DNA of 64,000 nucleotides from Aestuariivirga litoralis (lineage in GTDB: Bacteria; Pseudomonadota; Alphaproteobacteria; Rhizobiales; Aestuariivirgaceae): contig NZ_QKVK01000001.1 of NCBI RefSeq assembly GCF_003234965.1, positions 186,001 through 250,000 on the forward strand, written 5' to 3'. Positions 1-64,000 of this stretch are shown here, in pieces. Both the position numbers and the translations under genes were made by a program. The notes under the pieces are model-generated. The model saw only the letters and a list, made by a program, of their open reading frames with translations, was not told the DNA's origin and made no database searches. Numbering within the stretch: the stretch's first letter is position 1; the number at the start of each line of letters is the position of its first letter.

Positions 1-1269
1 GCAGCACCGCTTGCCGGGTCACCGCCGCTCCTCAACTATGCACGCGCGAAACTGCTGGGCGGCTGCGCCAACCACAATGACTGCGCCTTCATCCGCCCGC
101 CTGACTCGGACTTCGACCTCTGGGAAGAGCTTGGGGCCACGGGCTGGAATGCCGCGGCCATGGCGCCCTACTGGCAGCGCATCACCGACACCATCACCAT
201 CGAGACCGCTCCCTGCCACCCGGCGAGCCGGCGCTTCATCGCGGCGGGGCTCGAACTCGGCCTCGACGAGGTCGACTTCGGCCGCGAGGTGCGGCAGGGC
301 GTGGGGCTGTTTCCGCTGAATGCGAAGGGGCGGACGCGGCAATCCTCCTCCGTCGCCTATCTCCACCCCATCGCGGCGCTGCCGAGGCACCTCGAGGTAT
401 GGACGGACTGCATGGCGAGCCGGCTCATCATCGAGAACGGCCGCGCCGTGGGCGCCGAGACCTCACGCGGCGAGATCCGCGCAGCGCGCGCCGTGGTGCT
501 GGCCTGCGGGTCGATCCAGACGCCGCAGCTGATGATGGTGTCAGGCCTGGGACCGGCGGCGCACCTGACGGAACACGGCATCCCGGTGCTGCGCGACCTG
601 CCCCATCTGGGGCGGCACCTGCGCGACCATGTGGCCGCACCCGTGGTGTGGGAGACGCACGAGGAAGTCTCCGGCTGGGAGATCTGCCCCTTCGAGGCGA
701 CGATGATGCTGCAGCTGGACAAGGATGCGCCCGCTCCCGACATCCTGTTCCACTTCGGCCTGCGGGTGCGCGAGAAATACGATGACGCGCGGCTGGCGAC
801 GAAGGGCCCGGCGGTGAAGGCCTCGCCCAACGTGACGCGCGCCGTGAGCGAGGGGTCGGTGCGGCTCTCGGGCCCGACCATGGCGGACAAGCCGGTGATC
901 GACCTCAACTACTTCGCCGAACCTGCCGACCTCGACCTGCTGGTCAAGGCGCTGAAGCTGACCCGCAGGCTGGGGCAGACGCAGGCGATGGCGCCGCTCT
1001 GCCGGGAGGAAGTGCACCCCGGGCCAGGCGTGCAGACGGACGAGCAGTGGCGCCAGTACATCCGCAGCGTCTGCGAGACGGTCTATCACCCCTGCTGCAC
1101 GGCGGCGATCGGGCGCGTGGTGACGCCGGAGCTGAAGGTGATGGGGATCGATGGGCTGTTCATCGCCGATGCCTCGGTGTTTGCCTCGCTCATCACGGTG
1201 AACATCAATTCAGCCGTCATGATGGTGGCCGAAAGGGCGGCGGACCTGATCGTCAATCCTCGCGGATAG
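1..1269 (+). CDS. GMC-family FAD oxidoreductase (5' end outside the window)
   Basis: The reading frame is open from the first base, so 422 C-terminal residues are visible and the N-terminal Rossmann FAD motif is missing. The visible part begins in the region following the GMC signature ([14 protein letters not shown]), and the C-terminal GMC domain carries the expected histidine ([11 protein letters not shown]) and the closing block FIADASVF...[17 protein letters not shown]. The family (choline dehydrogenase, glucose and alcohol oxidases) oxidises alcohols with FAD. The substrate cannot be told from this fragment. The next gene on the same strand starts about 75 bases downstream. Confidence 0.88.
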
Positions 1270-1343
1270 GTAGATTCCCGGACTTGCAACGGCGTGCACG
1301 TCTGGGCAGTTTCCCCGAAACTGACCCAACCGGAGATATGGCC

Positions 1344-3158
1344 ATGCCGAGGCTCATGCTGCCTTCATTGTTCGGAGCCCTGCTCCTGTCATCCGCCACG
1401 CTGGCGCATGCGGCGGGCGGCACGGCGGACGCCATCTATGTCAACGGTGACATCCTCACCATGGCGAGCAAGGACCCGAGCTATGCCGAGGCCATCGCGG
1501 TCGAAGACGGCAGGATCGCCTTCGTGGGCTCGAAGGAGGAGGCGCTGAAGCTGAAGGGCGCGGCCACCAAGCTCATCGACCTCCAGGGCCACACGCTGCT
1601 GCCGGGCTTCATCGATACCCACGGCCACATGATCTATTTCGGCAAGAACATGATCGACGCCGACCTGTTCGGCACCACGGAGATGTCCGAGGTGATCGCG
1701 CGCATGAAGGCGCAGGCGGACAAGACCCCCGAGGGCGCCTGGATCGTCGGCTTCGGCTATGCCGCGCGCAAGCTGAAGGAACAGCGCCACCCGACGGTGG
1801 AGGAACTCGACCTCGTCTCCGCCGACCGGCCGGTGATGGTGGTCGACTCATCGGGCCACCTCGGTGCGGGCAACAGCGCGCTGTTCAAGCTGCTCGGCCT
1901 CACCGCCGCCACACCCGACCCCGAGGGCGGCAATTTCATGCGCAAGGCGGGCGGCAGAGAGCTGGCGGGCCCGATGGAGGAGACGGCCCTCTTCGCGGTG
2001 CGCGCCAAGCGCCCGCCCTTCACCGGCGCCCTGGCCGACCGCGCCGTGACGGGTGCCGTGGAACTGTGGGCGAGCTACGGCCAGACCACCGCCATGGAAT
2101 GCGGACTGGGCCTCGGTGATGACGACATCGACATCGTGAAGAACGCGATCGACAAGCGGCTCCTCAAGATCGACCTCTACATCTGCGCCAAGGACACGGT
2201 GGCGAGCAAGGCGATCGAGACCGGCCGCGCGGTGGCGGCGGAATATGCCACCGCCGCAACCTCCGACGATGCCGTGGCGCGCCAGGACCTGATCGCGGCG
2301 CAGGGCACCGCGGCACCGGGCGACACCGCGATGAAGCTGCTGCAGATGCGCCCCGACCTCGACAAGCGCTACATCAACCGCGTGCGGCTTGGCGGCGTCA
2401 AGTTCTGGCTCGACGGCAGCACCGATACGGCGTGGTTCACCAAGCCCTACACCAACAACCCGCCGGGCAAGACGGGCAGCTACTCGGGCTTCCAGCAGAT
2501 CCCCGACGAGGTGCTCGACGAGGCCTTCGAGCGGTTCTGGACCAGCGATATCCAGATCAACATGCACATGAACGGCGATGCCGCGGTGGAGCAGGCACTG
2601 CGCGCCATCGAGAAGGCGGTGGCCAAGCATGGCATGCGCGACCATCGCCCCGTCTTCGTGCATGGCTCCTACATGCGCCCCGACCAGATCGAACGGGCGC
2701 AGAAATATGGCGCGATCCCGAGCTATCTCACCTCCAGCCTGGTGAGCGGCGGCGCGGGCGCGCTTTTCCTGTGGGGCGGCGAGCGCGGCAACAAGGTGAT
2801 GGCGGCGCATACGCTGGAGGAGAAGGGAATGCCCTTCACCTTCTCGCATGATGCGCCGGTGACGCCGAAGCCGTGGATCCTGCCGCTGGTCGATGCCGGC
2901 GTGAACCGCGCCATCGCCGACGGCACGGTGATCGGCGAGAAGGAGCGCGTGAGTCCCTATGTGGCGCTCAAGGCCGTCACCTCCTATGCCGCCTTCCAGA
3001 TCAAGGAAGAGAAGACCAAGGGCACGCTGGAACAGGGCAAGCTCGCAGACTTCGTGATCCTCGCCGAGAACCCGCTGAAGGTCGACCCCAAGACCATCAA
3101 GGACATCAAGGTGCTGGAGACGATCAAGGAAGGCGAGACGGTGTTCCTGCGCGAGTGA
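1344..3158 (+). CDS. Secreted YtcJ-like amidohydrolase (amidohydrolase family 3)
   Basis: A 604-residue metal-dependent hydrolase. An N-terminal signal peptide (about residues 1-24, ending AHAAGG) points to periplasmic export, as in many YtcJ-like proteins. The metal site signature DTHGH lies at residues 91-95; a second histidine block (HMNGDAAVEQAL) and the late SHDAPVTP motif complete the family pattern. The family hydrolyses C-N bonds of N-acyl or formamide substrates; the substrate here is unknown. I chose ATG 1344 because GGAG at 1332-1335 sits 8 bases away. The in-frame ATG at 1338 would leave only 2 bases of spacing. Confidence 0.88.
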   Translation: MPRLMLPSLFGALLLSSATLAHAAGGTADAIYVNGDILTMASKDPSYAEAIAVEDGRIAFVGSKEEALKLKGAATKLIDLQGHTLLPGFIDTHGHMIYFGKNMIDADLFGTTEMSEVIARMKAQADKTPEGAWIVGFGYAARKLKEQRHPTVEELDLVSADRPVMVVDSSGHLGAGNSALFKLLGLTAATPDPEGGNFMRKAGGRELAGPMEETALFAVRAKRPPFTGALADRAVTGAVELWASYGQTTAMECGLGLGDDDIDIVKNAIDKRLLKIDLYICAKDTVASKAIETGRAVAAEYATAATSDDAVARQDLIAAQGTAAPGDTAMKLLQMRPDLDKRYINRVRLGGVKFWLDGSTDTAWFTKPYTNNPPGKTGSYSGFQQIPDEVLDEAFERFWTSDIQINMHMNGDAAVEQALRAIEKAVAKHGMRDHRPVFVHGSYMRPDQIERAQKYGAIPSYLTSSLVSGGAGALFLWGGERGNKVMAAHTLEEKGMPFTFSHDAPVTPKPWILPLVDAGVNRAIADGTVIGEKERVSPYVALKAVTSYAAFQIKEEKTKGTLEQGKLADFVILAENPLKVDPKTIKDIKVLETIKEGETVFLRE

Positions 3159-3221
3159 TGGGAGAGGCGCTGCCCACGTGCAATCACAAGGCAGGGCCAG
3201 ACTGGACGGAGGCCGGGGAAC

Positions 3222-3800
3222 ATGCTCCAAGGCGAAGGAGAGGCACATTCCCTTTCTCCGGCATCGCGATTGGTTGGCCACGTGATCGAAATCAAGCTCA
3301 ATTCACCCGAACAGATTCTCAATTCCTTCGATCCCTCGCCGTTTCACACGCGCGACCTGGATGACAGGGCGGCCGAATACATCTTCGAGAGCGCCGAGGA
3401 ACTGGGATCGGGAGGTCCGCTGCTGCTGATCATCGAGCTTCCGCAGAGCGAGGCGGCGCGTGAATTGTCGCTCGAACTGCCATTGGCCCTGAGCAATTCC
3501 TTCCGCTATCGCGCCGCGCAGGCCCGCCTTCAGCTGCGGGACCTGTTCCGCATCGGCCGCCTGTCACTTGCCATCGGCCTGGCGGTTCTGGGGCTCTGCA
3601 CGCTCACCATCCATCTGCTCGGACATACGGAGGGAGACTCGACCGTCACCCAGATGATCGAGCAGGGACTGTTCATCCTCGGCTGGGTTGCCTTGTGGCG
3701 CCCGCTTGAAATCTTCCTTTATGACTGGTGGCCGATCAGGAAGCGGATCAACCTGCTCGATCGGCTGTCCACGGCGCGCGTGGAGATCAGGCCGCGCTGA
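3222..3800 (+). CDS. Conserved hypothetical membrane protein
   Basis: A 192-residue protein with two predicted membrane segments (about 110-132 and 145-167) and a positively charged C-terminus. The N-terminal stretch NSPEQILNSFDPSPFHTRDL resembles a conserved, uncharacterised bacterial family. The conserved sequence begins near VIEIKLNS, so a GTG at 3282 is an alternative start giving 172 residues. ATG 3222 has only a close-spaced GGGGA. No function can be assigned. It lies on the same strand as the amidohydrolase, 63 bases downstream, and converges on the rluB-like gene. Confidence 0.7.
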   Translation: MLQGEGEAHSLSPASRLVGHVIEIKLNSPEQILNSFDPSPFHTRDLDDRAAEYIFESAEELGSGGPLLLIIELPQSEAARELSLELPLALSNSFRYRAAQARLQLRDLFRIGRLSLAIGLAVLGLCTLTIHLLGHTEGDSTVTQMIEQGLFILGWVALWRPLEIFLYDWWPIRKRINLLDRLSTARVEIRPR

Positions 3801-3810
3801 GCGGCAGAAC

Positions 3811-3825
3811 CGCCACTCTGTGGCG
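3811..3825. terminator. Short hairpin between convergent genes
   Basis: CGCCAC-TCT-GTGGCG is a perfect 6-bp stem with a 3-base loop in the 25-base gap between two convergent stop codons. There is no clear T-run, so it is at best a weak bidirectional terminator. Confidence 0.35.
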
Positions 3826-4584
3826 TTAGAGCTTCGCACCCTTGCGCGCGAGCTCGTCGATCAGCGCCTTCACCTGGGCGGGCGGCACCTCGCGGATGTC
3901 GCCGGGCTCCATGTCGCCCAGCGTGAAGGGGCCGTATTGCAGGCGCACGAGGCGGTTCACCACGCAGCCGAAATGGTCGAAGAGCTTGCGGATCTCGCGG
4001 TTCTTGCCTTCCGTCAGCACGCAGCGGTACCAGCGGTTGGCGCGGCCCTCCTGGCCATATTCCTCGACGAACTCGGCACCACGATACTCGACGTCGTCAA
4101 TGGTGATGCCGGCCGCGATGGCATCGATATTGTCGCGCGTCAGCTGGCCCCTCACCCGCACGCGGTAGAGGCGCGCGAGCGCATTGTCCGGGCTCATCAT
4201 CGCCTGCGCCAGCGGGCCGTCGGAAGAGAGGACGAGCAGGCCCTCGCTGTTCACGTCCAGCCGCCCGACATTCATCACGCGCGGGTGGCGATTGGTCCAC
4301 TGTGGCGGGTTCAGCGCGGGCAGGTCGAAGATGGTCTTGCGGCCCTTGTGGTCGCGGTGGGTGACCAGCACGTCGACCGGCTTGTGCAGGAGAAACAGGC
4401 GCGGCAGCGGCTTCGTGTCCGGCGCCACGGGGCGGTTGTCGATCAGCACGGTGTCGCCCTCTTCCACCGGCGTCGTCGGCGTGGCCTTGACGCCGTTCAC
4501 CGTGACGCGGCCATCGGCGACCAGCCTTTCCGCCTCGCGGCGGGAACCTGCTCCGGCCTTCTGGAGATAGACGTTGAGGCGCAT
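3826..4584 (-). CDS. RluB/RsuA-family rRNA pseudouridine synthase
   Basis: A 252-residue protein with an N-terminal S4 RNA-binding domain (residues 1-48, MRLNVYLQKAGAGSRREAER) and a pseudouridine synthase domain holding the catalytic-aspartate motif NVGRLDVNSEGLL. The family isomerises a specific uridine in 16S or 23S rRNA; RluB (23S U2605) is the closest general match, but RsuA/RluE-type specificity is not excluded. Its ATG overlaps the moaD stop as TGATG, so it is translationally coupled and is the last gene of the uvrC-pgsA-moaD operon. It lacks the long basic C-terminal extension often found on alphaproteobacterial RluB proteins. Confidence 0.9.
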   Translation of the reverse strand: MRLNVYLQKAGAGSRREAERLVADGRVTVNGVKATPTTPVEEGDTVLIDNRPVAPDTKPLPRLFLLHKPVDVLVTHRDHKGRKTIFDLPALNPPQWTNRHPRVMNVGRLDVNSEGLLVLSSDGPLAQAMMSPDNALARLYRVRVRGQLTRDNIDAIAAGITIDDVEYRGAEFVEEYGQEGRANRWYRCVLTEGKNREIRKLFDHFGCVVNRLVRLQYGPFTLGDMEPGDIREVPPAQVKALIDELARKGAKL

Positions 4585-4835
4585 CAGCCGCCCGTGACGG
4601 GCGGGAAGAAGGCCACCTCGCGCGCGCCCTGCACCGGGGCATCGAGTGCCACATGGGCCTGGTCCACCGCGGCGCGCAGCGTGCGGCGCTCGGCGAGGGC
4701 CGCGGCGACCGCCTCATCCCGCGCACTCAGGTGTTCGATGAGATCGGCGACGGTGGCGACGGAGGCGGGAACATCCACCTCCTCCGAACTCTTGCCGGCG
4801 ATCTGCCGGATGCGGGCGAAATAGAGGATCTTCAT
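4584..4835 (-). CDS. moaD: Molybdopterin synthase small subunit MoaD
   Basis: An 83-residue ubiquitin-fold protein beginning [15 protein letters not shown] and ending in the required Gly-Gly (FPPVTGG), which is adenylated by MoeB and thiocarboxylated to donate sulfur to precursor Z. Its start overlaps the pgsA stop and its stop overlaps the rluB-like start. In many alphaproteobacteria the order is uvrC-pgsA-moaD-moaE; here the large subunit moaE does not follow, so it must be encoded elsewhere if the cofactor is made. Confidence 0.93.
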   Translation of the reverse strand: MKILYFARIRQIAGKSSEEVDVPASVATVADLIEHLSARDEAVAAALAERRTLRAAVDQAHVALDAPVQGAREVAFFPPVTGG

Positions 4836-5443
4836 CAGTCGACGACGTGCCGGATGCCGGCGCGGAAATAATCATAGCCGGTGTAGAGCGTGAGGGCCGC
4901 GGCGATCCACAGCATGGCGATGCCGGCGCCCGTGGTGTGCGGAATGACGGTGTCGCCAGCCGGGCCGGCGATGAGGAAGCCGATCGCCACCATCTGCACC
5001 GCCGTCTTCCACTTGGCGATCTTGGTGACGGGGACGGAGACCTGCAGCTCGCCCAGATACTCACGCAGCCCGGAGACCAGCACCTCGCGCGACAGGATAA
5101 TGATGGCGGCCCAGATATGGCCACCACGCAGGATGCCGTCGGCGCAGAGAACCAGCAGAACCACCGCGACCAGCACCTTGTCGGCGATCGGGTCCAGCAT
5201 GCGGCCGAGCGAGGACTGCTGCTTCCAGCGGCGGGCGAGGTAACCGTCGAAGAAATCGCTGATGGCAGCGAGGAGATAGATGACGACGGCAGCCCAGCGC
5301 GCCTCGTTGCCGCCCCACAGAAGGAGGCCCGCCACCACGGGCACGGCGGCGATCCGGCCATAGGTGAGGATGTTCGGGAGGTTCCACACCTTCGAATAAG
5401 CCGCCGCCTTGCCTGTGTCCGTCTGATTCATTCTGCCGCTCAT
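4835..5443 (-). CDS. pgsA: CDP-diacylglycerol--glycerol-3-phosphate 3-phosphatidyltransferase
   Basis: A 202-residue integral membrane enzyme that makes phosphatidylglycerol phosphate from CDP-diacylglycerol and glycerol-3-phosphate, the committed step to PG and cardiolipin. The CDP-alcohol phosphotransferase signature is intact: [11 protein letters not shown] followed by [10 protein letters not shown] supplies all the metal-binding aspartates. Several hydrophobic segments flank it (for example the block near [15 protein letters not shown]). Its ATG overlaps the uvrC stop (ATGA), and its stop overlaps moaD. Confidence 0.95.
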
Positions 5444-7365
5444 TCTGCACTTTCGTGGAAGTGGTCGTAAATAGCCTGCGCCAGCGCGTGGCTGACGCCC
5501 TCCACCGCGGCGAGGTCGGTGACGCTCGCCCGTGACACTGCTTTGGCCGAACCGAAGGCCTGCAGCAAGGCTTTCTTGCGCAGGGGCCCGATGCCCGGCA
5601 CCTCGTCCAGCGGGTTGACGCCGATGGCCTTGGACCGCCGTGCCCGGTGGGAACCGATGGCAAAGCGGTGCGCCTCGTCACGCAGGCGCTGGATGTAATA
5701 GAGCACGGGGTCCCTCGCCTCGAGCATGAAGGAGGCACGGCCCGGCAGGTAGAAATGCTCGCGGCCCGCATCGCGGTCCGGCCCCTTGGCGACGCCGGCG
5801 ACGGGGAGATCGGAGAGGCCCAATTCGTCCAGCACGGCCTTGGCGGCCGATAGCTGGCCCTGGCCGCCGTCGATCAGCACCAGGTCCGGCCAGGCCTGCA
5901 CGTCCTTGGCCTGTTCCTCGCCGCGCTCCTCCCCCTGTTCCTTCAGGAGGCGGCTGAAGCGGCGGGTCAGCACCTCGCGCATCATGGCGAAATCGTCAGA
6001 CCCGATCTCGTCCGAACGGATGTTGAACTTGCGGTATTGCGACTTGATGAAGCCATCCGGCCCCGCCACGATCATGCCGCCCACCGGGTTGGTGCCCTGG
6101 ATATGCGAGTTGTCATAGACCTCGATGCGGCGCGGCACGTCGGGCAGGTCGAAGGCCTTTTGCACGCCTTCGAGCAGCTTCGCCTGGGACGAGGTCTCCG
6201 CCATCTTGCGGCCCAGCGCCTCGCGCGCATTGGTGACGGCGTGCTCGACCAGCGTCTTCTTCTCGCCGCGCTGCGGCACGGCCACTTCGATGCGCCGCCC
6301 CGCATGGGTGGAGAGGGCTTCCTCCAGCAGCTCCCTCTCCTCGATGTCATGCGAGAGCAGCACGAGGTCGGGGATCGGCTTGTCGTCATAGAACTGGGCG
6401 AGGAAGGAGGCCATGATCTCCGGCGCCTCGTGGCTCCTGTCGGCCTTGGGGTAATAGGCGCGGTTGCCCCAGTTCTGGAAGGAGCGGAAGAAGAAGACCT
6501 GGATGCAGGTCTGGCCGCCCTCCTGCGCGAGGCCGAAGACATCCGCCTCCTCCACCCCTTGCGGGTTGATGCCTTGAGTCTGGGTAACGAAGCTCATGGC
6601 CTGGATGCGGTCGCGGTAGGTGGCGGCGCGCTCGAAATCGAGGTTCTCGGCGGCCTCCTCCATCTGCTTGGCGAGCTCGGCCTTCACCGTCTGGCTCTTG
6701 CCATTGAGGAAGGCCTCGGCCTCCTTGGCGAGTTCGCCATAGGCATCGGGCGTGATGTAATCGACGCAAGGAGCTGCACAGCGCTTGATCTGGTAGAGCA
6801 GGCACGGCCTGGTGCGATTGGCATAGACGCTGTCGGTGCAGGTGCGCAGAAGGAAGGCCTTCTGCAGCGTGTTGATCGCCCGGTTCACCGCACCGGCGGA
6901 AGCGAAGGGGCCGAAATAGCTGCCCTTGCGGTTGCGCGCTCCGCGGTGCTTGGCGAGCTGCGCCACGCCATGGTCCCTGGCGATCAGGATATAGGGGAAG
7001 GACTTGTCGTCCCTTAGGATCACGTTGAAGCGCGGCTTCAGCTTCTTGATGAGGTTCGCCTCCAGCAGCAGCGCCTCGGCCTCGGTCGCCGTCGTCACGA
7101 ATTCCATGTTGGCGGTGAGCGAGATCATGGTGGCGATCCGCGCGGTGTGGCCCCAGGCGCGGGTGTAGTTCGAGACGCGGTTCTTCAGGTTGCGCGCCTT
7201 GCCCACATAGATGACGTCGCCCTTGGCGTCATACATGCGGTAGACGCCGGGCTTGGCAGGAAGACGGGAGACGAAATCCCGGATGAGGTCGGTTCCCCTT
7301 GCGTCAGGGATGGGCGACTCGTCGGGCGCCTGGGCGGGTTCGGACGTCATGGGGCTCTCATACAT
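5440..7365 (-). CDS. uvrC: Excinuclease ABC subunit C
   Basis: A 641-residue nucleotide-excision-repair nuclease that makes the dual incision with UvrB. Domains in order are: GIY-YIG nuclease (about 33-115, [20 protein letters not shown]), a Cys-rich stretch ([17 protein letters not shown]), UVR UvrB-binding motif (about 225-260), RNase H-like 3' nuclease domain, and C-terminal helix-hairpin-helix ([13 protein letters not shown] and the [12 protein letters not shown] repeat). It heads the uvrC-pgsA-moaD-rluB-like operon. The start is uncertain: ATG 7365 has a purine-rich site directly abutting it, while in-frame ATG 7350 (MTSEPAQ) is also possible. I see no LexA-type GTTC-N7-GTTC box upstream. 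Confidence 0.95.
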
Positions 7366-7406
7366 CCCTCCGCCTCACATGGGGAAGGAGGAACCCTGCC
7401 GCAACG

Positions 7407-7433
7407 AAAAACCGGCGCCCATGGGCGCCGGCT
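7407..7433 (-). terminator. Intrinsic terminator of the first BA14K gene
   Basis: A perfect 20-base palindrome (7412-7431, GGCGCC core around CATG) is followed on the minus strand by five T residues (7411-7407). It lies just past the BA14K stop codon and just upstream of uvrC, separating the two transcripts. Confidence 0.85.
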
Positions 7434-7459
7434 GAACGAGCGTGCCTCAGGCGCGGCCC

Positions 7460-7954
7460 TCAATCATAGGGGCTGTTGCACTGCTTCACCTTGCCGCCGG
7501 AGGCGACATAGGTGTTGGTCCTGGGATTGTAGGTCTTGTAGCGGCCCTCGCACCAGGCCTTGTGGCGGTTGCCGCTGCCATTGCCGTTGGTGAGCGCCAC
7601 GACCCCGGCGCCGATCACCGGAACCGTCCACCACGGGCTGTTGTAGTACCAGCCGCCGTAATAGAAGCGGCAGGAGTTGCTCCAGTTGCGGCAGCGCGGG
7701 CCGCGATAGCCCTTGTAGTAGCCCGGGCGGTAATTGGGGTGATAACCGTGGCGATAGACAGGCCGGTTGTAGTGGCCGCCGCCGCGATAGCCGCCACCGC
7801 CGTAGCGCACGTCGACGATGGCGCCCGGCGCGCCCGACAGAAGGGCTGGCTTCTGGATCAGGATGGGAAGCACGCCGGCCCCCGCGTCCGGAGCCGAGAG
7901 CCCCAACAGTCCTGCGGCCAGCGCCGCGAAAATGGCAAGCCTTGCCTTGAGCAT
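7460..7954 (-). CDS. BA14K-family secreted/membrane protein (copy A)
   Basis: A 164-residue protein with an N-terminal signal peptide (about 1-26), a Gly/Tyr/Arg-rich middle, a Trp-containing hydrophobic segment (NSPWWTVPVIGAGVVALT) and the BA14K C-terminal domain (KAWCEGRYKTYNPRTNTYV...CNSPYD) with two conserved cysteines. The family was first described as a 14-kDa Brucella immunoreactive, lectin-like protein; its molecular role is unclear. A strong GGGAGGA ribosome site lies 9 bases from ATG 7954. Another family member is next door (8112-8552), with a third at 57094-57675. I see no EcfG box in this gene's own upstream region. Confidence 0.85.
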   Translation of the reverse strand: MLKARLAIFAALAAGLLGLSAPDAGAGVLPILIQKPALLSGAPGAIVDVRYGGGGYRGGGHYNRPVYRHGYHPNYRPGYYKGYRGPRCRNWSNSCRFYYGGWYYNSPWWTVPVIGAGVVALTNGNGSGNRHKAWCEGRYKTYNPRTNTYVASGGKVKQCNSPYD

Positions 7955-8062
7955 CTGCAGTGTCCTCCCTCAAGCCCACCGAAAATGAGCACGCGCAACG
8001 CGAGAGTTCAACTGCGAGTTATGCCGGGAAGGTCGGGAGCCCGGCGGATTGCAACTGTGCAT

Positions 8063-8098
8063 GGAAAGGCCGGCACCTTTGCGAGGCGCCGGCCTTCC
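8063..8098 (-). terminator. Intrinsic terminator of the second BA14K gene
   Basis: Inverted arms AAGGCCGGC (8066-8074) and GCCGGCCTT (8088-8096), continuing to GGAA/TTCC with one bulged base, form a strong stem immediately 3' of the BA14K stop codon. On the minus strand the stem ends in TTTCC. Confidence 0.7.
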
Positions 8099-8111
8099 TG
8101 GCAAAGTTCCA

Positions 8112-8552
8112 TCACGGCCCGTAGGGGCTGATGCACTGGTGGACGCGTCCGCTGTAAGCCACCCAGGTATTGGTCCGGGGGTTGTAGGAGCGGTAGCGGT
8201 CGAGGCACCATTCGACGTGGCGGCTGCCATAGCCATAGCCATAGCCCGAATTGGCGGCGCCAATCGCGATGCCGGCGCCCACCATGGGCAGGATCCACCA
8301 CGGGTTCTCGTAGTAATAGCCGCCATGGCGATAGCGGCAGGTGTTGCTCCAGTTGCCGCAGCGCCGGCCATGGTAGTGACGGTTGTAGACGCGGTTGCGG
8401 TTGTATTTGGTCCGCGCCTCGGTCAGCAGGCTGGAGTTTCCGGCCTCGATGGCGGGCGAGGGGCTCACCGGCATGGCAGAGGCTCCGGTCGCGCCGAAGC
8501 CGGCAAGACCTGCCCCCATGGCCGCGAGGGCGATGATGGTGTGTTTCAGCAT
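8112..8552 (-). CDS. BA14K-family secreted/membrane protein (copy B)
   Basis: A 146-residue protein. The start is fixed at ATG 8552 by AAGGAG six bases upstream and by the signal peptide that then begins the protein (MLKHTIIALAAMGAGLAGFG, cleavage near ASA). Middle: NRHYHGRRCGNWSNTCRYRH and a hydrophobic segment (NPWWILPMVGAGIAIGAA). C-terminus: BA14K domain HVEWCLDRYRSYNPRTNTW...CISPYGP. It shares the Arg/Asn/Trp-Ser middle and the C-terminal domain with copy A, so the pair probably arose by duplication. A perfect EcfG-type promoter lies about 67-91 bases upstream, so the gene is probably part of the general stress response. Confidence 0.87.
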   Translation of the reverse strand: MLKHTIIALAAMGAGLAGFGATGASAMPVSPSPAIEAGNSSLLTEARTKYNRNRVYNRHYHGRRCGNWSNTCRYRHGGYYYENPWWILPMVGAGIAIGAANSGYGYGYGSRHVEWCLDRYRSYNPRTNTWVAYSGRVHQCISPYGP

Positions 8553-8618
8553 GTCGTACTCCTTTGCAAGCCACTGCGCCTTCCCCGAGGGGAGGAGCGC
8601 TGCCGGGCATGGAGGGAG

Positions 8619-8643
8619 AACGGGACGTTGCGGAGAAGGTTCC
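8619..8643 (-). promoter_or_regulatory. EcfG (general stress response) promoter for BA14K copy B
   Basis: On the minus strand the sequence reads GGAAC (8643-8639), 16 bases, then CGTT (8622-8619). This matches exactly the known alphaproteobacterial EcfG sigma consensus GGAAC-N16/17-CGTT. Transcription would begin near 8612, giving a leader of about 60 bases before ATG 8552. Confidence 0.75.
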
Positions 8644-8684
8644 TCCGGACCCGTCACGCTGGCGTGAAGGTGCGGATGTGGACC

Positions 8685-9083
8685 CTAGCGCTGGCGTTCG
8701 ATCTCGACGCCGACGCTGCGGGCATTCTTGATGATGTCGGGCTTCTCGACGCGAACCCGCGCGGCCACCACGCGCTTGTCGCGCAGGCAGGCGGCGGCGA
8801 TCTTCTCGCACAGCGTCTCGACGAGGTTGATGTGGCCCTCGGCGATGATCTGTTCCACCTTCTTCACCACGATCTCGTAGGACACGACATGGCCGATGTC
8901 GTCGCCCTGCGGCCCCTCGCCTTCCATGACCGAGAGGTCGATGTTGACGATGATGCGCTGCGGATCGGTTTTCTCGTGCTCGTAGATGCCGATCAGCGCC
9001 ATCAGGTCGAGGTCGCGCACGAAGACGTGGCGGAGGCCTGAGGCGGCGCTCGCCACGTGATGGCTGATCATCGGCTTCTTCAT
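8685..9083 (-). CDS. folB: Dihydroneopterin aldolase
   Basis: A 132-residue FolB/tunnelling-fold protein (RHVFVRDLDLMALIGIYEHEK at the start, VVSYEIVVKKVEQ in the middle, LVETLCEKIA) that cleaves 7,8-dihydroneopterin to 6-hydroxymethyl-dihydropterin in folate synthesis. The active-site region around Tyr and Glu (IGIYEHEK and LVETL) is present. Its start overlaps the stop of the FolM-like reductase by ATGA, so both are made from one message. It is the last gene of the six-gene minus-strand operon that begins at 12599. Confidence 0.93.
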   Translation of the reverse strand: MKKPMISHHVASAASGLRHVFVRDLDLMALIGIYEHEKTDPQRIIVNIDLSVMEGEGPQGDDIGHVVSYEIVVKKVEQIIAEGHINLVETLCEKIAAACLRDKRVVAARVRVEKPDIIKNARSVGVEIERQR

Positions 9084-9835
9084 TCATTCACCTCGACGAC
9101 GTCCGGCGTCTGCCAGACCAGATGCTGGCCACCGTCCAGCGCGATCATCTGCCCCGTCAGTGACGGTTGTGACAATATGAATTTGACGGCGGCGGAAATC
9201 TCCTCCGGCGACGTGCCGCGGCCCAGAAGCGTCAGTTTCGCCTGCTTGTCGAACTCCGCCTGGTCCATGCGGGCGGACGGCAGCGCCGGTCCGGGGCCGA
9301 TGGCATTGACCCGGATATTGGGGGCAAGCGCCTGGGCCAGGGTGCGGGTGGCGGTCCACAGGCCGGACTTCGACGTTGTGTAGGAAAAGAACCTGGGGTT
9401 CAGCTTCCACACGCGCTGGTCGATGATGGAGATGATGTTGCCTTCCTGGCCCCCCGGCAATTGCCGGGCAAAGGCCTGGGACAGGAAGACGGGGGCGCGC
9501 AGGTTGGTGTCGAGATGCTCGGCCCAGCTCGCCTTGGTGATGGTGCCCACCTCGTCGGGCTCGAAGAGCGAGGCATTGTTGATGAGGCAGGTGAGGCCGC
9601 CCAGTGCTGCCGAGGCCTCGGCGATGAGCCTGTCCGGCACATCTGCGTCCGACAGGTTGCCGCGCACGATCACCGTGTTGCGGCCGAGGCCGCGGATATG
9701 GGCCGCCACCTCCTCCGCCTCGGCGATCGAGCTGTTGCAGTGGACCGCGACGTCCCAGCCGTCCCTGGCGAAGTCCAGCGCGAGCTGGCGTCCGATCCGC
9801 TTGGCCGAACCCGTGACGAGAACCGACTTCTTCAT
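9080..9835 (-). CDS. Pteridine-reductase-like SDR (FolM/PTR1 type)
   Basis: A 251-residue NAD(P)-binding short-chain reductase. It starts MKKSVLVTGSAKRIGRQLAL; the TGSxKRIG cofactor motif with Lys-Arg is typical of NADPH-using FolM/PTR1. The catalytic Tyr-x3-Lys is YTTSK. In place of the usual SDR serine there is an aspartate 13 residues before the Tyr (SIIDQRVW), as in pteridine reductases. Coupling to folB supports reduction of dihydromonapterin, dihydrobiopterin or dihydrofolate. I chose ATG 9835 because upstream in-frame sequence belongs to the cupin gene. Confidence is high for an SDR, good for a pterin substrate. Confidence 0.85.
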   Translation of the reverse strand: MKKSVLVTGSAKRIGRQLALDFARDGWDVAVHCNSSIAEAEEVAAHIRGLGRNTVIVRGNLSDADVPDRLIAEASAALGGLTCLINNASLFEPDEVGTITKASWAEHLDTNLRAPVFLSQAFARQLPGGQEGNIISIIDQRVWKLNPRFFSYTTSKSGLWTATRTLAQALAPNIRVNAIGPGPALPSARMDQAEFDKQAKLTLLGRGTSPEEISAAVKFILSQPSLTGQMIALDGGQHLVWQTPDVVEVNE

Positions 9836-10203
9836 GCCGCGGGCTTCGGCAGGAGGATGACATAGTGCTTCTTCACCTTCTTCACCGTCTCCCAGGTGCC
9901 CTTGAAGCCGGCGGGGATGATGAAGGCATCGCCCTTCTTCAGCGTCCAGGACTTGCCCTCCTCGTTGGTGAGGATGGCCTTGCCCTCGATGAAGTGGCAG
10001 AACTCCCATTCGGAATAATCGACCTTCACCTTGCCGGGCGTCGACTCCCAGATGCCGCAATAGAGCCGGTCATCCTCGCCGGTGAAGTGGTTCCAGGTGC
10101 GCGTGTTGTACTTGCCCTTGAGCAGCTTCTCTTTGTCGGGCTTGCCCTTCTCGGGTTCCGGCGCATGCTTGCCCTTGGTCTTCATCACCAGAATGTCGGC
10201 CAT
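9832..10203 (-). CDS. Small cupin-domain protein
   Basis: A 123-residue single-domain cupin of the ureidoglycine-aminohydrolase-like type (KVDYSEWEFCHFIEGKAILTN, then LKKGDAFIIPAGFKGTWE). The Glu and His of the first cupin motif are present, so metal binding is possible. The N-terminus is Lys-rich (about residues 8-30). It overlaps the FolM-like gene by ATGA and starts one base after the cca stop, so it belongs to the operon. Function is not established; a small-molecule-binding or isomerase role is possible. Confidence 0.82.
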   Translation of the reverse strand: MADILVMKTKGKHAPEPEKGKPDKEKLLKGKYNTRTWNHFTGEDDRLYCGIWESTPGKVKVDYSEWEFCHFIEGKAILTNEEGKSWTLKKGDAFIIPAGFKGTWETVKKVKKHYVILLPKPAA

Positions 10204-10204
10204 G

Positions 10205-11395
10205 TCACGTCCCTCTGTTCAGTCGTTTCAGCAACTCGTCGCGGCTGGGCTGGAAATCGGAGGCGACCCACCAGTCCTCCAGCGATCTCAGCATTACGCC
10301 GATTTCGGGCCCGGGGCTCACACCTGCGGCGATAAGATCATGGCCGGTGACGGGCAGCACGGGAATGTTCCAGCGTAGCGGCAGGTCAAGAAGAGCCTGC
10401 CAGCCAGCATCCTCGAGCGAGGCATCGGAGCGCGCCCATGCGAGGCGAACCAGGTCGCACCAGGTGCCGGGCCCCAGCTGGTAGAGAATTGCGCGCTGTT
10501 CGCGGGGGCGCAGCGCCGGCGAGGGCGGCACATGTGCGATGGTGTTGCGGAGCCGTGCGCCCTCTTCATTGGAAAGCCGCCAGCGCGACTTCATGCTGGC
10601 CGGGTCGCTGGCCAGTGCGGCAAGCCTCAGCACCGGATCGGGCGGCAGGCGCGCCAGCACGCGCCAGTCATCCGTATACGGAAGAAGATGCGACAGGATG
10701 CCCTGCGCCGCCATCAGCTGAAGCGTCGGGACAGCGCCGGGGGCGGCCATCAGCTTGAACATCTCCTGCCGGATGCGCTCGGCCGAGAGGCCGTCGAGGC
10801 CCGATCTAAGCCGCGTGCAGGCCTGAAGCCCCGCGGCATCGGGCGCGCCATGGCCATAGCGCGCATGGAAGCGGAAGAAGCGCAGAATGCGGAGGTAATC
10901 CTCCGTGATGCGCTGCTCGGGATCACCCACGAAGATGACGCGGCGGGCCTCGACATCCGCCCGGCCATCGACGAAATCGTAAATCCGGCCCTGCGCGTCG
11001 CAATAGAGCGCATTCATGGTGAAGTCGCGGCGCTGGGCGTCGGCCTCCCAGTCGTCGGTGAACGTCACCTTGGCGCGGCGGCCGTCGGTCTCGACGTCAT
11101 GGCGCAGCGTCGTCACCTCGAAGGGGTGATGCTCGACCACCACCGTCACCGTTCCGTGGTCGATGCCGGTGGGATGAACGCCCATGCCCGCCGCCGTGCA
11201 GGCCTCCGTCACCTGTTCGGGCGAGAGCGTGGTGGCGACGTCGACCTCCGTCACCGCCTCGCCGAGCAGCGCATTCCGCACGGCGCCCCCCGCCACGCGC
11301 CCCTCGCCGCCTGCTGCGGCGAGCACCGCGAACAGGCGCTGCAATGCCGGCTCATTGAGCCAGGCTGCGGCAGCGAGGGAGGGAAGCTTGCTCAT
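10205..11395 (-). CDS. cca: CCA tRNA nucleotidyltransferase / poly(A) polymerase family
   Basis: A 396-residue class II nucleotidyltransferase that adds or repairs the 3' CCA of tRNAs. Head domain: RVAGGAVRNALLGEAVTEVD, where the catalytic D-x-D appears as E-V-D; the neck motif RRDFTMNALYCDAQGRIYDF and the RITEDYLRILRFFRFHARYG helix region are intact. The C-terminal body is shorter and more divergent. Its start overlaps the upstream Nudix stop (ATGA). A poly(A) polymerase role cannot be excluded from sequence alone, but cca next to a CoA-Nudix gene is a common alphaproteobacterial arrangement. Confidence 0.92.
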   Translation of the reverse strand: MSKLPSLAAAAWLNEPALQRLFAVLAAAGGEGRVAGGAVRNALLGEAVTEVDVATTLSPEQVTEACTAAGMGVHPTGIDHGTVTVVVEHHPFEVTTLRHDVETDGRRAKVTFTDDWEADAQRRDFTMNALYCDAQGRIYDFVDGRADVEARRVIFVGDPEQRITEDYLRILRFFRFHARYGHGAPDAAGLQACTRLRSGLDGLSAERIRQEMFKLMAAPGAVPTLQLMAAQGILSHLLPYTDDWRVLARLPPDPVLRLAALASDPASMKSRWRLSNEEGARLRNTIAHVPPSPALRPREQRAILYQLGPGTWCDLVRLAWARSDASLEDAGWQALLDLPLRWNIPVLPVTGHDLIAAGVSPGPEIGVMLRSLEDWWVASDFQPSRDELLKRLNRGT

Positions 11396-12021
11396 GGGCT
11401 CTCGTACATCAGGCGGTAGAGGTTGCGGATCATGCCGGCCGTGGCGCCCCAGATATAGCGCTCATTCCACGGCATCGCATAATAGTAGCGGGTGTGGCCC
11501 TGCCAGTCGCGCGAATGGCGCTCATGATGCGCGGGGTCCATCAGGAAGGCGAGCGGGACCTCGAAGACGTCCTTCACCTCCGCCTCCTGCGGCACGGCGG
11601 TGAAGCCCGGCCGCAGCACCGCCACCACAGGCACGACGCGATAGTTTGTCGAGGTCAGGTAGGTGTCGAGAAAGCCGATGGGCTCGATGAAGGCGGGCGC
11701 GATCCCCGTCTCCTCCTCCGTCTCGCGCAGTGCCGCGGCCACGGCATCGGCATCGGTATCGTCAATCCGGCCACCGGGGAAGGCGATCTGCCCGGCATGG
11801 CGGCGCAGATGCGGCTGGCGCTCGGTGAGCAGCAGGTTGAGGCCACTCTCACGCGGCACGAGGCCCACCAGCACGGCGGCGGGCTTGGGCGCCTCGTCCG
11901 CCGGGATCATGCGCGCGGTGGGATTGAGATCATCGTCGCTGAAGCTGTGGATGGGCGGTGCCGCGGCATGAAGCCTGTGCGCGGCGCGGGCGCGGAATTC
12001 CGGCTCATCGAACAGGCTCAA
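11392..12021 (-). CDS. CoA pyrophosphatase (NudL-type Nudix hydrolase)
   Basis: A 209-residue Nudix hydrolase. The CoA-specific motif LLTERQPHLRRHAGQIAFPGG runs straight into the Nudix box (GGRIDDTDADAVAAALRETEEETGI region), which supplies the Mg-binding REtxEE glutamates. The family splits coenzyme A or its derivatives into phosphopantetheine and 3',5'-ADP. It overlaps DUF1285 upstream and cca downstream by ATGA. Confidence 0.92.
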   Translation of the reverse strand: MSLFDEPEFRARAAHRLHAAAPPIHSFSDDDLNPTARMIPADEAPKPAAVLVGLVPRESGLNLLLTERQPHLRRHAGQIAFPGGRIDDTDADAVAAALRETEEETGIAPAFIEPIGFLDTYLTSTNYRVVPVVAVLRPGFTAVPQEAEVKDVFEVPLAFLMDPAHHERHSRDWQGHTRYYYAMPWNERYIWGATAGMIRNLYRLMYESP

Positions 12022-12599
12022 GAGGCAAGCCCGATCTCGGCGGCCTTCTGCATCGGGTAGAAGCGGCCCGACGACCAGACACCGAACCAGCCCTCCTCCA
12101 CCACGCCCGCCGCGGCAAGGTCATAGAACAGGGCGCGGCTCACCAGCGCCTCGAGCCCGGCGCGCACCACGACATAGGGCTTGAGGCCGCCGGTGCCCGC
12201 CTCCGCGGCAAAGCGCAGGGGGTGGGCCGCGTCGACGGTCACCGCGTCATCCACATTGGTCTCGAAGCGGATGACCTGCTCACGGCCCGCGCCCTCGACC
12301 TGCATGCGGACTGCGGTGAAGGGCGCGTCATCGACCCTGATCCCGACCTTTTCCACAGGCGTGACGAGATAGTATTTCCCGTCCGCGTCCAGCCTGAGCA
12401 CGGAGGAAAACAGCTGGACCAGCGGTTTCCGCCCGATCGGCGAATTCATGTAGAACCAGGTGCCGTCCTGGGCGATGCGCATGTCGATATCGCCGCAGAA
12501 GGGCGGGTTCCACAGGTGGACCGGCGGCGGCCCCTTGGCCTTCCGGGCCTCGCCCAGCCCCTTCAGGGGATTGCTCGCATCACGCTGATCGGTGTTCAT
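12018..12599 (-). CDS. DUF1285 domain protein
   Basis: A 193-residue protein of the uncharacterised DUF1285 family, recognised by GPPPVHLWNPPFCGDIDMRI followed by GTWFYMNSPIGRKPLVQLF and VTPVEKVGIRVDDAPF. No catalytic motif or membrane segment is visible. I chose ATG 12599 because it has GGGAA nearby and the conserved sequence starts soon after; the longer frame to 12677 runs into the divergent promoter region. It is the first gene of the operon that continues through NudL, cca, cupin, FolM-like and folB. Confidence 0.83.
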   Translation of the reverse strand: MNTDQRDASNPLKGLGEARKAKGPPPVHLWNPPFCGDIDMRIAQDGTWFYMNSPIGRKPLVQLFSSVLRLDADGKYYLVTPVEKVGIRVDDAPFTAVRMQVEGAGREQVIRFETNVDDAVTVDAAHPLRFAAEAGTGGLKPYVVVRAGLEALVSRALFYDLAAAGVVEEGWFGVWSSGRFYPMQKAAEIGLAS

Positions 12600-12723
12600 T
12601 TTCCCGTCATTACAGTTGAGTCGGACTGTCCAACCCGCCTCTTTTAGGCCATTCTCGTTCCGCAAGGATGAAATCAATTAATCCGGGCCAGACGCAGGTC
12701 CGTTCCCTACGATAGTGAGTGCC

Positions 12724-13722
<999 letters not shown>

Positions 13723-13726
13723 GCCG

Positions 13727-14605
13727 ATGACCTCCGCCAGTGCCCTCACGCTAGCCGACCGCGCCGCGGCGCAGTCCCGCGCGCTGCCGCCGCTGCTCGT
13801 CGAGGCGGAGCGCATTGCCGCGACGGTGATCCTCGGCGAGCACGGGCGCAAGCGCGCCGGGCCGGGGGAAAGCTTCTGGCAATACCGGCCCTACAGCTTC
13901 GGCGATTCGACCCAGCGCATCGACTGGCACAAGTCAGCGCGCTCGGACCGGGTCTATATCCGAGAGAACGAGTGGGAAGCCGCCAACACCCTGTGGGTCT
14001 GGTCGTCGCCCTCGGTGTCGATGACCTTCCGGTCGCATCTGGCGCAGGTGACCAAGCGCGACCGCGCGCAGCTCCTCACGCTTGCCATCGCCGCGCTGGC
14101 GGTGAGGGCGAACGAGCGGGTGAGCGCGCTGGGTTCGCCCTATGCGCCCGACCACACGCGGGCCCAGATGGTGAAACTCGCCAGCTGGTTCCTGAAGGCG
14201 GAAGGCCCGGACCTTCCGGCCATCACGCGGCTGCCGCGGTTTTCCGGCGCCGTGCTGGCGAGCGATTTCTTCGAGACCCCCGAAGACATTGCCCGCGCCA
14301 TCACGCCCCTCGCCGAGGCCGGCGTGAAGGGGCACCTCGTGCAGGTGGTGGACCCGGCGGAGGAGACGCTGCCCTATGCCGGGCGTGTCGAGTTCCACGC
14401 CATGGCAGGGCCGCTCAAGTTCCTCTCGTCCAAGGCCGAGACGCTGCGTGAGGCCTATGCCGGGAAGCTTGCCGAGCACCGCGCCGCGCTCAAGGAATTG
14501 TGCCGCCGCATCGGGTGGAGCTTCGTCATCCACCGCACCGACGAGCCGCCGGTGCGCAGCCTGCTGGCACTGCACGCGCTGATTTCCGGCGAGGCGGCGC
14601 GATGA
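13727..14605 (+). CDS. DUF58 domain protein
   Basis: A 292-residue protein with the DUF58 core signature YSFGDSTQRIDWHKSARSD and a von-Willebrand-like region (SVSMTFRS as a degenerate metal site, then the FSGAVLASDFFETPEDIARA strand-helix pattern). DUF58 proteins are the standard partner of MoxR ATPases. No signal peptide or membrane helix, so it is probably cytoplasmic or peripheral. Its stop overlaps the next start by ATGA. Confidence 0.9.
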   Translation: MTSASALTLADRAAAQSRALPPLLVEAERIAATVILGEHGRKRAGPGESFWQYRPYSFGDSTQRIDWHKSARSDRVYIRENEWEAANTLWVWSSPSVSMTFRSHLAQVTKRDRAQLLTLAIAALAVRANERVSALGSPYAPDHTRAQMVKLASWFLKAEGPDLPAITRLPRFSGAVLASDFFETPEDIARAITPLAEAGVKGHLVQVVDPAEETLPYAGRVEFHAMAGPLKFLSSKAETLREAYAGKLAEHRAALKELCRRIGWSFVIHRTDEPPVRSLLALHALISGEAAR

Positions 14606-17397
14606 GCCTGCTCAGCGCCATCACCTTCCTGACCCCCGCCGCACTCGCGGCGCTGCTGGCGCTGCCGGTCATCTGGTGGCTGCTGCGCTTCACGCCGCCG
14701 CGGCCGGAGACGGTGCGCTTCCCCGCGATCCGCCTGCTGCTGGGCCTCACCAACCGCGAGGACCAGCCGGACAAGACGCCGTGGTGGCTGCTGCTGCTGC
14801 GCCTGCTGATGGCGGCCTTCGTCATCCTCGGCGTGGCCCAGCCGCTGTTCGCCCCCGACCGCGCGGCCGAACTGGACCGCACCCCGCTGCTGCTGGTGGT
14901 CGATGACAGCTGGGCAGCCGCCAGGGACTGGGAAACGCGCCAGGCGGTGATGGCGGACATTCTCGGAAGTGCTGCCGCCGCGGGAACGCCGGTGACGCTC
15001 GCCACCACCACGCCGCAGCTCCGCCGCCAGTCGCTGGAGGCTGCCGCCCCCGCCGATCTCAAGGCCCGCGCCGCAGCCCTGCGTCCGCGCGCCTTCGACC
15101 CAGACCGGCCCGGCATGCTGAAGCAGCTTCAGGACGCCTTCGGCACGGTGAAGGCGCTGCGGGTGACCTGGATTTCCGATGGCATCGATGACGGCAAGGC
15201 CCGGGACTTCGCGTCCGGCCTGCAGGGCCTTGCCAATGGCAAGGCCGCGGTGTCCGCCATCATGCCCTCGGCCGCGCAGCTGCCGCTGGCGCTGACCACG
15301 CCGGGCTTCGAGGCCGGGCAGATCAGGGTGAGCGTGCTGCGTGCACCGGGCGAACCGGCAGGGGCCGCGGAGGTGACCGCACTCGCCGGCAATGGCCGCA
15401 GCTTCGGCGACGTGAAAGTGAACTTCGCCGCTGGCGCCACCTCCGCGACGGGTGTCATCGAACTGCCGACCGAACTGCGCAACGAGGTGGGCCGCATCAC
15501 CATCAAGGACGAGCGCAATGCCGCAGCGGTGTTCATGATGGACGACCGCTGGCGGCGCAAGACGGTGGCCCTGATGGCCGGTACCTCGGTGGACCAGTCG
15601 GAGCGGCTGCTGGCACCCCTGTACTACGTCTCCCGCGCGCTCGAGCCCTATGCCGAGGTGAGCGAGCCCGCCGACACGGCAGCCCTCAAGGCCGCGCTGG
15701 ACCAGGGCCTGTCGATGCTGGTTCTGGCCGACATCGGCGTGCTTCCCGCCGAGCAGGAGGAAATGATCGCACGCTGGGTCGAGAATGGCGGCGTGCTGGT
15801 GCGCTTCGCCGGATTGCGCTTCGCCCGCGCCCAGGACCGGCTGGTACCCGTCACCCTGCGCGCGGGCGACCGCGCGCTGGGCAGTGCGCTGAGCTGGGAA
15901 TCGCCCCAGCCCATGCAGGCCTTCCCCGACAAGAGCCCCTTCGCCGGGCTGACGCCCGACCCCACCGTCAAGGTGTCGCGCCAGGTGCTGGCCGAACCTG
16001 ATTCCGATCTCCCCGGCAAGGTGTGGGCGAGCCTTGCCGACGGCACCCCGCTGGTGACCGCCAGCAAGGACGGAAAGGGCCTTCTCGTGCTGTTCCACGT
16101 CACGGCCAATGCCGACTGGTCGAACCTGCCGGTCACCGGCCTCTTCGTCGACATGCTGCAGCGCATGCTGGACCTGGCGCCGGCCGCAGGCGGCGGCGCC
16201 CAGGGCGGCGCAGCCCAACCCGATGCCCAGGCCTTCACCCCCTTCATGGCGCTGGACGGGTTCGGCGACTTCGTCACCCCCGCGCCGGACACCCAGCCGA
16301 TCCCGGCGGCCCAGGTCGACAAGGCGAGCGTCACCCCGGCGACCCCGCCCGGCCTCTACCGCCGCGGCGAGCAGGAACGCGCCATCAACCTCACGCGCAC
16401 CGGCAAGGAACTGACGCCGGTGAGCGCCCTTCCCGCCGATGTGGCGGTGCGCCCGCTGGCCCAGCGGCCCGTGGTGCCGCTGGCGCCCTATGCCTTCCTC
16501 GCGGCAGCACTGCTGTTCCTGGCCGATTGCCTGGCCACGCTGTTCCTTGGTGGCGGGATGATGCGGCTGCGCCAGCGCCGCGCCGCGCTGACCGGCATGC
16601 TGGCGCTGGCAGCGCTTGCCGCATGGCAGCCGGTGCCCGGCCATGCCCAGAGCGCCGACGACTTTGCCCTGCAGAACGCGCTGGAGACGCGCCTTGCCTA
16701 TGTCAGGACGGGTGACGCTGATGTCGACGGCATCAGCAACGAGGGCCTGAAGGGCCTGAGCGAGATGCTGCGCGAGCGCACCTCGGTCAATGTCGGCGAG
16801 CCAGCCGAGGTCAACATCGAGCATGACGAACTGGTGTTCTTCCCGCTGCTCTACTGGCCGATCCGGCCGGAGGCCACCGTGCCCTCGGACGCCGCGCTCG
16901 CCCGCATCGACGCCTACATGAAGGGCGGCGGCACCATTCTCTTCGACCTGCGCGAGGATGGCGCGGGCGCGGACTCGCTCAGCGGCGGGGCCACGGCGGC
17001 CTCCGAGGCGCTGCGCCGGATTCTCGCCAAGCTCGACATTCCGGCCCTCGAGCCGGTGCCCCCCACCCATGTGTTGACCAAGAGCTTCTACCTGCTCGAC
17101 CACTTCCCCGGCCGCTATGACGGCGGCAAGCTGTGGGTGGAGCACACCGACAGCGACGGCGCCATCGCCGGCAACACCGATGGCGTGAGCGGCATCATCA
17201 TCGGCTCCAACGACTATGCCGCGGCCTGGGCCATGGACCTCAACGGCGACCCGCTCTACGCCGTCGTGCCGGGCACCGACCGGCAGCGCGAATTCGCCTT
17301 CCGCACCGGCATCAACATCGTGATGTATGCGCTGACCGGCAATTACAAGGCCGACCAGGTGCATGTGCCGGACCTGCTCGAAAGGCTCGGCCAATGA
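14602..17397 (+). CDS. BatA-like / DUF4159 fusion membrane protein
   Basis: A 931-residue protein. The N-terminus is a BatA-type membrane anchor (two hydrophobic segments at about 8-28 and 60-82 around RFTPPRPETVRFPAIRLL), followed by a von-Willebrand-like domain and a large periplasmic region, then two more hydrophobic segments near 630-680. The second of these looks like an internal signal sequence ending GHAQ. A C-terminal DUF4159 domain (about 690-931) starts RLAYVRTGDADVDG and contains a glutamine-amidotransferase-like fold. I chose ATG 14602 from the ATGA overlap with DUF58 and the N-terminal anchor. Function in the MoxR system is not known beyond likely envelope assembly. Confidence 0.88.
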   Translation: MSLLSAITFLTPAALAALLALPVIWWLLRFTPPRPETVRFPAIRLLLGLTNREDQPDKTPWWLLLLRLLMAAFVILGVAQPLFAPDRAAELDRTPLLLVVDDSWAAARDWETRQAVMADILGSAAAAGTPVTLATTTPQLRRQSLEAAAPADLKARAAALRPRAFDPDRPGMLKQLQDAFGTVKALRVTWISDGIDDGKARDFASGLQGLANGKAAVSAIMPSAAQLPLALTTPGFEAGQIRVSVLRAPGEPAGAAEVTALAGNGRSFGDVKVNFAAGATSATGVIELPTELRNEVGRITIKDERNAAAVFMMDDRWRRKTVALMAGTSVDQSERLLAPLYYVSRALEPYAEVSEPADTAALKAALDQGLSMLVLADIGVLPAEQEEMIARWVENGGVLVRFAGLRFARAQDRLVPVTLRAGDRALGSALSWESPQPMQAFPDKSPFAGLTPDPTVKVSRQVLAEPDSDLPGKVWASLADGTPLVTASKDGKGLLVLFHVTANADWSNLPVTGLFVDMLQRMLDLAPAAGGGAQGGAAQPDAQAFTPFMALDGFGDFVTPAPDTQPIPAAQVDKASVTPATPPGLYRRGEQERAINLTRTGKELTPVSALPADVAVRPLAQRPVVPLAPYAFLAAALLFLADCLATLFLGGGMMRLRQRRAALTGMLALAALAAWQPVPGHAQSADDFALQNALETRLAYVRTGDADVDGISNEGLKGLSEMLRERTSVNVGEPAEVNIEHDELVFFPLLYWPIRPEATVPSDAALARIDAYMKGGGTILFDLREDGAGADSLSGGATAASEALRRILAKLDIPALEPVPPTHVLTKSFYLLDHFPGRYDGGKLWVEHTDSDGAIAGNTDGVSGIIIGSNDYAAAWAMDLNGDPLYAVVPGTDRQREFAFRTGINIVMYALTGNYKADQVHVPDLLERLGQ

Positions 17398-19451
17398 CCA
17401 GCTGGAACGTGGTGTTCGAACCGGTGCTGCCCTGGCTGCTGATCGCCGCCGTGGGCGTGGCCGGACTCGCGCTCCTCGCCGCCCTGGCCTTTTCCCGCGC
17501 CCGCGGCACGCCGCTGCGCGCCCTCGCCCTGGCGCTGCTGGTGGCGGCCCTCGCCAACCCGGTCGTCCGCAGCGAGCAGCGTGATCCCATCTCCGACATT
17601 GCCGTGGCCGTGGTCGACCGTTCGCTGAGCCAGCAGAACGGTCAGCGCCCGGCCCAGACCGAGGCCGCGGTGACGGCCCTGCAGCAGGCCGTGGCAAGGC
17701 TTCCCAACACCGAGCTCCGCGTGGTGGAGGTGACGTCCGGCGCCGGCACGGAAGATGACGGCACGCGCGCCTTCGACGCGCTGAACCGGGCGCTGGCCGA
17801 CGTTCCCACCGAACGCTTCGCCGGCGCGCTGATGATCACCGACGGGCAGGTGCATGATGCGCCGCCCGACGCGGCCAAGAGCGGCATCGGCGGCCCGCTG
17901 CATGGCCTGATCACCGGCTCGCGCGCCGAGAAGGACCGCCAGATCGCCATCGAGAAGGCGCCGCGCTTCGGCATCGTGGGCCAGGAACAGACCATCACCT
18001 TCCGCCTCAACGAGGCCAATGGCCCGGGCCAGCCCGTGCCGGTGACGGTGACGCTCGGCGATGCGCCGCCGCTCACCATCGATGTCTCCCCCGGCCAGGC
18101 CGTCGAGGTTCCGGTGTCGGTGGACCATGCCGGCCAGAACATCGTGGAGATCACCGCCCCGCCGCTCGATGGCGAGATTTCGCTGCAGAACAACCGCGCC
18201 GTCGCCGTCATCGAAGGGGTGCGCGACCGGCTGCGCGTGCTGCTCGTCTCCGGCGAGCCGCATCCCGGCGAGCGCACCTGGCGCAACCTGCTGAAGTCAG
18301 ACGCCTCGGTCGACCTCGTGCACTTCACGATTCTCCGCCCGCCGGAAAAGCAGGACGGCACGCCGACCAAGGAACTGGCCCTCATTGCCTTCCCGACGCG
18401 CGAGCTGTTCGTCGACAAGCTCGACCAGTTCGACCTCGTGATCTTCGACCGCTACCGCCGCCAGTCGGTGCTGCCCGCGGCCTACATGTTCAACATCGCC
18501 CAATATGTGAAGGATGGCGGCGCGGTGCTGATCGCATCGGGGCCCGACCTCGCAGCCGAGGACGGCCTCTATTCCACCCCGCTTGCCGACATCATGACGG
18601 CCATTCCCACCGGCGACGTGGTGGAGGAGCCCTTCAGGCCCGCCCTCACCGAGCAGGGCAAGAAGCACCCGGTGACCAAGGACCTTCCCGGCTCCGCGGC
18701 GGGCGCCACCGGCTGGGGCCGCTGGTTCCGCCTCGTCGACACCGAGACATCGTCCGGCGAGACGGTGATGTCGGGGCCGGACAACAAGCCCCTGCTGGTG
18801 CTGTCGCGCCAGGACAAGGGCCGTGTCGCCCAGCTGCTGTCCGACCAGGGCTGGCTGTGGGCTCGCGGCTTCGAGGGCGGTGGCCCGCAGACCGAACTGC
18901 TGCGCCGCCTCGCCCACTGGCTGATGAAGGAACCGGACCTCGAGGAAGAGGCGCTCACCGGCGAGCAGACGGGCAACACGCTGCTGATCGAGCGCCGCAC
19001 CATGGCCGACAGCGCCGCCCCGGTGACGGTGACGCTGCCCTCCGGCAAGACCGAGACATTGGCGCTGACCCAGGTGTCCCCCGGCCGCTTCCAGGCCCAG
19101 CTGCCGGTGACGGAGGCGGGCCTTCACCGCCTGACGGACGGCAAGCTGGTGGCGGTTGCCGCCGGCAGCGGCGATGCCCGGGAAATGACCAGCCTGCTCG
19201 CCACCACCGCGATCATCGGTCCGGTATCGGCCGCCACGGGTGGCGGAGTCGACTGGCTCGAGGATGGCATGCCGCAGCTGGTCAAGGTGGAGGCGGGCCG
19301 CCAGATGGCGGGCTCCGGCTGGATCGGTCTGCGCGCCAATGACAGGTTCCGCGTCGAGAGCGTGTCCGACACGCCGCTGTTCGCGACGCTGCTAAGCCTC
19401 GCAGTGCTGCTGCTCGCCCTGGGCGGCATGTGGTACCGCGAAAGCCGCTGA
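17394..19451 (+). CDS. Large membrane protein of the MoxR/DUF58 operon
   Basis: A 685-residue protein with two N-terminal hydrophobic segments (about 10-30 and 40-58), a long hydrophilic region, and one C-terminal membrane helix (LFATLLSLAVLLLALGGMWY). The soluble part has a von-Willebrand-like start (ISDIAVAVVDRSLSQQNGQR) and a class-I glutamine-amidotransferase-like section (VLLVSGEPHPGERTW, FDLVIFDRYRRQSVLP). It overlaps the previous stop by ATGA and ends the four-gene operon. The last 60 bases overlap a convergent GNAT gene. Confidence 0.85.
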   Translation: MTSWNVVFEPVLPWLLIAAVGVAGLALLAALAFSRARGTPLRALALALLVAALANPVVRSEQRDPISDIAVAVVDRSLSQQNGQRPAQTEAAVTALQQAVARLPNTELRVVEVTSGAGTEDDGTRAFDALNRALADVPTERFAGALMITDGQVHDAPPDAAKSGIGGPLHGLITGSRAEKDRQIAIEKAPRFGIVGQEQTITFRLNEANGPGQPVPVTVTLGDAPPLTIDVSPGQAVEVPVSVDHAGQNIVEITAPPLDGEISLQNNRAVAVIEGVRDRLRVLLVSGEPHPGERTWRNLLKSDASVDLVHFTILRPPEKQDGTPTKELALIAFPTRELFVDKLDQFDLVIFDRYRRQSVLPAAYMFNIAQYVKDGGAVLIASGPDLAAEDGLYSTPLADIMTAIPTGDVVEEPFRPALTEQGKKHPVTKDLPGSAAGATGWGRWFRLVDTETSSGETVMSGPDNKPLLVLSRQDKGRVAQLLSDQGWLWARGFEGGGPQTELLRRLAHWLMKEPDLEEEALTGEQTGNTLLIERRTMADSAAPVTVTLPSGKTETLALTQVSPGRFQAQLPVTEAGLHRLTDGKLVAVAAGSGDAREMTSLLATTAIIGPVSAATGGGVDWLEDGMPQLVKVEAGRQMAGSGWIGLRANDRFRVESVSDTPLFATLLSLAVLLLALGGMWYRESR

Positions 19452-19955
19452 GCCGGGTACCCGCGCAAGACCCGCCGCCCCCTTCAGCGCACCGGGCGTC
19501 AGTTCCAGATAGAGAAAGCGCCTGGGGTCGACAGGGCCGGGAAGGCCGATCTGCCCTTCCGGCAGCCGGGCGAATCCGACCTTGGCATAATAGGGCTCGT
19601 CGCCCACCAGCAGCACCAGCCCGTGGCCCTGCTCCCGGGCCCGTGCCAGGCCTTCGCGCATCAGCGCCAGCCCCAGCCCGAGGCCCTGCCGGTCCGGGTG
19701 AATCGCCAGCGGCCCCAGCAGCAGGGCCGGCGACCGGTCCTCGCCAATGGCGAGCGGCCAGAAGCTGATGGTGCCGGACAGGCCGACACCGGCATCGCGC
19801 GTCACCAGCGACAGGCCTGGAACAGGGTGGTTCCCTTCCCTCAGCCGGTAGGACGTCTTGCTGTGGCGGCCGGAGCCGAAGGCCAGGTCGAGCAGGTGCT
19901 CGACGGCATCATGATCGGTGGCGGTGGTGTCTTCGCAGGAAATGGGGCCGCACAT
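19392..19955 (-). CDS. GNAT-family N-acetyltransferase (YhbS-like)
   Basis: A 187-residue acetyltransferase with the acetyl-CoA-binding signature LLLGPLAIHPDRQGLGLGLALM and the following DEPYYAKVGFARL strand typical of the YhbS group, whose substrates are unknown. The final 25 or so residues are low in conservation and lie in the 60-base overlap with the convergent membrane-protein gene. It stands alone; about 216 bases with no evident gene separate it from the Nudix gene. Confidence 0.85.
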   Translation of the reverse strand: MCGPISCEDTTATDHDAVEHLLDLAFGSGRHSKTSYRLREGNHPVPGLSLVTRDAGVGLSGTISFWPLAIGEDRSPALLLGPLAIHPDRQGLGLGLALMREGLARAREQGHGLVLLVGDEPYYAKVGFARLPEGQIGLPGPVDPRRFLYLELTPGALKGAAGLARVPGSAAFAVPHAAQGEQQHCEA

Positions 19956-20171
19956 GGCTGTATCTCGGGCAAACAGGGCTTCGAAAGGGCGCCCGGGGCC
20001 CCGGAACGCAGGACGAGACGTCTGTGCGGAAGGGATGACCGGACGGGTTCAGGCGCGCGCGCTGCCGCGCGTGGCGCGGGCTCGTCGTCGCAGGCTGATC
20101 TGGTCCATCGCAGTCATGTTTCGCGCCTTAGCCTGTAGCGGACGGAACGTCAAGGTCAGGTAAACGGGTCC

Positions 20172-20651
20172 TCACCACAGGGCCGAGGGTGCCGTGCCGC
20201 CGATCACCTCGGCAATGCGCCGGCGGGTGCCCGGCGTGGTTCCGTCAGGCAGCGCCGACACCGGAAAGAAGCGTGCCTCCGCAATCTCGGCCCCCGGCGT
20301 GAAGCCCTGCTCGCGGAAGCGGCGCAGGATGTAGCAGGCCACGTGATCGCCCACGAACTGGGCGTCATTGAGGTAGATGCCATGCAGCTGCGGCGCTTCT
20401 TCCGCAACGATGCCGGCCTCCTCGCGCAGTTCGCGGATGGCGGCATCGGCGAGCGCCTCGCCGCGTTCCACCCCGCCGCCCGGCAGCAGCCAGCCCGGCG
20501 TATAGCCATGGCGCACCAGCAGGACCTGCGGCGGATCGCCCTTGAGCGCCAGAACGCGCGTGCCAAGCGTCATTCCGCGCGTCTGGCGATAGACGGCATG
20601 CAGGAATGGCTTCATGACGCGAAATGCGGCACGCTTCAGGGGCTCGGACAT
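20172..20651 (-). CDS. Nudix hydrolase
   Basis: A 159-residue protein with an intact Nudix box (LPGGGVERGEALADAAIREL followed by REEAGI). The N-terminal helix region (MKPFLHAVYRQTRGMTLGTR) is common in a group of alphaproteobacterial Nudix proteins of unknown substrate. It is transcribed divergently from the candidate ceramide synthase, whose ATG lies 73 bases away. Confidence 0.88.
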   Translation of the reverse strand: MSEPLKRAAFRVMKPFLHAVYRQTRGMTLGTRVLALKGDPPQVLLVRHGYTPGWLLPGGGVERGEALADAAIRELREEAGIVAEEAPQLHGIYLNDAQFVGDHVACYILRRFREQGFTPGAEIAEARFFPVSALPDGTTPGTRRRIAEVIGGTAPSALW

Positions 20652-20724
20652 GACACAGCGTTAGCGCCTCGCTCCTGTCTCGCCAAGCTTGAGTTCCCCC
20701 AGCGCGCTTGTTAAGCCTCTTGGC

Positions 20725-21867
20725 ATGACCCAGTCCGTCAGCGTCCGGCCGGTACGCGGCAAGGAAGACCTCAAGGCCTTCCTCGACGTGCCGTTCGCGC
20801 TCTATGCCGGTGATCCGAACTGGGTGGCGCCGCTCTATGTCGAGCGCTTCGAGCACCTCGATCCGCAGAAGAACCCGTATTTCCGCCATGCCGAGGTGGA
20901 GCTGTTTCTTGCCTTTCGCGGCAACAGGCCGGTGGGCCGCATTTCGGCGCAGCTCTGCCGCCTGCGCAGCGAGCGCTACCAGGATGGCGTGGGCCAGTTC
21001 GGCTTTCTGGAGGCCGAAAACGATCCAGACGTATTCGCGGCACTCATCGAGGCGGCCTCGGCCTGGCTGAAGCAGCGCGGCGCGACCGCCATGCAGGGGC
21101 CGTTCAGCTTCTCGATCAACGACGAGACGGGGCTGCTCATCTCAGGCTTCGGAACGCCGCCTTCGGTGATGATGGGCCATGCCCTTCCCTATTATGCCGA
21201 ACGCCTCGAGGCTGCGGGCTTCCGCAAGGCCAAGGACGTCATCGCCTATGACTTCATCGAACAGGGCGAGATGCCGCGGGCGCTCAAGTCCGCCTTCGAC
21301 AAGGCGACCGCCGACAAGGACGTGGTGCTGCGCCCTCTCGACAAGAAGCAGCTGATGAAGGAGCTGCAGACCGTCGTCTCGATCGCCAATGATGCGTGGT
21401 CGGACAACTGGGGCTTCGTGCCCTGGACCGAGGAAGAGATGACGGCACTCGCCAACAATCTCAAGATGCTGGTGACCGGCGACTATGTGGCGATCGCCGA
21501 ATACCGCGGCGAGCCCGCGGCCATGGCCATCACGCTCCCCAACATCAATGACTGGATCGCGGGGCTCGGTGGAAAGCTGCTGCCGCTGGGCTGGGCCAAG
21601 CTGGCGTGGAACCTGTTTGCGAGGCCGCCGGCGGCGGTTCGCATGCCGCTGATGGGCCTGCGCCGCAAGTATCACGGAACACCGGTGGGCGCCGTGCTCG
21701 GCATGGCGGTGATCGCGCGGGTCCGGAACTACCATGTCGGCCGCGGCACCACGCGGGGCGAGGCAAGCTGGATCCTCGAGGACAACATGCCGATGCGCCG
21801 CATGATCGAGAGCTTCGGTGGCAAGCCCTACAAGACCTACCGCATTTATGAGAAGTTAATCGGTTAG
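20725..21867 (+). CDS. GNAT-fold acyltransferase, candidate bacterial ceramide synthase (bCerS-like)
   Basis: A 380-residue protein starting MTQSVSVRPVRGKEDLKAFL, with a GNAT-like N-terminal half (LFLAFRGNRPVGRISAQLCR) and a second one (YVAIAEYRGEPAAMAITLPN; the end matches the GNAT tail GEASWILEDNMPMRRMIESF). Proteins of this length and type are usually annotated as N-acetyltransferase or hypothetical. Caulobacter bCerS, which N-acylates 3-ketosphinganine-type bases, is a GNAT-superfamily protein encoded near spt. The assignment here rests on fold and on lying in the same 10 kb as spt, acp, cerR and an acyl ligase. ATG 20725 starts where the conserved domain begins. Confidence 0.6.
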   Translation: MTQSVSVRPVRGKEDLKAFLDVPFALYAGDPNWVAPLYVERFEHLDPQKNPYFRHAEVELFLAFRGNRPVGRISAQLCRLRSERYQDGVGQFGFLEAENDPDVFAALIEAASAWLKQRGATAMQGPFSFSINDETGLLISGFGTPPSVMMGHALPYYAERLEAAGFRKAKDVIAYDFIEQGEMPRALKSAFDKATADKDVVLRPLDKKQLMKELQTVVSIANDAWSDNWGFVPWTEEEMTALANNLKMLVTGDYVAIAEYRGEPAAMAITLPNINDWIAGLGGKLLPLGWAKLAWNLFARPPAAVRMPLMGLRRKYHGTPVGAVLGMAVIARVRNYHVGRGTTRGEASWILEDNMPMRRMIESFGGKPYKTYRIYEKLIG

Positions 21868-21882
21868 GCGCTACCCGCGTGA

Positions 21883-21899
21883 GGCAGCGGCGTGCTGCC
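21883..21899 (+). promoter_or_regulatory. Hairpin in the gap between the GNAT and phosphoesterase genes
   Basis: GGCAGC-GGCGT-GCTGCC is a perfect 6-bp stem with a 5-base loop, 16 bases after the GNAT stop codon. There is no T-run, so it is more likely a message-stability or attenuation element than a terminator, if it functions at all. Confidence 0.3.
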
Positions 21900-21938
21900 A
21901 CCTGAAGTTCGTCCGTCAGTCAGAGTTCGACAGTACAC

Positions 21939-22859
21939 GTGTTCACCCTCGCCCATCTCTCCGACCTGCATCTCGGGCCCCTTCCGGCGGGCTCGGCGCA
22001 TCGTCACTTTGCCTTCAAGCGGGCCATCGGGGTGATGAACTGGCGCCTCAACCGCCACCGCGTGCACAGCCCCGCCGTGGCCCTGGCGGTGGCCGCCGAC
22101 ATCATGCGCAGCGCGCCCGACCACGTGGCCCTCACCGGCGACATCGTCAACGTTGCGGCGCGTGACGAGTTCACCGCCGCGGCGCGCTGGATGGACACCT
22201 TCGGCACGCCGGACTGGATCAGCTTCGTTCCCGGCAACCATGACTGCTACGTGCGCATGGCCTGGGAACATGGTCTCTTCCATCTCGAGCCCTACATGCG
22301 CGGCGACATGCGCGTGCCGCTCACCCAGGAAACGCCGCAGATCCTCACCCCCTTCCCCTATGTGCGGCTCAGGCGCAACGTGGCGTTGATCGGCCTGTCC
22401 AGCGGGGTGCCGCAGCCTTTGCACCGCGCCTCGGGGCAATTGGGCCGCACCCAGCTGAAATCACTCGCCGGCCTTCTCTCCGACCTGCGCGAGCGTGGCT
22501 ATGCCCGGGTGGTGATGATCCACCATCCGCCGCTGCCGGGCCTCGCCAGCCCGCGCAAGGCGCTGATCGACGCCAGCCTGCTGCGGGGCGTCCTGGAGGA
22601 ACACGGCGCCGAGCTGGTGCTGCACGGCCACAACCACGAACACATGCTGAACACCTTCAATTCACGCTTCGGCGCCGTTCACGTGCTGGGCGTGCCTTCC
22701 GCCTCCCTGATCGAGGACGAGCACCACCCGGTGGCAGCCTGGAACCTCTACCGCATCCAGCGCCAGGCAGGAAAATGGCAGATCGACGTGTCCATCCGCA
22801 GCTATGACCCGGCCAGCCGGCAGATCGCCCCCCTCACCGAATTCGCCCTTTCTTCCTGA
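21939..22859 (+). CDS. Calcineurin-like metallophosphoesterase
   Basis: A 306-residue phosphoesterase with the full metal-binding set: HLSDLHLG (residues 5-12), TGDIVN, PGNHDCY, MIHHPPLPG and LHGHNHEH. No signal peptide, so it is cytoplasmic. The start is a GTG at 21939, chosen because the first motif follows five codons later. Substrate unknown. Position just upstream of the lptFG-kinase group, and after the candidate ceramide synthase, allows a role in lipid phosphate or headgroup turnover, but that is inference only. Confidence 0.88.
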   Translation: MFTLAHLSDLHLGPLPAGSAHRHFAFKRAIGVMNWRLNRHRVHSPAVALAVAADIMRSAPDHVALTGDIVNVAARDEFTAAARWMDTFGTPDWISFVPGNHDCYVRMAWEHGLFHLEPYMRGDMRVPLTQETPQILTPFPYVRLRRNVALIGLSSGVPQPLHRASGQLGRTQLKSLAGLLSDLRERGYARVVMIHHPPLPGLASPRKALIDASLLRGVLEEHGAELVLHGHNHEHMLNTFNSRFGAVHVLGVPSASLIEDEHHPVAAWNLYRIQRQAGKWQIDVSIRSYDPASRQIAPLTEFALSS

Positions 22860-22922
22860 GCGGCGGCTGGCTAGATTGCAGCCCCAACCAAGCCCCCTCC
22901 CCTGCGGAAGCTGAAAACCATC

Positions 22923-24143
22923 TTGCTGCTCCCCATCCTCGACAGGCATGTCATGCGGCAGGTGTCCCTTCCCCTCGCGGGGGCGCTGATCATCGGCCTG
23001 CTGATGCTGCTGGCCGACCGCATGGTGCGCCTGCTCGACACCACGCTGGGCAAGAAGAACTCGTTTTCCGTGGTGTTCGAGATGCTGGCCTACCTCGTGC
23101 CGCATTACCTCGGCACCGCGCTGCCGGCAGCCCTGTTCCTCGGCCTGCTGCTGGGCTTCGGCAAGATGTCGGCCAATTCCGAGACGGATGCCTTCATGGC
23201 CTCCGGCATCGGCCTCAACCGCATGGCCCGGCCGGTGATCCTGATGGGCGTGGCGATCAGCCTGATCTCGCTCGTCATCATGGGCTGGCTCCAGCCCTAT
23301 GCCCGCTATGCCTACCGTTCGGTGGTCTTCGACGTGCAGAACGTCGAGGTCTTCTACCTGGCGGAGGAGGGCGTGTTCATGCAGGCGGGCGACCGCACCT
23401 TCATCATCGACAAGCTCAACCGCGCCACCAACGCCTTCGAGCACGTCTTCATCTACGAGAACAAGGACGACAAGGGCTCCGACACCGTCACCGCCTCGCG
23501 CGGGCGCCTGCTGGAAAGCCCGGCGGGCCAGCGGCCGACACTGCATCTCGAGGATGGCCACCGGCTCACCTTCAAGGCCGCCCCCGATGTGAATTCGGCC
23601 GATCCTGCCATCGGCGAGGCCACGGAGTTCGCCCTTGCCGACACGCCGCTTGGCCGCATCTCCAAGGACATCTTCCGCCCGCGCGGCGAGGACGAGCGCG
23701 AGCTGACGCTGCCGGAACTCTTCGCCGCCCTCGACAATCCGCCGCCCAAGTCGAGCCATGACGACGTCAGCTCGGAGCTGAGCGAGCGGCTGGTGACGGC
23801 GGCGAGCATCCTCATCCTGCCCTATCTCGCCATTCCCTTCGCCGTCGGCTCGCGGCGCAGCGCGCGCGGCTTCCGCACCGGCGTCGCGCTGGTGCTGATC
23901 GTGGTCTACAACGAGATCATCCACCAGGGCGCGTCGCTGTCGAACCACGGCGTGGCCTCGCCGTTTCTCACCATGTGGCTGCCCTGCCTGCTGCTGGCAC
24001 TGTTCGCCGCCTGGCGCTACATCGGGACCTGCTTCACGCTGCGCAACGACCCCGTGGGCGGGCTCATCGACCGCGTCGGCGACTTCTTCGGCGGCCTGCG
24101 CCACAGCGTGGTCCGCCGGCTTGGATGGGGAACAACGTCATGA
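22923..24143 (+). CDS. LptF-family lipid transport permease
   Basis: A protein of about 406 residues of the YjgP/YjgQ (LptF/LptG) family: three N-terminal membrane helices (ILDRHVMRQVSLPLAGALII...), a periplasmic beta-jellyroll domain (about 110-280) and three C-terminal helices. The motif GFGKMSANSETDAFMASGIG marks the cytoplasmic coupling region that contacts the LptB ATPase. LptFG normally extract LPS for the Lpt bridge. Start codon uncertain: TTG 22923 or the in-frame ATG 22953. It overlaps lptG by the ATGA pattern. The usual downstream lptD-surA-pdxA genes are absent, so LPS may not be its cargo. Confidence 0.85.
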   Translation: MLLPILDRHVMRQVSLPLAGALIIGLLMLLADRMVRLLDTTLGKKNSFSVVFEMLAYLVPHYLGTALPAALFLGLLLGFGKMSANSETDAFMASGIGLNRMARPVILMGVAISLISLVIMGWLQPYARYAYRSVVFDVQNVEVFYLAEEGVFMQAGDRTFIIDKLNRATNAFEHVFIYENKDDKGSDTVTASRGRLLESPAGQRPTLHLEDGHRLTFKAAPDVNSADPAIGEATEFALADTPLGRISKDIFRPRGEDERELTLPELFAALDNPPPKSSHDDVSSELSERLVTAASILILPYLAIPFAVGSRRSARGFRTGVALVLIVVYNEIIHQGASLSNHGVASPFLTMWLPCLLLALFAAWRYIGTCFTLRNDPVGGLIDRVGDFFGGLRHSVVRRLGWGTTS

Positions 24144-25216
24144 TGAAGATCCTCGGCTGGATGCTGAACCGCATGGTGGCCATCCGCTTCTTCGGCATCC
24201 TGTTCGGCATCTCCTTCTTCGTGCTGTCGCTGGACGTTCTCACCAACGCCAAGGACCTCCAGGCGCTGCGCCCCAACGACATGACGATCCTGCTGCAATA
24301 CATGCTCTACCGCGCGCCGTCGGTGCTGGTGAACTACATGGGCATCTCGATGCTGCTCGCCATGCTGCTCAGCCTCACCGAACTCAGCTACCGCAACGAG
24401 ATGGCGGCGATGTGGGCAGCCGGCGTGTCGCCGGCGCGCATCATCATCATGCTGCTGCCGCTGGCCTTCGTGGCCGGGGGGCTCAACTTCGTGCTCTCGG
24501 ACTCCGCCATCCCCGCCACCACCCCGCAGCTGCGCGACTGGGGCATCGGCGATTATGGCGCGGAAAAGCTGAAGCTCGGCGAAAAGGACCCGATCTGGAT
24601 GCGTGCCGGGCCCGACATCCTGCGCGCCGGCAGCGCCAATGGCGACTCGACCAGGCTCAATGACGTCATCATCTTCCGCCGTGACGACCAGGGCCTGCTG
24701 CGCGAGCAGATCTATGCCAAGTCGGCCGCGCTCGACGAGGGCCGCTGGACGCTCACCAAGGTGCTTGTCTACTACCGTGACAACCTGCAGCCCTCGCGGC
24801 TCGACACGCTGGTCTATTCCGGCAACATGAAGCCCGCCCAGGCCGGGGCACGCTCCGGCGCGCCGGAGGACATGGCGCTGACGGAACTGTTCTACTTCAT
24901 GGACAACCAGGGCTTCGGCATCCGCCCGGTCTGGGTCTACGAAACCTGGGCCAACAAGCGCATCTCGCTGTTCTTCTCCGGCCTGCTGATGATGGGCCTG
25001 TGCATTCCGCTCGCCACCCGCTTCCGCCGCGGCGGCGGGCTCGGCGCCCTGTTCGCGGTGGGCGTCGGCATCGGCTTCGTCTACTTCATCGTCGACGGCA
25101 TATCGCTCACCATGGGCGAACTTGGCTTCGTCAAGCCATGGCTGGCCGCCTGGCTGCCGATCCTCGCCTTCGGTTCGCTCGCCGTGGTCATGACCCTCAG
25201 GTCGGAGACGGTATGA
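24140..25216 (+). CDS. LptG-family lipid transport permease
   Basis: A 358-residue partner of the preceding LptF: N-terminal helices (MVAIRFFGILFGISFFVLSL), the coupling region LTELSYRNEMAAMWAAGVSP, a periplasmic jellyroll domain (about 120-260) and C-terminal helices ending near LPILAFGSLAVVMTL. Starts at ATG 24140, with a second ATG directly after. The stop overlaps the kinase start (ATGA), so permease and lipid kinase are translated together. Confidence 0.85.
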   Translation: MMKILGWMLNRMVAIRFFGILFGISFFVLSLDVLTNAKDLQALRPNDMTILLQYMLYRAPSVLVNYMGISMLLAMLLSLTELSYRNEMAAMWAAGVSPARIIIMLLPLAFVAGGLNFVLSDSAIPATTPQLRDWGIGDYGAEKLKLGEKDPIWMRAGPDILRAGSANGDSTRLNDVIIFRRDDQGLLREQIYAKSAALDEGRWTLTKVLVYYRDNLQPSRLDTLVYSGNMKPAQAGARSGAPEDMALTELFYFMDNQGFGIRPVWVYETWANKRISLFFSGLLMMGLCIPLATRFRRGGGLGALFAVGVGIGFVYFIVDGISLTMGELGFVKPWLAAWLPILAFGSLAVVMTLRSETV

Positions 25217-26181
25217 CAGGCATGCCGCAGCATGCCGGCGTGATCATCAATCCCCTGGCCGGCCGCGGCAACGGCAAGGGCCAGGCGCTGGCCGACACGT
25301 TGAAAGGCGACGCGGGCATCTCGCTGCATCTGCTTGAGCGCTTCGAGCACCTCGAGGGCGTGATCGACGACATGGCGCGGGACCGGGTGACCGACCTGTT
25401 CATCAGCTCCGGCGACGGCACCATCCAGGAAATCCTCACGCTGATCGCCGAACGCGGCGGCTTTCCCGTCCTGCCGCGCATCTGCCTCCTGCCGCATGGC
25501 ACCACCAACCTCAGCGCCAACGACCTCGGCTTCCGCAGTTCGTCGATCGCGGCACAGGCCCATTTCGTGCGCAGCCTGAACGCCACGGCACTGGTCAGCC
25601 GCAACACCATCCGCTGCGCCAATCCGGGCGACGGCAAGGTGCGGCACGGCATGTTCGTCGGCACCGGCGCCATTGCGGTCGCCACCCGGCATTGCCAGCA
25701 GGCCTTCAACGACCAGGGCGTGAAGGGCCAGTGGGCGGTGGCCAAGACGCTGATGTCGGCGGTGGGCAAGTATCTCTTTTCCGCGCCCGACCCCGCCGAT
25801 CAGTCACGCTTCGACCGGCCCTATGCCATCAGAGTCGAGGCCGGGGGGCGCCGCATCGCGGACGGCATGCAGCTCCTGCACATGTCGACGACGCTCGACA
25901 CGCTGCTGCTGCACAGCCACCCGTTCTGGGGCGGCAAGACCGCGCCGATCCGCACCACCGTGCTGCCCTATCCCGTGCCGTCGGTTCTGCGCTGGATGCT
26001 GCCCATCATGTATGGCGGCGAGAACCACGCCGCACCCGAGGGCGCAGTGAGCTTCAGCTCGGACAGCCTGGCGGTCAGCTCCGAGGCGATCTTCGTCATC
26101 GATGGCGAGTTCTTTCCGCCGCCGGCGGGTGAAGCCTTGCGGCTGGAGACCGGGCCGCTGTTCACCTTCGTGAGGGGCTGA
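25213..26181 (+). CDS. Diacylglycerol/sphingoid-lipid kinase-family protein, candidate ceramide kinase
   Basis: A 322-residue protein of the DAGK catalytic family: VIINPLAGRGNGKGQA (residues 10-25), the nucleotide loop ISSGDGTIQE (SGDGT at 66-70) and LPHGTTNLSAND (94-105). The usual GGDGT is SGDGT. The family phosphorylates diacylglycerol, sphingoid bases or ceramide. It is coupled to lptG and ends 7 bases from the convergent spt gene. A DAGK-like protein in the Caulobacter sphingolipid locus (CpgB) is a ceramide kinase, so ceramide or a ceramide precursor is the favoured substrate here; diacylglycerol remains possible. Confidence 0.8.
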   Translation: MTGMPQHAGVIINPLAGRGNGKGQALADTLKGDAGISLHLLERFEHLEGVIDDMARDRVTDLFISSGDGTIQEILTLIAERGGFPVLPRICLLPHGTTNLSANDLGFRSSSIAAQAHFVRSLNATALVSRNTIRCANPGDGKVRHGMFVGTGAIAVATRHCQQAFNDQGVKGQWAVAKTLMSAVGKYLFSAPDPADQSRFDRPYAIRVEAGGRRIADGMQLLHMSTTLDTLLLHSHPFWGGKTAPIRTTVLPYPVPSVLRWMLPIMYGGENHAAPEGAVSFSSDSLAVSSEAIFVIDGEFFPPPAGEALRLETGPLFTFVRG

Positions 26182-26188
26182 CGCGGCC

Positions 26189-27397
26189 TCAGCCGTTCGC
26201 CACCTTCTTGCCGTGGCCCTGCGCCACCACTGCACCGAACAGTTCGATGATGCGGTCGAGGTCGGCGTCGGTATGGGCCGCCGAGACGGAGCAGCGCAGC
26301 AGGCACATCTTGTTGGGCGTGCCGGGCGGCAGCGCGATGTTGACGTAGACTCCGGCCTTCAGCAGCGCGTTCCACATGGCAATCGTCGAAGGCTCGTCCG
26401 GGCAGCGCACCGCCACGACCGGGCTTGCCTCGTCGCAGCCGAGTTCGAGGCCCAGCGCCTTGAAGCCGCTGAACAGCCGCGCCGAATTGTCGGCGAGCCT
26501 GCGGCGCCGCTGCGGCTCCGCCGCCAGCTTGCGGATCGCCGCGATCGAGGTGGCGATCGACGCGGGCGATGACGACGCGGTGAACATGTAGGGCCGCATC
26601 GCGAAGCGCAGAAGCTCGAAATAGGGGTGGTTGCCGGCGCCGAAACCGCCGATGGCGCCAACGCTCTTCGAGAAGGTTCCGACCACGAAGTCCACCTCGT
26701 CCTCGAGGCCTGCCTCATCCGCGAGGCCACGGCCATGGGGGCCGAGCACGCCGAAGCTGTGCGCCTCGTCGACGAGCAGCTGGAAGCCGTGCTTCTTCTT
26801 CACCTCCACGAAGTCGGCGAGCGGGGCGCGGTCGCCCATCATGGAATAAATGCCTTCGAGGACCACCAGCTTGCCGCCGCCGTCTTCCTCAGACCGCGAC
26901 AGGCGCTTGTCGAGGTCGGCGGCGTCGTTGTGGCGGAAGCGCACCAGCTTGGCGCCCGACAGCGTGCAGCCGTCATAGATCGAGCTGTGCGAGTCGGCGT
27001 CGAGGTAGATCGTGTCGCGCGGGCCTGCGAGGCCCGACATCATGCCGAGGTTCGCCTGGTAGCCGGTGCTGAAGATGATGCAATGCCTGCGGTCGAGGAA
27101 GCGGGCGAATTCCTGCTCCAGCTCCTTGTGCAGCGCATAGGAGCCGTTGGCGATGCGCGAGCCGGTGGTGCCGGTGCCGAACTCCGCCAGCGCCTTCTGC
27201 CCGGCTGCGATGCACTCGGCATCGAAGGTGATGCCCATGTAGTTGTTGGTGCCGGCGAGGATCGTCTCGCGGCCCTCGATGATGGCGCGGGTGGGCGACA
27301 GCAGCCTCTCCATCACGGCGCCCACGGCGTCGCCGCCCAGCGCCTTCATGCGCGCGTGGCGCTCGGCAAGGCCTTCGAGCTTGGCAAGCAGGTCCAT
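26189..27397 (-). CDS. spt: Serine palmitoyltransferase (alpha-oxoamine synthase)
   Basis: A 402-residue PLP enzyme that condenses L-serine with an acyl thioester to 3-ketosphinganine. Family hallmarks: FGTGTTGSRIANGSYALH (73-90), LLVDEAHSFGVLG (207-219, with PLP-contacting Asp210 and His213) and GTFSKSVGAIGGFG with the PLP lysine at 244. The last closely resembles Sphingomonas serine palmitoyltransferase. The length suits the soluble bacterial enzyme. Identity over 8-amino-7-oxononanoate synthase or 2-amino-3-ketobutyrate ligase is supported by the dedicated ACP 3 bases upstream and by the cerR and acyl-ligase neighbours. Confidence 0.88.
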   Translation of the reverse strand: MDLLAKLEGLAERHARMKALGGDAVGAVMERLLSPTRAIIEGRETILAGTNNYMGITFDAECIAAGQKALAEFGTGTTGSRIANGSYALHKELEQEFARFLDRRHCIIFSTGYQANLGMMSGLAGPRDTIYLDADSHSSIYDGCTLSGAKLVRFRHNDAADLDKRLSRSEEDGGGKLVVLEGIYSMMGDRAPLADFVEVKKKHGFQLLVDEAHSFGVLGPHGRGLADEAGLEDEVDFVVGTFSKSVGAIGGFGAGNHPYFELLRFAMRPYMFTASSSPASIATSIAAIRKLAAEPQRRRRLADNSARLFSGFKALGLELGCDEASPVVAVRCPDEPSTIAMWNALLKAGVYVNIALPPGTPNKMCLLRCSVSAAHTDADLDRIIELFGAVVAQGHGKKVANG

Positions 27398-27400
27398 GTC

Positions 27401-27640
27401 CTACCCTTTCCTCGTGCGCGCCTCGACGACCGCGGCGAGGTCGGCCACCGTGCGCGTCTCCGACAGCACGTTGAGCGGAATCTCGATGTCGAAATGGTCC
27501 TCGACCTCCATCACGAAGTCCATCACCGTGACGGAGTCGATGTTGAGGTCGGTCGAGATGTCGGTCGCGGCGGAGAGAACCGTGCCATTGGTGTTGAACG
27601 GCTGCAGCAGCGTGCAGAGCTGGGTAACGGTGTCGGTCAT
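27401..27640 (-). CDS. Dedicated acyl carrier protein for sphingolipid synthesis
   Basis: A 79-residue ACP with phosphopantetheine attachment serine at residue 36 (LNIDSVTVMDFVMEVEDHF). ATG 27640 is supported by AAGGA eight bases upstream and by ATGA overlap with the cerR-like stop. It ends 3 bases before spt. In Caulobacter a specialised ACP next to spt supplies the acyl thioester, loaded by the neighbouring acyl-ACP synthetase. Confidence 0.9.
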   Translation of the reverse strand: MTDTVTQLCTLLQPFNTNGTVLSAATDISTDLNIDSVTVMDFVMEVEDHFDIEIPLNVLSETRTVADLAAVVEARTRKG

Positions 27641-28608
27641 TGAGACGTCCTTGAACTGGCGGTCCTTGTATCGGTGCCGCGCCCCTGAGGCAACCACCCG
27701 GCAGCCCGGTACCAGGTCACGGTTTCGGCAAATCCAGCGGCGAAGGGGGTGGGATCGGCCAGCGCCAGGCCGCCCGGCCGCGCCACCCAGTCGACGTGGT
27801 AGAGCTCGGCGATCTTGCCGCGGTTGACCATGCCCGGCTTGCCGGTGAGCCGCGCCAGGCCCTCCGCCACGGTCGCCACCGCCGCCGGCACGGCCCGCGG
27901 CAGGAAAATGGCCCGCACCGGGCCGCCGCGGAAGGCGGAGGCCGTGCGGATGAGGTCCGGCCAGCCATAGCCGCCCTCCTGGCCGTCGCTCACCTCGTGC
28001 AGGCCCTGCTCGTTCCCCTCCACGGCACGCACGATGAGGCGGGCGAGGTCGCGGCCGTGAATCAGTGAAAACCGTGCGCCCGCCGGGCCGGGAATGGCGG
28101 CGACGGGCCGCGTCAGTTCCTTGATCAGGGGCAGCGTGCCCCTGTCACCGGGGCCATAGACGGCCGGCGGCCGGATCAGGATGGCATTGAGGGCCGCCAT
28201 GCGGTGGCGCACCACCTCTTCCCCCGCCCGCTTGCTCGCCGCATAGCCCGAAAGCTGCGGCTCGCGTGCGGCGAGCGAGGAAATGTGCACGAAGCGCGGC
28301 ACACCCGCCTCGAGCGCGGCATCGGCCAGCGCCCGCGTGCCGTGTTCGTTGACCCTGAAATAGCCCGAGCGGTCGAGCGCGGTCAGCGCCCCCGCGAGAT
28401 GGATGACGGCATCGGCCCCGGCGACCAGCCGCGCCAGCGCGGCATCATCCGCGAGATCGCCCCTGACGGTTTCGACGCCGGGCGGAAGGGCTGCCGTTTG
28501 GGGGCTGCGCAGCAGCGCGCGCAGGCGGTGGCCGCGCGGCAGCAGCTCGGCAACGGCGTGCCTCCCGGCGAAACCGGAGGCGCCGGTGATGGCGATGGTC
28601 TTGCTCAT
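27637..28608 (-). CDS. NAD-dependent epimerase/dehydratase-family reductase, CerR-like
   Basis: A 323-residue extended SDR with nucleotide motif TGASGFAG (8-15), the HLAGALTALDRSGYFRVNEHG region, and catalytic Tyr122-x3-Lys126 (SGYAASKRAGE). In Caulobacter the homologous locus gene cerR reduces the 3-keto group of the ceramide intermediate. The cerR role here is inferred from its position between the acyl ligase and the ACP. No signal peptide is seen. Confidence 0.78.
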   Translation of the reverse strand: MSKTIAITGASGFAGRHAVAELLPRGHRLRALLRSPQTAALPPGVETVRGDLADDAALARLVAGADAVIHLAGALTALDRSGYFRVNEHGTRALADAALEAGVPRFVHISSLAAREPQLSGYAASKRAGEEVVRHRMAALNAILIRPPAVYGPGDRGTLPLIKELTRPVAAIPGPAGARFSLIHGRDLARLIVRAVEGNEQGLHEVSDGQEGGYGWPDLIRTASAFRGGPVRAIFLPRAVPAAVATVAEGLARLTGKPGMVNRGKIAELYHVDWVARPGGLALADPTPFAAGFAETVTWYRAAGWLPQGRGTDTRTASSRTSQ

Positions 28609-28636
28609 GAATTCCGGTGCGGCGGGCAGCCCCGCC

Positions 28637-30436
28637 TCAGTGGACGGCCTCGAGGCTGTCCGGGGCGGCGGCCAGCGTCAGCGCAGACAATTCGGCGATC
28701 TCGCCCGACAGGAACTTCTGCTTGGCGGCAGCGCGCGACAGCTTGCCGGAGGACGTGAAGGGCAGGCTCTTGGGCGGCACCATCACGACCTTGCACTCGA
28801 CGCCCGCCGAGCGGTGCACGACAGCCGACACCTCATGGCGCAGCGCCTCGATCGAGGCCATGTCCTGCAACCGGCACTGCACCAGCACCGTCACCTCGTC
28901 CTCGCCTTCGTCATTCTCGACGGCGAAGGCAGCGACGTCGCCGTCACGCAGCGGCTCGATCTGTTCGGCGGCCCATTCGATGTCCTGCGGCCAGATGTTG
29001 CGGCCATTGTGCAGGATCAGGTCCTTGGCGCGGCCGGTGATCACGATCTCGCCGTCGAGCCAGTAGCCCATGTCGCCGGTGTCGAGGAAGCCGTCCTGGC
29101 CGATCACCGCGGCGGTGGCCTCGGCATTGTGGAAGTAGCCCGTCATCAGGCTCGGCGTCCTGACGAAGATGCGGCCCACGGCGCGCGCGCCCAGCACTGT
29201 GCCGCGCTCGTCGCGGATCTCGACGGTCGAGCCCTCCATCGGGCGGCCGCAGACCACGAAGCTGCGGGCACTGGCCCCGCGGGCGGGAATGGCGCGGCCC
29301 TCATGCTTCAGGGCGCTGCGGTCGATCGAGTCGATGCGGATCGGCTTGTCGGCATCGACGAAGGAAATGGCCAGCGTCGTCTCGGCCATGCCGTAGCTCG
29401 GCAGGAAGGCCTGGGGGCGGAAGCCGGCGACGGAGAGATGCGCCGCAAAGCCTTCCAGCACGTCGGCGCGCACCATGTCGCCGCCGATGCCGGCGATGCG
29501 CAGGCGCGAGAGATCAAGCGTCACCGCATCGCCATTGATGCGGCGCGCGGCGAGGTCATAGCCGAAGCTCGGCGAATAGGTGATGGTCGACTTGTTGTCC
29601 GACATCAGCTTCAGCCACAGTGCCGGGCGGCGCGCGAAGGACGTGGTGGCGAGGAAATCGACGCTCACCTGCCCCATGGCGGGCGACAGGCAGAAGCCCA
29701 CGAGGCCCATGTCGTGATAGAGCGGCAGCCACGAGAAGGCGCGGTCTTCCGGATTGATGCGCATGCCATCGCGCAGGATGCCGCGGGTGTTGGACATGAT
29801 GGCCTGCTGCGAGATCAGCACGCCCTTGGGGTTGGACGTCGAGCCGGAGGAATACTGGATATAGGCATCCTCATCGGCCCTGAAGGGCTCGAGCTTGGTG
29901 GCGGCCTCCGGCAGTGCCTGCAGTTCGGCGTGGGTCAGCACGCGGCGCGCACCGGCGCGGGCCGCACCCTCGGTGATGTGGCCGAGCAGGTCCTCGCCGG
30001 TGATCACGGTTCCGGCCTTGGCGGCGGCCAGCATGCCGGCCACGCGGTCGATGTAGCTGTCCTTGCCGCCGATATACATGGTGTAGGGCATCGGGCAGGG
30101 AATGAGGCCGGCATACTGGCAGCCGAAGAACACCGCCATGAATTCAGGCCCGGTCTCGGCCACGACGGCGACGCGGTCGCCGCGCTTCAGGCCGAGGGAG
30201 AGAAGCTTGCGCGCGGTGGACAGCGCCTGGCGGCGGAGCTCCGCATAGGGCAGCACGTGCTGCAAGGCGCCGCGCGGGGAATAGAAATTGAAGCCGGTGA
30301 CGCCCTTGGCCGCATAGTCGAGGCCTTCGGCGAGCGTCCCGAAGCCGGCAAGGTTCTGTGCGAGGCTGCGATTTGAGGTCGGCGTAACCGATCCGGCCGC
30401 GTCGGCGTCAGCGTTCCGCTTCAAAGCGCTCTGCAT
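28637..30436 (-). CDS. Fatty acyl-AMP ligase / acyl-ACP synthetase of the sphingolipid operon
   Basis: A 599-residue adenylate-forming enzyme. AMP-binding loop AYIQYSSGSTSNPKGV (191-206), then SWLPLYHDMGLVGFCLSP, the LPSYGMAETTLAISF block and GFLDTGDMGYWLDGEIVITG, all typical of fatty-acyl-AMP ligases of the FadD32/FAAL group. It probably activates a fatty acid and loads the ACP encoded two genes downstream (AasR role in Caulobacter). It is the first gene of the aas-cerR-acp-spt operon. ATG 30436 has AGGG about 10 bases upstream. Confidence 0.85.
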   Translation of the reverse strand: MQSALKRNADADAAGSVTPTSNRSLAQNLAGFGTLAEGLDYAAKGVTGFNFYSPRGALQHVLPYAELRRQALSTARKLLSLGLKRGDRVAVVAETGPEFMAVFFGCQYAGLIPCPMPYTMYIGGKDSYIDRVAGMLAAAKAGTVITGEDLLGHITEGAARAGARRVLTHAELQALPEAATKLEPFRADEDAYIQYSSGSTSNPKGVLISQQAIMSNTRGILRDGMRINPEDRAFSWLPLYHDMGLVGFCLSPAMGQVSVDFLATTSFARRPALWLKLMSDNKSTITYSPSFGYDLAARRINGDAVTLDLSRLRIAGIGGDMVRADVLEGFAAHLSVAGFRPQAFLPSYGMAETTLAISFVDADKPIRIDSIDRSALKHEGRAIPARGASARSFVVCGRPMEGSTVEIRDERGTVLGARAVGRIFVRTPSLMTGYFHNAEATAAVIGQDGFLDTGDMGYWLDGEIVITGRAKDLILHNGRNIWPQDIEWAAEQIEPLRDGDVAAFAVENDEGEDEVTVLVQCRLQDMASIEALRHEVSAVVHRSAGVECKVVMVPPKSLPFTSSGKLSRAAAKQKFLSGEIAELSALTLAAAPDSLEAVH

Positions 30437-30586
30437 GCAATCGATACCCTGCGAAATCCAAAACTCGAACCGTAACGCCCGCCTTAACCTGTCCGGCTAT
30501 AGGGGGCATCCGGTAATTTTTCGTAACAGCGGGGGTGAGTCCGGGGAAATCAATTGTTGTTTCAGATTGTTACGGTGTGGAGAATG

Positions 30587-30603
30587 CAATTGAATTACAA
30601 TTG
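30587..30603. promoter_or_regulatory. Palindromic repeat in the AT-rich gap ahead of the sphingolipid operon
   Basis: CAATTG-AATTA-CAATTG repeats a self-complementary hexamer with centres 11 bases apart (about one helical turn). It lies in the 170-base gap between the acyl-ligase start and the stop of the next minus-strand gene. A third CAATTG sits at 30551-30556. The gap is clearly more AT-rich than its surroundings. It could be an operator or just promoter-associated AT-rich DNA. Confidence 0.4.
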
Positions 30604-30606
30604 AAA

Positions 30607-31146
30607 TCAATACTTTAGAAGACCCGTATAAAGCGCCGCAGCGACCAGCGCCAGGGCCCCGAATGCAAAGCCCGAAACCCAGGCCAGCATGAGCGTCGCA
30701 GAACTGTAACCTGCCCCGGCAGCCACCGGCAATTGCGCCGCCTGCCGTTCCCGCGCCACCAACCGGTGCGCCATGTGGCGGCGGATGGCGGCCGCCGCCT
30801 GTTCGCGGTCCCGGCCCTCGAACAGGATGTCGCGGCTGTCCTGCCGGTCCTGCAGCACCCGGTAGGTGCGGTGGTCCGGCTCCATGACGACATAGGCGGT
30901 GAGATCAACCCAGAGCTTCGGCGGCTCGCCCGGCAGCAGCGTGAGGTCGAAGAGTTCCCTGGCCTCGGGGTTGGCCTGCACGGTTGGCACCAGATCGTCC
31001 TTGAGGATCTGCAGGCGCAGCGTCTTGGAATCGCGCAGGTCGCGGGCAGCCTCGAAATGCGCCGCCTCGGCGAGCCTCGCCTCGCGCAGCGCTTCGGCCA
31101 GGCCGTCCCGATCCTGTTTCACCGCGGGCTTCACCACGCCACACAC
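30607..31146 (-). CDS. Hypothetical protein with C-terminal membrane anchor
   Basis: A 179-residue protein. Residues 1-60 look helical and charged; the middle (KLWVDLTAYVVMEPDHRTYRV) resembles an uncharacterised alphaproteobacterial family, and the last 30 residues form one membrane helix (LMLAWVSGFAFGALALVAAAL). No catalytic motif. It may be a tail-anchored regulator. It lies upstream of, and on the same strand as, the sphingolipid operon but is separated from it by 170 AT-rich bases. Confidence 0.72.
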   Translation of the reverse strand: MCGVVKPAVKQDRDGLAEALREARLAEAAHFEAARDLRDSKTLRLQILKDDLVPTVQANPEARELFDLTLLPGEPPKLWVDLTAYVVMEPDHRTYRVLQDRQDSRDILFEGRDREQAAAAIRRHMAHRLVARERQAAQLPVAAGAGYSSATLMLAWVSGFAFGALALVAAALYTGLLKY

Positions 31147-31303
31147 TCCTCACCTGCCCTCGCCTGTCCCAGACCGGGACGGCGGAACTGGGGCAGGCCC
31201 CTTCCGGGCATTCACCCTGCAGGACCCGTGCCAGCACCAAGGGGGCACGGGCCCGAGCATTCCCCTCTGCCGCGCCCGACGCAAGCAAAAGCCGCAGGTG
31301 GCG

Positions 31304-31471
31304 TTAAAGCCCGGCCTCCTCCGCCTCGTCGGCAGCCTCCGACAGCAGCTGGCCGATCTCCTTCAGCGCCGCCTTCTGCTTGGGATTGAGCTTGGACTTG
31401 GGGCTGTCCAGCATCGCCGCCACGTCGGTGCGCAGCTGGTCGAGGCGGGCCGTCAGGCCGGTGTCAGGCAT
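31304..31471 (-). CDS. Small hydrophilic protein
   Basis: A possible 55-residue protein starting MPDTGLTARLDQLRTDVAAM and ending in an acidic helix (LSEAADEAEEAGL). It would overlap the end of the Ada-domain gene by 19 bases. The amphipathic helical composition looks protein-like, but there is no recognised family, so the call is tentative. Confidence 0.45.
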   Translation of the reverse strand: MPDTGLTARLDQLRTDVAAMLDSPKSKLNPKQKAALKEIGQLLSEAADEAEEAGL

Positions 31472-31701
31472 GGGTCGTGCTCCCGTTCGGGGCGGCAGCG
31501 CCGGCAGGGCCTCATGCCAGCCGCCTGCGCCGCCTCCGGTGTTGCGAAGAACCGCACGTTCTCCCGCCTGGGGCGCGAGGGGCAATGCGGCCGGCAATAG
31601 ATGCCGGTGGTGACCACGCCATACCAGAAGGCGCCATCCGCACCACGGTCACGGGCGACGATCGCCTGCCAGCGCGCGGCATCTGACTGCTGCCATTCCA
31701 T
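31453..31701 (-). CDS. Stand-alone Ada zinc-binding (phosphotriester-accepting) domain
   Basis: An 82-residue protein consisting only of Ada domain A: WYGVVTTGIYCRPHCPSRPR, then NVRFFATPEAAQAAGMRPCRRC, with all four zinc cysteines. In full-length Ada the first of these accepts a methyl group from DNA methylphosphotriesters and turns the protein into an activator. Here the AraC-type and methyltransferase domains are missing. ATG 31701 has AGGGGA six bases upstream. It may be a small repair or zinc-sensing protein. Confidence 0.8.
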   Translation of the reverse strand: MEWQQSDAARWQAIVARDRGADGAFWYGVVTTGIYCRPHCPSRPRRENVRFFATPEAAQAAGMRPCRRCRPEREHDPCLTPA

Positions 31702-31773
31702 TGCATTCCCCTCGCTTGAGCCTGACCGGCGCCATCTGGACCCGACCGGCACGGCAGCGCCACCCGATTTCGG

Positions 31774-32544
31774 CTACTGCGCGGTGAAGCCGCCATCGAG
31801 CAGGATCACCTGCCCGCAGATCATGTCGGAGGCGGAGGAGGCAAGGAACAGGATCAGGTCCGCCACCTCGGTGGTGCGGCCGAAGCGGCCCGCCGGGATC
31901 TTGGCCTTCATCGGGTCGCCCTTGGCCGGGTCGCCCCACACCATCTCGCCCATCGGGGTCAGGATCACGGTCGGGCAGATCGAGTTGGACTGCACATTGT
32001 GCTTCGCCCATTCGACCGTCATCGCCTTGGTCAGCATGTTGAGCCCGCCCTTCGAGGCGCTGTAGGCGGCATGGTCGTCGAGTGCCGCCACGCCCGACTG
32101 CGACGAGATGTTGATGACCTTGCCCATGCGCTGCTCGATCATCCTGGGCACCAGTGCCTGGGCCAGCAGGAAGGGGGCGCGCAGGTTCACGTTGTTGAGC
32201 CACTCCCAGTCCTCGACCGGCGTGTCGATGATCGACTTGATGGAGGTCACCCCGGCATTGTTGACCAGGATGTCGATGGTGCCGAAAGCCTCCAGCGCGC
32301 GAGCGGCCGCTTGCTTCGGGCCCTCGACGGTGGCGAGGTCGGCCGGGATCGTCACGCAGCGGCGGCCCAGCGCCTCCACCTCAGCCTTCACCGCCGCCAG
32401 TCCGGCCTCATCCCGGCCCACGGCGGCAATGTCGGCGCCGGCATCGGCCAGCACCCGGCAGGTCTCGAAGCCGATGCCCTTGCTGGCCCCCGTCACCAGG
32501 GCGCGGCGCCCCGCGAGTGAAAATCGCTTCGTCCATTCGCTCAT
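31774..32544 (-). CDS. Short-chain dehydrogenase/reductase
   Basis: A 256-residue classical SDR: TGASKGIG cofactor motif, NNAG, catalytic serine in INISSQSG and YSASK. The substrate-loop sequence TVILTPMGEMVW suggests a sugar, polyol or secondary-alcohol dehydrogenase, but specificity is not readable. It is the last gene of a five-gene minus-strand operon; its start overlaps the desaturase-like stop by ATGA. Confidence 0.88.
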   Translation of the reverse strand: MSEWTKRFSLAGRRALVTGASKGIGFETCRVLADAGADIAAVGRDEAGLAAVKAEVEALGRRCVTIPADLATVEGPKQAAARALEAFGTIDILVNNAGVTSIKSIIDTPVEDWEWLNNVNLRAPFLLAQALVPRMIEQRMGKVINISSQSGVAALDDHAAYSASKGGLNMLTKAMTVEWAKHNVQSNSICPTVILTPMGEMVWGDPAKGDPMKAKIPAGRFGRTTEVADLILFLASSASDMICGQVILLDGGFTAQ

Positions 32545-33329
32545 CGCTCACCTCCGCCCCAACTCTGCCGCTCTTCGAAGGGTCTGGCAACGAGCCCCGC
32601 AAGGCCCCGGTCCTTCAGCCCCTCTGTGCCGATCGGCATCTCCGGCGTCCGCACGGTGTGGCTGCGGCTGGCGAACAGACGGTCCCAGACGGAGAGCAGC
32701 GAGGCATAGTTCGAATCCGTGTCGCGGCGGATCGCGTGGTGGTGCACCCAGTGGATGGAGGGGGTGACGATCACCCAGGACAGGACCTTCTCCAGCCGAG
32801 GCGGCAGCCGCACGTCGGAATGATGGAAGATGGTGTTGAAGGCCAGCAGCGTCTCGAACACCACCACGCTCACCAGCGGCACGCCCGTCAGCAGGATCAC
32901 CCCCGCCCGCGCCAGCGACGACAGCGCCACTTCGCCAAAATGGAAGCGCAGGGCTGAACTTGCGTCGAGAAACTCATCCAGGTGATGAACTTCGTGGAAG
33001 CGCCAGAGCAGCGGCCATTCGTGGTTCGCCCGGTGCCACCAGTAGATCCAGAGATCGAGCAGCAGGATATCGAGGACGAGCCCCGTCCAGCCGCTCCACC
33101 ACGGGGGCCGCCAGTCCAGCGCATGGGCCGCGGCGAAGGCCGAGACGGGCACCACGATCAGCGGCGACAGCAGCGCGTTGAAGCCCGCGAGCGACAGGTT
33201 CTTCGCCACCCGCCGGACGCCGCCCACCACCTTCGCCAGCGGGAACACCCTCTCCAGCACGAGGAGCAGCGCGAGCCAGCCGAGCACCGCGGCGATCTTG
33301 TAGGGCAGAAGCGCCGAAAGCTGCTCCAT
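32541..33329 (-). CDS. Sterol-desaturase-family (fatty acid hydroxylase superfamily) membrane oxygenase
   Basis: A 262-residue membrane di-iron enzyme with the eight-histidine pattern: HRANH, HEVHH (FHEVHHLDEF), IFHHSDV and HWVHHH. Four or so hydrophobic segments. The superfamily hydroxylates or desaturates lipids, sterols and carotenoids using O2. ATG 33329 overlaps the AbrB-permease stop (TGATG). Substrate unknown; a lipid, possibly a sphingolipid given the nearby ceramide locus, is a reasonable guess. Confidence 0.88.
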   Translation of the reverse strand: MEQLSALLPYKIAAVLGWLALLLVLERVFPLAKVVGGVRRVAKNLSLAGFNALLSPLIVVPVSAFAAAHALDWRPPWWSGWTGLVLDILLLDLWIYWWHRANHEWPLLWRFHEVHHLDEFLDASSALRFHFGEVALSSLARAGVILLTGVPLVSVVVFETLLAFNTIFHHSDVRLPPRLEKVLSWVIVTPSIHWVHHHAIRRDTDSNYASLLSVWDRLFASRSHTVRTPEMPIGTEGLKDRGLAGLVARPFEERQSWGGGER

Positions 33330-34372
33330 CACGCCCCGCTCCCGCCATAGGCGCCCATGCGTTTCAGCACATAGGCCGTGGCGGCCGGCATCAGCAGGGC
33401 GAGCGCCATGTAGCGCACCATCTGGTGGGCGCCGACATAGGCAGGGTCGAGGTTGAGGGAAAAGGCCATGATGGTCATGGCGTCGAGGCCGCCGGGCGAG
33501 AAGGCCAGAAGCGTCAGCGCGAAGGGCAGGCCGGAGAAATAGGCCGCAACCCCTGCCCCAGCCATGGCAATCACCAGCGCAATCAGGAAGCCCGAGAAGC
33601 CCTCGACCAGGGCCGCGCGGAATTCGGCGAAGGTGAAATGCGAAAACCGTGCACCGATCATCACGCCCAGTACGACGTTGGCCGGGATCAGGATCGACAT
33701 GGGTGCCGTGCCGGAGATGACACCCGAGAGCTCCAGTGCCGCACTCGCCAGCATCGGCCCCAGCATCAGCCCCGCCGGCACCTTCAGCCATTCCAGCGCA
33801 TAGCCCGCGGCGGTCGAGACGGCGACGAGAAGGACGATGTCCCACAGTCCGCCGATCTGACTCAGCGTCATGGTCAGGGGATCCTCCGGCGGCCGCAGCC
33901 AGGTGATGACGGTGGGCAGCGCCGCGACGAGGAAGAACAGCCGGATGCACTGCGCGATGGTCACCCGCCGCATGTCGGCCGTGGTGCTGCTCGCCAGAAG
34001 CAGCGTCAGCGACAAGGCACCCGGCAGGCTGGCGAACAGTGCCGTCGGCACGTCCCAGCCATGCCGCCGGATGTAATAGGCCATGCAGGCCCAGGTGACG
34101 GCCACCACGGTGAGGCACAGGAAGGCAATCGAGATCGGCCAGTGGATGGCGCGGTCCACCGTGTCCCACGACACCGCCGTGCCAGTCTGGATGCCGAGGA
34201 AGATGAAGGCCATGGTGCGCAGCCAGTCCGGCATGCCCACCCTCACGCGGGAGAACACGGCGATGATCGCCGCCATCATGCTGCCCGCAAGCCACGGCGC
34301 GGGAATGCCGAGAAGCCAGAAGGCCAGTCCGCCGGCGGTGCCGATGGCGAGGCCCGTGGCCGTATCACGCAT
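33329..34372 (-). CDS. AbrB-family membrane transporter
   Basis: A 347-residue integral membrane protein of the AbrB (putative ammonia monooxygenase/transporter) family with about ten helices in two repeated halves. The marker sequences FASLPGALSLTLLLASS and LLAFSPGGLDAMTIMAFSL are the paired GLDAM-type loops of the family. The substrate is unknown. It overlaps the upstream HAD gene by 8 bases. Confidence 0.88.
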   Translation of the reverse strand: MRDTATGLAIGTAGGLAFWLLGIPAPWLAGSMMAAIIAVFSRVRVGMPDWLRTMAFIFLGIQTGTAVSWDTVDRAIHWPISIAFLCLTVVAVTWACMAYYIRRHGWDVPTALFASLPGALSLTLLLASSTTADMRRVTIAQCIRLFFLVAALPTVITWLRPPEDPLTMTLSQIGGLWDIVLLVAVSTAAGYALEWLKVPAGLMLGPMLASAALELSGVISGTAPMSILIPANVVLGVMIGARFSHFTFAEFRAALVEGFSGFLIALVIAMAGAGVAAYFSGLPFALTLLAFSPGGLDAMTIMAFSLNLDPAYVGAHQMVRYMALALLMPAATAYVLKRMGAYGGSGA

Positions 34373-35171
34373 GGCGTGCCTGCAGCACGGCGTCGGCGAA
34401 CTCCGCGAAGCCGTGGCCGCCCTCGCCCTGCGTCACATAGTTCGGAAGATGCGCCATGAGCTTCGCATAGGGCTTGATGTTGGCCACGCCGATCCCTAGC
34501 GGGAACACCGCATACATCGGCGCATCATTGGGCGAGTCACCGCAATAGGCGATGTGATTCAAATCCGTTTCGAGTCTGATATCAAGGGATTCGGCCAGGA
34601 ACCTCCTGCTCATGGTGAGCTTGTCATGCGCGCCGAACCAGGCATTCACGTGGATGGAGGAAACCTTCGCCGCGGCACCCTCGCGGTGGAAGGCCTCGGC
34701 GATCTTCTGGGCGGTGGCCAGCGGCAGCGGCGGCACGTCCTCGCAGAAATCGATGGCGACATCGATCTCGCGATAGGCCTGGTCGGAAGCGATCGCGGTG
34801 CCGGGGAAATCCTTCAGCACCTGGTCGGCGATCTTCCAGAGCTTCTCGCTGTTGGCGCGCCGCAGCTCGGCCGTCTGCGCATAGACGCGGATCATCTTCT
34901 TCGCCGCCTCGTCATAGCGGAAATAGAAGGCGCCATTCTCGCCCACCACGCCGTCGACCGGCCATTGCCGCGCAATCAGGTCGCACCAGCCCGCGGGCCT
35001 CCCGGTGATGGGCACCACCTTGATCCCCGCGCGGCGCAATTTCCACAATGCATCAAAGGCTTCCGCCGGAAGCCTGCCATGGAGGGTGAGCGTGTCGTCG
35101 ATATCGGTGAGAACCGCCTTCACCCCGGCGAGCAAGGCGCGGGGGGCGGTGGAGAGGGGCTGCATGGTCAT
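34365..35171 (-). CDS. HAD-IIB family phosphatase
   Basis: A 268-residue haloacid-dehalogenase phosphatase: motif I LTDIDDTLT with the nucleophilic aspartate, motif II ITGRPAGWCD, motif IV YCGDSPNDAPM, and a cap domain of the sucrose-phosphatase or mannosyl-3-phosphoglycerate-phosphatase type. The cytosolic substrate is probably a sugar or organic phosphate. Its start overlaps the stop of the FAD oxidoreductase by ATGA. Confidence 0.88.
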   Translation of the reverse strand: MTMQPLSTAPRALLAGVKAVLTDIDDTLTLHGRLPAEAFDALWKLRRAGIKVVPITGRPAGWCDLIARQWPVDGVVGENGAFYFRYDEAAKKMIRVYAQTAELRRANSEKLWKIADQVLKDFPGTAIASDQAYREIDVAIDFCEDVPPLPLATAQKIAEAFHREGAAAKVSSIHVNAWFGAHDKLTMSRRFLAESLDIRLETDLNHIAYCGDSPNDAPMYAVFPLGIGVANIKPYAKLMAHLPNYVTQGEGGHGFAEFADAVLQARHA

Positions 35172-36241
35172 GTGAGTGTCGGTCGGTCCGGTGAGAAGGT
35201 GGCAAGCAGCGGGTCACGCTGCCCGGTGAGCAGTTCCTGCGCCGCGAACAGGCCCAGCGCGGCGGCCAGCGTCACGCCGGAATGGGTGACGACGAGGTAG
35301 AGCCCGTTCTTGCTGTGCGGCCGGCCGATGGCCGAGAAACCATCCGCCGGGGTGGGCCGGTAGCCGACGGTGAAGAAGTCGAGGCCAAGCCCCTCCGCCC
35401 CCTCGACCATTGCCTCCACCTTGGCCTGTAGATCGGCGGCAAGGGCTTCCGCATTGCCTTCGGGGTCGGCCCCGGCGAAGTCGGTGCCCGCCACGATCCG
35501 CCCTTCCGCCGTCTGGCGGATGTGCAGGCCGGGCGTCATCACCAGCCCGTTCACGAGTTTCGGCGCCGGTTTCGAGTGTGACAGCAGGCCGGCGGGTGCA
35601 TTCATCCGGAAGCTGAGGCCAACGCTGTCGAGGAGCTGGGCCGAGCCGGCGCCCGCCGCCACCACCACCTCGTCGGCATGGATCACGCCGACATCGGTCA
35701 TCACGCCAACCACCCGGCCATGCTCTTCCGCCAGCCATTTCACCGGCGTCTCGGTCAGCACCTCAGCACCCAGCGCGCGGGCCGCGCCCAGCAGCACCTG
35801 TGCCGTGGCCAGCGGCTCCAGCATGCCCTCGCCGGGCGCGAAATAGCCCTCGTCGGGAACCTGCTTCAGCTTCGGTTCGATGGCGTGGATCTCGCCGCGC
35901 CCCACCTTGCGGAGCGGCTGGCCCCACTGGGCGCGCTCGGCCGCATAGGCATCGAGCTCCGCAGGGGCCAAGTCCCAGATCAGCCCGCCGCACCAGTTGA
36001 TGGCGAGTGACGGAATCTCCGATTGCATCTTGTGCCAATGCGCCATCGAGCGGATGCGCAGGCGGAAATAGGGTTCGGGGTTGCCCCAGCTCGCGTTGAT
36101 CCAGGCCCAGCTCGCCCGCGTGGCCACGCCACCCGGCTGGTCCGCCTCGACCACCGCCACCTCCGCCCCGCCCTTCGCCAGGTGCCAGGCGATGGACGCA
36201 CCGATGATCCCGGACCCGATGACGATAACCCGCTTCGGCAT
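35168..36241 (-). CDS. D-amino-acid-oxidase-like FAD oxidoreductase
   Basis: A 357-residue DAO-family flavoprotein: N-terminal VIVIGSGIIGASIAWHLAKG (dinucleotide fold) with acidic end VVEAD, then ATRASWAWIN, and the C-terminal FAD motif GYRPTPADGFSAIGRP...THSGVTLAAALG. It oxidises an amine or amino acid of unknown identity. ATG 36241 was chosen because GGGAG lies about 8 bases upstream. It is the first gene of the five-gene operon. Confidence 0.88.
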   Translation of the reverse strand: MPKRVIVIGSGIIGASIAWHLAKGGAEVAVVEADQPGGVATRASWAWINASWGNPEPYFRLRIRSMAHWHKMQSEIPSLAINWCGGLIWDLAPAELDAYAAERAQWGQPLRKVGRGEIHAIEPKLKQVPDEGYFAPGEGMLEPLATAQVLLGAARALGAEVLTETPVKWLAEEHGRVVGVMTDVGVIHADEVVVAAGAGSAQLLDSVGLSFRMNAPAGLLSHSKPAPKLVNGLVMTPGLHIRQTAEGRIVAGTDFAGADPEGNAEALAADLQAKVEAMVEGAEGLGLDFFTVGYRPTPADGFSAIGRPHSKNGLYLVVTHSGVTLAAALGLFAAQELLTGQRDPLLATFSPDRPTLT

Positions 36242-36408
36242 TGATTCACTCCCCACTCGCCGCCGCAGAACTAACGGCAAGCACCGCCCTTGGCCAGCAT
36301 ACCCTCTCCCAACTCATCGTGCCCGGGCGCGTCCCGGGCATCCTTTCTGGCCCTCCCCAAAAGGATCGCCGGGACAAGCCCGGCGACGATGAACGGCGGA
36401 GAGCACTC

Positions 36409-37344
36409 TCAGAACTTCACGCTCGCCGCCCCCTTGGTCTCCAGCATCGCCCGTGCCTCGTCGGCGGTGGCGATATCGAAGGACAATTCCTCGAGGATGT
36501 GCCGGATCTTCGAGACCAGTGCGGCGTTGGACGGCGCCAGCTGGCCCTTGCCCAGGTAGAGGTTGTCCTCCAGCCCGACGCGCACATTCGCCCCCATGGT
36601 GGCCGCCATCGTGGTGAAGGGCAGCTGGAAGCGCCCTGCCGCCAGCACCGACCAGTAATACTGGTCGCCGAACAGCCGTTCCGCCGTCTCGCGCATCACC
36701 ATGACGTTCTGCGGGTCGGGCCCGATGCCGCCGAGGATGCCGAAGATCGTCTGCACGAAGAGCGGCGGCGTGACGAGCTTGCGGTCGAGGAAGTGGGCCA
36801 GCGTGTAGAGGTGGCCCACGTCATAGCATTCGAACTCGAACTTCACGCCATGGCCCTTGCCCAGGCGCTCGAGGATCTTCTCGATGTCGCCGAAGGTGTT
36901 GCGGAAGATGAAGTCCTTGGAATTCTCGAGGTGCGCCCGCTCCCATTCGTGCTCGAAGGCGGAATAGCGGTTGAGCATCGGGTAGAGGCCGAAATTCATC
37001 GAACCCATGTTGAGCGACGTCATCTCGGGCGAGAAGGCCTCGGCCGCCTTGATGCGCTCGTCGATGCTCATGCCCTGGCCGCCGCCGGTGGTGATGTTCA
37101 CGATGGCGTCGCAGCCCTGCTTGATGCGCGGCAGGAAGCGGTTGTAGGTGTCGGGGTCACCCGAGGGCCTGCCGTTCTCCGGGTCGCGCGCATGAAGATG
37201 CAGGATCGCCGCTCCCGCTTCCGCCGCCTCCACGGCCTGGCTGGCGATCTCGTCCGGCGTCACGGGCAGATGCGGCGACATCGACGGCGTGTGGATCGAG
37301 CCGGTGATGGCACAGGTGATGATGGTCTTGTTCTTCTTGCGCAA
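36409..37344 (-). CDS. BKACE-family beta-keto acid cleavage enzyme
   Basis: A 311-residue TIM-barrel enzyme of the 3-keto-5-aminohexanoate cleavage family. Zinc ligands are in AAILHLHARDPENGRP; the TTGGGQGMSIDERI loop and the late GANVRVGLEDNLYLGKGQLA block are canonical. The family condenses a beta-keto acid with acetyl-CoA to give acetoacetate and a CoA ester. The keto-acid specificity is not readable. It stands alone, 167 bases upstream of the FAD oxidoreductase operon. Confidence 0.92.
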   Translation of the reverse strand: MRKKNKTIITCAITGSIHTPSMSPHLPVTPDEIASQAVEAAEAGAAILHLHARDPENGRPSGDPDTYNRFLPRIKQGCDAIVNITTGGGQGMSIDERIKAAEAFSPEMTSLNMGSMNFGLYPMLNRYSAFEHEWERAHLENSKDFIFRNTFGDIEKILERLGKGHGVKFEFECYDVGHLYTLAHFLDRKLVTPPLFVQTIFGILGGIGPDPQNVMVMRETAERLFGDQYYWSVLAAGRFQLPFTTMAATMGANVRVGLEDNLYLGKGQLAPSNAALVSKIRHILEELSFDIATADEARAMLETKGAASVKF

Positions 37345-37498
37345 AAGGGCCTCCCTGCGGCGCTGGATCCTGGCCCGAGGCTACCGGGCGGAAACCTTTC
37401 CGTCACGCACAAGTTTGGGCAGGCCGGCCATGCAAGTTTGCCGCAAGCCGCGGACGCTAGCCTTCCCCGCAAACCAGCAATCGCGGGGGCGCCGCACC

Positions 37499-38500
37499 AT
37501 GACCTCGATCCTGCGCATCGTGCTTGCCGTCGTTTCGGGCGCCGCGGGGCTCGTCGCGCTCTACCTCATCCGCAGCCCCGGCAGCATTGCCAATGCCAGG
37601 GCCTATGAGCTCGGCGCCGTCACCCTGCTCATCGCCGCGACGCTGCTCAGCACCGTGTGGGACATGCTGCACGCGCCGAAGGCCGTGCAACTCTCCGCCG
37701 CGCCCCCGGCAGAGACCGCGGCCCTGGACACCTCCGCTGCCGATCCGGTGCAGACCGAGGTGTCGAAGCTCCTCTCGCTCCTGCGCCAGCATGCCGAGGC
37801 GAACGAGAACTTCTCCACCGTCCTTGAACGCGCCAAGGAGGACCTGCACGAAAGCCTCAAGACCGAGCAGGTGCGCATCATCATCTCCTATCTCATGATC
37901 GAGAACGACAAGATGAAGGCCCGCACCTCCAACCTGCAGGCCAGCCTCGAGACCTCGCAGCGCCAGATCGAGAAGCTGAAGAGCAACCTTGCAACCGCCG
38001 AGGCGCAGGGCCTCAGCGATCCCCTGACCGGCCTCAAGAACCGCCGCGGCTTCGACGTGGTGCTGGCCTCCCACCTCGCCACCGCGCGCAACGGCGGCCA
38101 GCCCCTGTCGCTGATCATCGCCGACATCGACCACTTCAAGTCCATCAACGACCGCTATGGCCACCCGGCGGGCGACGACGTGCTGAAATGGTTCGCGAAG
38201 ATCCTGTCGAGCAACGTCAAGGGCCGCGACACGGTGGCGCGCTACGGCGGCGAGGAATTCGCCATCGTGCTGCCCGCCACCCCCCTCGACAATGCCTCCA
38301 AGGTGGCGGGCCAGATCAAGGCCCAGCTCGAGGCGCAGTTCTGGCAGAAACCGGGGGCGCCCAACACCATGCTGCGCGTCACCGCCTCCTTCGGCGTGGC
38401 CCAGCTGGCGGGCGGCGAGGGTACCAGCGCGCTGGTCGCCAGGGCCGATGCCAAGCTCTACGAAGCCAAGCAGGCGGGCCGCAACCGCGTGGCGGCGTAA
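37499..38500 (+). CDS. Membrane-bound diguanylate cyclase (GGDEF)
   Basis: A 333-residue protein with two N-terminal membrane helices (IVLAVVSGAAGLVALYLI and ELGAVTLLIAATLLSTVW), a coiled-coil linker (about 130-170) and a GGDEF domain whose active-site motif is intact (ARYGGEEFAIVLP), so it should make cyclic di-GMP. The product-inhibition I-site position reads KGRD rather than RxxD, so feedback control may be weak. No periplasmic sensor domain is present. ATG 37499 lies at the start of the first helix. Confidence 0.9.
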   Translation: MTSILRIVLAVVSGAAGLVALYLIRSPGSIANARAYELGAVTLLIAATLLSTVWDMLHAPKAVQLSAAPPAETAALDTSAADPVQTEVSKLLSLLRQHAEANENFSTVLERAKEDLHESLKTEQVRIIISYLMIENDKMKARTSNLQASLETSQRQIEKLKSNLATAEAQGLSDPLTGLKNRRGFDVVLASHLATARNGGQPLSLIIADIDHFKSINDRYGHPAGDDVLKWFAKILSSNVKGRDTVARYGGEEFAIVLPATPLDNASKVAGQIKAQLEAQFWQKPGAPNTMLRVTASFGVAQLAGGEGTSALVARADAKLYEAKQAGRNRVAA

Positions 38501-38586
38501 AGATACCTAAAACCTCGCCCGCAATTGGCCTTAGGTTAACTTCCCGCAGGCCTTGAACAATCCCGTTGCCTCCCGTCGCGGGATCG

Positions 38587-38612
38587 TCATATTGTCTTGA
38601 AAAGACATATGA
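38587..38612. promoter_or_regulatory. Imperfect inverted repeat ahead of the ABC importer
   Basis: TCATATTGTCTT (38587-38598) and AAGACATATGA (38602-38612) are complementary except for one extra T, with GAA between. It sits about 80 bases upstream of the solute-binding gene in a clearly AT-richer stretch. It could be an operator or leader hairpin controlling the transporter. Confidence 0.45.
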
Positions 38613-38690
38613 AGCCGGAACTGAACCGGACTGGTCACGGCAATCAGGCGCCAGCACTCAAGCGGCGCCATACTCGGAGGACGTTCTCGA

Positions 38691-39851
38691 ATGACGAAAC
38701 TCACACCCGCGCAGGAAACCATGCGCGCCGCGGCGTTGTCGCGCCGTACCCTGATGAAGTCGGCCGTGGCGCTGGGCGCCGTGGGCCTGACGGCACCGCT
38801 CTACACCAAGAATGCGCTCTCCTCCTCGGGCGAGCTGAACCTTCTCATGTGGTCGGACGAATATCCCGATCCGGTGATCCCGAACTTCGAGAAGGCCACG
38901 GGCATCAAGGTCAACCAGACGCCCTTCTCGCAGAACGAAGAGCAGATCAACAAGCTGCAGGCCACCGGCGGCGAAGGCTTCGACATCTGCTCGCCCACCC
39001 AGAACCGCGCCCCCCAGTACAAGGACCTCGCCGTCCTCGCGCCGTTCGACATGAACAAGGTGAAGAACCATTCCAACCTCATCCCCTCCATGGCTGACGG
39101 CGCTGCCAAGCTCTGGACCTGGGAAGACGGCCTCTACTACATGCCGCATTGCTGGGGCTCGGAAGCCATTTCCTGGCGCACCGACCTGTGGAAGGGCGAT
39201 CCCAACACGCTGAGCTACGGCTCGTTGTGGGCGGATGACGTCAAGGGCCACACCCAGGGCCGCGGCCACTCCTTCCTGCTCGGCATCGGCCTGTGGTGGG
39301 ACAAGTCGGGCAAGATGCCGTCCAACCGCATGCTCGACGGCTACAAGGACGAAGAGAACTTCAAGAAGCTGTGGGACCCGATCCTCGCCTTCGCCATCGA
39401 GCACAAGGCCTGGGTGAAGCAGTTCTGGGATTCGGCCGACAACACCAAGTCGGGCCTGATGGAGAACGACGTGTGGATCGGCCAGACCTGGGACGGCCCG
39501 CCGATCTCGCTCAAGAAGGCCGGCAAGCCCGTCAACTACCAGGCCCCGATCGAGGGCGCCATCACCTGGGTGGACGGCATCTCGCTGCTGAAGTCGGCGA
39601 AGAACACCGATCAGGTCTATGCCTTCCTCGAATATCTCCAGACGCCGGAAGTCTCGGCCCAGGTTGCAGAAGGCTCGGGCTACAACCCGGTCGTCAACGG
39701 TGCTGACAAGTTCCTCTCCGACCAGGCCAAGCAGATCTTCCAGCAGGCCTATCCGGGCGAGTCGCTGATGAACCTCTGGCCCTGGCCGGCGGAACCCACC
39801 TGGTACGCGGAAATCCGCAGCCAGTACGTGGACAAGTTCAAGGCCGCCTGA
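38691..39851 (+). CDS. Polyamine-type ABC transporter solute-binding protein
   Basis: A 386-residue extracellular solute-binding protein of the PotD/spermidine-putrescine class. The N-terminus carries a twin-arginine signal (LSRRTLMKSAVALGAVGLTA) instead of a lipobox, so it is likely exported folded and kept soluble in the periplasm. The mature part starts near GELNLLMWSDEYPDPVI. It is followed by a strong hairpin and then the ATPase and two permeases. The ligand is not certain; polyamines or related small cations are typical for the class. Confidence 0.88.
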   Translation: MTKLTPAQETMRAAALSRRTLMKSAVALGAVGLTAPLYTKNALSSSGELNLLMWSDEYPDPVIPNFEKATGIKVNQTPFSQNEEQINKLQATGGEGFDICSPTQNRAPQYKDLAVLAPFDMNKVKNHSNLIPSMADGAAKLWTWEDGLYYMPHCWGSEAISWRTDLWKGDPNTLSYGSLWADDVKGHTQGRGHSFLLGIGLWWDKSGKMPSNRMLDGYKDEENFKKLWDPILAFAIEHKAWVKQFWDSADNTKSGLMENDVWIGQTWDGPPISLKKAGKPVNYQAPIEGAITWVDGISLLKSAKNTDQVYAFLEYLQTPEVSAQVAEGSGYNPVVNGADKFLSDQAKQIFQQAYPGESLMNLWPWPAEPTWYAEIRSQYVDKFKAA

Positions 39852-39873
39852 TCGAGCCTTCACAACTCTTGCG

Positions 39874-39898
39874 CCAGCCCCGCGATCCGCGGGGCTGG
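39874..39898 (+). terminator. Strong hairpin between the binding protein and the rest of the importer operon
   Basis: CCAGCCCCGCG-ATC-CGCGGGGCTGG is a perfect 11-bp stem with a 3-base loop, followed by TTCATTTTC. Placed 23 bases past the solute-binding stop, it probably terminates most transcripts or protects the 3' end, letting the binding protein outnumber the permease subunits. Confidence 0.75.
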
Positions 39899-40006
39899 TT
39901 CATTTTCAGGCCACGGTTGGTTCTACTTGAATTCCACCGGGCGACGATAGAAACTCCGGCCAAAGGCCGCAGCAGACGGCCAGTATCAATTCAGGGGTGG
40001 CAGCAC

Positions 40007-41092
40007 ATGAGTGCGGGCGTTGAACTCGATCACATTACCGTCCGTTTCGGTCAGTTCACCGCCGTGGACGACGCCACGCTGGACATCCGGGGCGGCGAAT
40101 TCTTTTCCTTCCTCGGCCCCTCGGGCTGCGGCAAGACCACGATCCTGCGCACCGTCTCGGGCTTCCTCGATCCGTCCCAGGGCAAGGTCCGGATCGGCGG
40201 ACAGGACATGGCGGGGATCGGCCCCAACAAGCGCCCCACCGCGCTGATCTTCCAGAACCTCGCGCTCTTCCCGCTGATGACGGTGGCCGACAACATCACC
40301 TATGGCCTGCGCGTGCGCGGCGTCTCGAAGGAGGAGCGCAGGAAGCGTGCGGGCGAGCTGCTCGACCTCATCGCCCTTCCCGGCCAGGGCGACAAGCTGG
40401 TGAGCGAACTGTCCGGCGGCCAGAAGCAGCGCGTGGCGATCGCCCGCGCGCTGGCCGTCCAGCCCAAGGTGCTGCTCCTCGACGAGCCGCTCTCGGCGCT
40501 CGACCTCAAGCTCCGCCAGCACATGCGCAACGAGCTGCGCGCCATCCAGCAGCAGGTCGGCATCACCTTCATCTACATCACCCATGACCAGGGCGAGGCG
40601 CTCACCATGTCGGACCGCATCGCGGTCATGTCCGACGGCGTCATCCAGCAGGTGGCCGACGGCAAGACCGTCTACGACCACCCGGACACCCCCTTCGTCG
40701 CCTCCTTCGTGGGCGAGAACAATCCCTTCGCCGGCAAGGTGGTCTCCGCCGACGGCGAGCATGCCGCCATCGAAACCGCCCATGGCGTGCTGCGCGGCCG
40801 CAACGACAGGAAGCTGAAGGCCGGCGACCGTGCCATTCTCTTCGTGCGCCCTGAGAGCTTCCGGCTGGGTGCCGGCGCGTCGGATGCGACGATCGTCTCC
40901 GAAACGCTCTCCAGCGCCTTCGAGGGCAATGCCACCCACGTCTTCCTCAAGGGCTCGACCAAGAAGGACATCACCGTCACCGTCGCCCGCCACGGCAGCC
41001 ACAGGATCCCGGCGCAGGGCGAAGCGGCGGCGATCCACTTCGACCCCTCGATGGGCGTCGTGCTGCCGGAAGGGAAGATGGCCCGTGAGTAG
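40007..41092 (+). CDS. ABC transporter ATPase (PotA type)
   Basis: A 361-residue importer ATPase: Walker A GPSGCGKTT, signature LSGGQKQRVAIARAL, Walker B VLLLDEPLSALD, switch histidine in YITHDQGEALTMSD, and a C-terminal TOBE domain (about 280-361). It energises the two following permeases. ATG 40007 is supported by AGGGG 10 bases upstream. Its stop overlaps the first permease start by 8 bases. Confidence 0.93.
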   Translation: MSAGVELDHITVRFGQFTAVDDATLDIRGGEFFSFLGPSGCGKTTILRTVSGFLDPSQGKVRIGGQDMAGIGPNKRPTALIFQNLALFPLMTVADNITYGLRVRGVSKEERRKRAGELLDLIALPGQGDKLVSELSGGQKQRVAIARALAVQPKVLLLDEPLSALDLKLRQHMRNELRAIQQQVGITFIYITHDQGEALTMSDRIAVMSDGVIQQVADGKTVYDHPDTPFVASFVGENNPFAGKVVSADGEHAAIETAHGVLRGRNDRKLKAGDRAILFVRPESFRLGAGASDATIVSETLSSAFEGNATHVFLKGSTKKDITVTVARHGSHRIPAQGEAAAIHFDPSMGVVLPEGKMARE

Positions 41093-42089
41093 CCGCCTCT
41101 TCGTCTTCCTCGTTCCGCTGGTCGTCATCGCCATCTTCTGGTTCATGGCGCGGGCCGAGAAGGGCAAGCATCACGATCCGACGCACAAGGGCTTCTTCGA
41201 GCGCAACGGCACGGCGCTCGGCATCGTCTTCATCGCGCTGGTGGCCTTCTGGACGCTGTTCCTCGTCACGCTGCCCTATCTCTACATGGTGGTCGAGAGC
41301 TTCCACCCGAAGCTGCCGCCCGCCCAGCGCGGCGGCCCGACGGACGTGCTGACGATCGCGCAATACAAGTCCTTCTTCATCAACCCGGTCGACAACGAGA
41401 TCAACACCACCCACATCTGGGCCTTCGTCTTCTCGATCATCACCTCGGTGCTGGTGACGGCCGTCAACTTCGCCATCTGCTATCCGCTGGCCTATTACAT
41501 GGCCCAGGCCGGCACGGCGCAGAAGGTGCGCCTCATCATGCTGGCGCTCATCGTGCCCTACTGGGTGAACGAGATCCTGCGCGCCTTCTCGCTGCGCCTG
41601 CTGCTCGCCTCCAAGGGCCTCATCAACCAGGCGCTCATGGGGCTCGGCATCACCTCGACGCCCATCGACTTCCTGTCGATCAATGTCGGCCTCTATGTCG
41701 GCCTGTCCTACGCCTACCTCCTCGTCATGATCTTCCCGCTCTACAACGCGATCGAAAGCCTCGACAAGAACCAGATCGAGGCCGCGCGTGACCTGGGCGC
41801 CCCCTGGTGGAAGATCCACCGCGACGTGGTCATCCCCTATGCCAAGCCCGGCATCGCGTCGGGCTGCACCATGGTCTTCATGCTGGCGGCGGGTTCGCTC
41901 GCCGCACCGCAGTTCCTGGGCGGCCCGTCCACGCTGTGGTTCACCTCGATCGTCTATGACTTCTTCTTCCAGGCCTTCAACTGGCCGCGGGGTGCAGCCT
42001 ATGCCTTCATCCTGCTCACCGCCTGCATCGCCTTCGTGCTGCTGATGCTGCGAATGTTCAAGGTATCGCTCGGGGAGACGATCAAGTGA
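41085..42089 (+). CDS. ABC transporter permease (PotB type)
   Basis: A 334-residue permease with a GTG start at 41085 inside the ATPase stop region. It has an extra N-terminal helix (LFVFLVPLVVIAIFWFMAR) and a charged linker before the usual six-helix core. The EAA coupling loop reads EAARDLGAPWWKIHRDVVIP. Its stop overlaps the next permease start (GTGA). Confidence 0.92.
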   Translation: MSSRLFVFLVPLVVIAIFWFMARAEKGKHHDPTHKGFFERNGTALGIVFIALVAFWTLFLVTLPYLYMVVESFHPKLPPAQRGGPTDVLTIAQYKSFFINPVDNEINTTHIWAFVFSIITSVLVTAVNFAICYPLAYYMAQAGTAQKVRLIMLALIVPYWVNEILRAFSLRLLLASKGLINQALMGLGITSTPIDFLSINVGLYVGLSYAYLLVMIFPLYNAIESLDKNQIEAARDLGAPWWKIHRDVVIPYAKPGIASGCTMVFMLAAGSLAAPQFLGGPSTLWFTSIVYDFFFQAFNWPRGAAYAFILLTACIAFVLLMLRMFKVSLGETIK

Positions 42090-42979
42090 GCTCGAAACTC
42101 GTCATGAAGGCGATGATCGGCTTCTACATCGCCCTGTTCTTCCTCTATCTCTTCGGCCCGCTCGCGGTGATGAGCGTCACCGCCTTCAACACGCCCAGCT
42201 ACCCTCAGGCCATCCCCTTCGAGGGCTTCACGCTGGACTGGTTCGTCAAGCTGTGGAACCACCGCGCCATGATGGAGGGCCTGAAGAACTCCATCATCAT
42301 CGGCCTCGGCGTCGTCGCCGTCTCCGTGCCGGTGGGGCTTGCCGCCGCCATCATCATGAACCAGATCTACCACCGCGCGCGCAGCACCTTCTATCTGGTC
42401 ACCGTCTCGCCGGTGCTCACCCCCGGCGTCATCATCGGCATCTCCACCGTCATCTTCTGGAAGGACATGATGGGGATGACGGATGTCACCAAGGCGTGGT
42501 TCTACAAGGGCATCATCCTCGCCATCCTCGGCCAGTCGAGCTTCGTTGCGGCCTATGCGCTCCTGATCATCATGGCCCGCCTGCAGCGCTTCGACCGCGC
42601 GCAGGAGGAAGCCGCCCTCGACCTCGGTGCCTCGCACCCGCAGGTCTTCTGGCACATCCTGCTGCCCTTCCTGAAGCCCGCGATGATTTCCGCCGGCGTC
42701 ATCGCCTTCCTCTCGAGCTTCGAGAACTACAACACCACGACCTTCGCCATCCTCGCCGACAAGACGCTCGTCACCGTGCTCGCCGGCGAAGTCCGCCAGG
42801 GCACCACGCCCGCCTTGTCAGCCCTCGCCGTCATCATCATCGGCCTCTCGCTCCTCGGCGCCATCATCTACGAGGTGATGAAACGGCGCGAGGAAGCACA
42901 AGCCGAACGCAGCAAGGAAAACGCCAAGATCGCCGAGAGAAGCGACCTCGGCGAAGCGGGGCCCGCGGGGCTGAAGTAA
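42086..42979 (+). CDS. ABC transporter permease (PotC type)
   Basis: A 297-residue permease with a GTG start at 42086. Helices begin AMIGFYIALFFLYLFGPLAV; the EAA loop reads EEAALDLGASHPQVFWHILL. The C-terminus has a charged helical tail (KRREEAQAERSKENAK). It completes the importer of solute-binding protein, ATPase and two permeases. Confidence 0.92.
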   Translation: MSSKLVMKAMIGFYIALFFLYLFGPLAVMSVTAFNTPSYPQAIPFEGFTLDWFVKLWNHRAMMEGLKNSIIIGLGVVAVSVPVGLAAAIIMNQIYHRARSTFYLVTVSPVLTPGVIIGISTVIFWKDMMGMTDVTKAWFYKGIILAILGQSSFVAAYALLIIMARLQRFDRAQEEAALDLGASHPQVFWHILLPFLKPAMISAGVIAFLSSFENYNTTTFAILADKTLVTVLAGEVRQGTTPALSALAVIIIGLSLLGAIIYEVMKRREEAQAERSKENAKIAERSDLGEAGPAGLK

Positions 42980-43006
42980 AGGCCCCGAACCCTCCCCGGA
43001 AAGCCT

Positions 43007-43702
43007 TCACCCCACCGCCTCCACCACCCTTCCCGCCAGCTCCGACTTCGCCACCTTCATCGCGAGGTTCCGGTTCATCGCCGCGGTGAGGGCGCCGCCC
43101 AGGGCGGGCTTGGCGTCCATCGCCTTCTTCAGGTCCTTGGAGGTCCAGACGAAGTAATAGCAGCCGCGCTCCAGCGTCACCGTGGCGGTGGCCGGACGGT
43201 CGAGCAGGAAGGCGATTTCGCCGATGAAGGTTTCGGGCTCGGTCAGCGCGCGGCGTCCGGCCTTTTCGATCAGCACCTGGCCGGTGAGCACGAAATAGAG
43301 CTGGGCCAGCGGCTGGCCCTCGCGCGTCACCACCATCTCGGCCTCCGCGCGGCCCTGCCGGGCGAGCTTGAGGAGCTGGCGGAACTGGCCCGGCGTCAGG
43401 TCATGCAGCACGTCGAACAGGCGGCGCTCCTCATCCGTCAGCGCGAAGTGGCGCTGCTCGGCCAGGATCATCCCGATCATCCACAGGTTCACCGCCACGA
43501 ACAGCGAGCTCCAGAAGATCGCGCCCCACAGGGGCGTTGCCGGCGCCAGCCAGAAATACAGGATGTAGACCACGTCGCCCGCGATGATCAGCCCGCGCAG
43601 CAGGATCTGGTTCCGGAACAGGAAGCCAGCGAGATAGAACAGCGCGGCGATGTGGACGATGTTGTCCTTGTGGAAAATGCCGTCGAAAAGCGTATCCGTC
43701 AC
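43007..43702 (-). CDS. Popeye-domain membrane protein with cyclic-nucleotide-binding-like fold
   Basis: A 231-residue protein. Three membrane helices (about 14-32, 38-54 and 59-80) are followed by a cyclic-nucleotide-binding-like jellyroll (LAQLYFVLTGQVLIEKAGRR, FIGEIAFLLDRPATATVTLE). The layout, and the block around LFDVLHDLTPGQFRQLLKLA, match the Popeye (POPDC) family, whose animal members bind cAMP. The phosphate-binding-cassette sequence GEIAFLLDRPATATV is close to that of ordinary CRP-type domains, so ligand binding is plausible. GTG 43702 has GGGAGG nine bases upstream and puts the first helix near the N-terminus. Confidence 0.75.
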   Translation of the reverse strand: MTDTLFDGIFHKDNIVHIAALFYLAGFLFRNQILLRGLIIAGDVVYILYFWLAPATPLWGAIFWSSLFVAVNLWMIGMILAEQRHFALTDEERRLFDVLHDLTPGQFRQLLKLARQGRAEAEMVVTREGQPLAQLYFVLTGQVLIEKAGRRALTEPETFIGEIAFLLDRPATATVTLERGCYYFVWTSKDLKKAMDAKPALGGALTAAMNRNLAMKVAKSELAGRVVEAVG

Positions 43703-43847
43703 GATCAATGCCCTCCCGCCCGCAAGGCTAGGGTGGAAGCCCCGGGCGATCAACGTTCGATTGGCTATTTCGGGAGTATGCGCCTTTCTAGCACGGCGAG
43801 CGCGCGCTGTCAAGGACTATTATCCTGAAATGGAATATTCGCCCTTG

Positions 43848-44870
43848 CTAAAGCTCCAGCACTGCCTTCACCGTGCCCGCCTCGGGCCGGATCCATTCGG
43901 GCATCCGCTCCCCCGCCTCCCACAGCGGTGCGCTGTGGGTGCGGATGGCGCGGGTCGGCACCTGCCCCGCCCGCATCGCCCGCATCACCGTCGCGAAATC
44001 GGCCAGCGTCGCATTGCGGCTCGAGAGCAGCGTGGTCTCGCGCCTGTGGAACTCCGGGTCGCTGAAGGAAATGTTTCCCTGCACGATCGAGACCAGCACA
44101 TAGGTCCCGCCATGCGCCACGAAGCCGAAGCCGCGCTCCATGGCCCTCGGGCTGCCCGTGCAGTCGAACACGCCGTCGTAGAACTCGCCGTCGGTGTTCT
44201 CCCTCATCCGCTCCACGTCATGCTCGCCCAGCCGCACCGTGTGCCGCACGGCCTCGAGCCGGCTGGCGAAGGCCAGCCGGTCCTCGCGGCCATCCAGCAC
44301 CGTCACCTCGGCCCCGGCGAGGCCCGCAAAGATCGCGACGCCCACCCCGATCGGCCCCGCACCGACAACGAGCACCCGCTGCCCGCGGCTCGCCTTCGCC
44401 CGCCCCACGGCATGGGCGCCGATCGCCAGGAACTCCACCATGGCGGCCTCGTCGAGCGTGATCCCCTCGGCCCTGAACAGGTGCGTCTCGGGCAGCGAGA
44501 GGTATTCGCACATCCCGCCGTCGATGTGCACGCCCAGCACCTTGAGGCTGGTGCAGCAATTGGTCTTGCCCGCCCGGCAGGCGATGCACTGCCCGCAGTG
44601 CAGATAGGGCACGATATAGACAGGCTCGCCCGGCTTCAGCGCAGAGCCTGGCCCCACCTCCACGATCTCGCCCGAAAGCTCATGCCCCATCACGCGCGGG
44701 TAGGTGAAGTAAGGCTGGTTGCCCTGGTAGATGTGCATGTCGGTGCCGCAGACGCCGATGCGGCGGATCTTCACCAGCGCCTCGCCGGGCTTCCGCTCCG
44801 GCACGGGGTAGGTCACGATCTCGATCTCACCGGGGTTGCGGCAGATGACGGCGCGCATCGTCTCGGGCAT
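43848..44870 (-). CDS. Zinc-dependent dehydrogenase, candidate L-gulonate 5-dehydrogenase
   Basis: A 340-residue medium-chain dehydrogenase with catalytic zinc motif GVCGTDMHIYQG, GHELSGEIVEVG, structural-zinc cysteines (CGQCIACRAGKTNCC) and the GAGPIGVGVAIFAGLAGAEV cofactor loop. It is transcribed divergently from the uxuB-uxuA pair, 50 bases apart. Known L-gulonate and L-idonate-type pathways use such an enzyme to produce D-fructuronate, the substrate of UxuB. Start at ATG 44870 is set by AAGGA six bases upstream. Confidence 0.82.
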   Translation of the reverse strand: MPETMRAVICRNPGEIEIVTYPVPERKPGEALVKIRRIGVCGTDMHIYQGNQPYFTYPRVMGHELSGEIVEVGPGSALKPGEPVYIVPYLHCGQCIACRAGKTNCCTSLKVLGVHIDGGMCEYLSLPETHLFRAEGITLDEAAMVEFLAIGAHAVGRAKASRGQRVLVVGAGPIGVGVAIFAGLAGAEVTVLDGREDRLAFASRLEAVRHTVRLGEHDVERMRENTDGEFYDGVFDCTGSPRAMERGFGFVAHGGTYVLVSIVQGNISFSDPEFHRRETTLLSSRNATLADFATVMRAMRAGQVPTRAIRTHSAPLWEAGERMPEWIRPEAGTVKAVLEL

Positions 44871-44900
44871 GGGCGATCCTTCTTGAGCGGAGGAGCCTTG

Positions 44901-44906
44901 TATAAT
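44901..44906 (+). promoter_or_regulatory. Divergent promoter region of the uronate genes
   Basis: TATAAT lies only 14 bases before the UxuB-like ATG, which would give an almost leaderless message. On the other strand TATTAT (44907-44902) could serve the dehydrogenase. No convincing -35 element is seen for either. The overlapping -10 hexamers suggest one shared, mutually exclusive promoter. Confidence 0.4.
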
Positions 44907-44920
44907 AGCACTGTGCCCCG

Positions 44921-46372
44921 ATGACGAGGCTTTCACTCAAGACCGCGCGGCCCGCCTATGACCCGCAGCTCACCGACATCGGGATCGTGCATCTCGGCGT
45001 CGGCGCCTTTCACCGCGCCCACCAGGCGGACTACACCGATGCCGTGCTGGCGAAGGGCGACCGGCGCTGGGCCATCCTCGGCGCCAGCCTGCGCTCGGCC
45101 GACACGCGCGATGCGCTGCGCCAGCAGGACTACCTCTACACGCTGGCCGCCTCGGACGAGTCGGGCGAGCGCTGCAAGGTGATCGCGGCCCTGCGCGGCG
45201 TCCTTGTGGCCCCGGAGAATCCGCAGGCGCTGGTCGAGGCCATGTGCCTGCCCGGGGTGAAGATCGTCTCCCTCACCGTCACCGAGAAGGGCTACTGCCA
45301 CGACCCGGCCACCGGCACGCTGAATGATCAGCACCCGGACATTCTCCACGACCTCGCTACTCCCGATGCGCCGCGCTCCGCGCCCGGCTTCCTCGTCGAG
45401 GCGATCCACGCCCGCAAGGCCCGCGGCCTGCCGCCCTTCACCGTCCTGTGCTGCGACAACCTGCCCGCCAACGGCCGCACGGTCGCGAAGGTGGTTGCGC
45501 GCCTCGCCGAACTCCGCAGCCCCGCGCTTGGGGCCTACGTGGCGGAGCACGTCGCCTTTCCCGCCACCATGGTGGACCGCATCGTGCCCGCCACCACGGA
45601 TGCGGACCGCGCCCGCATCGCTGCCGCGACAGGTCTCGATGACGCGTGGCCCGTCGTCACCGAGGCCTTCACCGACTGGGTGATCGAGGACCACTTCCCG
45701 CAAGGCCGGCCGGACTGGGCCGCGCGCTTCGTCACCGACATCGCCCCCTTCGAGACGATGAAGCTGAGGCTCCTCAACGGCGCCCATTCCTCGATGTCCT
45801 ATCTCGGCTACCTCGCCGGCCACGAGACCATCGCCAGCTGCATGCAGGATGCGGCATTGGCCCATTTCGTCAGCTGCCTGATGAATTCGGAGGTGACCTC
45901 CACCCTCACCGTTCCTCCCGGCACCGACGTTGCGGCCTACAAGCAGGCCCTCCTCGGCCGCTTCCGCAATCCGGGCCTCCGCCACCGCTGCTGGCAGATC
46001 GCCATGGACGGCTCGCAGAAGCTGCCCCAGCGCCTGCTCGGCACCATCCGCGACCGGCTGAAGGCGGGAGAGCCGATTGACGCCCTCGCCCTCGGTGTCG
46101 CCGCCTGGATGCGTTACGTCACGGGCGTCGACGAGACGGGCGGCGCAATCGACGTGCGTGACCCGCTGAAGGACGAGCTCCGCGCCAGGGCCGATGCCGC
46201 GGGCCTCGATGCGGAGCGGCTCGCCCCTGCGCTGCTCGGCATCGAGGCGATCTTCGGCCGCGATCTGCCCGTTGATCCCCGCTTCACCGCCGCCGTCACG
46301 GCAGCACTCGACAGCCTGATCCGCCACGGTAGCAAACAGACCTACGAGACTTTCCGGAGCACGCACCCATGA
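44921..46372 (+). CDS. uxuB: Mannitol-dehydrogenase-family oxidoreductase (UxuB-like, D-mannonate/fructuronate)
   Basis: A 483-residue polyol-dehydrogenase-family enzyme: IVHLGVGAFHRAHQADYTDA near the N-terminus, LTVTEKGYCHDP, FPATMVDRIVPATT and catalytic lysine region MKLRLLNGAHSSMSYLGYLA. UxuB reduces D-fructuronate to D-mannonate with NADH. Mannitol dehydrogenases have the same motifs, but the coupled UxuA gene (ATGA overlap) decides for the mannonate route. Confidence 0.87.
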   Translation: MTRLSLKTARPAYDPQLTDIGIVHLGVGAFHRAHQADYTDAVLAKGDRRWAILGASLRSADTRDALRQQDYLYTLAASDESGERCKVIAALRGVLVAPENPQALVEAMCLPGVKIVSLTVTEKGYCHDPATGTLNDQHPDILHDLATPDAPRSAPGFLVEAIHARKARGLPPFTVLCCDNLPANGRTVAKVVARLAELRSPALGAYVAEHVAFPATMVDRIVPATTDADRARIAAATGLDDAWPVVTEAFTDWVIEDHFPQGRPDWAARFVTDIAPFETMKLRLLNGAHSSMSYLGYLAGHETIASCMQDAALAHFVSCLMNSEVTSTLTVPPGTDVAAYKQALLGRFRNPGLRHRCWQIAMDGSQKLPQRLLGTIRDRLKAGEPIDALALGVAAWMRYVTGVDETGGAIDVRDPLKDELRARADAAGLDAERLAPALLGIEAIFGRDLPVDPRFTAAVTAALDSLIRHGSKQTYETFRSTHP

Positions 46373-47541
46373 AGCAGACCTGGCGCTGGTTCGGACCTGA
46401 CGACCCCGTGACGCTGGCCCATGTCCGTCAGGCGGGTGCGGTCGGCGTCGTCTCCGCCCTCCACCACATGAACCGCGGCCAGGCCTGGACCGAGGACGAG
46501 GTCATGAAGCGCAAGGCCGAGATCGAGGCGGCGGGCCTCAGCTGGGACGTCTGCGAGTCGATCTCCGTGCCGGAGCCGGTCAAGACCCGCACCGGAAACT
46601 TCCGTACACTGATCGACAATCACAAGGCCTCGCTCCGCGCCGTGGCCAAGGCCGGTGTGAAGGTCTGCTGCTACAACTTCATGGCCATCACCGACTGGAC
46701 ACGCACCGACCTCGACTGGCCTCTTTCCAATGGCGGCACCGCGCTGCGCTTCGACGTCGTCGACTTCTGCGCCTATGACGTCTTCATCCTGAAGCGCCGC
46801 GATGCGGAGGCCGATCACCCGCCTGAGCGCATCGCCGCCGCGCGCCAGCGCATGGCGGCGTGGCCCGAAGGCAAGGCCGCCCAGCTCGAGCGCAACCTCA
46901 TCGACTGGGTCCCGGCGCGCGAGACGGTCTATGACCGCGCCAGTTTCCTGAAGCAGCTCGACGCGTACCGCGACATCACCGTCGAGGGCCTGCGCGAGCA
47001 CCTTTTCCTTTTCGTCCGCGAGATCTCGGAGACCGCGGAAGAGGTCGGCATCAGGCTCGCCATCCACCCCGATGACCCGCCCTTCCCGCTCTTCGGCTTG
47101 CCGCGCGTCAACTCCACGGAGGCCGACACCCGGAAGCTGCTGGACGCCGTGCCCAGCCCCGCCAACGGCGTCACCCTCTGCACCGGTTCCTATGGCGCGA
47201 ACCCGGCGAACGACCTCGTACGGATGGCGCGCAGCCTTGGCCCCCGCATCCACTTCGCGCACCTCCGCAACACGACGCGCGAGGCGGACGGCTCGTTCTA
47301 CGAGGCCGAGCATCTCGACGGCGACACCGATATGATCGGGGTGGTGGCCGCCCTCCGCGATCTCGAGACCCGTGAGGCACGCGAAATCCCCATGCGCCCC
47401 GACCACGGCCACCTCATCGTCGATGACTTGGCCAAGAAGGTGAACCCCGGCTATTCCTGCATCGGCCGCCTCAAGGGCCTCGCCGAACTCCGCGGCGTGA
47501 TGCGCACCGTGGATGCCTACCGCGCAGGAGTCGTGCAGTAG
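46369..47541 (+). CDS. uxuA: Mannonate dehydratase
   Basis: A 390-residue TIM-barrel enzyme of the UxuA family, dehydrating D-mannonate to 2-keto-3-deoxy-D-gluconate. Family markers include the start MKQTWRWFGPDDPVTLAHVR, the HHMNRGQAW loop, LAIHPDDPPFPLFGLPR with metal-binding residues, TGSYGANPANDLV, HFAHLRNT and MRPDHGHLI. It overlaps uxuB by four bases. No kinase or aldolase for the product is found in the window. Confidence 0.93.
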   Translation: MKQTWRWFGPDDPVTLAHVRQAGAVGVVSALHHMNRGQAWTEDEVMKRKAEIEAAGLSWDVCESISVPEPVKTRTGNFRTLIDNHKASLRAVAKAGVKVCCYNFMAITDWTRTDLDWPLSNGGTALRFDVVDFCAYDVFILKRRDAEADHPPERIAAARQRMAAWPEGKAAQLERNLIDWVPARETVYDRASFLKQLDAYRDITVEGLREHLFLFVREISETAEEVGIRLAIHPDDPPFPLFGLPRVNSTEADTRKLLDAVPSPANGVTLCTGSYGANPANDLVRMARSLGPRIHFAHLRNTTREADGSFYEAEHLDGDTDMIGVVAALRDLETREAREIPMRPDHGHLIVDDLAKKVNPGYSCIGRLKGLAELRGVMRTVDAYRAGVVQ

Positions 47542-47582
47542 TTTCACCCGTAGGTTGTTTTGCGCCTCGTGACGCAGCCTTA

Positions 47583-47599
47583 GATTCGTTCAGCGAATC
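47583..47599 (+). promoter_or_regulatory. Inverted repeat after uxuA
   Basis: GATTCG-TTCAG-CGAATC is a perfect 6-bp stem, 41 bases past the uxuA stop and 114 bases before the autotransporter start. With no T-run it is a weak terminator at best; it could also be an operator for the autotransporter. Confidence 0.35.
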
Positions 47600-47712
47600 A
47601 ATTCTGGTGATTATCAAAATCTCCAGTTGACTCCGCAGTCATTTGGAGTCCGCAGGTCAGTCTGTCCAGGCGCGTCCCAGCCACATTCCCACGCCAGCAA
47701 AATCGGTACACC

Positions 47713-50700
47713 GTGAACACTCGCTCACTCGTGCAGCGCGCGATCCCTTTCGCATGGCTGCTTCTCAGCTCCACCCCGGCGGTGGCCCAGCAGGTCATCA
47801 ACGGCACGACAGTCACGGTGCCGAGCCTGTCGCAGCCAAGTCCGTGGAACACCGGCGCCCTGACGGTCGGCAGCACCGGCACGGGCACGCTCAACGTCGG
47901 GGCCGGCGGCGTGGTCAATTCCACCGCCAGCACCCTGGGCTCCACCGCGGCCGGCAGGGGAACGGTGAATGTCAGCGGCGCGGGTGCGAGCTGGACGGCT
48001 GCGAATGGCGGCGGCGCGACGCTCACGGTGGGCAGCCTGGGCGCCGGCTCGCTCACCATCGGCAATGGCGGCCGCGTGCAAACCATCGGCAACGCCTCCG
48101 CCAATGTCGGTTCGGCAACGACCGGCACCGGCACGGTGACGGTGACGGGAGCAGGCTCGTCCCTGTCGGTCGCCAATGCCCTCTTCATCAACGCGGGCAC
48201 CATGCAGGTCGCGAATGGCGGCTCGTTGAGCGCCGCCACGGCCACCCTCAATGGCGGGTCGCTGTCGCTCACGGGAAGCGATTCGAGACTGTCGCTCGTC
48301 AACAACATCTTCATTCGCAACGCCGCATCCGTCATCCTCGCCGATGGCGCCCAGGCGACGAGCTTCCGTGTCTGGATCGGCGAGCAGGCCTCGGCAGCCA
48401 CCTCCCGCCTCACCGTGCGCAACGGCGCGCGCTGGATCATGGATCCTTCCCTGAACCCGCTTACCTACAGCGTGCTCACGGTGGGCCGGCGCGCCAATGG
48501 CGAGCTCCTGATCGAATCGGGTGGCGTGGTGAGCGGCGTCCGCACCACCATCGGCGGCGAGGAAGCCAGCAACGTTCCGAACGTGTCGGGCGTCGTGACG
48601 GTGGCGGGCAGCGGCTCCCTGCTCGCCACCAGGGAGTTCATGAACGTCGGCGAACTGGGCACCGGCACCCTGTCGATTTTGCAGGGCGGCACCGTCACCA
48701 GCGGAAGCGCCACCGTCGGAACCCTGCCAACGGGGCACGGCAGCATCACGGTGGATGGTGCTGGCTCATCGCTCATCGTCGGCCAGGCGGCGTCCGGCCT
48801 GTCGCGCACCTTCGTCGTCGGCAACAACGGCAACGTCAACAGCCTCACGGTGTCGGGCGGCGGCCTGGTGGAGGCGCATGACAGCTTCACCGTGGGCCGC
48901 CAGCTGGGCGCCCATGGCAACAGCGTCACCGTCACCGGCGCGGGCTCGAAACTGTGGGTCGACGGCGGCTTCGCAGTGGGCCGCAACGGCGCCAACAACA
49001 GCACGCTGGTGCGCGACGGGGCACGGCTCGAGACCTTGGACCAGGCCTGGATCGGCGGTGCCGCGGGCTCGCCCGCCATCGGCAATCACGTCGACATCAC
49101 CGGCGCGGGCACCATGTGGCTGCTGGGCGGCGACCTCCACATCGGCAGTGCAACCTCGCCATTGAAGGACGGCGTGGAGGACACGCCGCCCCCGGTGGTG
49201 ACGGCCACGGCCGCCAACAACTACCTGCTCGTCAGCGGCGGCGGTGCGGTGACGCAGACGGGTGGCGGCACCACCATCGGCGCGGGCGGCAACCAGCTGC
49301 TGGTCGACGACAATTCCACCTTCACCTCGGATGGCGCGATCAGCGTGGGCGATGGCAGCCACCTGTCGCTCGGCGCCGATGCCCGCGTCAATGGCGGCAG
49401 CCTGGCGATGTCCGCCGGCTCCCAGCTTGACGTCTTCGCGCAGGAGGGCAACTCGTCGCTCCTCAGCTTCAGCGGCAAGGCGGAGCTGGGCGGAACCCTC
49501 AGTGCACTGATCGATGGCCGCAGCTCGCTCAGCTATCGCTTCCTCGTGCTGGAAGCCGGCGAGGTCGACGGCACCTTCGACAGGGCCGTGCTGAACGATT
49601 ACTCGGCGAACCTCGGCTGGACGGTCCAATACACGCCCGAGCAGGTTTGGCTGCAGCTCAACGCCATCATCGGCGACGTCGAAGGGCTCAACGAGAACCA
49701 GCGCAACGTGGCGGACTCGCTTGATGACTATTTCAACAGGGGTGGCCAGCTGCCACCGAGCTTCGTTCCCATCCTCGGCCTCACCGGCAGTGAGCTGGGC
49801 CAGGCGCTGAGCCAGCTTTCGGGCGAGGTGGGCGCCAGCGGCGGGGCCGCCGCCGCGGCGAGCGCCAACACCTCCTTCCTGCGAAGCATGCTGAACCATG
49901 CGGCACCCGCCTGCGAGGCGCGGCGCGAGGATGATCCCCTGCGGCGCTGCGAACATGCCGTCTGGGCCGCAGCCTTCGGCAGCACGGCGGAGCTGCCCGG
50001 CAACGGCGCCAAGGGCAGCCATGACACCACCATCACCACGTCGGGCCTTGTCACCGGCTGGGACTATGCGAAGGACGACATGCGCGTCGGCGTGGCCATC
50101 GCCGGCGGCGGCACCGGCTGGAACCTCGATGGCAGCGGCATGGGCAATGGCGATGCCACCTTCCTGCAGCTCGGCGCCTATGGCACCAAGCAGATGGGCC
50201 AGGCCTATGCCGCCCTCGCCGGCGCCTATGCGCTTCAGGCCATGTCCACCGAGCGCCGCGTCACGGCGCTGCAGGACGAGTCGCTCGATGCCGACCTGAT
50301 CGCGAATGCCGTCGCTGGCCGCGGCGAGGCGGGCTATCGCTTCGGCGCCGCTGCGGGCCTCGGCGTCACACCCTATGCCGCGCTGCAGGGCCAGGCCATC
50401 AGGCTGCCCGGCTATGATGAAAGCGGCACACTGGATGATGGCAGCTATGCGCTGTCCTTCAATGCCACCACCACCACCGCGGTGCGCAGCGAGCTTGGCC
50501 TCGGGCTCGACATGGACACCGCCGCCGCGGCGTTCTCCGCCCGCGCTGCCTGGGCGCATGACTGGCTGAACGACGGCTATGCCCGCGCCGGATTCCAGTC
50601 GCTGCCGGGCACCAGCTTCATCGTGAATGGCGCGGAGGCGCCTGCGGACATTGCGCTGGTGTCGCTCAGCGCCGAAGCGGACCTGTCGGAGCAGACCGCC

Positions 50701-50781
50701 GTGACGGCCCGCTTCGACGGTGAATTCGGCGCGGATTACCAGAGCTACGCCGGCACGCTGGCGCTCACCTATTCCTGGTGA
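47713..50781 (+). CDS. Autotransporter (type Va secretion) with repetitive beta-helical passenger
   Basis: A 1022-residue outer-membrane autotransporter. Signal peptide at 1-26 (ending PAVAQ). Passenger (about 40-600) is built from degenerate repeats of about 45 residues of the pattern TLTVGSLGAGSLTIGNGGRV ... GTVTVTGAGSSL, as in the T5SS/PEP-CTERM-associated repeat family. The C-terminal beta-barrel (about 740-1022) starts near HAVWAAAFGSTAEL and ends in the aromatic residue of ALTYSW required for Bam recognition. The start is GTG 47713. The passenger has no recognised catalytic domain; adhesion or aggregation is likely. The 171-base gap upstream holds its promoter. Confidence 0.9.
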   Translation: MNTRSLVQRAIPFAWLLLSSTPAVAQQVINGTTVTVPSLSQPSPWNTGALTVGSTGTGTLNVGAGGVVNSTASTLGSTAAGRGTVNVSGAGASWTAANGGGATLTVGSLGAGSLTIGNGGRVQTIGNASANVGSATTGTGTVTVTGAGSSLSVANALFINAGTMQVANGGSLSAATATLNGGSLSLTGSDSRLSLVNNIFIRNAASVILADGAQATSFRVWIGEQASAATSRLTVRNGARWIMDPSLNPLTYSVLTVGRRANGELLIESGGVVSGVRTTIGGEEASNVPNVSGVVTVAGSGSLLATREFMNVGELGTGTLSILQGGTVTSGSATVGTLPTGHGSITVDGAGSSLIVGQAASGLSRTFVVGNNGNVNSLTVSGGGLVEAHDSFTVGRQLGAHGNSVTVTGAGSKLWVDGGFAVGRNGANNSTLVRDGARLETLDQAWIGGAAGSPAIGNHVDITGAGTMWLLGGDLHIGSATSPLKDGVEDTPPPVVTATAANNYLLVSGGGAVTQTGGGTTIGAGGNQLLVDDNSTFTSDGAISVGDGSHLSLGADARVNGGSLAMSAGSQLDVFAQEGNSSLLSFSGKAELGGTLSALIDGRSSLSYRFLVLEAGEVDGTFDRAVLNDYSANLGWTVQYTPEQVWLQLNAIIGDVEGLNENQRNVADSLDDYFNRGGQLPPSFVPILGLTGSELGQALSQLSGEVGASGGAAAAASANTSFLRSMLNHAAPACEARREDDPLRRCEHAVWAAAFGSTAELPGNGAKGSHDTTITTSGLVTGWDYAKDDMRVGVAIAGGGTGWNLDGSGMGNGDATFLQLGAYGTKQMGQAYAALAGAYALQAMSTERRVTALQDESLDADLIANAVAGRGEAGYRFGAAAGLGVTPYAALQGQAIRLPGYDESGTLDDGSYALSFNATTTTAVRSELGLGLDMDTAAAAFSARAAWAHDWLNDGYARAGFQSLPGTSFIVNGAEAPADIALVSLSAEADLSEQTAVTARFDGEFGADYQSYAGTLALTYSW

Positions 50782-50793
50782 GCGCCCGCTCGC

Positions 50794-51222
50794 TCAGACG
50801 CGCGGGTGGGCCGGCATGCCGGCCTCGTCCTTCGGCACGATCATCTTGCCCACCGGCCACAGCGCGATGCCGGCGAGCTTCAGGTGCGCCCAGGCGAAGG
50901 GAATGCCGATGATGGTGATGGCCAGTGCGATGGCCCACACCACGTGCATCAGCGCCAGCCACCAGCCGGCGAGAACCAGCCAGATGATGTTGCCGATGGT
51001 GCCGAGCGGCCCGGTGCCGATATCCTCCTGGCCGGTGTGCCGGTCGCGCGGCACGGCCGTGTAGCCGAAGGGCATGAGCGTATAGAGCGCGATGTTGACC
51101 GCGGCGCGCGCCCAGGGAATGCCGATGATGGTCACCGCCATGATGACGGCCGCGACCAGCCAGCCGAAGGCCATCCAGGCGCCGCCCAGCAGGATCCAGA
51201 TGATGTTCAACAGCAGGGACAT
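50794..51222 (-). CDS. YccF-family membrane protein (DUF307)
   Basis: A 142-residue membrane protein made of two similar halves, each with a helix pair around TIIGIPWARAAVNIAL and TIIGIPFAWAHLKLAG, the YccF signature. About four helices. Function unknown. It converges on the autotransporter stop with 12 bases between. Confidence 0.88.
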   Translation of the reverse strand: MSLLLNIIWILLGGAWMAFGWLVAAVIMAVTIIGIPWARAAVNIALYTLMPFGYTAVPRDRHTGQEDIGTGPLGTIGNIIWLVLAGWWLALMHVVWAIALAITIIGIPFAWAHLKLAGIALWPVGKMIVPKDEAGMPAHPRV

Positions 51223-51329
51223 GGTGACCTCCAGATTTCTCGGCCAGACATATGGGGAGTTGCGCGCGCTTTCGCCAGCGGAATCTTGCGGCGGTTGACC
51301 CCCGTGCGCCGGGCTTTCATGCTGGCGCC

Positions 51330-52457
51330 ATGCGATTCATCCACACCGCCGACTGGCAGATCGGCAAGCCGTTCCGGAACTTCGGCGAGAAGGAGAGTGT
51401 GCTGCGCCAGGCGCGGCTTGCCGCCATCGAAACGATCGGCCGCCTCGCCGTGGCCGAAGGGGCCGCCCATGTGCTGGTGGCGGGCGACCTCCATGACACC
51501 GAGGCCCCTGCCCAGAAGACCCTGCTCGAACCGCTGGAGCGGATGCGCAATTTTCCCGGCGTGGCGTGGCACGTCATTCCCGGCAACCATGACTATCACC
51601 GCGGCAATGGCCTGTGGGACCGCGCCCGGGCGCTGGGCCTGCCGGGCAACGTCCACCTGCACCTCACGCCCGAGGCGGCAGCGCTGGGGGATGACGCCGT
51701 GCTGCTCCCCGCGCCGCTGCGCCGCAAGAGCGAGGTGAACGATCTCACCGAGTGGATGGATGGCGCCGGCACTGCCGCGGGCAAGATCCGCATCGGCCTC
51801 GCCCATGGTTCGGTGCAGGGCTTCGGCGCCAGCGGCGAGGCCAACAACCCGATCGCCGCGGACCGCGCGCGGCGCGCCGGCCTCGACTACCTCGCACTGG
51901 GCGACTGGCACGGCACGCTGCAGGTGGGCCCCGCCACCTGGTATGCCGGAACGCCGGAGGCCGACCGCTTCAACAGCCAGGAAGTGGGTCAGGTGCTGCT
52001 GGTCGAGATCAGCGGACCGGGCAGCCCGGCCAGGGTCACCGCGCATCGCACCGGCGCCTATCGCTGGATCAGCCAGGCGGAGCAGCTTTCCGCCGCAGCC
52101 GACCTCGAGGGACTGGAGCGCCGCCTGCGGGCATTGCCCGATCTCCCGAACCTTCTCATGCGGCTCGACCTCACGGGCACGCTGGATCTCACCGCGCGCG
52201 CCGATCTCGCGCGCCGCCTCGCCGCGCTCGAGGCGGCGATGTTCTGGCTGGAGCCAGACCTCGAGGCGCTGCATGTGCGCCCCACCCTGGCCGACCTCGA
52301 GAAGATCGACTTCGACGGCGTGCTGCGCGAGGCAGCCGAGACACTGCGCCTGCAGGCGGAGAATGCCGGCCTGGGCCCCGTGGAGCGCCGCCGCGCCGAG
52401 GAGGCGCTGGTGCAGCTCTACCTCCTCACCCGTGACAGCCATGGAGAGGCGGCATGA
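51330..52457 (+). CDS. SbcD-like DNA repair exonuclease (YhaO type)
   Basis: A 375-residue Mre11/SbcD-class metallophosphoesterase: FIHTADWQIGKPF, VLVAGDLHDTEA, HVIPGNHDYHRGN, GLAHGSVQGF and LALGDWHGTL hold the metal ligands; the C-terminal 100 residues are the cap and partner-binding region. It is ATGA-coupled to the SbcC-like ATPase, so the two should form an Mre11-Rad50-like complex acting on DNA ends. ATG 51330 starts just before the first motif. Confidence 0.9.
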   Translation: MRFIHTADWQIGKPFRNFGEKESVLRQARLAAIETIGRLAVAEGAAHVLVAGDLHDTEAPAQKTLLEPLERMRNFPGVAWHVIPGNHDYHRGNGLWDRARALGLPGNVHLHLTPEAAALGDDAVLLPAPLRRKSEVNDLTEWMDGAGTAAGKIRIGLAHGSVQGFGASGEANNPIAADRARRAGLDYLALGDWHGTLQVGPATWYAGTPEADRFNSQEVGQVLLVEISGPGSPARVTAHRTGAYRWISQAEQLSAAADLEGLERRLRALPDLPNLLMRLDLTGTLDLTARADLARRLAALEAAMFWLEPDLEALHVRPTLADLEKIDFDGVLREAAETLRLQAENAGLGPVERRRAEEALVQLYLLTRDSHGEAA

Positions 52458-55099
52458 AGCTCAGCCATGTCTCCGTCGAAGGTTGCGGCCGCTTCGGCAC
52501 GCCGGCACGCATCGAGGGCTTCGGCACCGGCGTCAATATCCTCTCGGCGCGCAACGAGGCCGGCAAGTCCACGCTCTTCCGCGCCATCCGCACCTGCCTG
52601 TTCGAGCGCCACTCCTCCACCGCGAAGGACATTGCGGCCCTGGCCACCGATGGCCTGTCATTGCCCGTCTCGATCCGCGTCGGTTTCGAACATGGCGGCA
52701 GGCAGTATGAGATCGCCAAGTCGTTCCTCAAGGGCAAGAGCGCCAGCCTGACGCGCGACGGGGTGGAGATCGCGCGCAACGCGGAAGCCGACGAACATGT
52801 CTGGGACCTGCTGGGCATCGCGCCCCGGTCGACGCGCGCCCTGGACGAGGCCAGCTACGGCCTGCTCTGGGTCCAGCAGGGCCACTCCTTCGCCCTGCCG
52901 GAGCCATCGGAGGCGGCGGCAAGCCAGCTCAATGCCGTGATCCAGCAGGAGGTGGGCACACTCGTCGGCGGCGAGCGCGCCCGCCAGCTGCTCGCCACGG
53001 TGAAGGACGAGCTCGGCAAATACCTCACCGACAGCGGCAGGCCGCGCGTGGGCGGTGCGCTCCATGCCGCGATCGAGGAGACCGCCCGGCTCACCGCCGA
53101 ACGCCTCGATGTCGACAACCGCCTCGCCGCCCTCGACGCCAAGCTCGACGAACTCGGCCACCAGCGCGCCGAGCTGCGCAGCGCCGGCGACCACGCCATG
53201 GCCGCGCAGATGAAGGCCGATCTCGAAGACACGCGGCGCAAGCTGGCGGAGGCCGAGACGGCAGGCGAGGAACTGAAGCGGCTGCGCGACGACGAGCGCC
53301 AGGCCCATGAACTGGCGGAAGCGCAGGAGGGCAGGCTGCAGGAACTGAAGCGCCGTGCCGCCACCATCGACGCGCAGCGCGCGCGGCTGAAGACGCTGGC
53401 CGGAGAAATTGCCCCGCTGGAGCAGGAGATCGCAGCCGCCACCGCGGCCCTCGACGAGCTGGCGCGCCGCCGCAAGGCGCTGGGCGATGAGGCCGATGCG
53501 CTGGAACGCGAGGAGCGCGAGCTGGCCCGCCTCGCCGATCTGGCGGAGAAGCGCGCACGCCGCGCCGCACTGGCCGGGCGCCTCGACAGGCTGCAGCAGC
53601 TGCGCGGCCGGGCCGCCGCCAACGAGGCCGCCCTGAAGGCCGCGCTCGTCGATGAGGCCGCACAGAAGGCGCTGGACGCGCTGGAAACCGAGGAGGCGAA
53701 GCTGCATGCCCGTCTCGACGCCGGCGCGCCGCGCGTCGCCATCGAGGCGAGGCCCGGCGCGACGGTGATGATCGATGGCACGGCGGTCTCCGGCACCGCC
53801 GCGAAGTCGGTCACGCAGCCCGTGGTCATCACCGTGGGCGATGATGTGGCGATCACCGTGTCGCCGCCGCAGGCCACGCGTGAGGCGGCCGAGGCGGCGC
53901 TGGCCGCCCACCGCGAGAAGCTCAGGGCCCTGCTCGCCGCCTGTGGCGCGGCGGATGCCGCGGAGCTCCGCCGCCTGCGGGCCGAGCGCGTGGCGCTGGA
54001 GGACCAGGCCCGCGACATCCGGGCCGAGCGCAACGCACTCGCCCTCGGGGACGGGGTGAACGCCGAGATCGACCGGCTGCAGGCGGCGATCGGCGAAATC
54101 GACGCGGCCGCCGTGGACGAGGCTGAAGCCGATGCTTCGGCTCTGGATGCGCGCAAGCAACAGGCCACCGAGCGGCACAGCGCGCTGCGCGCCGCACTCA
54201 GTGGCGTCACGGCGCAGATCGGCGCCCAGGGCGATCTGCTCGGCAAGCTGCGCGAGGCCCGCGCCTCGCTCGCCGGCCAGGCGGAGCAGATTCATGCCGG
54301 CCTCGCATCCGATCTCGCGCTCTTGCCCGATGCCGGGCGCGACAGGATGCTGGGTGACTGCGACAGCGAGCTTGGCCGCCGCCGCGACGCCCACCGCGTC
54401 AAGGCCGCCCTGCTGGCGGAGAAGCAGGCCCAGGCGCCGGAGGACGGCGCGGTCGAGCGGCTGCGGGCGCGCATGGACCGCCTGGCCGCAGCCATGAAGG
54501 GCCAGCAGGAAAGGCTCGACCAGTTGCGTGAGCGCATCGCCAGGCTCGAGGGCGAGGTGCAGGTGGCGGGCGGCGACGGACTGGGTGAACGCGCCGCGAC
54601 GCTGGCACTGCAGCAGCAGATGGCGCTGGCCGAGGAAGCCCGCATCGCCGAGCGCGTCGAGGTGCTGAAGCTGCTGCGCCGGACGGTGGAGGAGAGCTAC
54701 GCCCAGCGCCGCGAACAGCTGAACGCGCCGCTCCGCCGCCACCTGAAGCCCTTCCTGCATGACGTGTTCCCCAGGGCGGAGATCGAACTCGGCGAGAATT
54801 TCGCCATCGCGGGGCTGAGCCGCTCGGGCCCGGCGGCAGAGCTGTTCGGCCGCCTGTCGCTGGGCACGCAGGAGCAGGTGGCGGTGCTGGTGCGCCTCGC
54901 CATGGGCGCCATGATCTGCGAGCGCGGCGCCGACGTGCCGATCATCCTCGACGATGCGCTGGTGTTCTCGGATGATGACCGCATCGAGCAGATGTTCGAC
55001 GCCATCAACCGCGCCGGCCGCAACCAGCAGGTGATCGTGCTCACCTGCCGGGCGCGCTCCTTCACCTCGCTGGGCGGGACCCAGCTGCAGATCGTCTAG
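52454..55099 (+). CDS. SbcC/Rad50-like ATPase (YhaN type) with a beta-rich insert in place of the zinc hook
   Basis: An 881-residue SMC-like ATPase. Walker A at 32-40 (ARNEAGKST), ABC signature LSLGTQEQ near 802, Walker B PIILDDAL near 830. Between them are two long coiled-coil arms rich in Ala, Glu, Arg and Leu. Midway (about 425-473) a Val/Thr/Gly-rich stretch (IEARPGATVMIDGTAVSG, then VVITVGDDVAITVSPP) looks like a small beta domain; the Rad50 C-x-x-C zinc hook is absent. It overlaps the nuclease gene by ATGA. Confidence 0.88.
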   Translation: MKLSHVSVEGCGRFGTPARIEGFGTGVNILSARNEAGKSTLFRAIRTCLFERHSSTAKDIAALATDGLSLPVSIRVGFEHGGRQYEIAKSFLKGKSASLTRDGVEIARNAEADEHVWDLLGIAPRSTRALDEASYGLLWVQQGHSFALPEPSEAAASQLNAVIQQEVGTLVGGERARQLLATVKDELGKYLTDSGRPRVGGALHAAIEETARLTAERLDVDNRLAALDAKLDELGHQRAELRSAGDHAMAAQMKADLEDTRRKLAEAETAGEELKRLRDDERQAHELAEAQEGRLQELKRRAATIDAQRARLKTLAGEIAPLEQEIAAATAALDELARRRKALGDEADALEREERELARLADLAEKRARRAALAGRLDRLQQLRGRAAANEAALKAALVDEAAQKALDALETEEAKLHARLDAGAPRVAIEARPGATVMIDGTAVSGTAAKSVTQPVVITVGDDVAITVSPPQATREAAEAALAAHREKLRALLAACGAADAAELRRLRAERVALEDQARDIRAERNALALGDGVNAEIDRLQAAIGEIDAAAVDEAEADASALDARKQQATERHSALRAALSGVTAQIGAQGDLLGKLREARASLAGQAEQIHAGLASDLALLPDAGRDRMLGDCDSELGRRRDAHRVKAALLAEKQAQAPEDGAVERLRARMDRLAAAMKGQQERLDQLRERIARLEGEVQVAGGDGLGERAATLALQQQMALAEEARIAERVEVLKLLRRTVEESYAQRREQLNAPLRRHLKPFLHDVFPRAEIELGENFAIAGLSRSGPAAELFGRLSLGTQEQVAVLVRLAMGAMICERGADVPIILDDALVFSDDDRIEQMFDAINRAGRNQQVIVLTCRARSFTSLGGTQLQIV

Positions 55100-55851
55100 A
55101 GATAGGCGGCCCCCGAGGCGATGCTCTCCGCCCCGTCCAGCGTGAACACCGCGCCCGAGGCATAGGCCGCCTCGTCGGATGCGAGGTAGACGTAAAGCGA
55201 AGCCAGCTCTTCCGGCCTTGCGTGGCGCTGCAGGGGGATGATGCCGTTCACCTCTGCCAGCATCTCGGGCGAATATTCCGCTTCCTGCATCGGCGTCATG
55301 GTGTAGCCGGGGTTCACCGCATTGACGCGGATCTTCGGCGCCAGCTCGATGGCCATGGTGCGCATCATGGCGACGAGCGCGCCCTTCGAGGCGTTGTAGT
55401 CGGCATAGTGGCGATAGGCGGTGACGGCGGAGGTCGAGGCCGTCATCAGGATCGCGCCGCCCGCGTCCTGCGCCAGCATGTGGCGCGCCGCCAGCTGGCT
55501 GACATAGAACACGCCATGCACGTTGACCCGCATCACCCGGTCGAACTCCTCGCGCGGAATGTCGATGAAGCTGTGGCGGATGGAAATGCCGGCATTGCAG
55601 ATCAGCACGTCGAGGCCACCCAGGCGGTCCAGCGACTGCGCGAAGGCGCGGTCGACGCCCTCGGGGTCCGCGACATCGACCGCCGCCACCACGGCAAGGC
55701 CGGGGAGTTCCGCGGCGATGGCCTTGGCATTGGACGGGTTGCGGCACCATACGGCGACGCGCGCCCCCTCGGCCAGGAAGCGCCGCGCCACCGCGGCGCC
55801 GATGCCGGTGGACCCGCCGGTGACGATCACGCGCTTTCCCTGAAGCCTCAT
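55096..55851 (-). CDS. Short-chain dehydrogenase/reductase
   Basis: A 251-residue classical SDR with TGGSTGIG, CNAG (ICNAGISIR), a serine near ILMTASTSA and YNASK. The tail TLDGAESIASGAAYL is typical of sugar or polyol dehydrogenases of the family; the exact substrate is unknown. It converges on the SbcC-like gene with a 4-base overlap and is followed downstream by nothing on its own strand. Confidence 0.87.
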   Translation of the reverse strand: MRLQGKRVIVTGGSTGIGAAVARRFLAEGARVAVWCRNPSNAKAIAAELPGLAVVAAVDVADPEGVDRAFAQSLDRLGGLDVLICNAGISIRHSFIDIPREEFDRVMRVNVHGVFYVSQLAARHMLAQDAGGAILMTASTSAVTAYRHYADYNASKGALVAMMRTMAIELAPKIRVNAVNPGYTMTPMQEAEYSPEMLAEVNGIIPLQRHARPEELASLYVYLASDEAAYASGAVFTLDGAESIASGAAYL

Positions 55852-55861
55852 CGTCTCCTCC

Positions 55862-56509
55862 TCAGATCACGTAGCCGCGCGGCACGGGCGCGAAGGACTG
55901 CAGCGTCATCCGCCCCTTTTCGCTTTCGAGCACCACTTCCACCCGCGCCTCCTCGGCGGCGAGCACCGGGATCTCGAGGCCCAGCGTGCCGAACAGGGCG
56001 CGCAGGCGCTCGGCCTCGGGCGTGTGGATCAGGAAGGTCGCGATGCGCCCGCCGCGCGGCGCCGAGCGTGCGGGATGTTCGCTCTCCCGCCAGTCGATGA
56101 AGAACGGCACGAGCGAGCCGAAGCCATGGCCCGAAAGCCCCCAGCACACCCAGTCGAGGCGCTTGCCATCAGGCTTGAGGCGGCCACCGGGAACCAGCGC
56201 CCCGCCGGCAAGACCGGCCGCTGCAGCCCTTTGCGCGAGCTCGGCCAGATCCACGCCGCCCACGGCCCAGTGATAGAGGCCATGCCCGCGCAGGCCGGCC
56301 ACCTCCGGGTCGAGGCGCGCCTGGTCCTGTGCCGTGTCGCGGCCGAGAATTTCGAGATAGGTGGATGGCCCCAGGGAAAGAAGCGCGTTGGCGGTGCCTT
56401 CGCCCGGATGCTCGCCACCGTAGACCGGCTCCGCATCCATCTGCGCCGCGAAGTGGCGGCACCCATGGTCGAGATCGGCATTGTACCAGACGAGATGATC
56501 GATGCGCAT
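55862..56509 (-). CDS. Glyoxalase-like (VOC) domain protein
   Basis: A 215-residue protein of the glyoxalase-like domain type: IDHLVWYNADLDHGCRHF with the first metal-type histidine, then LLSLGPSTYLEILGRD, and GHGLYHWAVGG, each at the positions of the paired beta-alpha-beta units. No reaction can be assigned. It is followed 10 bases downstream by the SDR start and probably forms a two-gene unit with it. Confidence 0.83.
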   Translation of the reverse strand: MRIDHLVWYNADLDHGCRHFAAQMDAEPVYGGEHPGEGTANALLSLGPSTYLEILGRDTAQDQARLDPEVAGLRGHGLYHWAVGGVDLAELAQRAAAAGLAGGALVPGGRLKPDGKRLDWVCWGLSGHGFGSLVPFFIDWRESEHPARSAPRGGRIATFLIHTPEAERLRALFGTLGLEIPVLAAEEARVEVVLESEKGRMTLQSFAPVPRGYVI

Positions 56510-56561
56510 GCCGGCATATGAGCCGAGGCCGCCGCATCTGTCGACATGCCGGAAGGCGAAA

Positions 56562-56586
56562 GGCCCGGTGGTTCTGCCACCGGACC
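56562..56586 (-). terminator. Intrinsic terminator of the small Q/G-rich gene
   Basis: On the minus strand GGTCCGGTGG-CAGAA-CCACCGGGCC, a 10-bp stem with two G-T pairs, is followed by TTTCGCC. It lies 24 bases past the stop of the 53-residue gene, marking that gene as a separate short transcript. Confidence 0.7.
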
Positions 56587-56610
56587 CTGAATTTGCTCGC
56601 CGGGTGCCTG

Positions 56611-56772
56611 CTAGCGCTTGTCGTCGCCGCGGCGCTCGCCGTCGCGCTCGGCACCGCCCTGCTGGCGCTGCCCGCCGCCCTGCTGGTCCTGCTGGCGCTG
56701 CCCGCCACCCTGCTGGTTCTGCTGCTGACCCTGGCGCTTGTGGTCGTTCTGGTTCTGATTCTGGTTGGCCAT
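56611..56772 (-). CDS. Small Gln/Gly-rich hydrophilic protein under stress control
   Basis: A 53-residue protein starting MANQNQNQNDHKRQGQ and ending AERDGERRGDDKR. The centre has a tandem decapeptide: QQNQQGGGQR, QQDQQGGGQR and a partial third copy (residues 17-40). It has no hydrophobic residues after the start beyond Ala and Val-free positions, so it is surely disordered in water. AAGAGGA lies 7 bases before ATG 56772, an EcfG promoter lies upstream and a terminator follows, so the whole transcription unit is visible. No recognised family; hydrophilin-like protection is a guess. Confidence 0.82.
   Translation of the reverse strand: MANQNQNQNDHKRQGQQQNQQGGGQRQQDQQGGGQRQQGGAERDGERRGDDKR
56665..56724 (-). 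repeat. In-frame 30-base tandem repeat
   Basis: Two 30-base units encode QQ(N/D)QQGGGQR back to back, followed by a partial third copy. Such short in-frame repeats tend to change copy number by slippage. Confidence 0.75.
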
Positions 56773-56829
56773 GACTGGTTCCTCTTCATCAGTTTGCCGC
56801 GGGCCGCATGGTGCCGCCCGCAGCAGGTC

Positions 56830-56854
56830 AACGTCCGCGGCCGCGGGGGGTTCC
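56830..56854 (-). promoter_or_regulatory. EcfG promoter for the small Q/G-rich gene
   Basis: On the minus strand GGAAC (56854-56850), 16 bases, CGTT (56833-56830): an exact EcfG consensus. Transcription would start near 56823, about 50 bases before ATG 56772. Confidence 0.75.
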
Positions 56855-56859
56855 GGGCC

Positions 56860-56885
56860 GGAACATCACGACGGCTGCCACCGTT
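56860..56885 (+). promoter_or_regulatory. EcfG promoter facing the third BA14K gene
   Basis: GGAAC (56860-56864), 17 bases, CGTT (56882-56885), again an exact consensus. It is back-to-back with the minus-strand promoter, the two -35 boxes being 5 bases apart. The message start would be near 56893, giving a leader of about 200 bases to ATG 57094. Confidence 0.7.
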
Positions 56886-57093
56886 GCAACCGCTGGCCGC
56901 GCGGGGGATGACCACAATTATTTTCCCTTTCAACACGATTCCGCCACGTTCATCGCTGAAAGGAACGTTCGGCAACCTGTTCCTGCGCGTGGTTGAGTTT
57001 GACCAGAAGGCCGGCGTCACCGACGTCCACGCAAAAGGATTGGCCGAAAGGCTGTTGGGGCAAGTGGGGCACCTTCTGGGAGTTTCAAGCAAC

Positions 57094-57675
57094 ATGAAAC
57101 CTATTGGTATTGGCCTGCTGGCAGCAGGCCTGATTGCGGCTGCAACCGTGCTGACCAGCCTGCCCGCCGCGGCGCGCGGCGGTGGCGGCGGCATGATCTG
57201 GATTCCCCCCATGGGCGGGGGAATGGGTGGTGGCATGGGCGGCGGCCGCGGCGGCGGCTGGGGCCCGGGCAACAACTATGGCGACCCCGGTGGCTGGGCA
57301 GCCAACCCGCGGGGCGGCAACTACCATGGCGGCAAGCCCTATCAGGGCTGGGGCAAGGGCAATGGCTGGCGCGGCTGGAACAACAACACGTGGTACGGCA
57401 AGAACTGGTACCGCAATGGCCGCTGGTATGGCCCGCGCTACCGCTATCGCTACCCCGGCTTCAACTACTACTATGGCGGGTTCTGGTATCCGTGGCCGTG
57501 GTGGAGCAGCACCTGGAACTTCCAGATCGGCGAAAACTACGGTTACGCCGGCGGCGGCTATGGCGCGCGCCACGTGGCCTGGTGCCAGGGGCGCTATCGC
57601 AGCTACAATGTGCGCACCAACACCTTCACCGGCTATGATGGCCGCCAGCGACGCTGCAACAGCCCCTATGATTGA
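57094..57675 (+). CDS. BA14K-family secreted protein with Gly-rich N-terminal part (copy C)
   Basis: A 193-residue protein: signal peptide (about 1-28, MKPIGIGLLAAGLIAAATVL), a Gly/Met-rich segment (MGGGMGGGMGGGRGGGWGPG), a Trp/Asn/Tyr-rich middle, and the BA14K domain HVAWCQGRYRSYNVRTNTF...CNSPYD. The signal peptide fixes the start at ATG 57094, although the frame is open for 62 codons further back (from ATG 56908), where no signal sequence exists. It is fired from the general-stress promoter at 56860-56885. Confidence 0.85.
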   Translation: MKPIGIGLLAAGLIAAATVLTSLPAAARGGGGGMIWIPPMGGGMGGGMGGGRGGGWGPGNNYGDPGGWAANPRGGNYHGGKPYQGWGKGNGWRGWNNNTWYGKNWYRNGRWYGPRYRYRYPGFNYYYGGFWYPWPWWSSTWNFQIGENYGYAGGGYGARHVAWCQGRYRSYNVRTNTFTGYDGRQRRCNSPYD

Positions 57676-57688
57676 CGGCAAGTGACCC

Positions 57689-57715
57689 GCGGGCGCGTCA
57701 ACACGGCGCGCCCGC
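57689..57715 (+). terminator. GC-rich hairpin after the third BA14K gene
   Basis: GCGGGCGCG (57689-57697) and CGCGCCCGC (57707-57715) form a perfect 9-bp stem with a 9-base loop, 14 bases past the stop. No T-run follows, so termination is uncertain. Confidence 0.4.
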
Positions 57716-57786
57716 CGACCTGCAAGACTGCCTGCCCGGCGACAATCTGCCAGCGGAACTTCTGCTACAGCGGCGGGTGATGACGC

Positions 57787-58191
57787 ATGGGCAATGCGCC
57801 CTCGCATCCCATTGTTCAACTTCGGCGTGACAGAATGAGCATCCTCGATTTCCCGACAGCCTCCCGCAAGGACCGCAAGGAGGTGATCGCCAAGGCGCGG
57901 CGCGCCACCGACATTCTCAAGTCGCTCTCGCATGAGGGCCGCCTGCTCATCCTCTGCCTGCTCACCGACGGCGAGAAGTCAGTCTCCGAGATCGAGGACC
58001 TGATGGACATGCCGCAGGCCGCCGTGTCGCAGCAACTCGCCCGCCTGCGCCTCGACGGCCTCGTGGCAGCGCGCCGCGACGGCCGCAGCATCTTCTATTC
58101 CATCGCCAGCGATGACGCCGCGCGGCTGATCTCGACCCTGCATGACATGCTGGGCGGCCAGCGGCGCCCTGCCACCCGCCGCCGCCACTGA
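57787..58191 (+). CDS. ArsR-family winged-helix regulator
   Basis: A 134-residue protein (or 118 from ATG 57835). The winged-helix core runs from ATDILKSLSHEGRLLILCLL through MPQAAVSQQLARLRLDGLVA (recognition helix) to the wing ARRDGRSIFYSI. It resembles BigR/SoxR-type redox or sulfur sensors, but there are no cysteines in the positions those use, so the signal is unclear. Start choice is uncertain: GGTGAT precedes 57787 by 5 bases, and the conserved part begins after 57835. No metabolic gene is adjacent. Confidence 0.88.
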   Translation: MGNAPSHPIVQLRRDRMSILDFPTASRKDRKEVIAKARRATDILKSLSHEGRLLILCLLTDGEKSVSEIEDLMDMPQAAVSQQLARLRLDGLVAARRDGRSIFYSIASDDAARLISTLHDMLGGQRRPATRRRH

Positions 58192-58911
58192 CGCCGGAAG
58201 GGCGCCCCACATCTCCGGCGTTAACCGGCTTGTTCACCTGAGCGGCGTCCTCTGCTCCCGCTGGGCCCTCCCCAGCGCTGCATCAGATTCAGGCGCAAGG
58301 CCCGTTGCACATTAACCAGGCTGTCCACTCCGGCACGCGGCAGGAACGTCACGTCAACCGCACCGGCCCTGTCAGCGTGAGGAAGCGGTAAACGCGCCAG
58401 CCGCTCCTCATCGCCAAGCTTGAAGAGGGCATTCACCATGTGCTGGTGCAGGTGACCCTGCGCCAACCGTACGCCGCAGTCCGGAAGATCGCTGCGAGCG
58501 GGCGCACGCCACACAGGGTGAAGTGTGTGTGCGAAACGCGACGCAGCGGGACCCACTGCAAGATTTACTATAGCGAAATCACCAGGGTAAACGGCCGGTG
58601 ACTCATCAGGCGTTGCATTTGCGGATGTTCGCTAGGTGAAATCAACGATGCCACCGACGCTTGGTATACGTGTTAACTCAAGTGGTATTTACCCTAACTT
58701 GCCCGCAATAACCCTAATATCGGCATCTGCTGTTCAGCGCGAAAACACACGCCATAAGTAAGCACGCGGATGTTCATATATAAGTTCTCCCAGATTGTGG
58801 GAGCGCAAATTACCTGACAGTTTTTCGTCCTATGTGAACTCCGTGAAGAGACGATCTGCAGCAGCCCGGACGGGCGCAGTCGCTGCTCACGAAGGAAGGC
58901 GTAGGTTGGTT
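58192..58911 (+). other. 720-base intergenic region without a convincing gene
   Basis: The stretch is less GC-rich than the rest, most clearly from about 58560 on, with several A/T runs (near 58600-58780). A minus-strand frame at 58221-58556 shows weak codon bias and no recognised domain, and I do not call it. ACCCTAA occurs twice (near 58690 and 58710), and an inverted repeat lies at 58787-58803. It probably holds the promoter and a long leader for the protease gene. Confidence 0.6.
58787..58803 (+). promoter_or_regulatory. Inverted repeat in the leader of the metalloprotease gene
   Basis: CTCCCA-GATTG-TGGGAG is a perfect 6-bp stem with a 5-base loop, about 109 bases upstream of the start and next to a TATATA stretch (58776-58781). 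It may be an operator or an RNA hairpin. Confidence 0.45.
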
Positions 58912-60898
58912 ATGATTACGGGTTTCAGGCGCTTCGCGCAGCTGCTGTCGGCATCACTTGCAGTTGGTTCCATGCTTGCGATGGCCAATGTTGCCCTGTC
59001 CCAGCAGATCGTGCGTGAGCGTATCCGGCCCGCCTTCCCCGAGATCAATTTCACCGAGCGCCAGCTGGTGGGCAGGGCTGCGGTCGACCGCCTCGGCGCG
59101 CGGCTCCCTGAAATTGCAAGCTGGTACGGCACGAGCGCGGAGCAGTTCCGCAAGCAGCTGCTATTCGATCGCGGCATGCGCATCGACAGCAAGGGCCGGC
59201 TGTTCGTCGTCGAGGAAATGGAAGCACCGCTCCAGGCCGTCACCACCGGCGCGCCGCAGAACGTGGTCGACGGCCTGCTTTCGCCGCTCGAGCAGACCTT
59301 CCAGCTGCACAGCAAGCCGGGCTCCAACCGCACCATCTACCTCGATTTCGACGGCGCCGCGCTGACGGGTACGGCGTGGAACTCCGGCAGCGGAACGATC
59401 TACGCCAAGCCCTTTGACATCGACGGAAATGCCGCCGCCTTCTCCACCGCCGAGTTGGAGCGCATCCAGTACATCTGGCAGCGCGTGGCCGAGGATTACG
59501 CAGCCTTCGACGTTGACGTGACGACCCAGGCCCCCACCCCGGACCGCCTGTCGCGCAGCGATGCCAACGACCAGATCTTCGGCACCACGGTGCTGATCAC
59601 CCACAACAGCGGCGTCTACAACTGCTCGTGCGGCGGCATTGCCTATGTCGGCGTGTTCAACAGCACGACCGAGAAGTACAAGCCGGCCCTCGTCTTCTAC
59701 AACATGCTCGGCAACGGCTCCGAAAAGGCCGTGGCGGAAGCGGCCTCGCACGAGGCCGGCCACAACATGGGCCTCAGCCATGATGGCAACGCCAGCACCG
59801 CCTATTACGCCGGCCAGGGCACCGATGCGCTCACCGGCTGGGCGCCGATCATGGGCGTTGGCTACTACAAGCCGCTCGTGCAGTTCAGCAGGGGCGAATA
59901 TGCCGGCGCCAGCAACAAGGAAGACGACTTCGCGGTGGCACAGAGCTACGGCCTTCCGCTGCGCGCCGACGACTATGGCAGCTCGATCTATGCCGCTGCC
60001 CCCTTCCCCGGCCCCGGCGGCACGCAGGACGGCATCATCGAACGCGCGAGCGACGTCGACGTGTTCTCGATCAGCGCGGCAGCCGGAACCTTCACGGCGG
60101 CACTTTCTCCCGCCGGCCGCTCGGCCAATGCCGACCTGGTGCTGACACTGATGAACAGCGCCGGCGCGGTTCTGGCGACCAGCAACCCGCAGAATGCGCT
60201 CAATGCCGCCATCACCTATCAGATCCCGGCGACGGGCACCTACTACATCGCAGTGCGCGGCACTGGCCAGGGCGACCCGCTGGCCACCGGCTACACCGCC
60301 TATGGCTCGGTGGGCAATTTCCGCCTCACCGCGGCCTACACCGGTGCGACCGGCGCTGCGCCGCGCGCCGTTCTCAACACCAGCGCCACCTCGGGCATTG
60401 CGCCCGCCGCCATCACGCTCGACGGCAGCCAGTCGACTGACAGCGACGGCACGGTCAGCTTCTATTACTGGGATTTCGGCGACGGCACCGGCGACACGAC
60501 GGGCACGCTCAAGTCGGTCACCAAGACCTACGCGACCCCCGGCGTCTACACCGTGCGCCTCACCGTGGTCGACAACAGCGGCTTCCGCTCCAGCGCCACG
60601 CAGTCGATCTCGGTTGCCTCCGCCGCGCCCGTCAACACCGTCTCGGTGCAGTCGATCACGCTCAGCATGAAGGTGTCACGCTCCGGCGTTGCCAAGGTCA
60701 AGGCCGTCGTCGTCGTCGTCAACCAGCTTGGCCAGGTGATGAGCAATGCCTCGGTGACCGGAACCTGGAGCGGCGTCGTCACCTCCTCCAAGGTGCTGAA
60801 GACGAAGCGCGGCAAGGTGACCTTCAACTCACCGGGTTCCAGTGCAAGCGGCTGCTTCGTCCTCACCATCACCGGCATCAGCCTGACGGGCTACAGCT

Positions 60899-62359
<1,461 letters not shown>

Positions 62360-62371
62360 GCGCCGCCCATG

Positions 62372-63814
62372 CTACTGCCGGGCATAGATGTCCTCGTAGC
62401 GGATGATGTCGTCCTCACCGAAATAGCTGCCGGTCTGCACCTCGATCAGCACCATGTTGGTGCCGCCGGGGTTCTCGAGGCGGTGCTTCTCGCCCAGGGG
62501 GATGTAGACCGACTGGTTTTCGCTCACCAGGCTGACGGCCTCGCCCACGGTCACGCGGGCGGTGCCCTCGACGACGATCCAGTGTTCGGCGCGGTGGCGG
62601 TGCGACTGCAGCGACAGCGCCGCCCCCGGCAGCACGACGATGCGCTTCACCTTGAAGCGGTCGCCGGTGGCCAGCGTCTCGAACCAGCCCCAGGGGCGCC
62701 GGTCGCTGCGGAAGGCGGTGGCCTGCGCCACCTTCTGGGCCTTCATCGCCTCCACCGCGTCCTTGACGCGCTGCGCATCGGCCTTTCGCGCCACCAGCAC
62801 GGCATCCGGCATGGCCACGGCGACGATGCCATCGAGGCCGATGCCGACGAGCTGCAGGCCTTCGTCCTCGGAGCGCAGCAGGCTGTCGCGGCAATCGAGC
62901 GCCAGCACCGGCCCCTGCTGCACCACGTCCGTGCCGGCGCCGGCCCCCTCGCTCCAGATCGCGGCCCAGCCGCCGAGGTCGGTCCAGCCGCCGCCATAGG
63001 GAACTGCCCACAGCCCCGCGGCGCGCTCCATGATGGCATAGTCGATGGAGATCGCGTCCACCTCGTCCCATGCGGCAGGCGCCAGCCTGAGGAAGGTGAG
63101 GTCGGGCTTCGCCGCGTCGATGGCGCGCGTCACCGGCGGCAGCAGGCCGGGTGCGAGGCTGGCGAAGCTGCTGATCATCACGTCGCTGCGGAACAGGAAG
63201 ATGCCGGCATTCCACAGATGCCGCCCCGAGGCCACCATGGCGGTGGCGGCGGCGAGGCTGGGCTTCTCGACGAAACGGCTGAGCGGCACTGCGCTGCCGT
63301 CGGCCGGTGCGGAAGCAAGTTCCAGATAGCCATAGCCGGTTTCCGGTGTGTGCGGCGTGATGCCGAAGGTCACGATGCCGCCGGCCCTTGCCTGCCGGGC
63401 GCCTGCCGCAACGGCAAGCCGGAACGATGCGGGATCGGGCATGAGGTGGTCCGAGGGCGCCACCAGGATCAGCGTACCGGGGGCGCGCTGTTCGAGCCAC
63501 AACGTGGCGGCAAGCACCGCCGGGGCGGTATTGCGCGGCGCGGGCTCGATCAGCACGGCGGCCGGCGTGATGCCGATGGCCGAGAGCTGGTCACGCACCA
63601 CGAAGCGGAAATCGGCGGAGGTGACGACGACGGGCGCCGCGAAGCCCTCACCCGACAGCCTTCGTGCGGTCGCCTGAAACAGGCTCTCTTCTCCCACCAG
63701 GCGGGAGAATTGCTTTGGAAAGCTCTGCCGCGACACCGGCCAGAGCCGCGTCCCCGATCCGCCGCAGAGGATGACCGGATGAATGAGGCCGCTCGCCTGA
63801 CCTGCCACCATCAT
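62372..63814 (-). CDS. Mannose-1-phosphate guanylyltransferase / mannose-6-phosphate isomerase (ManC type)
   Basis: A 480-residue bifunctional-type enzyme: nucleotidyltransferase signature ILCGGSGTRLWPVSRQSFPK, FVEKPSLAAA, GWTDLGGWAAIW, then a C-terminal cupin (SLQSHRHRAEHWIVVEGTAR) with the isomerase-type histidines. It makes GDP-mannose from mannose-1-phosphate and GTP for surface polysaccharide. It is the first gene of a manC-mutase operon. ATG 63814 is preceded by GGAG 10 bases away. Confidence 0.93.
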   Translation of the reverse strand: MMVAGQASGLIHPVILCGGSGTRLWPVSRQSFPKQFSRLVGEESLFQATARRLSGEGFAAPVVVTSADFRFVVRDQLSAIGITPAAVLIEPAPRNTAPAVLAATLWLEQRAPGTLILVAPSDHLMPDPASFRLAVAAGARQARAGGIVTFGITPHTPETGYGYLELASAPADGSAVPLSRFVEKPSLAAATAMVASGRHLWNAGIFLFRSDVMISSFASLAPGLLPPVTRAIDAAKPDLTFLRLAPAAWDEVDAISIDYAIMERAAGLWAVPYGGGWTDLGGWAAIWSEGAGAGTDVVQQGPVLALDCRDSLLRSEDEGLQLVGIGLDGIVAVAMPDAVLVARKADAQRVKDAVEAMKAQKVAQATAFRSDRRPWGWFETLATGDRFKVKRIVVLPGAALSLQSHRHRAEHWIVVEGTARVTVGEAVSLVSENQSVYIPLGEKHRLENPGGTNMVLIEVQTGSYFGEDDIIRYEDIYARQ

Positions 63815-63871
63815 TGCTGATCATCTCCAAGTTGCAACCCTGCTGCCGGAGCCGCGATTCACCGGCACGTT

Positions 63872-63900
63872 GAGTGATAAGGGACGCGCTACCCTCAGGC
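63872..63900 (-). promoter_or_regulatory. Candidate housekeeping promoter of the manC operon
   Basis: On the minus strand TTGCCT (63900-63895), 17 bases, TATCAC (63877-63872), about 58 bases upstream of ATG 63814. Four of six bases match each consensus hexamer. Confidence 0.35.
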
Positions 63901-64000
63901 AAGCCGAGGCAAACACGGTGTCTTGTGGCCATCGCCGAGCATGGCAGCCATGCAGGATGCATCCGCCATCAGGGATTGTTTTTTGTAACCCCCGCATGTT

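Follow-up and report, generated by a model that had tools for sequence, protein, structure and literature searches.

What lipid does a ceramide-type gene cluster in Aestuariivirga litoralis make, and why does the cluster also hold a pair of genes for an LptF–LptG permease? Ceramide is more familiar as an animal lipid; lipopolysaccharide (LPS) is the usual surface lipid of Gram-negative bacteria. The route by which bacterial sphingolipids arrive at the outer membrane is described as unknown in PMC11324152, where a sphingolipid role for the second Lpt set of Caulobacter is only suggested, and sphingolipid flippases or transporters had not yet been identified (PMC11087976). From a 64,000-nucleotide stretch of the A. 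litoralis genome (the window) and comparisons with related genomes, we consider it probable that the cluster produces a sphingolipid of the ceramide type and provides the inner-membrane permease for its export, and that this lipid has replaced LPS in the organism and its family.

A ceramide gene set in two convergent runs

The genes for a ceramide synthase (bCerS), a metallophosphoesterase, LptF, LptG and a lipid kinase lie on the plus strand, and spt, acpR, cerR and aasR lie on the minus strand. The minus-strand genes are closely packed, with 28 bases between aasR and cerR, a 4-base overlap between cerR and acpR, and 3 bases between acpR and spt; the plus-strand run closes at 26181, and the spt stop follows 7 bases on. 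The five ceramide genes thus have the order and spacing described in an earlier, sequence-only reading. That reading had placed a GNAT protein "with lipid genes" on the other strand: bCerS is indeed there, and the lipid genes prove to be those for the metallophosphoesterase, LptF, LptG and a DAG-kinase-family protein. All ten genes, including a divergent neighbour of bCerS that encodes a NUDIX hydrolase (20172..20651, minus strand; PF00293, 68 bits), were also found in four other loci (L046, L050, L081 and L082) with 73–94% identity per protein, and the arrangement is therefore not due to chance. A nudix match lay within the fetched stretch in 22 of 33 loci (L045–L077) and 7 of 80 (L078–L157). 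A scan for promoters and terminators gave a result no better than shuffles.

Serine palmitoyltransferase (SPT, encoded by spt, 26189..27397, minus strand) scored 589.4 bits against NF047599 (cut-off 500) and matched PDB entry 2x8u best (452 bits), while KBL/AONS chains scored 210 or less; these scores rule out an AONS/KBL paralogue. Its best solved relatives, 2x8u and 2jg2 among them, are Sphingomonas SPT enzymes, and TFSK in the locus protein is the PLP-lysine motif. Directly upstream of spt, as the five-gene ceramide pathway requires, acpR (27401..27640, minus strand; PF00550, 40.1 bits) encodes a dedicated acyl carrier protein with a NIDS attachment serine; its reading frame has an alternative start farther upstream, at 27697. 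The aasR product (28637..30436, minus strand), a fatty acyl-AMP ligase/acyl-ACP synthetase, scored 765 bits against NF006624 (cut-off 600), with the fatty acyl-adenylate ligase 3pbk as its best PDB match (496 bits). The CerR-like reductase of the NAD-dependent epimerase/dehydratase family (27637..28608, minus strand; PF01370, 102.7 bits; YAASK motif) is 38% identical to the protein occupying the same place in the E. coli spt locus; HpnA was rejected for it (96 bits against a cut-off of 367.65).

The tandem-GNAT bCerS-like protein (20725..21867, plus strand, with an ATG at 20725) matched no Pfam or NCBIfam family. Its AlphaFold model (pLDDT 91.6) matched tandem GNATs among PDB structures (best E 3.8e-15), and in sequence it shares 42% identity with E. 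coli YghO. The sequence-only reading had staked its case partly on this protein belonging with bCerS, and in a midpoint-rooted tree the locus protein and YghO both fall in the main group. Five homologues of 32–38% identity lie outside that group, four of them (L067–L070) from LpxC-positive genomes and the fifth (L073) a second copy in G027, a member of the Aestuariivirgaceae. The DAG-kinase-family gene (25213..26181, plus strand; PF00781, 47.3 bits) probably encodes a CpgB-type ceramide kinase, to which it is likened by family and by a neighbourhood as in Caulobacter (PMC11324152); its motif reads SGDGT, the CpgB-type criterion being GGDG. The calcineurin-like metallophosphoesterase (21939..22859, plus strand; PF00149, 44.8 bits; SDLH and GNHD motifs) is possibly the counterpart of Caulobacter CC_1158. 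An anti-phage phosphoesterase assignment was rejected (50.6 against a cut-off of 420).

The NF047599, NF006624 and PF00550 scores, together with the tandem-GNAT fold, support the earlier proposal: this Hyphomicrobiales genome encodes a candidate pathway for ceramide that is complete and follows the Caulobacter/Rhodobacteria type. The pathway is a new member of this known kind, and its gene content suggests that A. litoralis synthesizes ceramide. That reading held that few Hyphomicrobiales are known for ceramides; bCerS relatives, however, are not rare in the order, occurring in 89 of 397 genomes.

The LptF–LptG pair of the ceramide locus

The sequence-only reading passed over the metallophosphoesterase, the adjacent lptFG pair and the kinase, as well as the genome-wide absence of LpxC and LpxB, the retention of the Lpt bridge and the disappearance of the ordinary lptFG. 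LptF2 (22923..24143, plus strand; 226.6 bits) and LptG2 (24125..25216, plus strand, with its start at 24125 or at 24140/24143; 205 bits), both of the ceramide-locus type, pass the 27.9-bit cut-off of the LptF_LptG superfamily (PF03739). Against the NCBIfam LPS equivalogs (TIGR04407/TIGR04408), LptF scored 216 versus a cut-off of 230 and LptG 206.2 versus 240. The mean identity of the locus LptF was 33.5% to 18 ceramide-locus LptF proteins and 19.2% to 19 canonical ones. At E. coli positions 40–41 the locus LptG reads K-D, whereas R-R predominates in the canonical rows (R in 18 of 19 at position 40 and 14 of 19 at position 41). Among the 22 LptG rows of the locus clade, 18 carry D or E at position 41, and the residue at position 40 varies.

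The identity comparison, like the approximately unbiased (AU) tests, drew its 18 ceramide-locus rows from the group nearer the locus and excluded the set from E. coli, Nitrosomonas and Nitrospirales. In the AU tests on LptF and LptG, trees in which the locus clade and the canonical rows were held together were not rejected (p-AU 0.389 and 0.608); as these trees are unrooted, the result says nothing on affinity. In a tree of 201 of 204 candidate rows, from which ORFs with domains outside 280–420 residues had been dropped, a second set of ceramide-locus copies (E. coli L045, Nitrosomonas, Nitrospirales and others) grouped apart from the locus type, its LptF lying nearer the canonical group with weak support (0.468), and ceramide-locus LptFG are therefore not one plain family. 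Relocation of an ordinary lptFG into the ceramide locus was rejected on the evidence of genome G074 of family f7, which bears canonical lptFG beside lptD as well as a ceramide-locus pair; the two pairs share 20% identity, and each falls in its own group.

Of the loci that contain both bCerS and the kinase, 15 of 16 from a set of 33, and 29 of 37 from another of 80, have an LptF or LptG gene between the two. This placement speaks against the view that ceramides are made but LptF2G2–LptBCAD exports another lipid, such as a hopanoid, glycolipid or phospholipid, with adjacency reflecting co-regulation only. An lptFG pair likewise adjoins the E. coli spt locus, and we regard export of another lipid as improbable, although scores below both LPS-equivalog cut-offs indicate a permease that is not of the ordinary LPS kind without specifying its lipid. 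That view also gains from the head-group genes of relatives missing from the locus. A search of the A. litoralis genome for a CC_1159-like CDP-alcohol transferase, with an L055 homologue rather than CC_1159 itself as the query, returned only generic matches (≤40.6 bits), and the absence from the locus of this transferase and of other genes present in relatives' clusters counts against sphingolipid export as we propose it.

Missing LPS enzymes and a retained Lpt bridge

The A. litoralis genome, rated 100% complete, gave no match to LpxC or LpxB, and neither enzyme had an over-cut-off match in any of the 69 genomes of the Aestuariivirgaceae. Loss of LpxC to incomplete assembly is ruled out by these figures. 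In other genomes of the order the same searches passed the cut-off in 44 of 51 (LpxC) and 41 of 51 (LpxB), with best matches at E 3e-69 or better. The absence of both enzymes suggests that LPS itself is absent from A. litoralis.

The genome nevertheless retains lptD and the run lptC-lptA-lptB-rpoN (LptB, 373 bits against a cut-off of 240). At the usual place of lptFG, pepA is followed after about 194 bp by lptD and then surA-pdxA-rsmA, with no lptFG between, and PF03739 has three matches in the genome, the ceramide-locus pair and one solitary LptF. The ceramide-locus pair is therefore the only LptFG pair. Canonical lptFG were absent from the fetched stretch in 24 of 24 lptD loci of LpxC-less genomes, selected for having lptD. 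They were present in 22 of 22 lptD loci of LpxC-positive genomes, a biased count because 20 of these (L177–L195, L218) had been preselected with an lptFG pair near lptD.

Could LPS or a lipid-A-like molecule still be made by divergent enzymes, with the Lpt bridge in its usual role behind a swapped permease? In the parts searched for (LptB, LptC, LptA and LptD) the bridge looks complete, and the search for lipid A enzymes covered LpxC and LpxB only. Divergence would, however, have had to carry two separate enzymes below the cut-off throughout the family while the same searches succeed in most other genomes of the order; the LPS permease pair has gone from its usual place, and the second residue of the LptG basic pair is mostly acidic. 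We hold this explanation to be quite unlikely.

Across the 397 genomes, LpxC is absent from 35 of the 38 bearing a locus-type bCerS (398 bits or more, a threshold set after the scores were seen). LptD is retained in 33 of those 35 LpxC-less genomes and in 3 of 12 that lack both LpxC and bCerS (0 of 5 among those at least 90% complete); Fisher tests on these counts ignore kinship. Outside the family, 31 genomes were taken as LpxC-negative from their absence from the match list; the search count gives the same number. This pattern, in which LptD is mostly kept with a locus-type bCerS and mostly lost without one, argues further against a different exported lipid and is consistent with replacement of LPS by a sphingolipid. 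Counting against replacement are two genomes with a locus-type bCerS that lack both LpxC and LptD (G050, 100% complete, and G208, 61%), family f7, which retains LpxC alongside its ceramide locus, and three LpxC-less genomes outside the family (G082, G103 and G104) with four or five PF03739 matches.

Much of the pattern may stem from one or a few losses: on a three-protein tree (36 of 43 rows kept, those under 40% filled dropped) 3 changes are required to account for the LPS-less rows, and a single clade was not rejected (p-AU 0.114). To that extent the locus could be an ordinary ceramide cluster from a common ancestor, the LpxC/LpxB absence and the Lpt pattern being unrelated lineage effects. 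Yet f7, which has LpxC and canonical lptFG in addition to its ceramide locus, falls within the LPS-less families, though the support is modest; the LpxC-less G176 and G327, from the genus of Methylopila turkensis, have a bCerS relative and keep LptD; and in the six sampled genomes of f51, LpxC, LptD and any bCerS relative are all missing. Coincidence of this kind strikes us as very unlikely. With somewhat less assurance than we place in the replacement itself, we favour a history in which a Hyphomicrobiales clade comprising the Aestuariivirgaceae and several other families gave up LPS and turned its entire Lpt bridge over to sphingolipids, with deletion of the LPS permease pair and its replacement by the ceramide-locus pair, perhaps more than once, with f7 representing the state before the loss.

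Proposed sphingolipid export and comparison with known systems

In the scheme we propose, with enzymatic steps drawn from protein families, AasR would load a fatty acid onto AcpR, SPT would condense the AcpR-bound fatty acid with serine, bCerS would attach the second acyl chain and CerR would reduce the ketone. The kinase would then phosphorylate the ceramide, giving ceramide-1-phosphate or a derivative. LptF2 and LptG2, with LptB, LptC, LptA and LptD encoded elsewhere, would carry this anionic sphingolipid from the inner to the outer membrane, where it would have replaced LPS as the two Lpx enzymes (LpxC and LpxB) disappeared together with the ordinary lptFG, and the rest of the Lpt bridge was kept. 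We infer all enzyme activities, the bridge substrate and the surface location of the lipid, and above all the export of the sphingolipid. A natural case in which the second permease is the sole LptFG pair, two enzymes of LPS synthesis are absent and the rest of the bridge persists makes the question of sphingolipid export directly testable. It also suggests organisms for studying Lpt in the absence of LPS, and is relevant to the loss of lipid A, which is usually essential. Among the matches listed from the open-licence PMC literature, no paper described LPS-less, sphingolipid-bearing Hyphomicrobiales, and PMC8555084, on the Aestuariivirgaceae group, contains no LPS or sphingolipid words.

Sphingomonas, a genus naturally without lipid A, likewise produces sphingolipids (PMC10964400) but belongs to a different group from Aestuariivirga, and in S. 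wittichii the sphingolipid genes are spread over six regions (PMC11324152). The E. coli spt locus (L045) shares bCerS (YghO), FAAL, CerR, ACP and SPT, 38–50% identical, and an lptFG pair adjoining spt (PMC9386255). It differs in that its stretch has no kinase or phosphoesterase match and its LptFG groups apart from that of the locus; unlike A. litoralis, E. coli K-12 also has an ordinary lptFG beside pepA. The sphingolipid region of Caulobacter crescentus (CC_1168–CC_1152) shares with the locus the spt-acpR-cerR-aasR run, CerS, a ceramide kinase, a phosphoesterase and a second lptF/lptG (CC_1156 and CC_1155; PMC11324152). Caulobacter makes LPS, however, and its region includes LptC2 and a potential flippase. 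In contrast, a search of A. litoralis with the CC_1159-like transferase of its relatives gave no strong match and the locus holds no nucleotidyltransferases, and its ceramide-locus LptFG is the only pair rather than a second one.

Layout and identity of the ceramide locus

Two gene runs converge in the window. The minus-strand run comprises aasR, encoding the FAAL (28637–30436), cerR (27637–28608), acpR (27401–27640) and spt (26189–27397), while the plus-strand run leads from bCerS (20725–21867) through genes for a metallophosphoesterase (21939–22859), LptF (22923–24143) and LptG (about 24125–25216) to a lipid kinase (25213–26181). The coordinates and spacings that the sequence-only reading gave for the ceramide locus were correct: a 28-base gap between aasR and cerR, a 4-base overlap of cerR and acpR, a 3-base gap between acpR and spt, and 7 bases between the kinase and spt stops.

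SPT exceeded the curated cut-off of NF047599 (SerpalmtaseBetaP; 589.4 versus 500 bits) and fell under that of NF047603 (SerpalmtaseAlphaP; 498 versus 670 bits); its closest solved structures are SPT chains (top 452 bits), with AONS/KBL chains at 210 bits or less. FAAL scored above the NF006624 cut-off, with 3pbk as its nearest solved relative, the acyl carrier protein has its attachment serine within NIDS, and the CerR-like reductase carries YAASK. No Pfam or NCBIfam model matched bCerS, and its predicted model (pLDDT 91.6) resembles tandem GNAT structures (E = 3.8e-15). In a midpoint-rooted tree of 142 rows, the main bCerS group includes the window protein and E. coli YghO; five homologues (32–38% identity) lie outside it, namely those of loci L067–L070, from LpxC-positive genomes, and L073, a second copy in the Aestuariivirgaceae genome G027. 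Identity between the window and the E. coli spt locus (L045) was 42% for bCerS, 43% for FAAL, 38% for CerR, 40% for ACP and 50% for SPT.

Of 120 near genomes, 78 have a bCerS relative: 66 of the 69 Aestuariivirgaceae (none was found in G009, G044 and G061) and 12 of the 51 others. The ten-gene set, which includes a nudix neighbour, was complete in 5 of the 33 loci L045–L077 (L046, L049, L050, L052 and L065) and, among 80 named loci, in two: L081 and L082, the latter from a MAG named Aestuariivirga sp. Since many of the stretches stop at the end of a contig or of the retrieved segment, a gene missing from them means little. The ten genes of L046, L050, L081 and L082 are 73–94% identical to those of the window. 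NCBI places Aestuariivirga in the Hyphomicrobiales. The ceramide synthase match of a genome from the same genus (G025, C42:42873–44000) has one in-frame TAG, and the ceramide loci L048, L051 and L094 hold one LptF/G-family gene, of the LptG type, between phosphoesterase and spt.

The Lpt bridge and the missing LPS enzymes

LpxC scored above its cut-off in 0 of 69 Aestuariivirgaceae genomes (a single match, in G044, fell under it) versus 44 of 51 others, and LpxB was found in 0 of 69 versus 41 of 51; the A. litoralis assembly is rated 100% complete. LptD was detected in 115 of the 120 near genomes and LptC in 110 (67 and 65, respectively, of the 69 family members). A. litoralis carries lptC-lptA-lptB-rpoN on contig C22 and lptD on contig C20. 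Its LptC (51.5 over 38) and LptB (373 over 240) pass their cut-offs; LptA is under its own (47.1 versus 71.7), yet passes PF03968 (57.1 over 20.4).

PF03739 matched three proteins in this genome: both members of the window pair (LptF and LptG) and, on C22, a solitary LptF (154962–156017; 1390–2550 of locus L011), which scores under the LPS-LptF cut-off and is flanked, as judged from ORFs, by a cupin-like gene and an FYDLN-type ORF. The ordinary LPS permease pair is gone from the genome, where pepA and lptD lie ~194 bp apart, followed by surA, pdxA and rsmA. We read 46 lptD loci, 24 from LpxC-less and 22 from LpxC-positive genomes. Canonical lptFG, the LPS permease pair beside lptD, had no match within the stretch in any of the 24 LpxC-less loci; pepA was in range in 19, with match gaps to lptD of 153–912 bp, and out of range in 5. 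The pair was present in 22 of 22 LpxC-positive loci (one cut by a contig end), a count biased because 20 had been picked for a pair seen near lptD; gaps were 2547–3304 bp in the 20 with pepA in range.

Across 397 genomes of the order, LpxC was found in 346, LptD in 378 and any bCerS relative in 89. Of the 38 genomes with the strong bCerS type (at least 398 bits), 35 were without LpxC, versus 16 of the remaining 359 (Fisher p = 2.8e-34, or 8.5e-16 without Aestuariivirgaceae, both values ignoring kinship); the three LpxC-positive ones all belong to family f7. LptD was kept in 33 of these 35 (exceptions G050 and G208). Of the 12 LpxC-less genomes without any bCerS relative, three kept LptD (G188, G226 and G392; 56, 58 and 85% complete), and all five that are at least 90% complete were missing it (G118, G133, G154, G187 and G215), four of these representing one lineage, family f51. 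G118 gave no match for LptF/G or LptC. The four LpxC-less genomes with weaker bCerS relatives (G155, G176, G327 and G337) kept LptD.

Two side observations concern these families. The f51 genomes (G118, G154, G187, G215, G239 and G261), of 2.5–4.0 Mb, have no LpxC, LptD or bCerS relative. G176 and G327, both rated 100% complete and members of the f34 genus that includes Methylopila turkensis (G101), have bCerS relatives, keep LptD and gave no LpxC match, in contrast to eleven sampled genomes of that genus; the two possibly represent a further recent LpxC loss.

Two kinds of LptFG and the history of a probable LPS loss

In a FastTree phylogeny of 201 LptF/G proteins, the lptD-side copies formed groups of their own, separate from the window pair, which clustered with ceramide-locus copies from Kiloniellales, Methylopila, Burkholderiales and other taxa. 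A second ceramide-locus set (E. coli L045, Nitrosomonas, Nitrospirales and Desulfobacterota) stood apart from both, its LptF nearer the canonical group with weak support (0.468). IQ-TREE analysis of chosen rows placed the window clade and the canonical rows on a single branch each (LptF 100/99, LptG 100/100); AU tests did not reject a constraint uniting the two (p-AU 0.389 and 0.608), a result that is not decisive for unrooted trees. Mean identity of window LptF was 33.5% to the 18 LptF compared from the nearer ceramide-locus group versus 19.2% to 19 canonical ones; for window LptG the values were 27.0% and 20.9%. The clearest evidence that the two kinds are old paralogues comes from G074, an f7 genome carrying both, since they are only 20% identical. 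E. coli LptG positions 40 and 41, a basic pair that we take to contact lipid A phosphates, are R in 18 and 14 of 19 canonical rows; in the window clade, 18 of 22 rows carry D or E at position 41, residues at position 40 are mixed, and the window protein has K-D.

A PepA, PdxA and RsmA tree (43 rows) brought most LPS-less families together, f7 among them, with G114 weakly placed; a 36-row version had modest support and set f5 apart. LPS state requires 3 changes on the three-protein tree, and a single LPS-less clade was not rejected (p-AU 0.114). Family f7 has LpxC, canonical lptFG in place and a ceramide locus. Because G074 (94% complete), the sole f7 genome covered by the LpxB search, gave no LpxB match despite its LpxC, f7 may be an intermediate, part-way to LPS loss.

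Predicted lipid product and proposed export

Clusters of L055-type relatives add two nucleotidyltransferase genes, a CDP-alcohol transferase, a 295-residue protein, an ABC exporter and a small protein, HIT-like by eye. None of these was found in the window locus, save a weak ABC match at 40025–40669, and the CDP-alcohol transferase gave only generic matches in A. litoralis. Lacking these head-group genes, the locus is unlikely to yield Caulobacter's CPG2 lipid; our guess is ceramide-1-phosphate or a simple derivative. CpgB is described as a ceramide kinase in PMC10331486.

Synthesis would run on the Caulobacter scheme: AasR and AcpR would feed SPT (excerpts of PMC9386255), and the bCerS step would take place in the cytoplasm, before the periplasmic CerR step (excerpts of PMC11087976). 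From gene content, we infer that the sphingolipid would be exported through LptF2G2, the ceramide-locus pair, with LptB, LptC, LptA and LptD. In the sections of PMC11324152 available, the Caulobacter authors proposed second Lpt proteins as sphingolipid carriers, as a suggestion without a test. New here is an Lpt bridge for which neither the LPS enzymes searched (LpxC and LpxB) nor the LPS permease pair is left to account.
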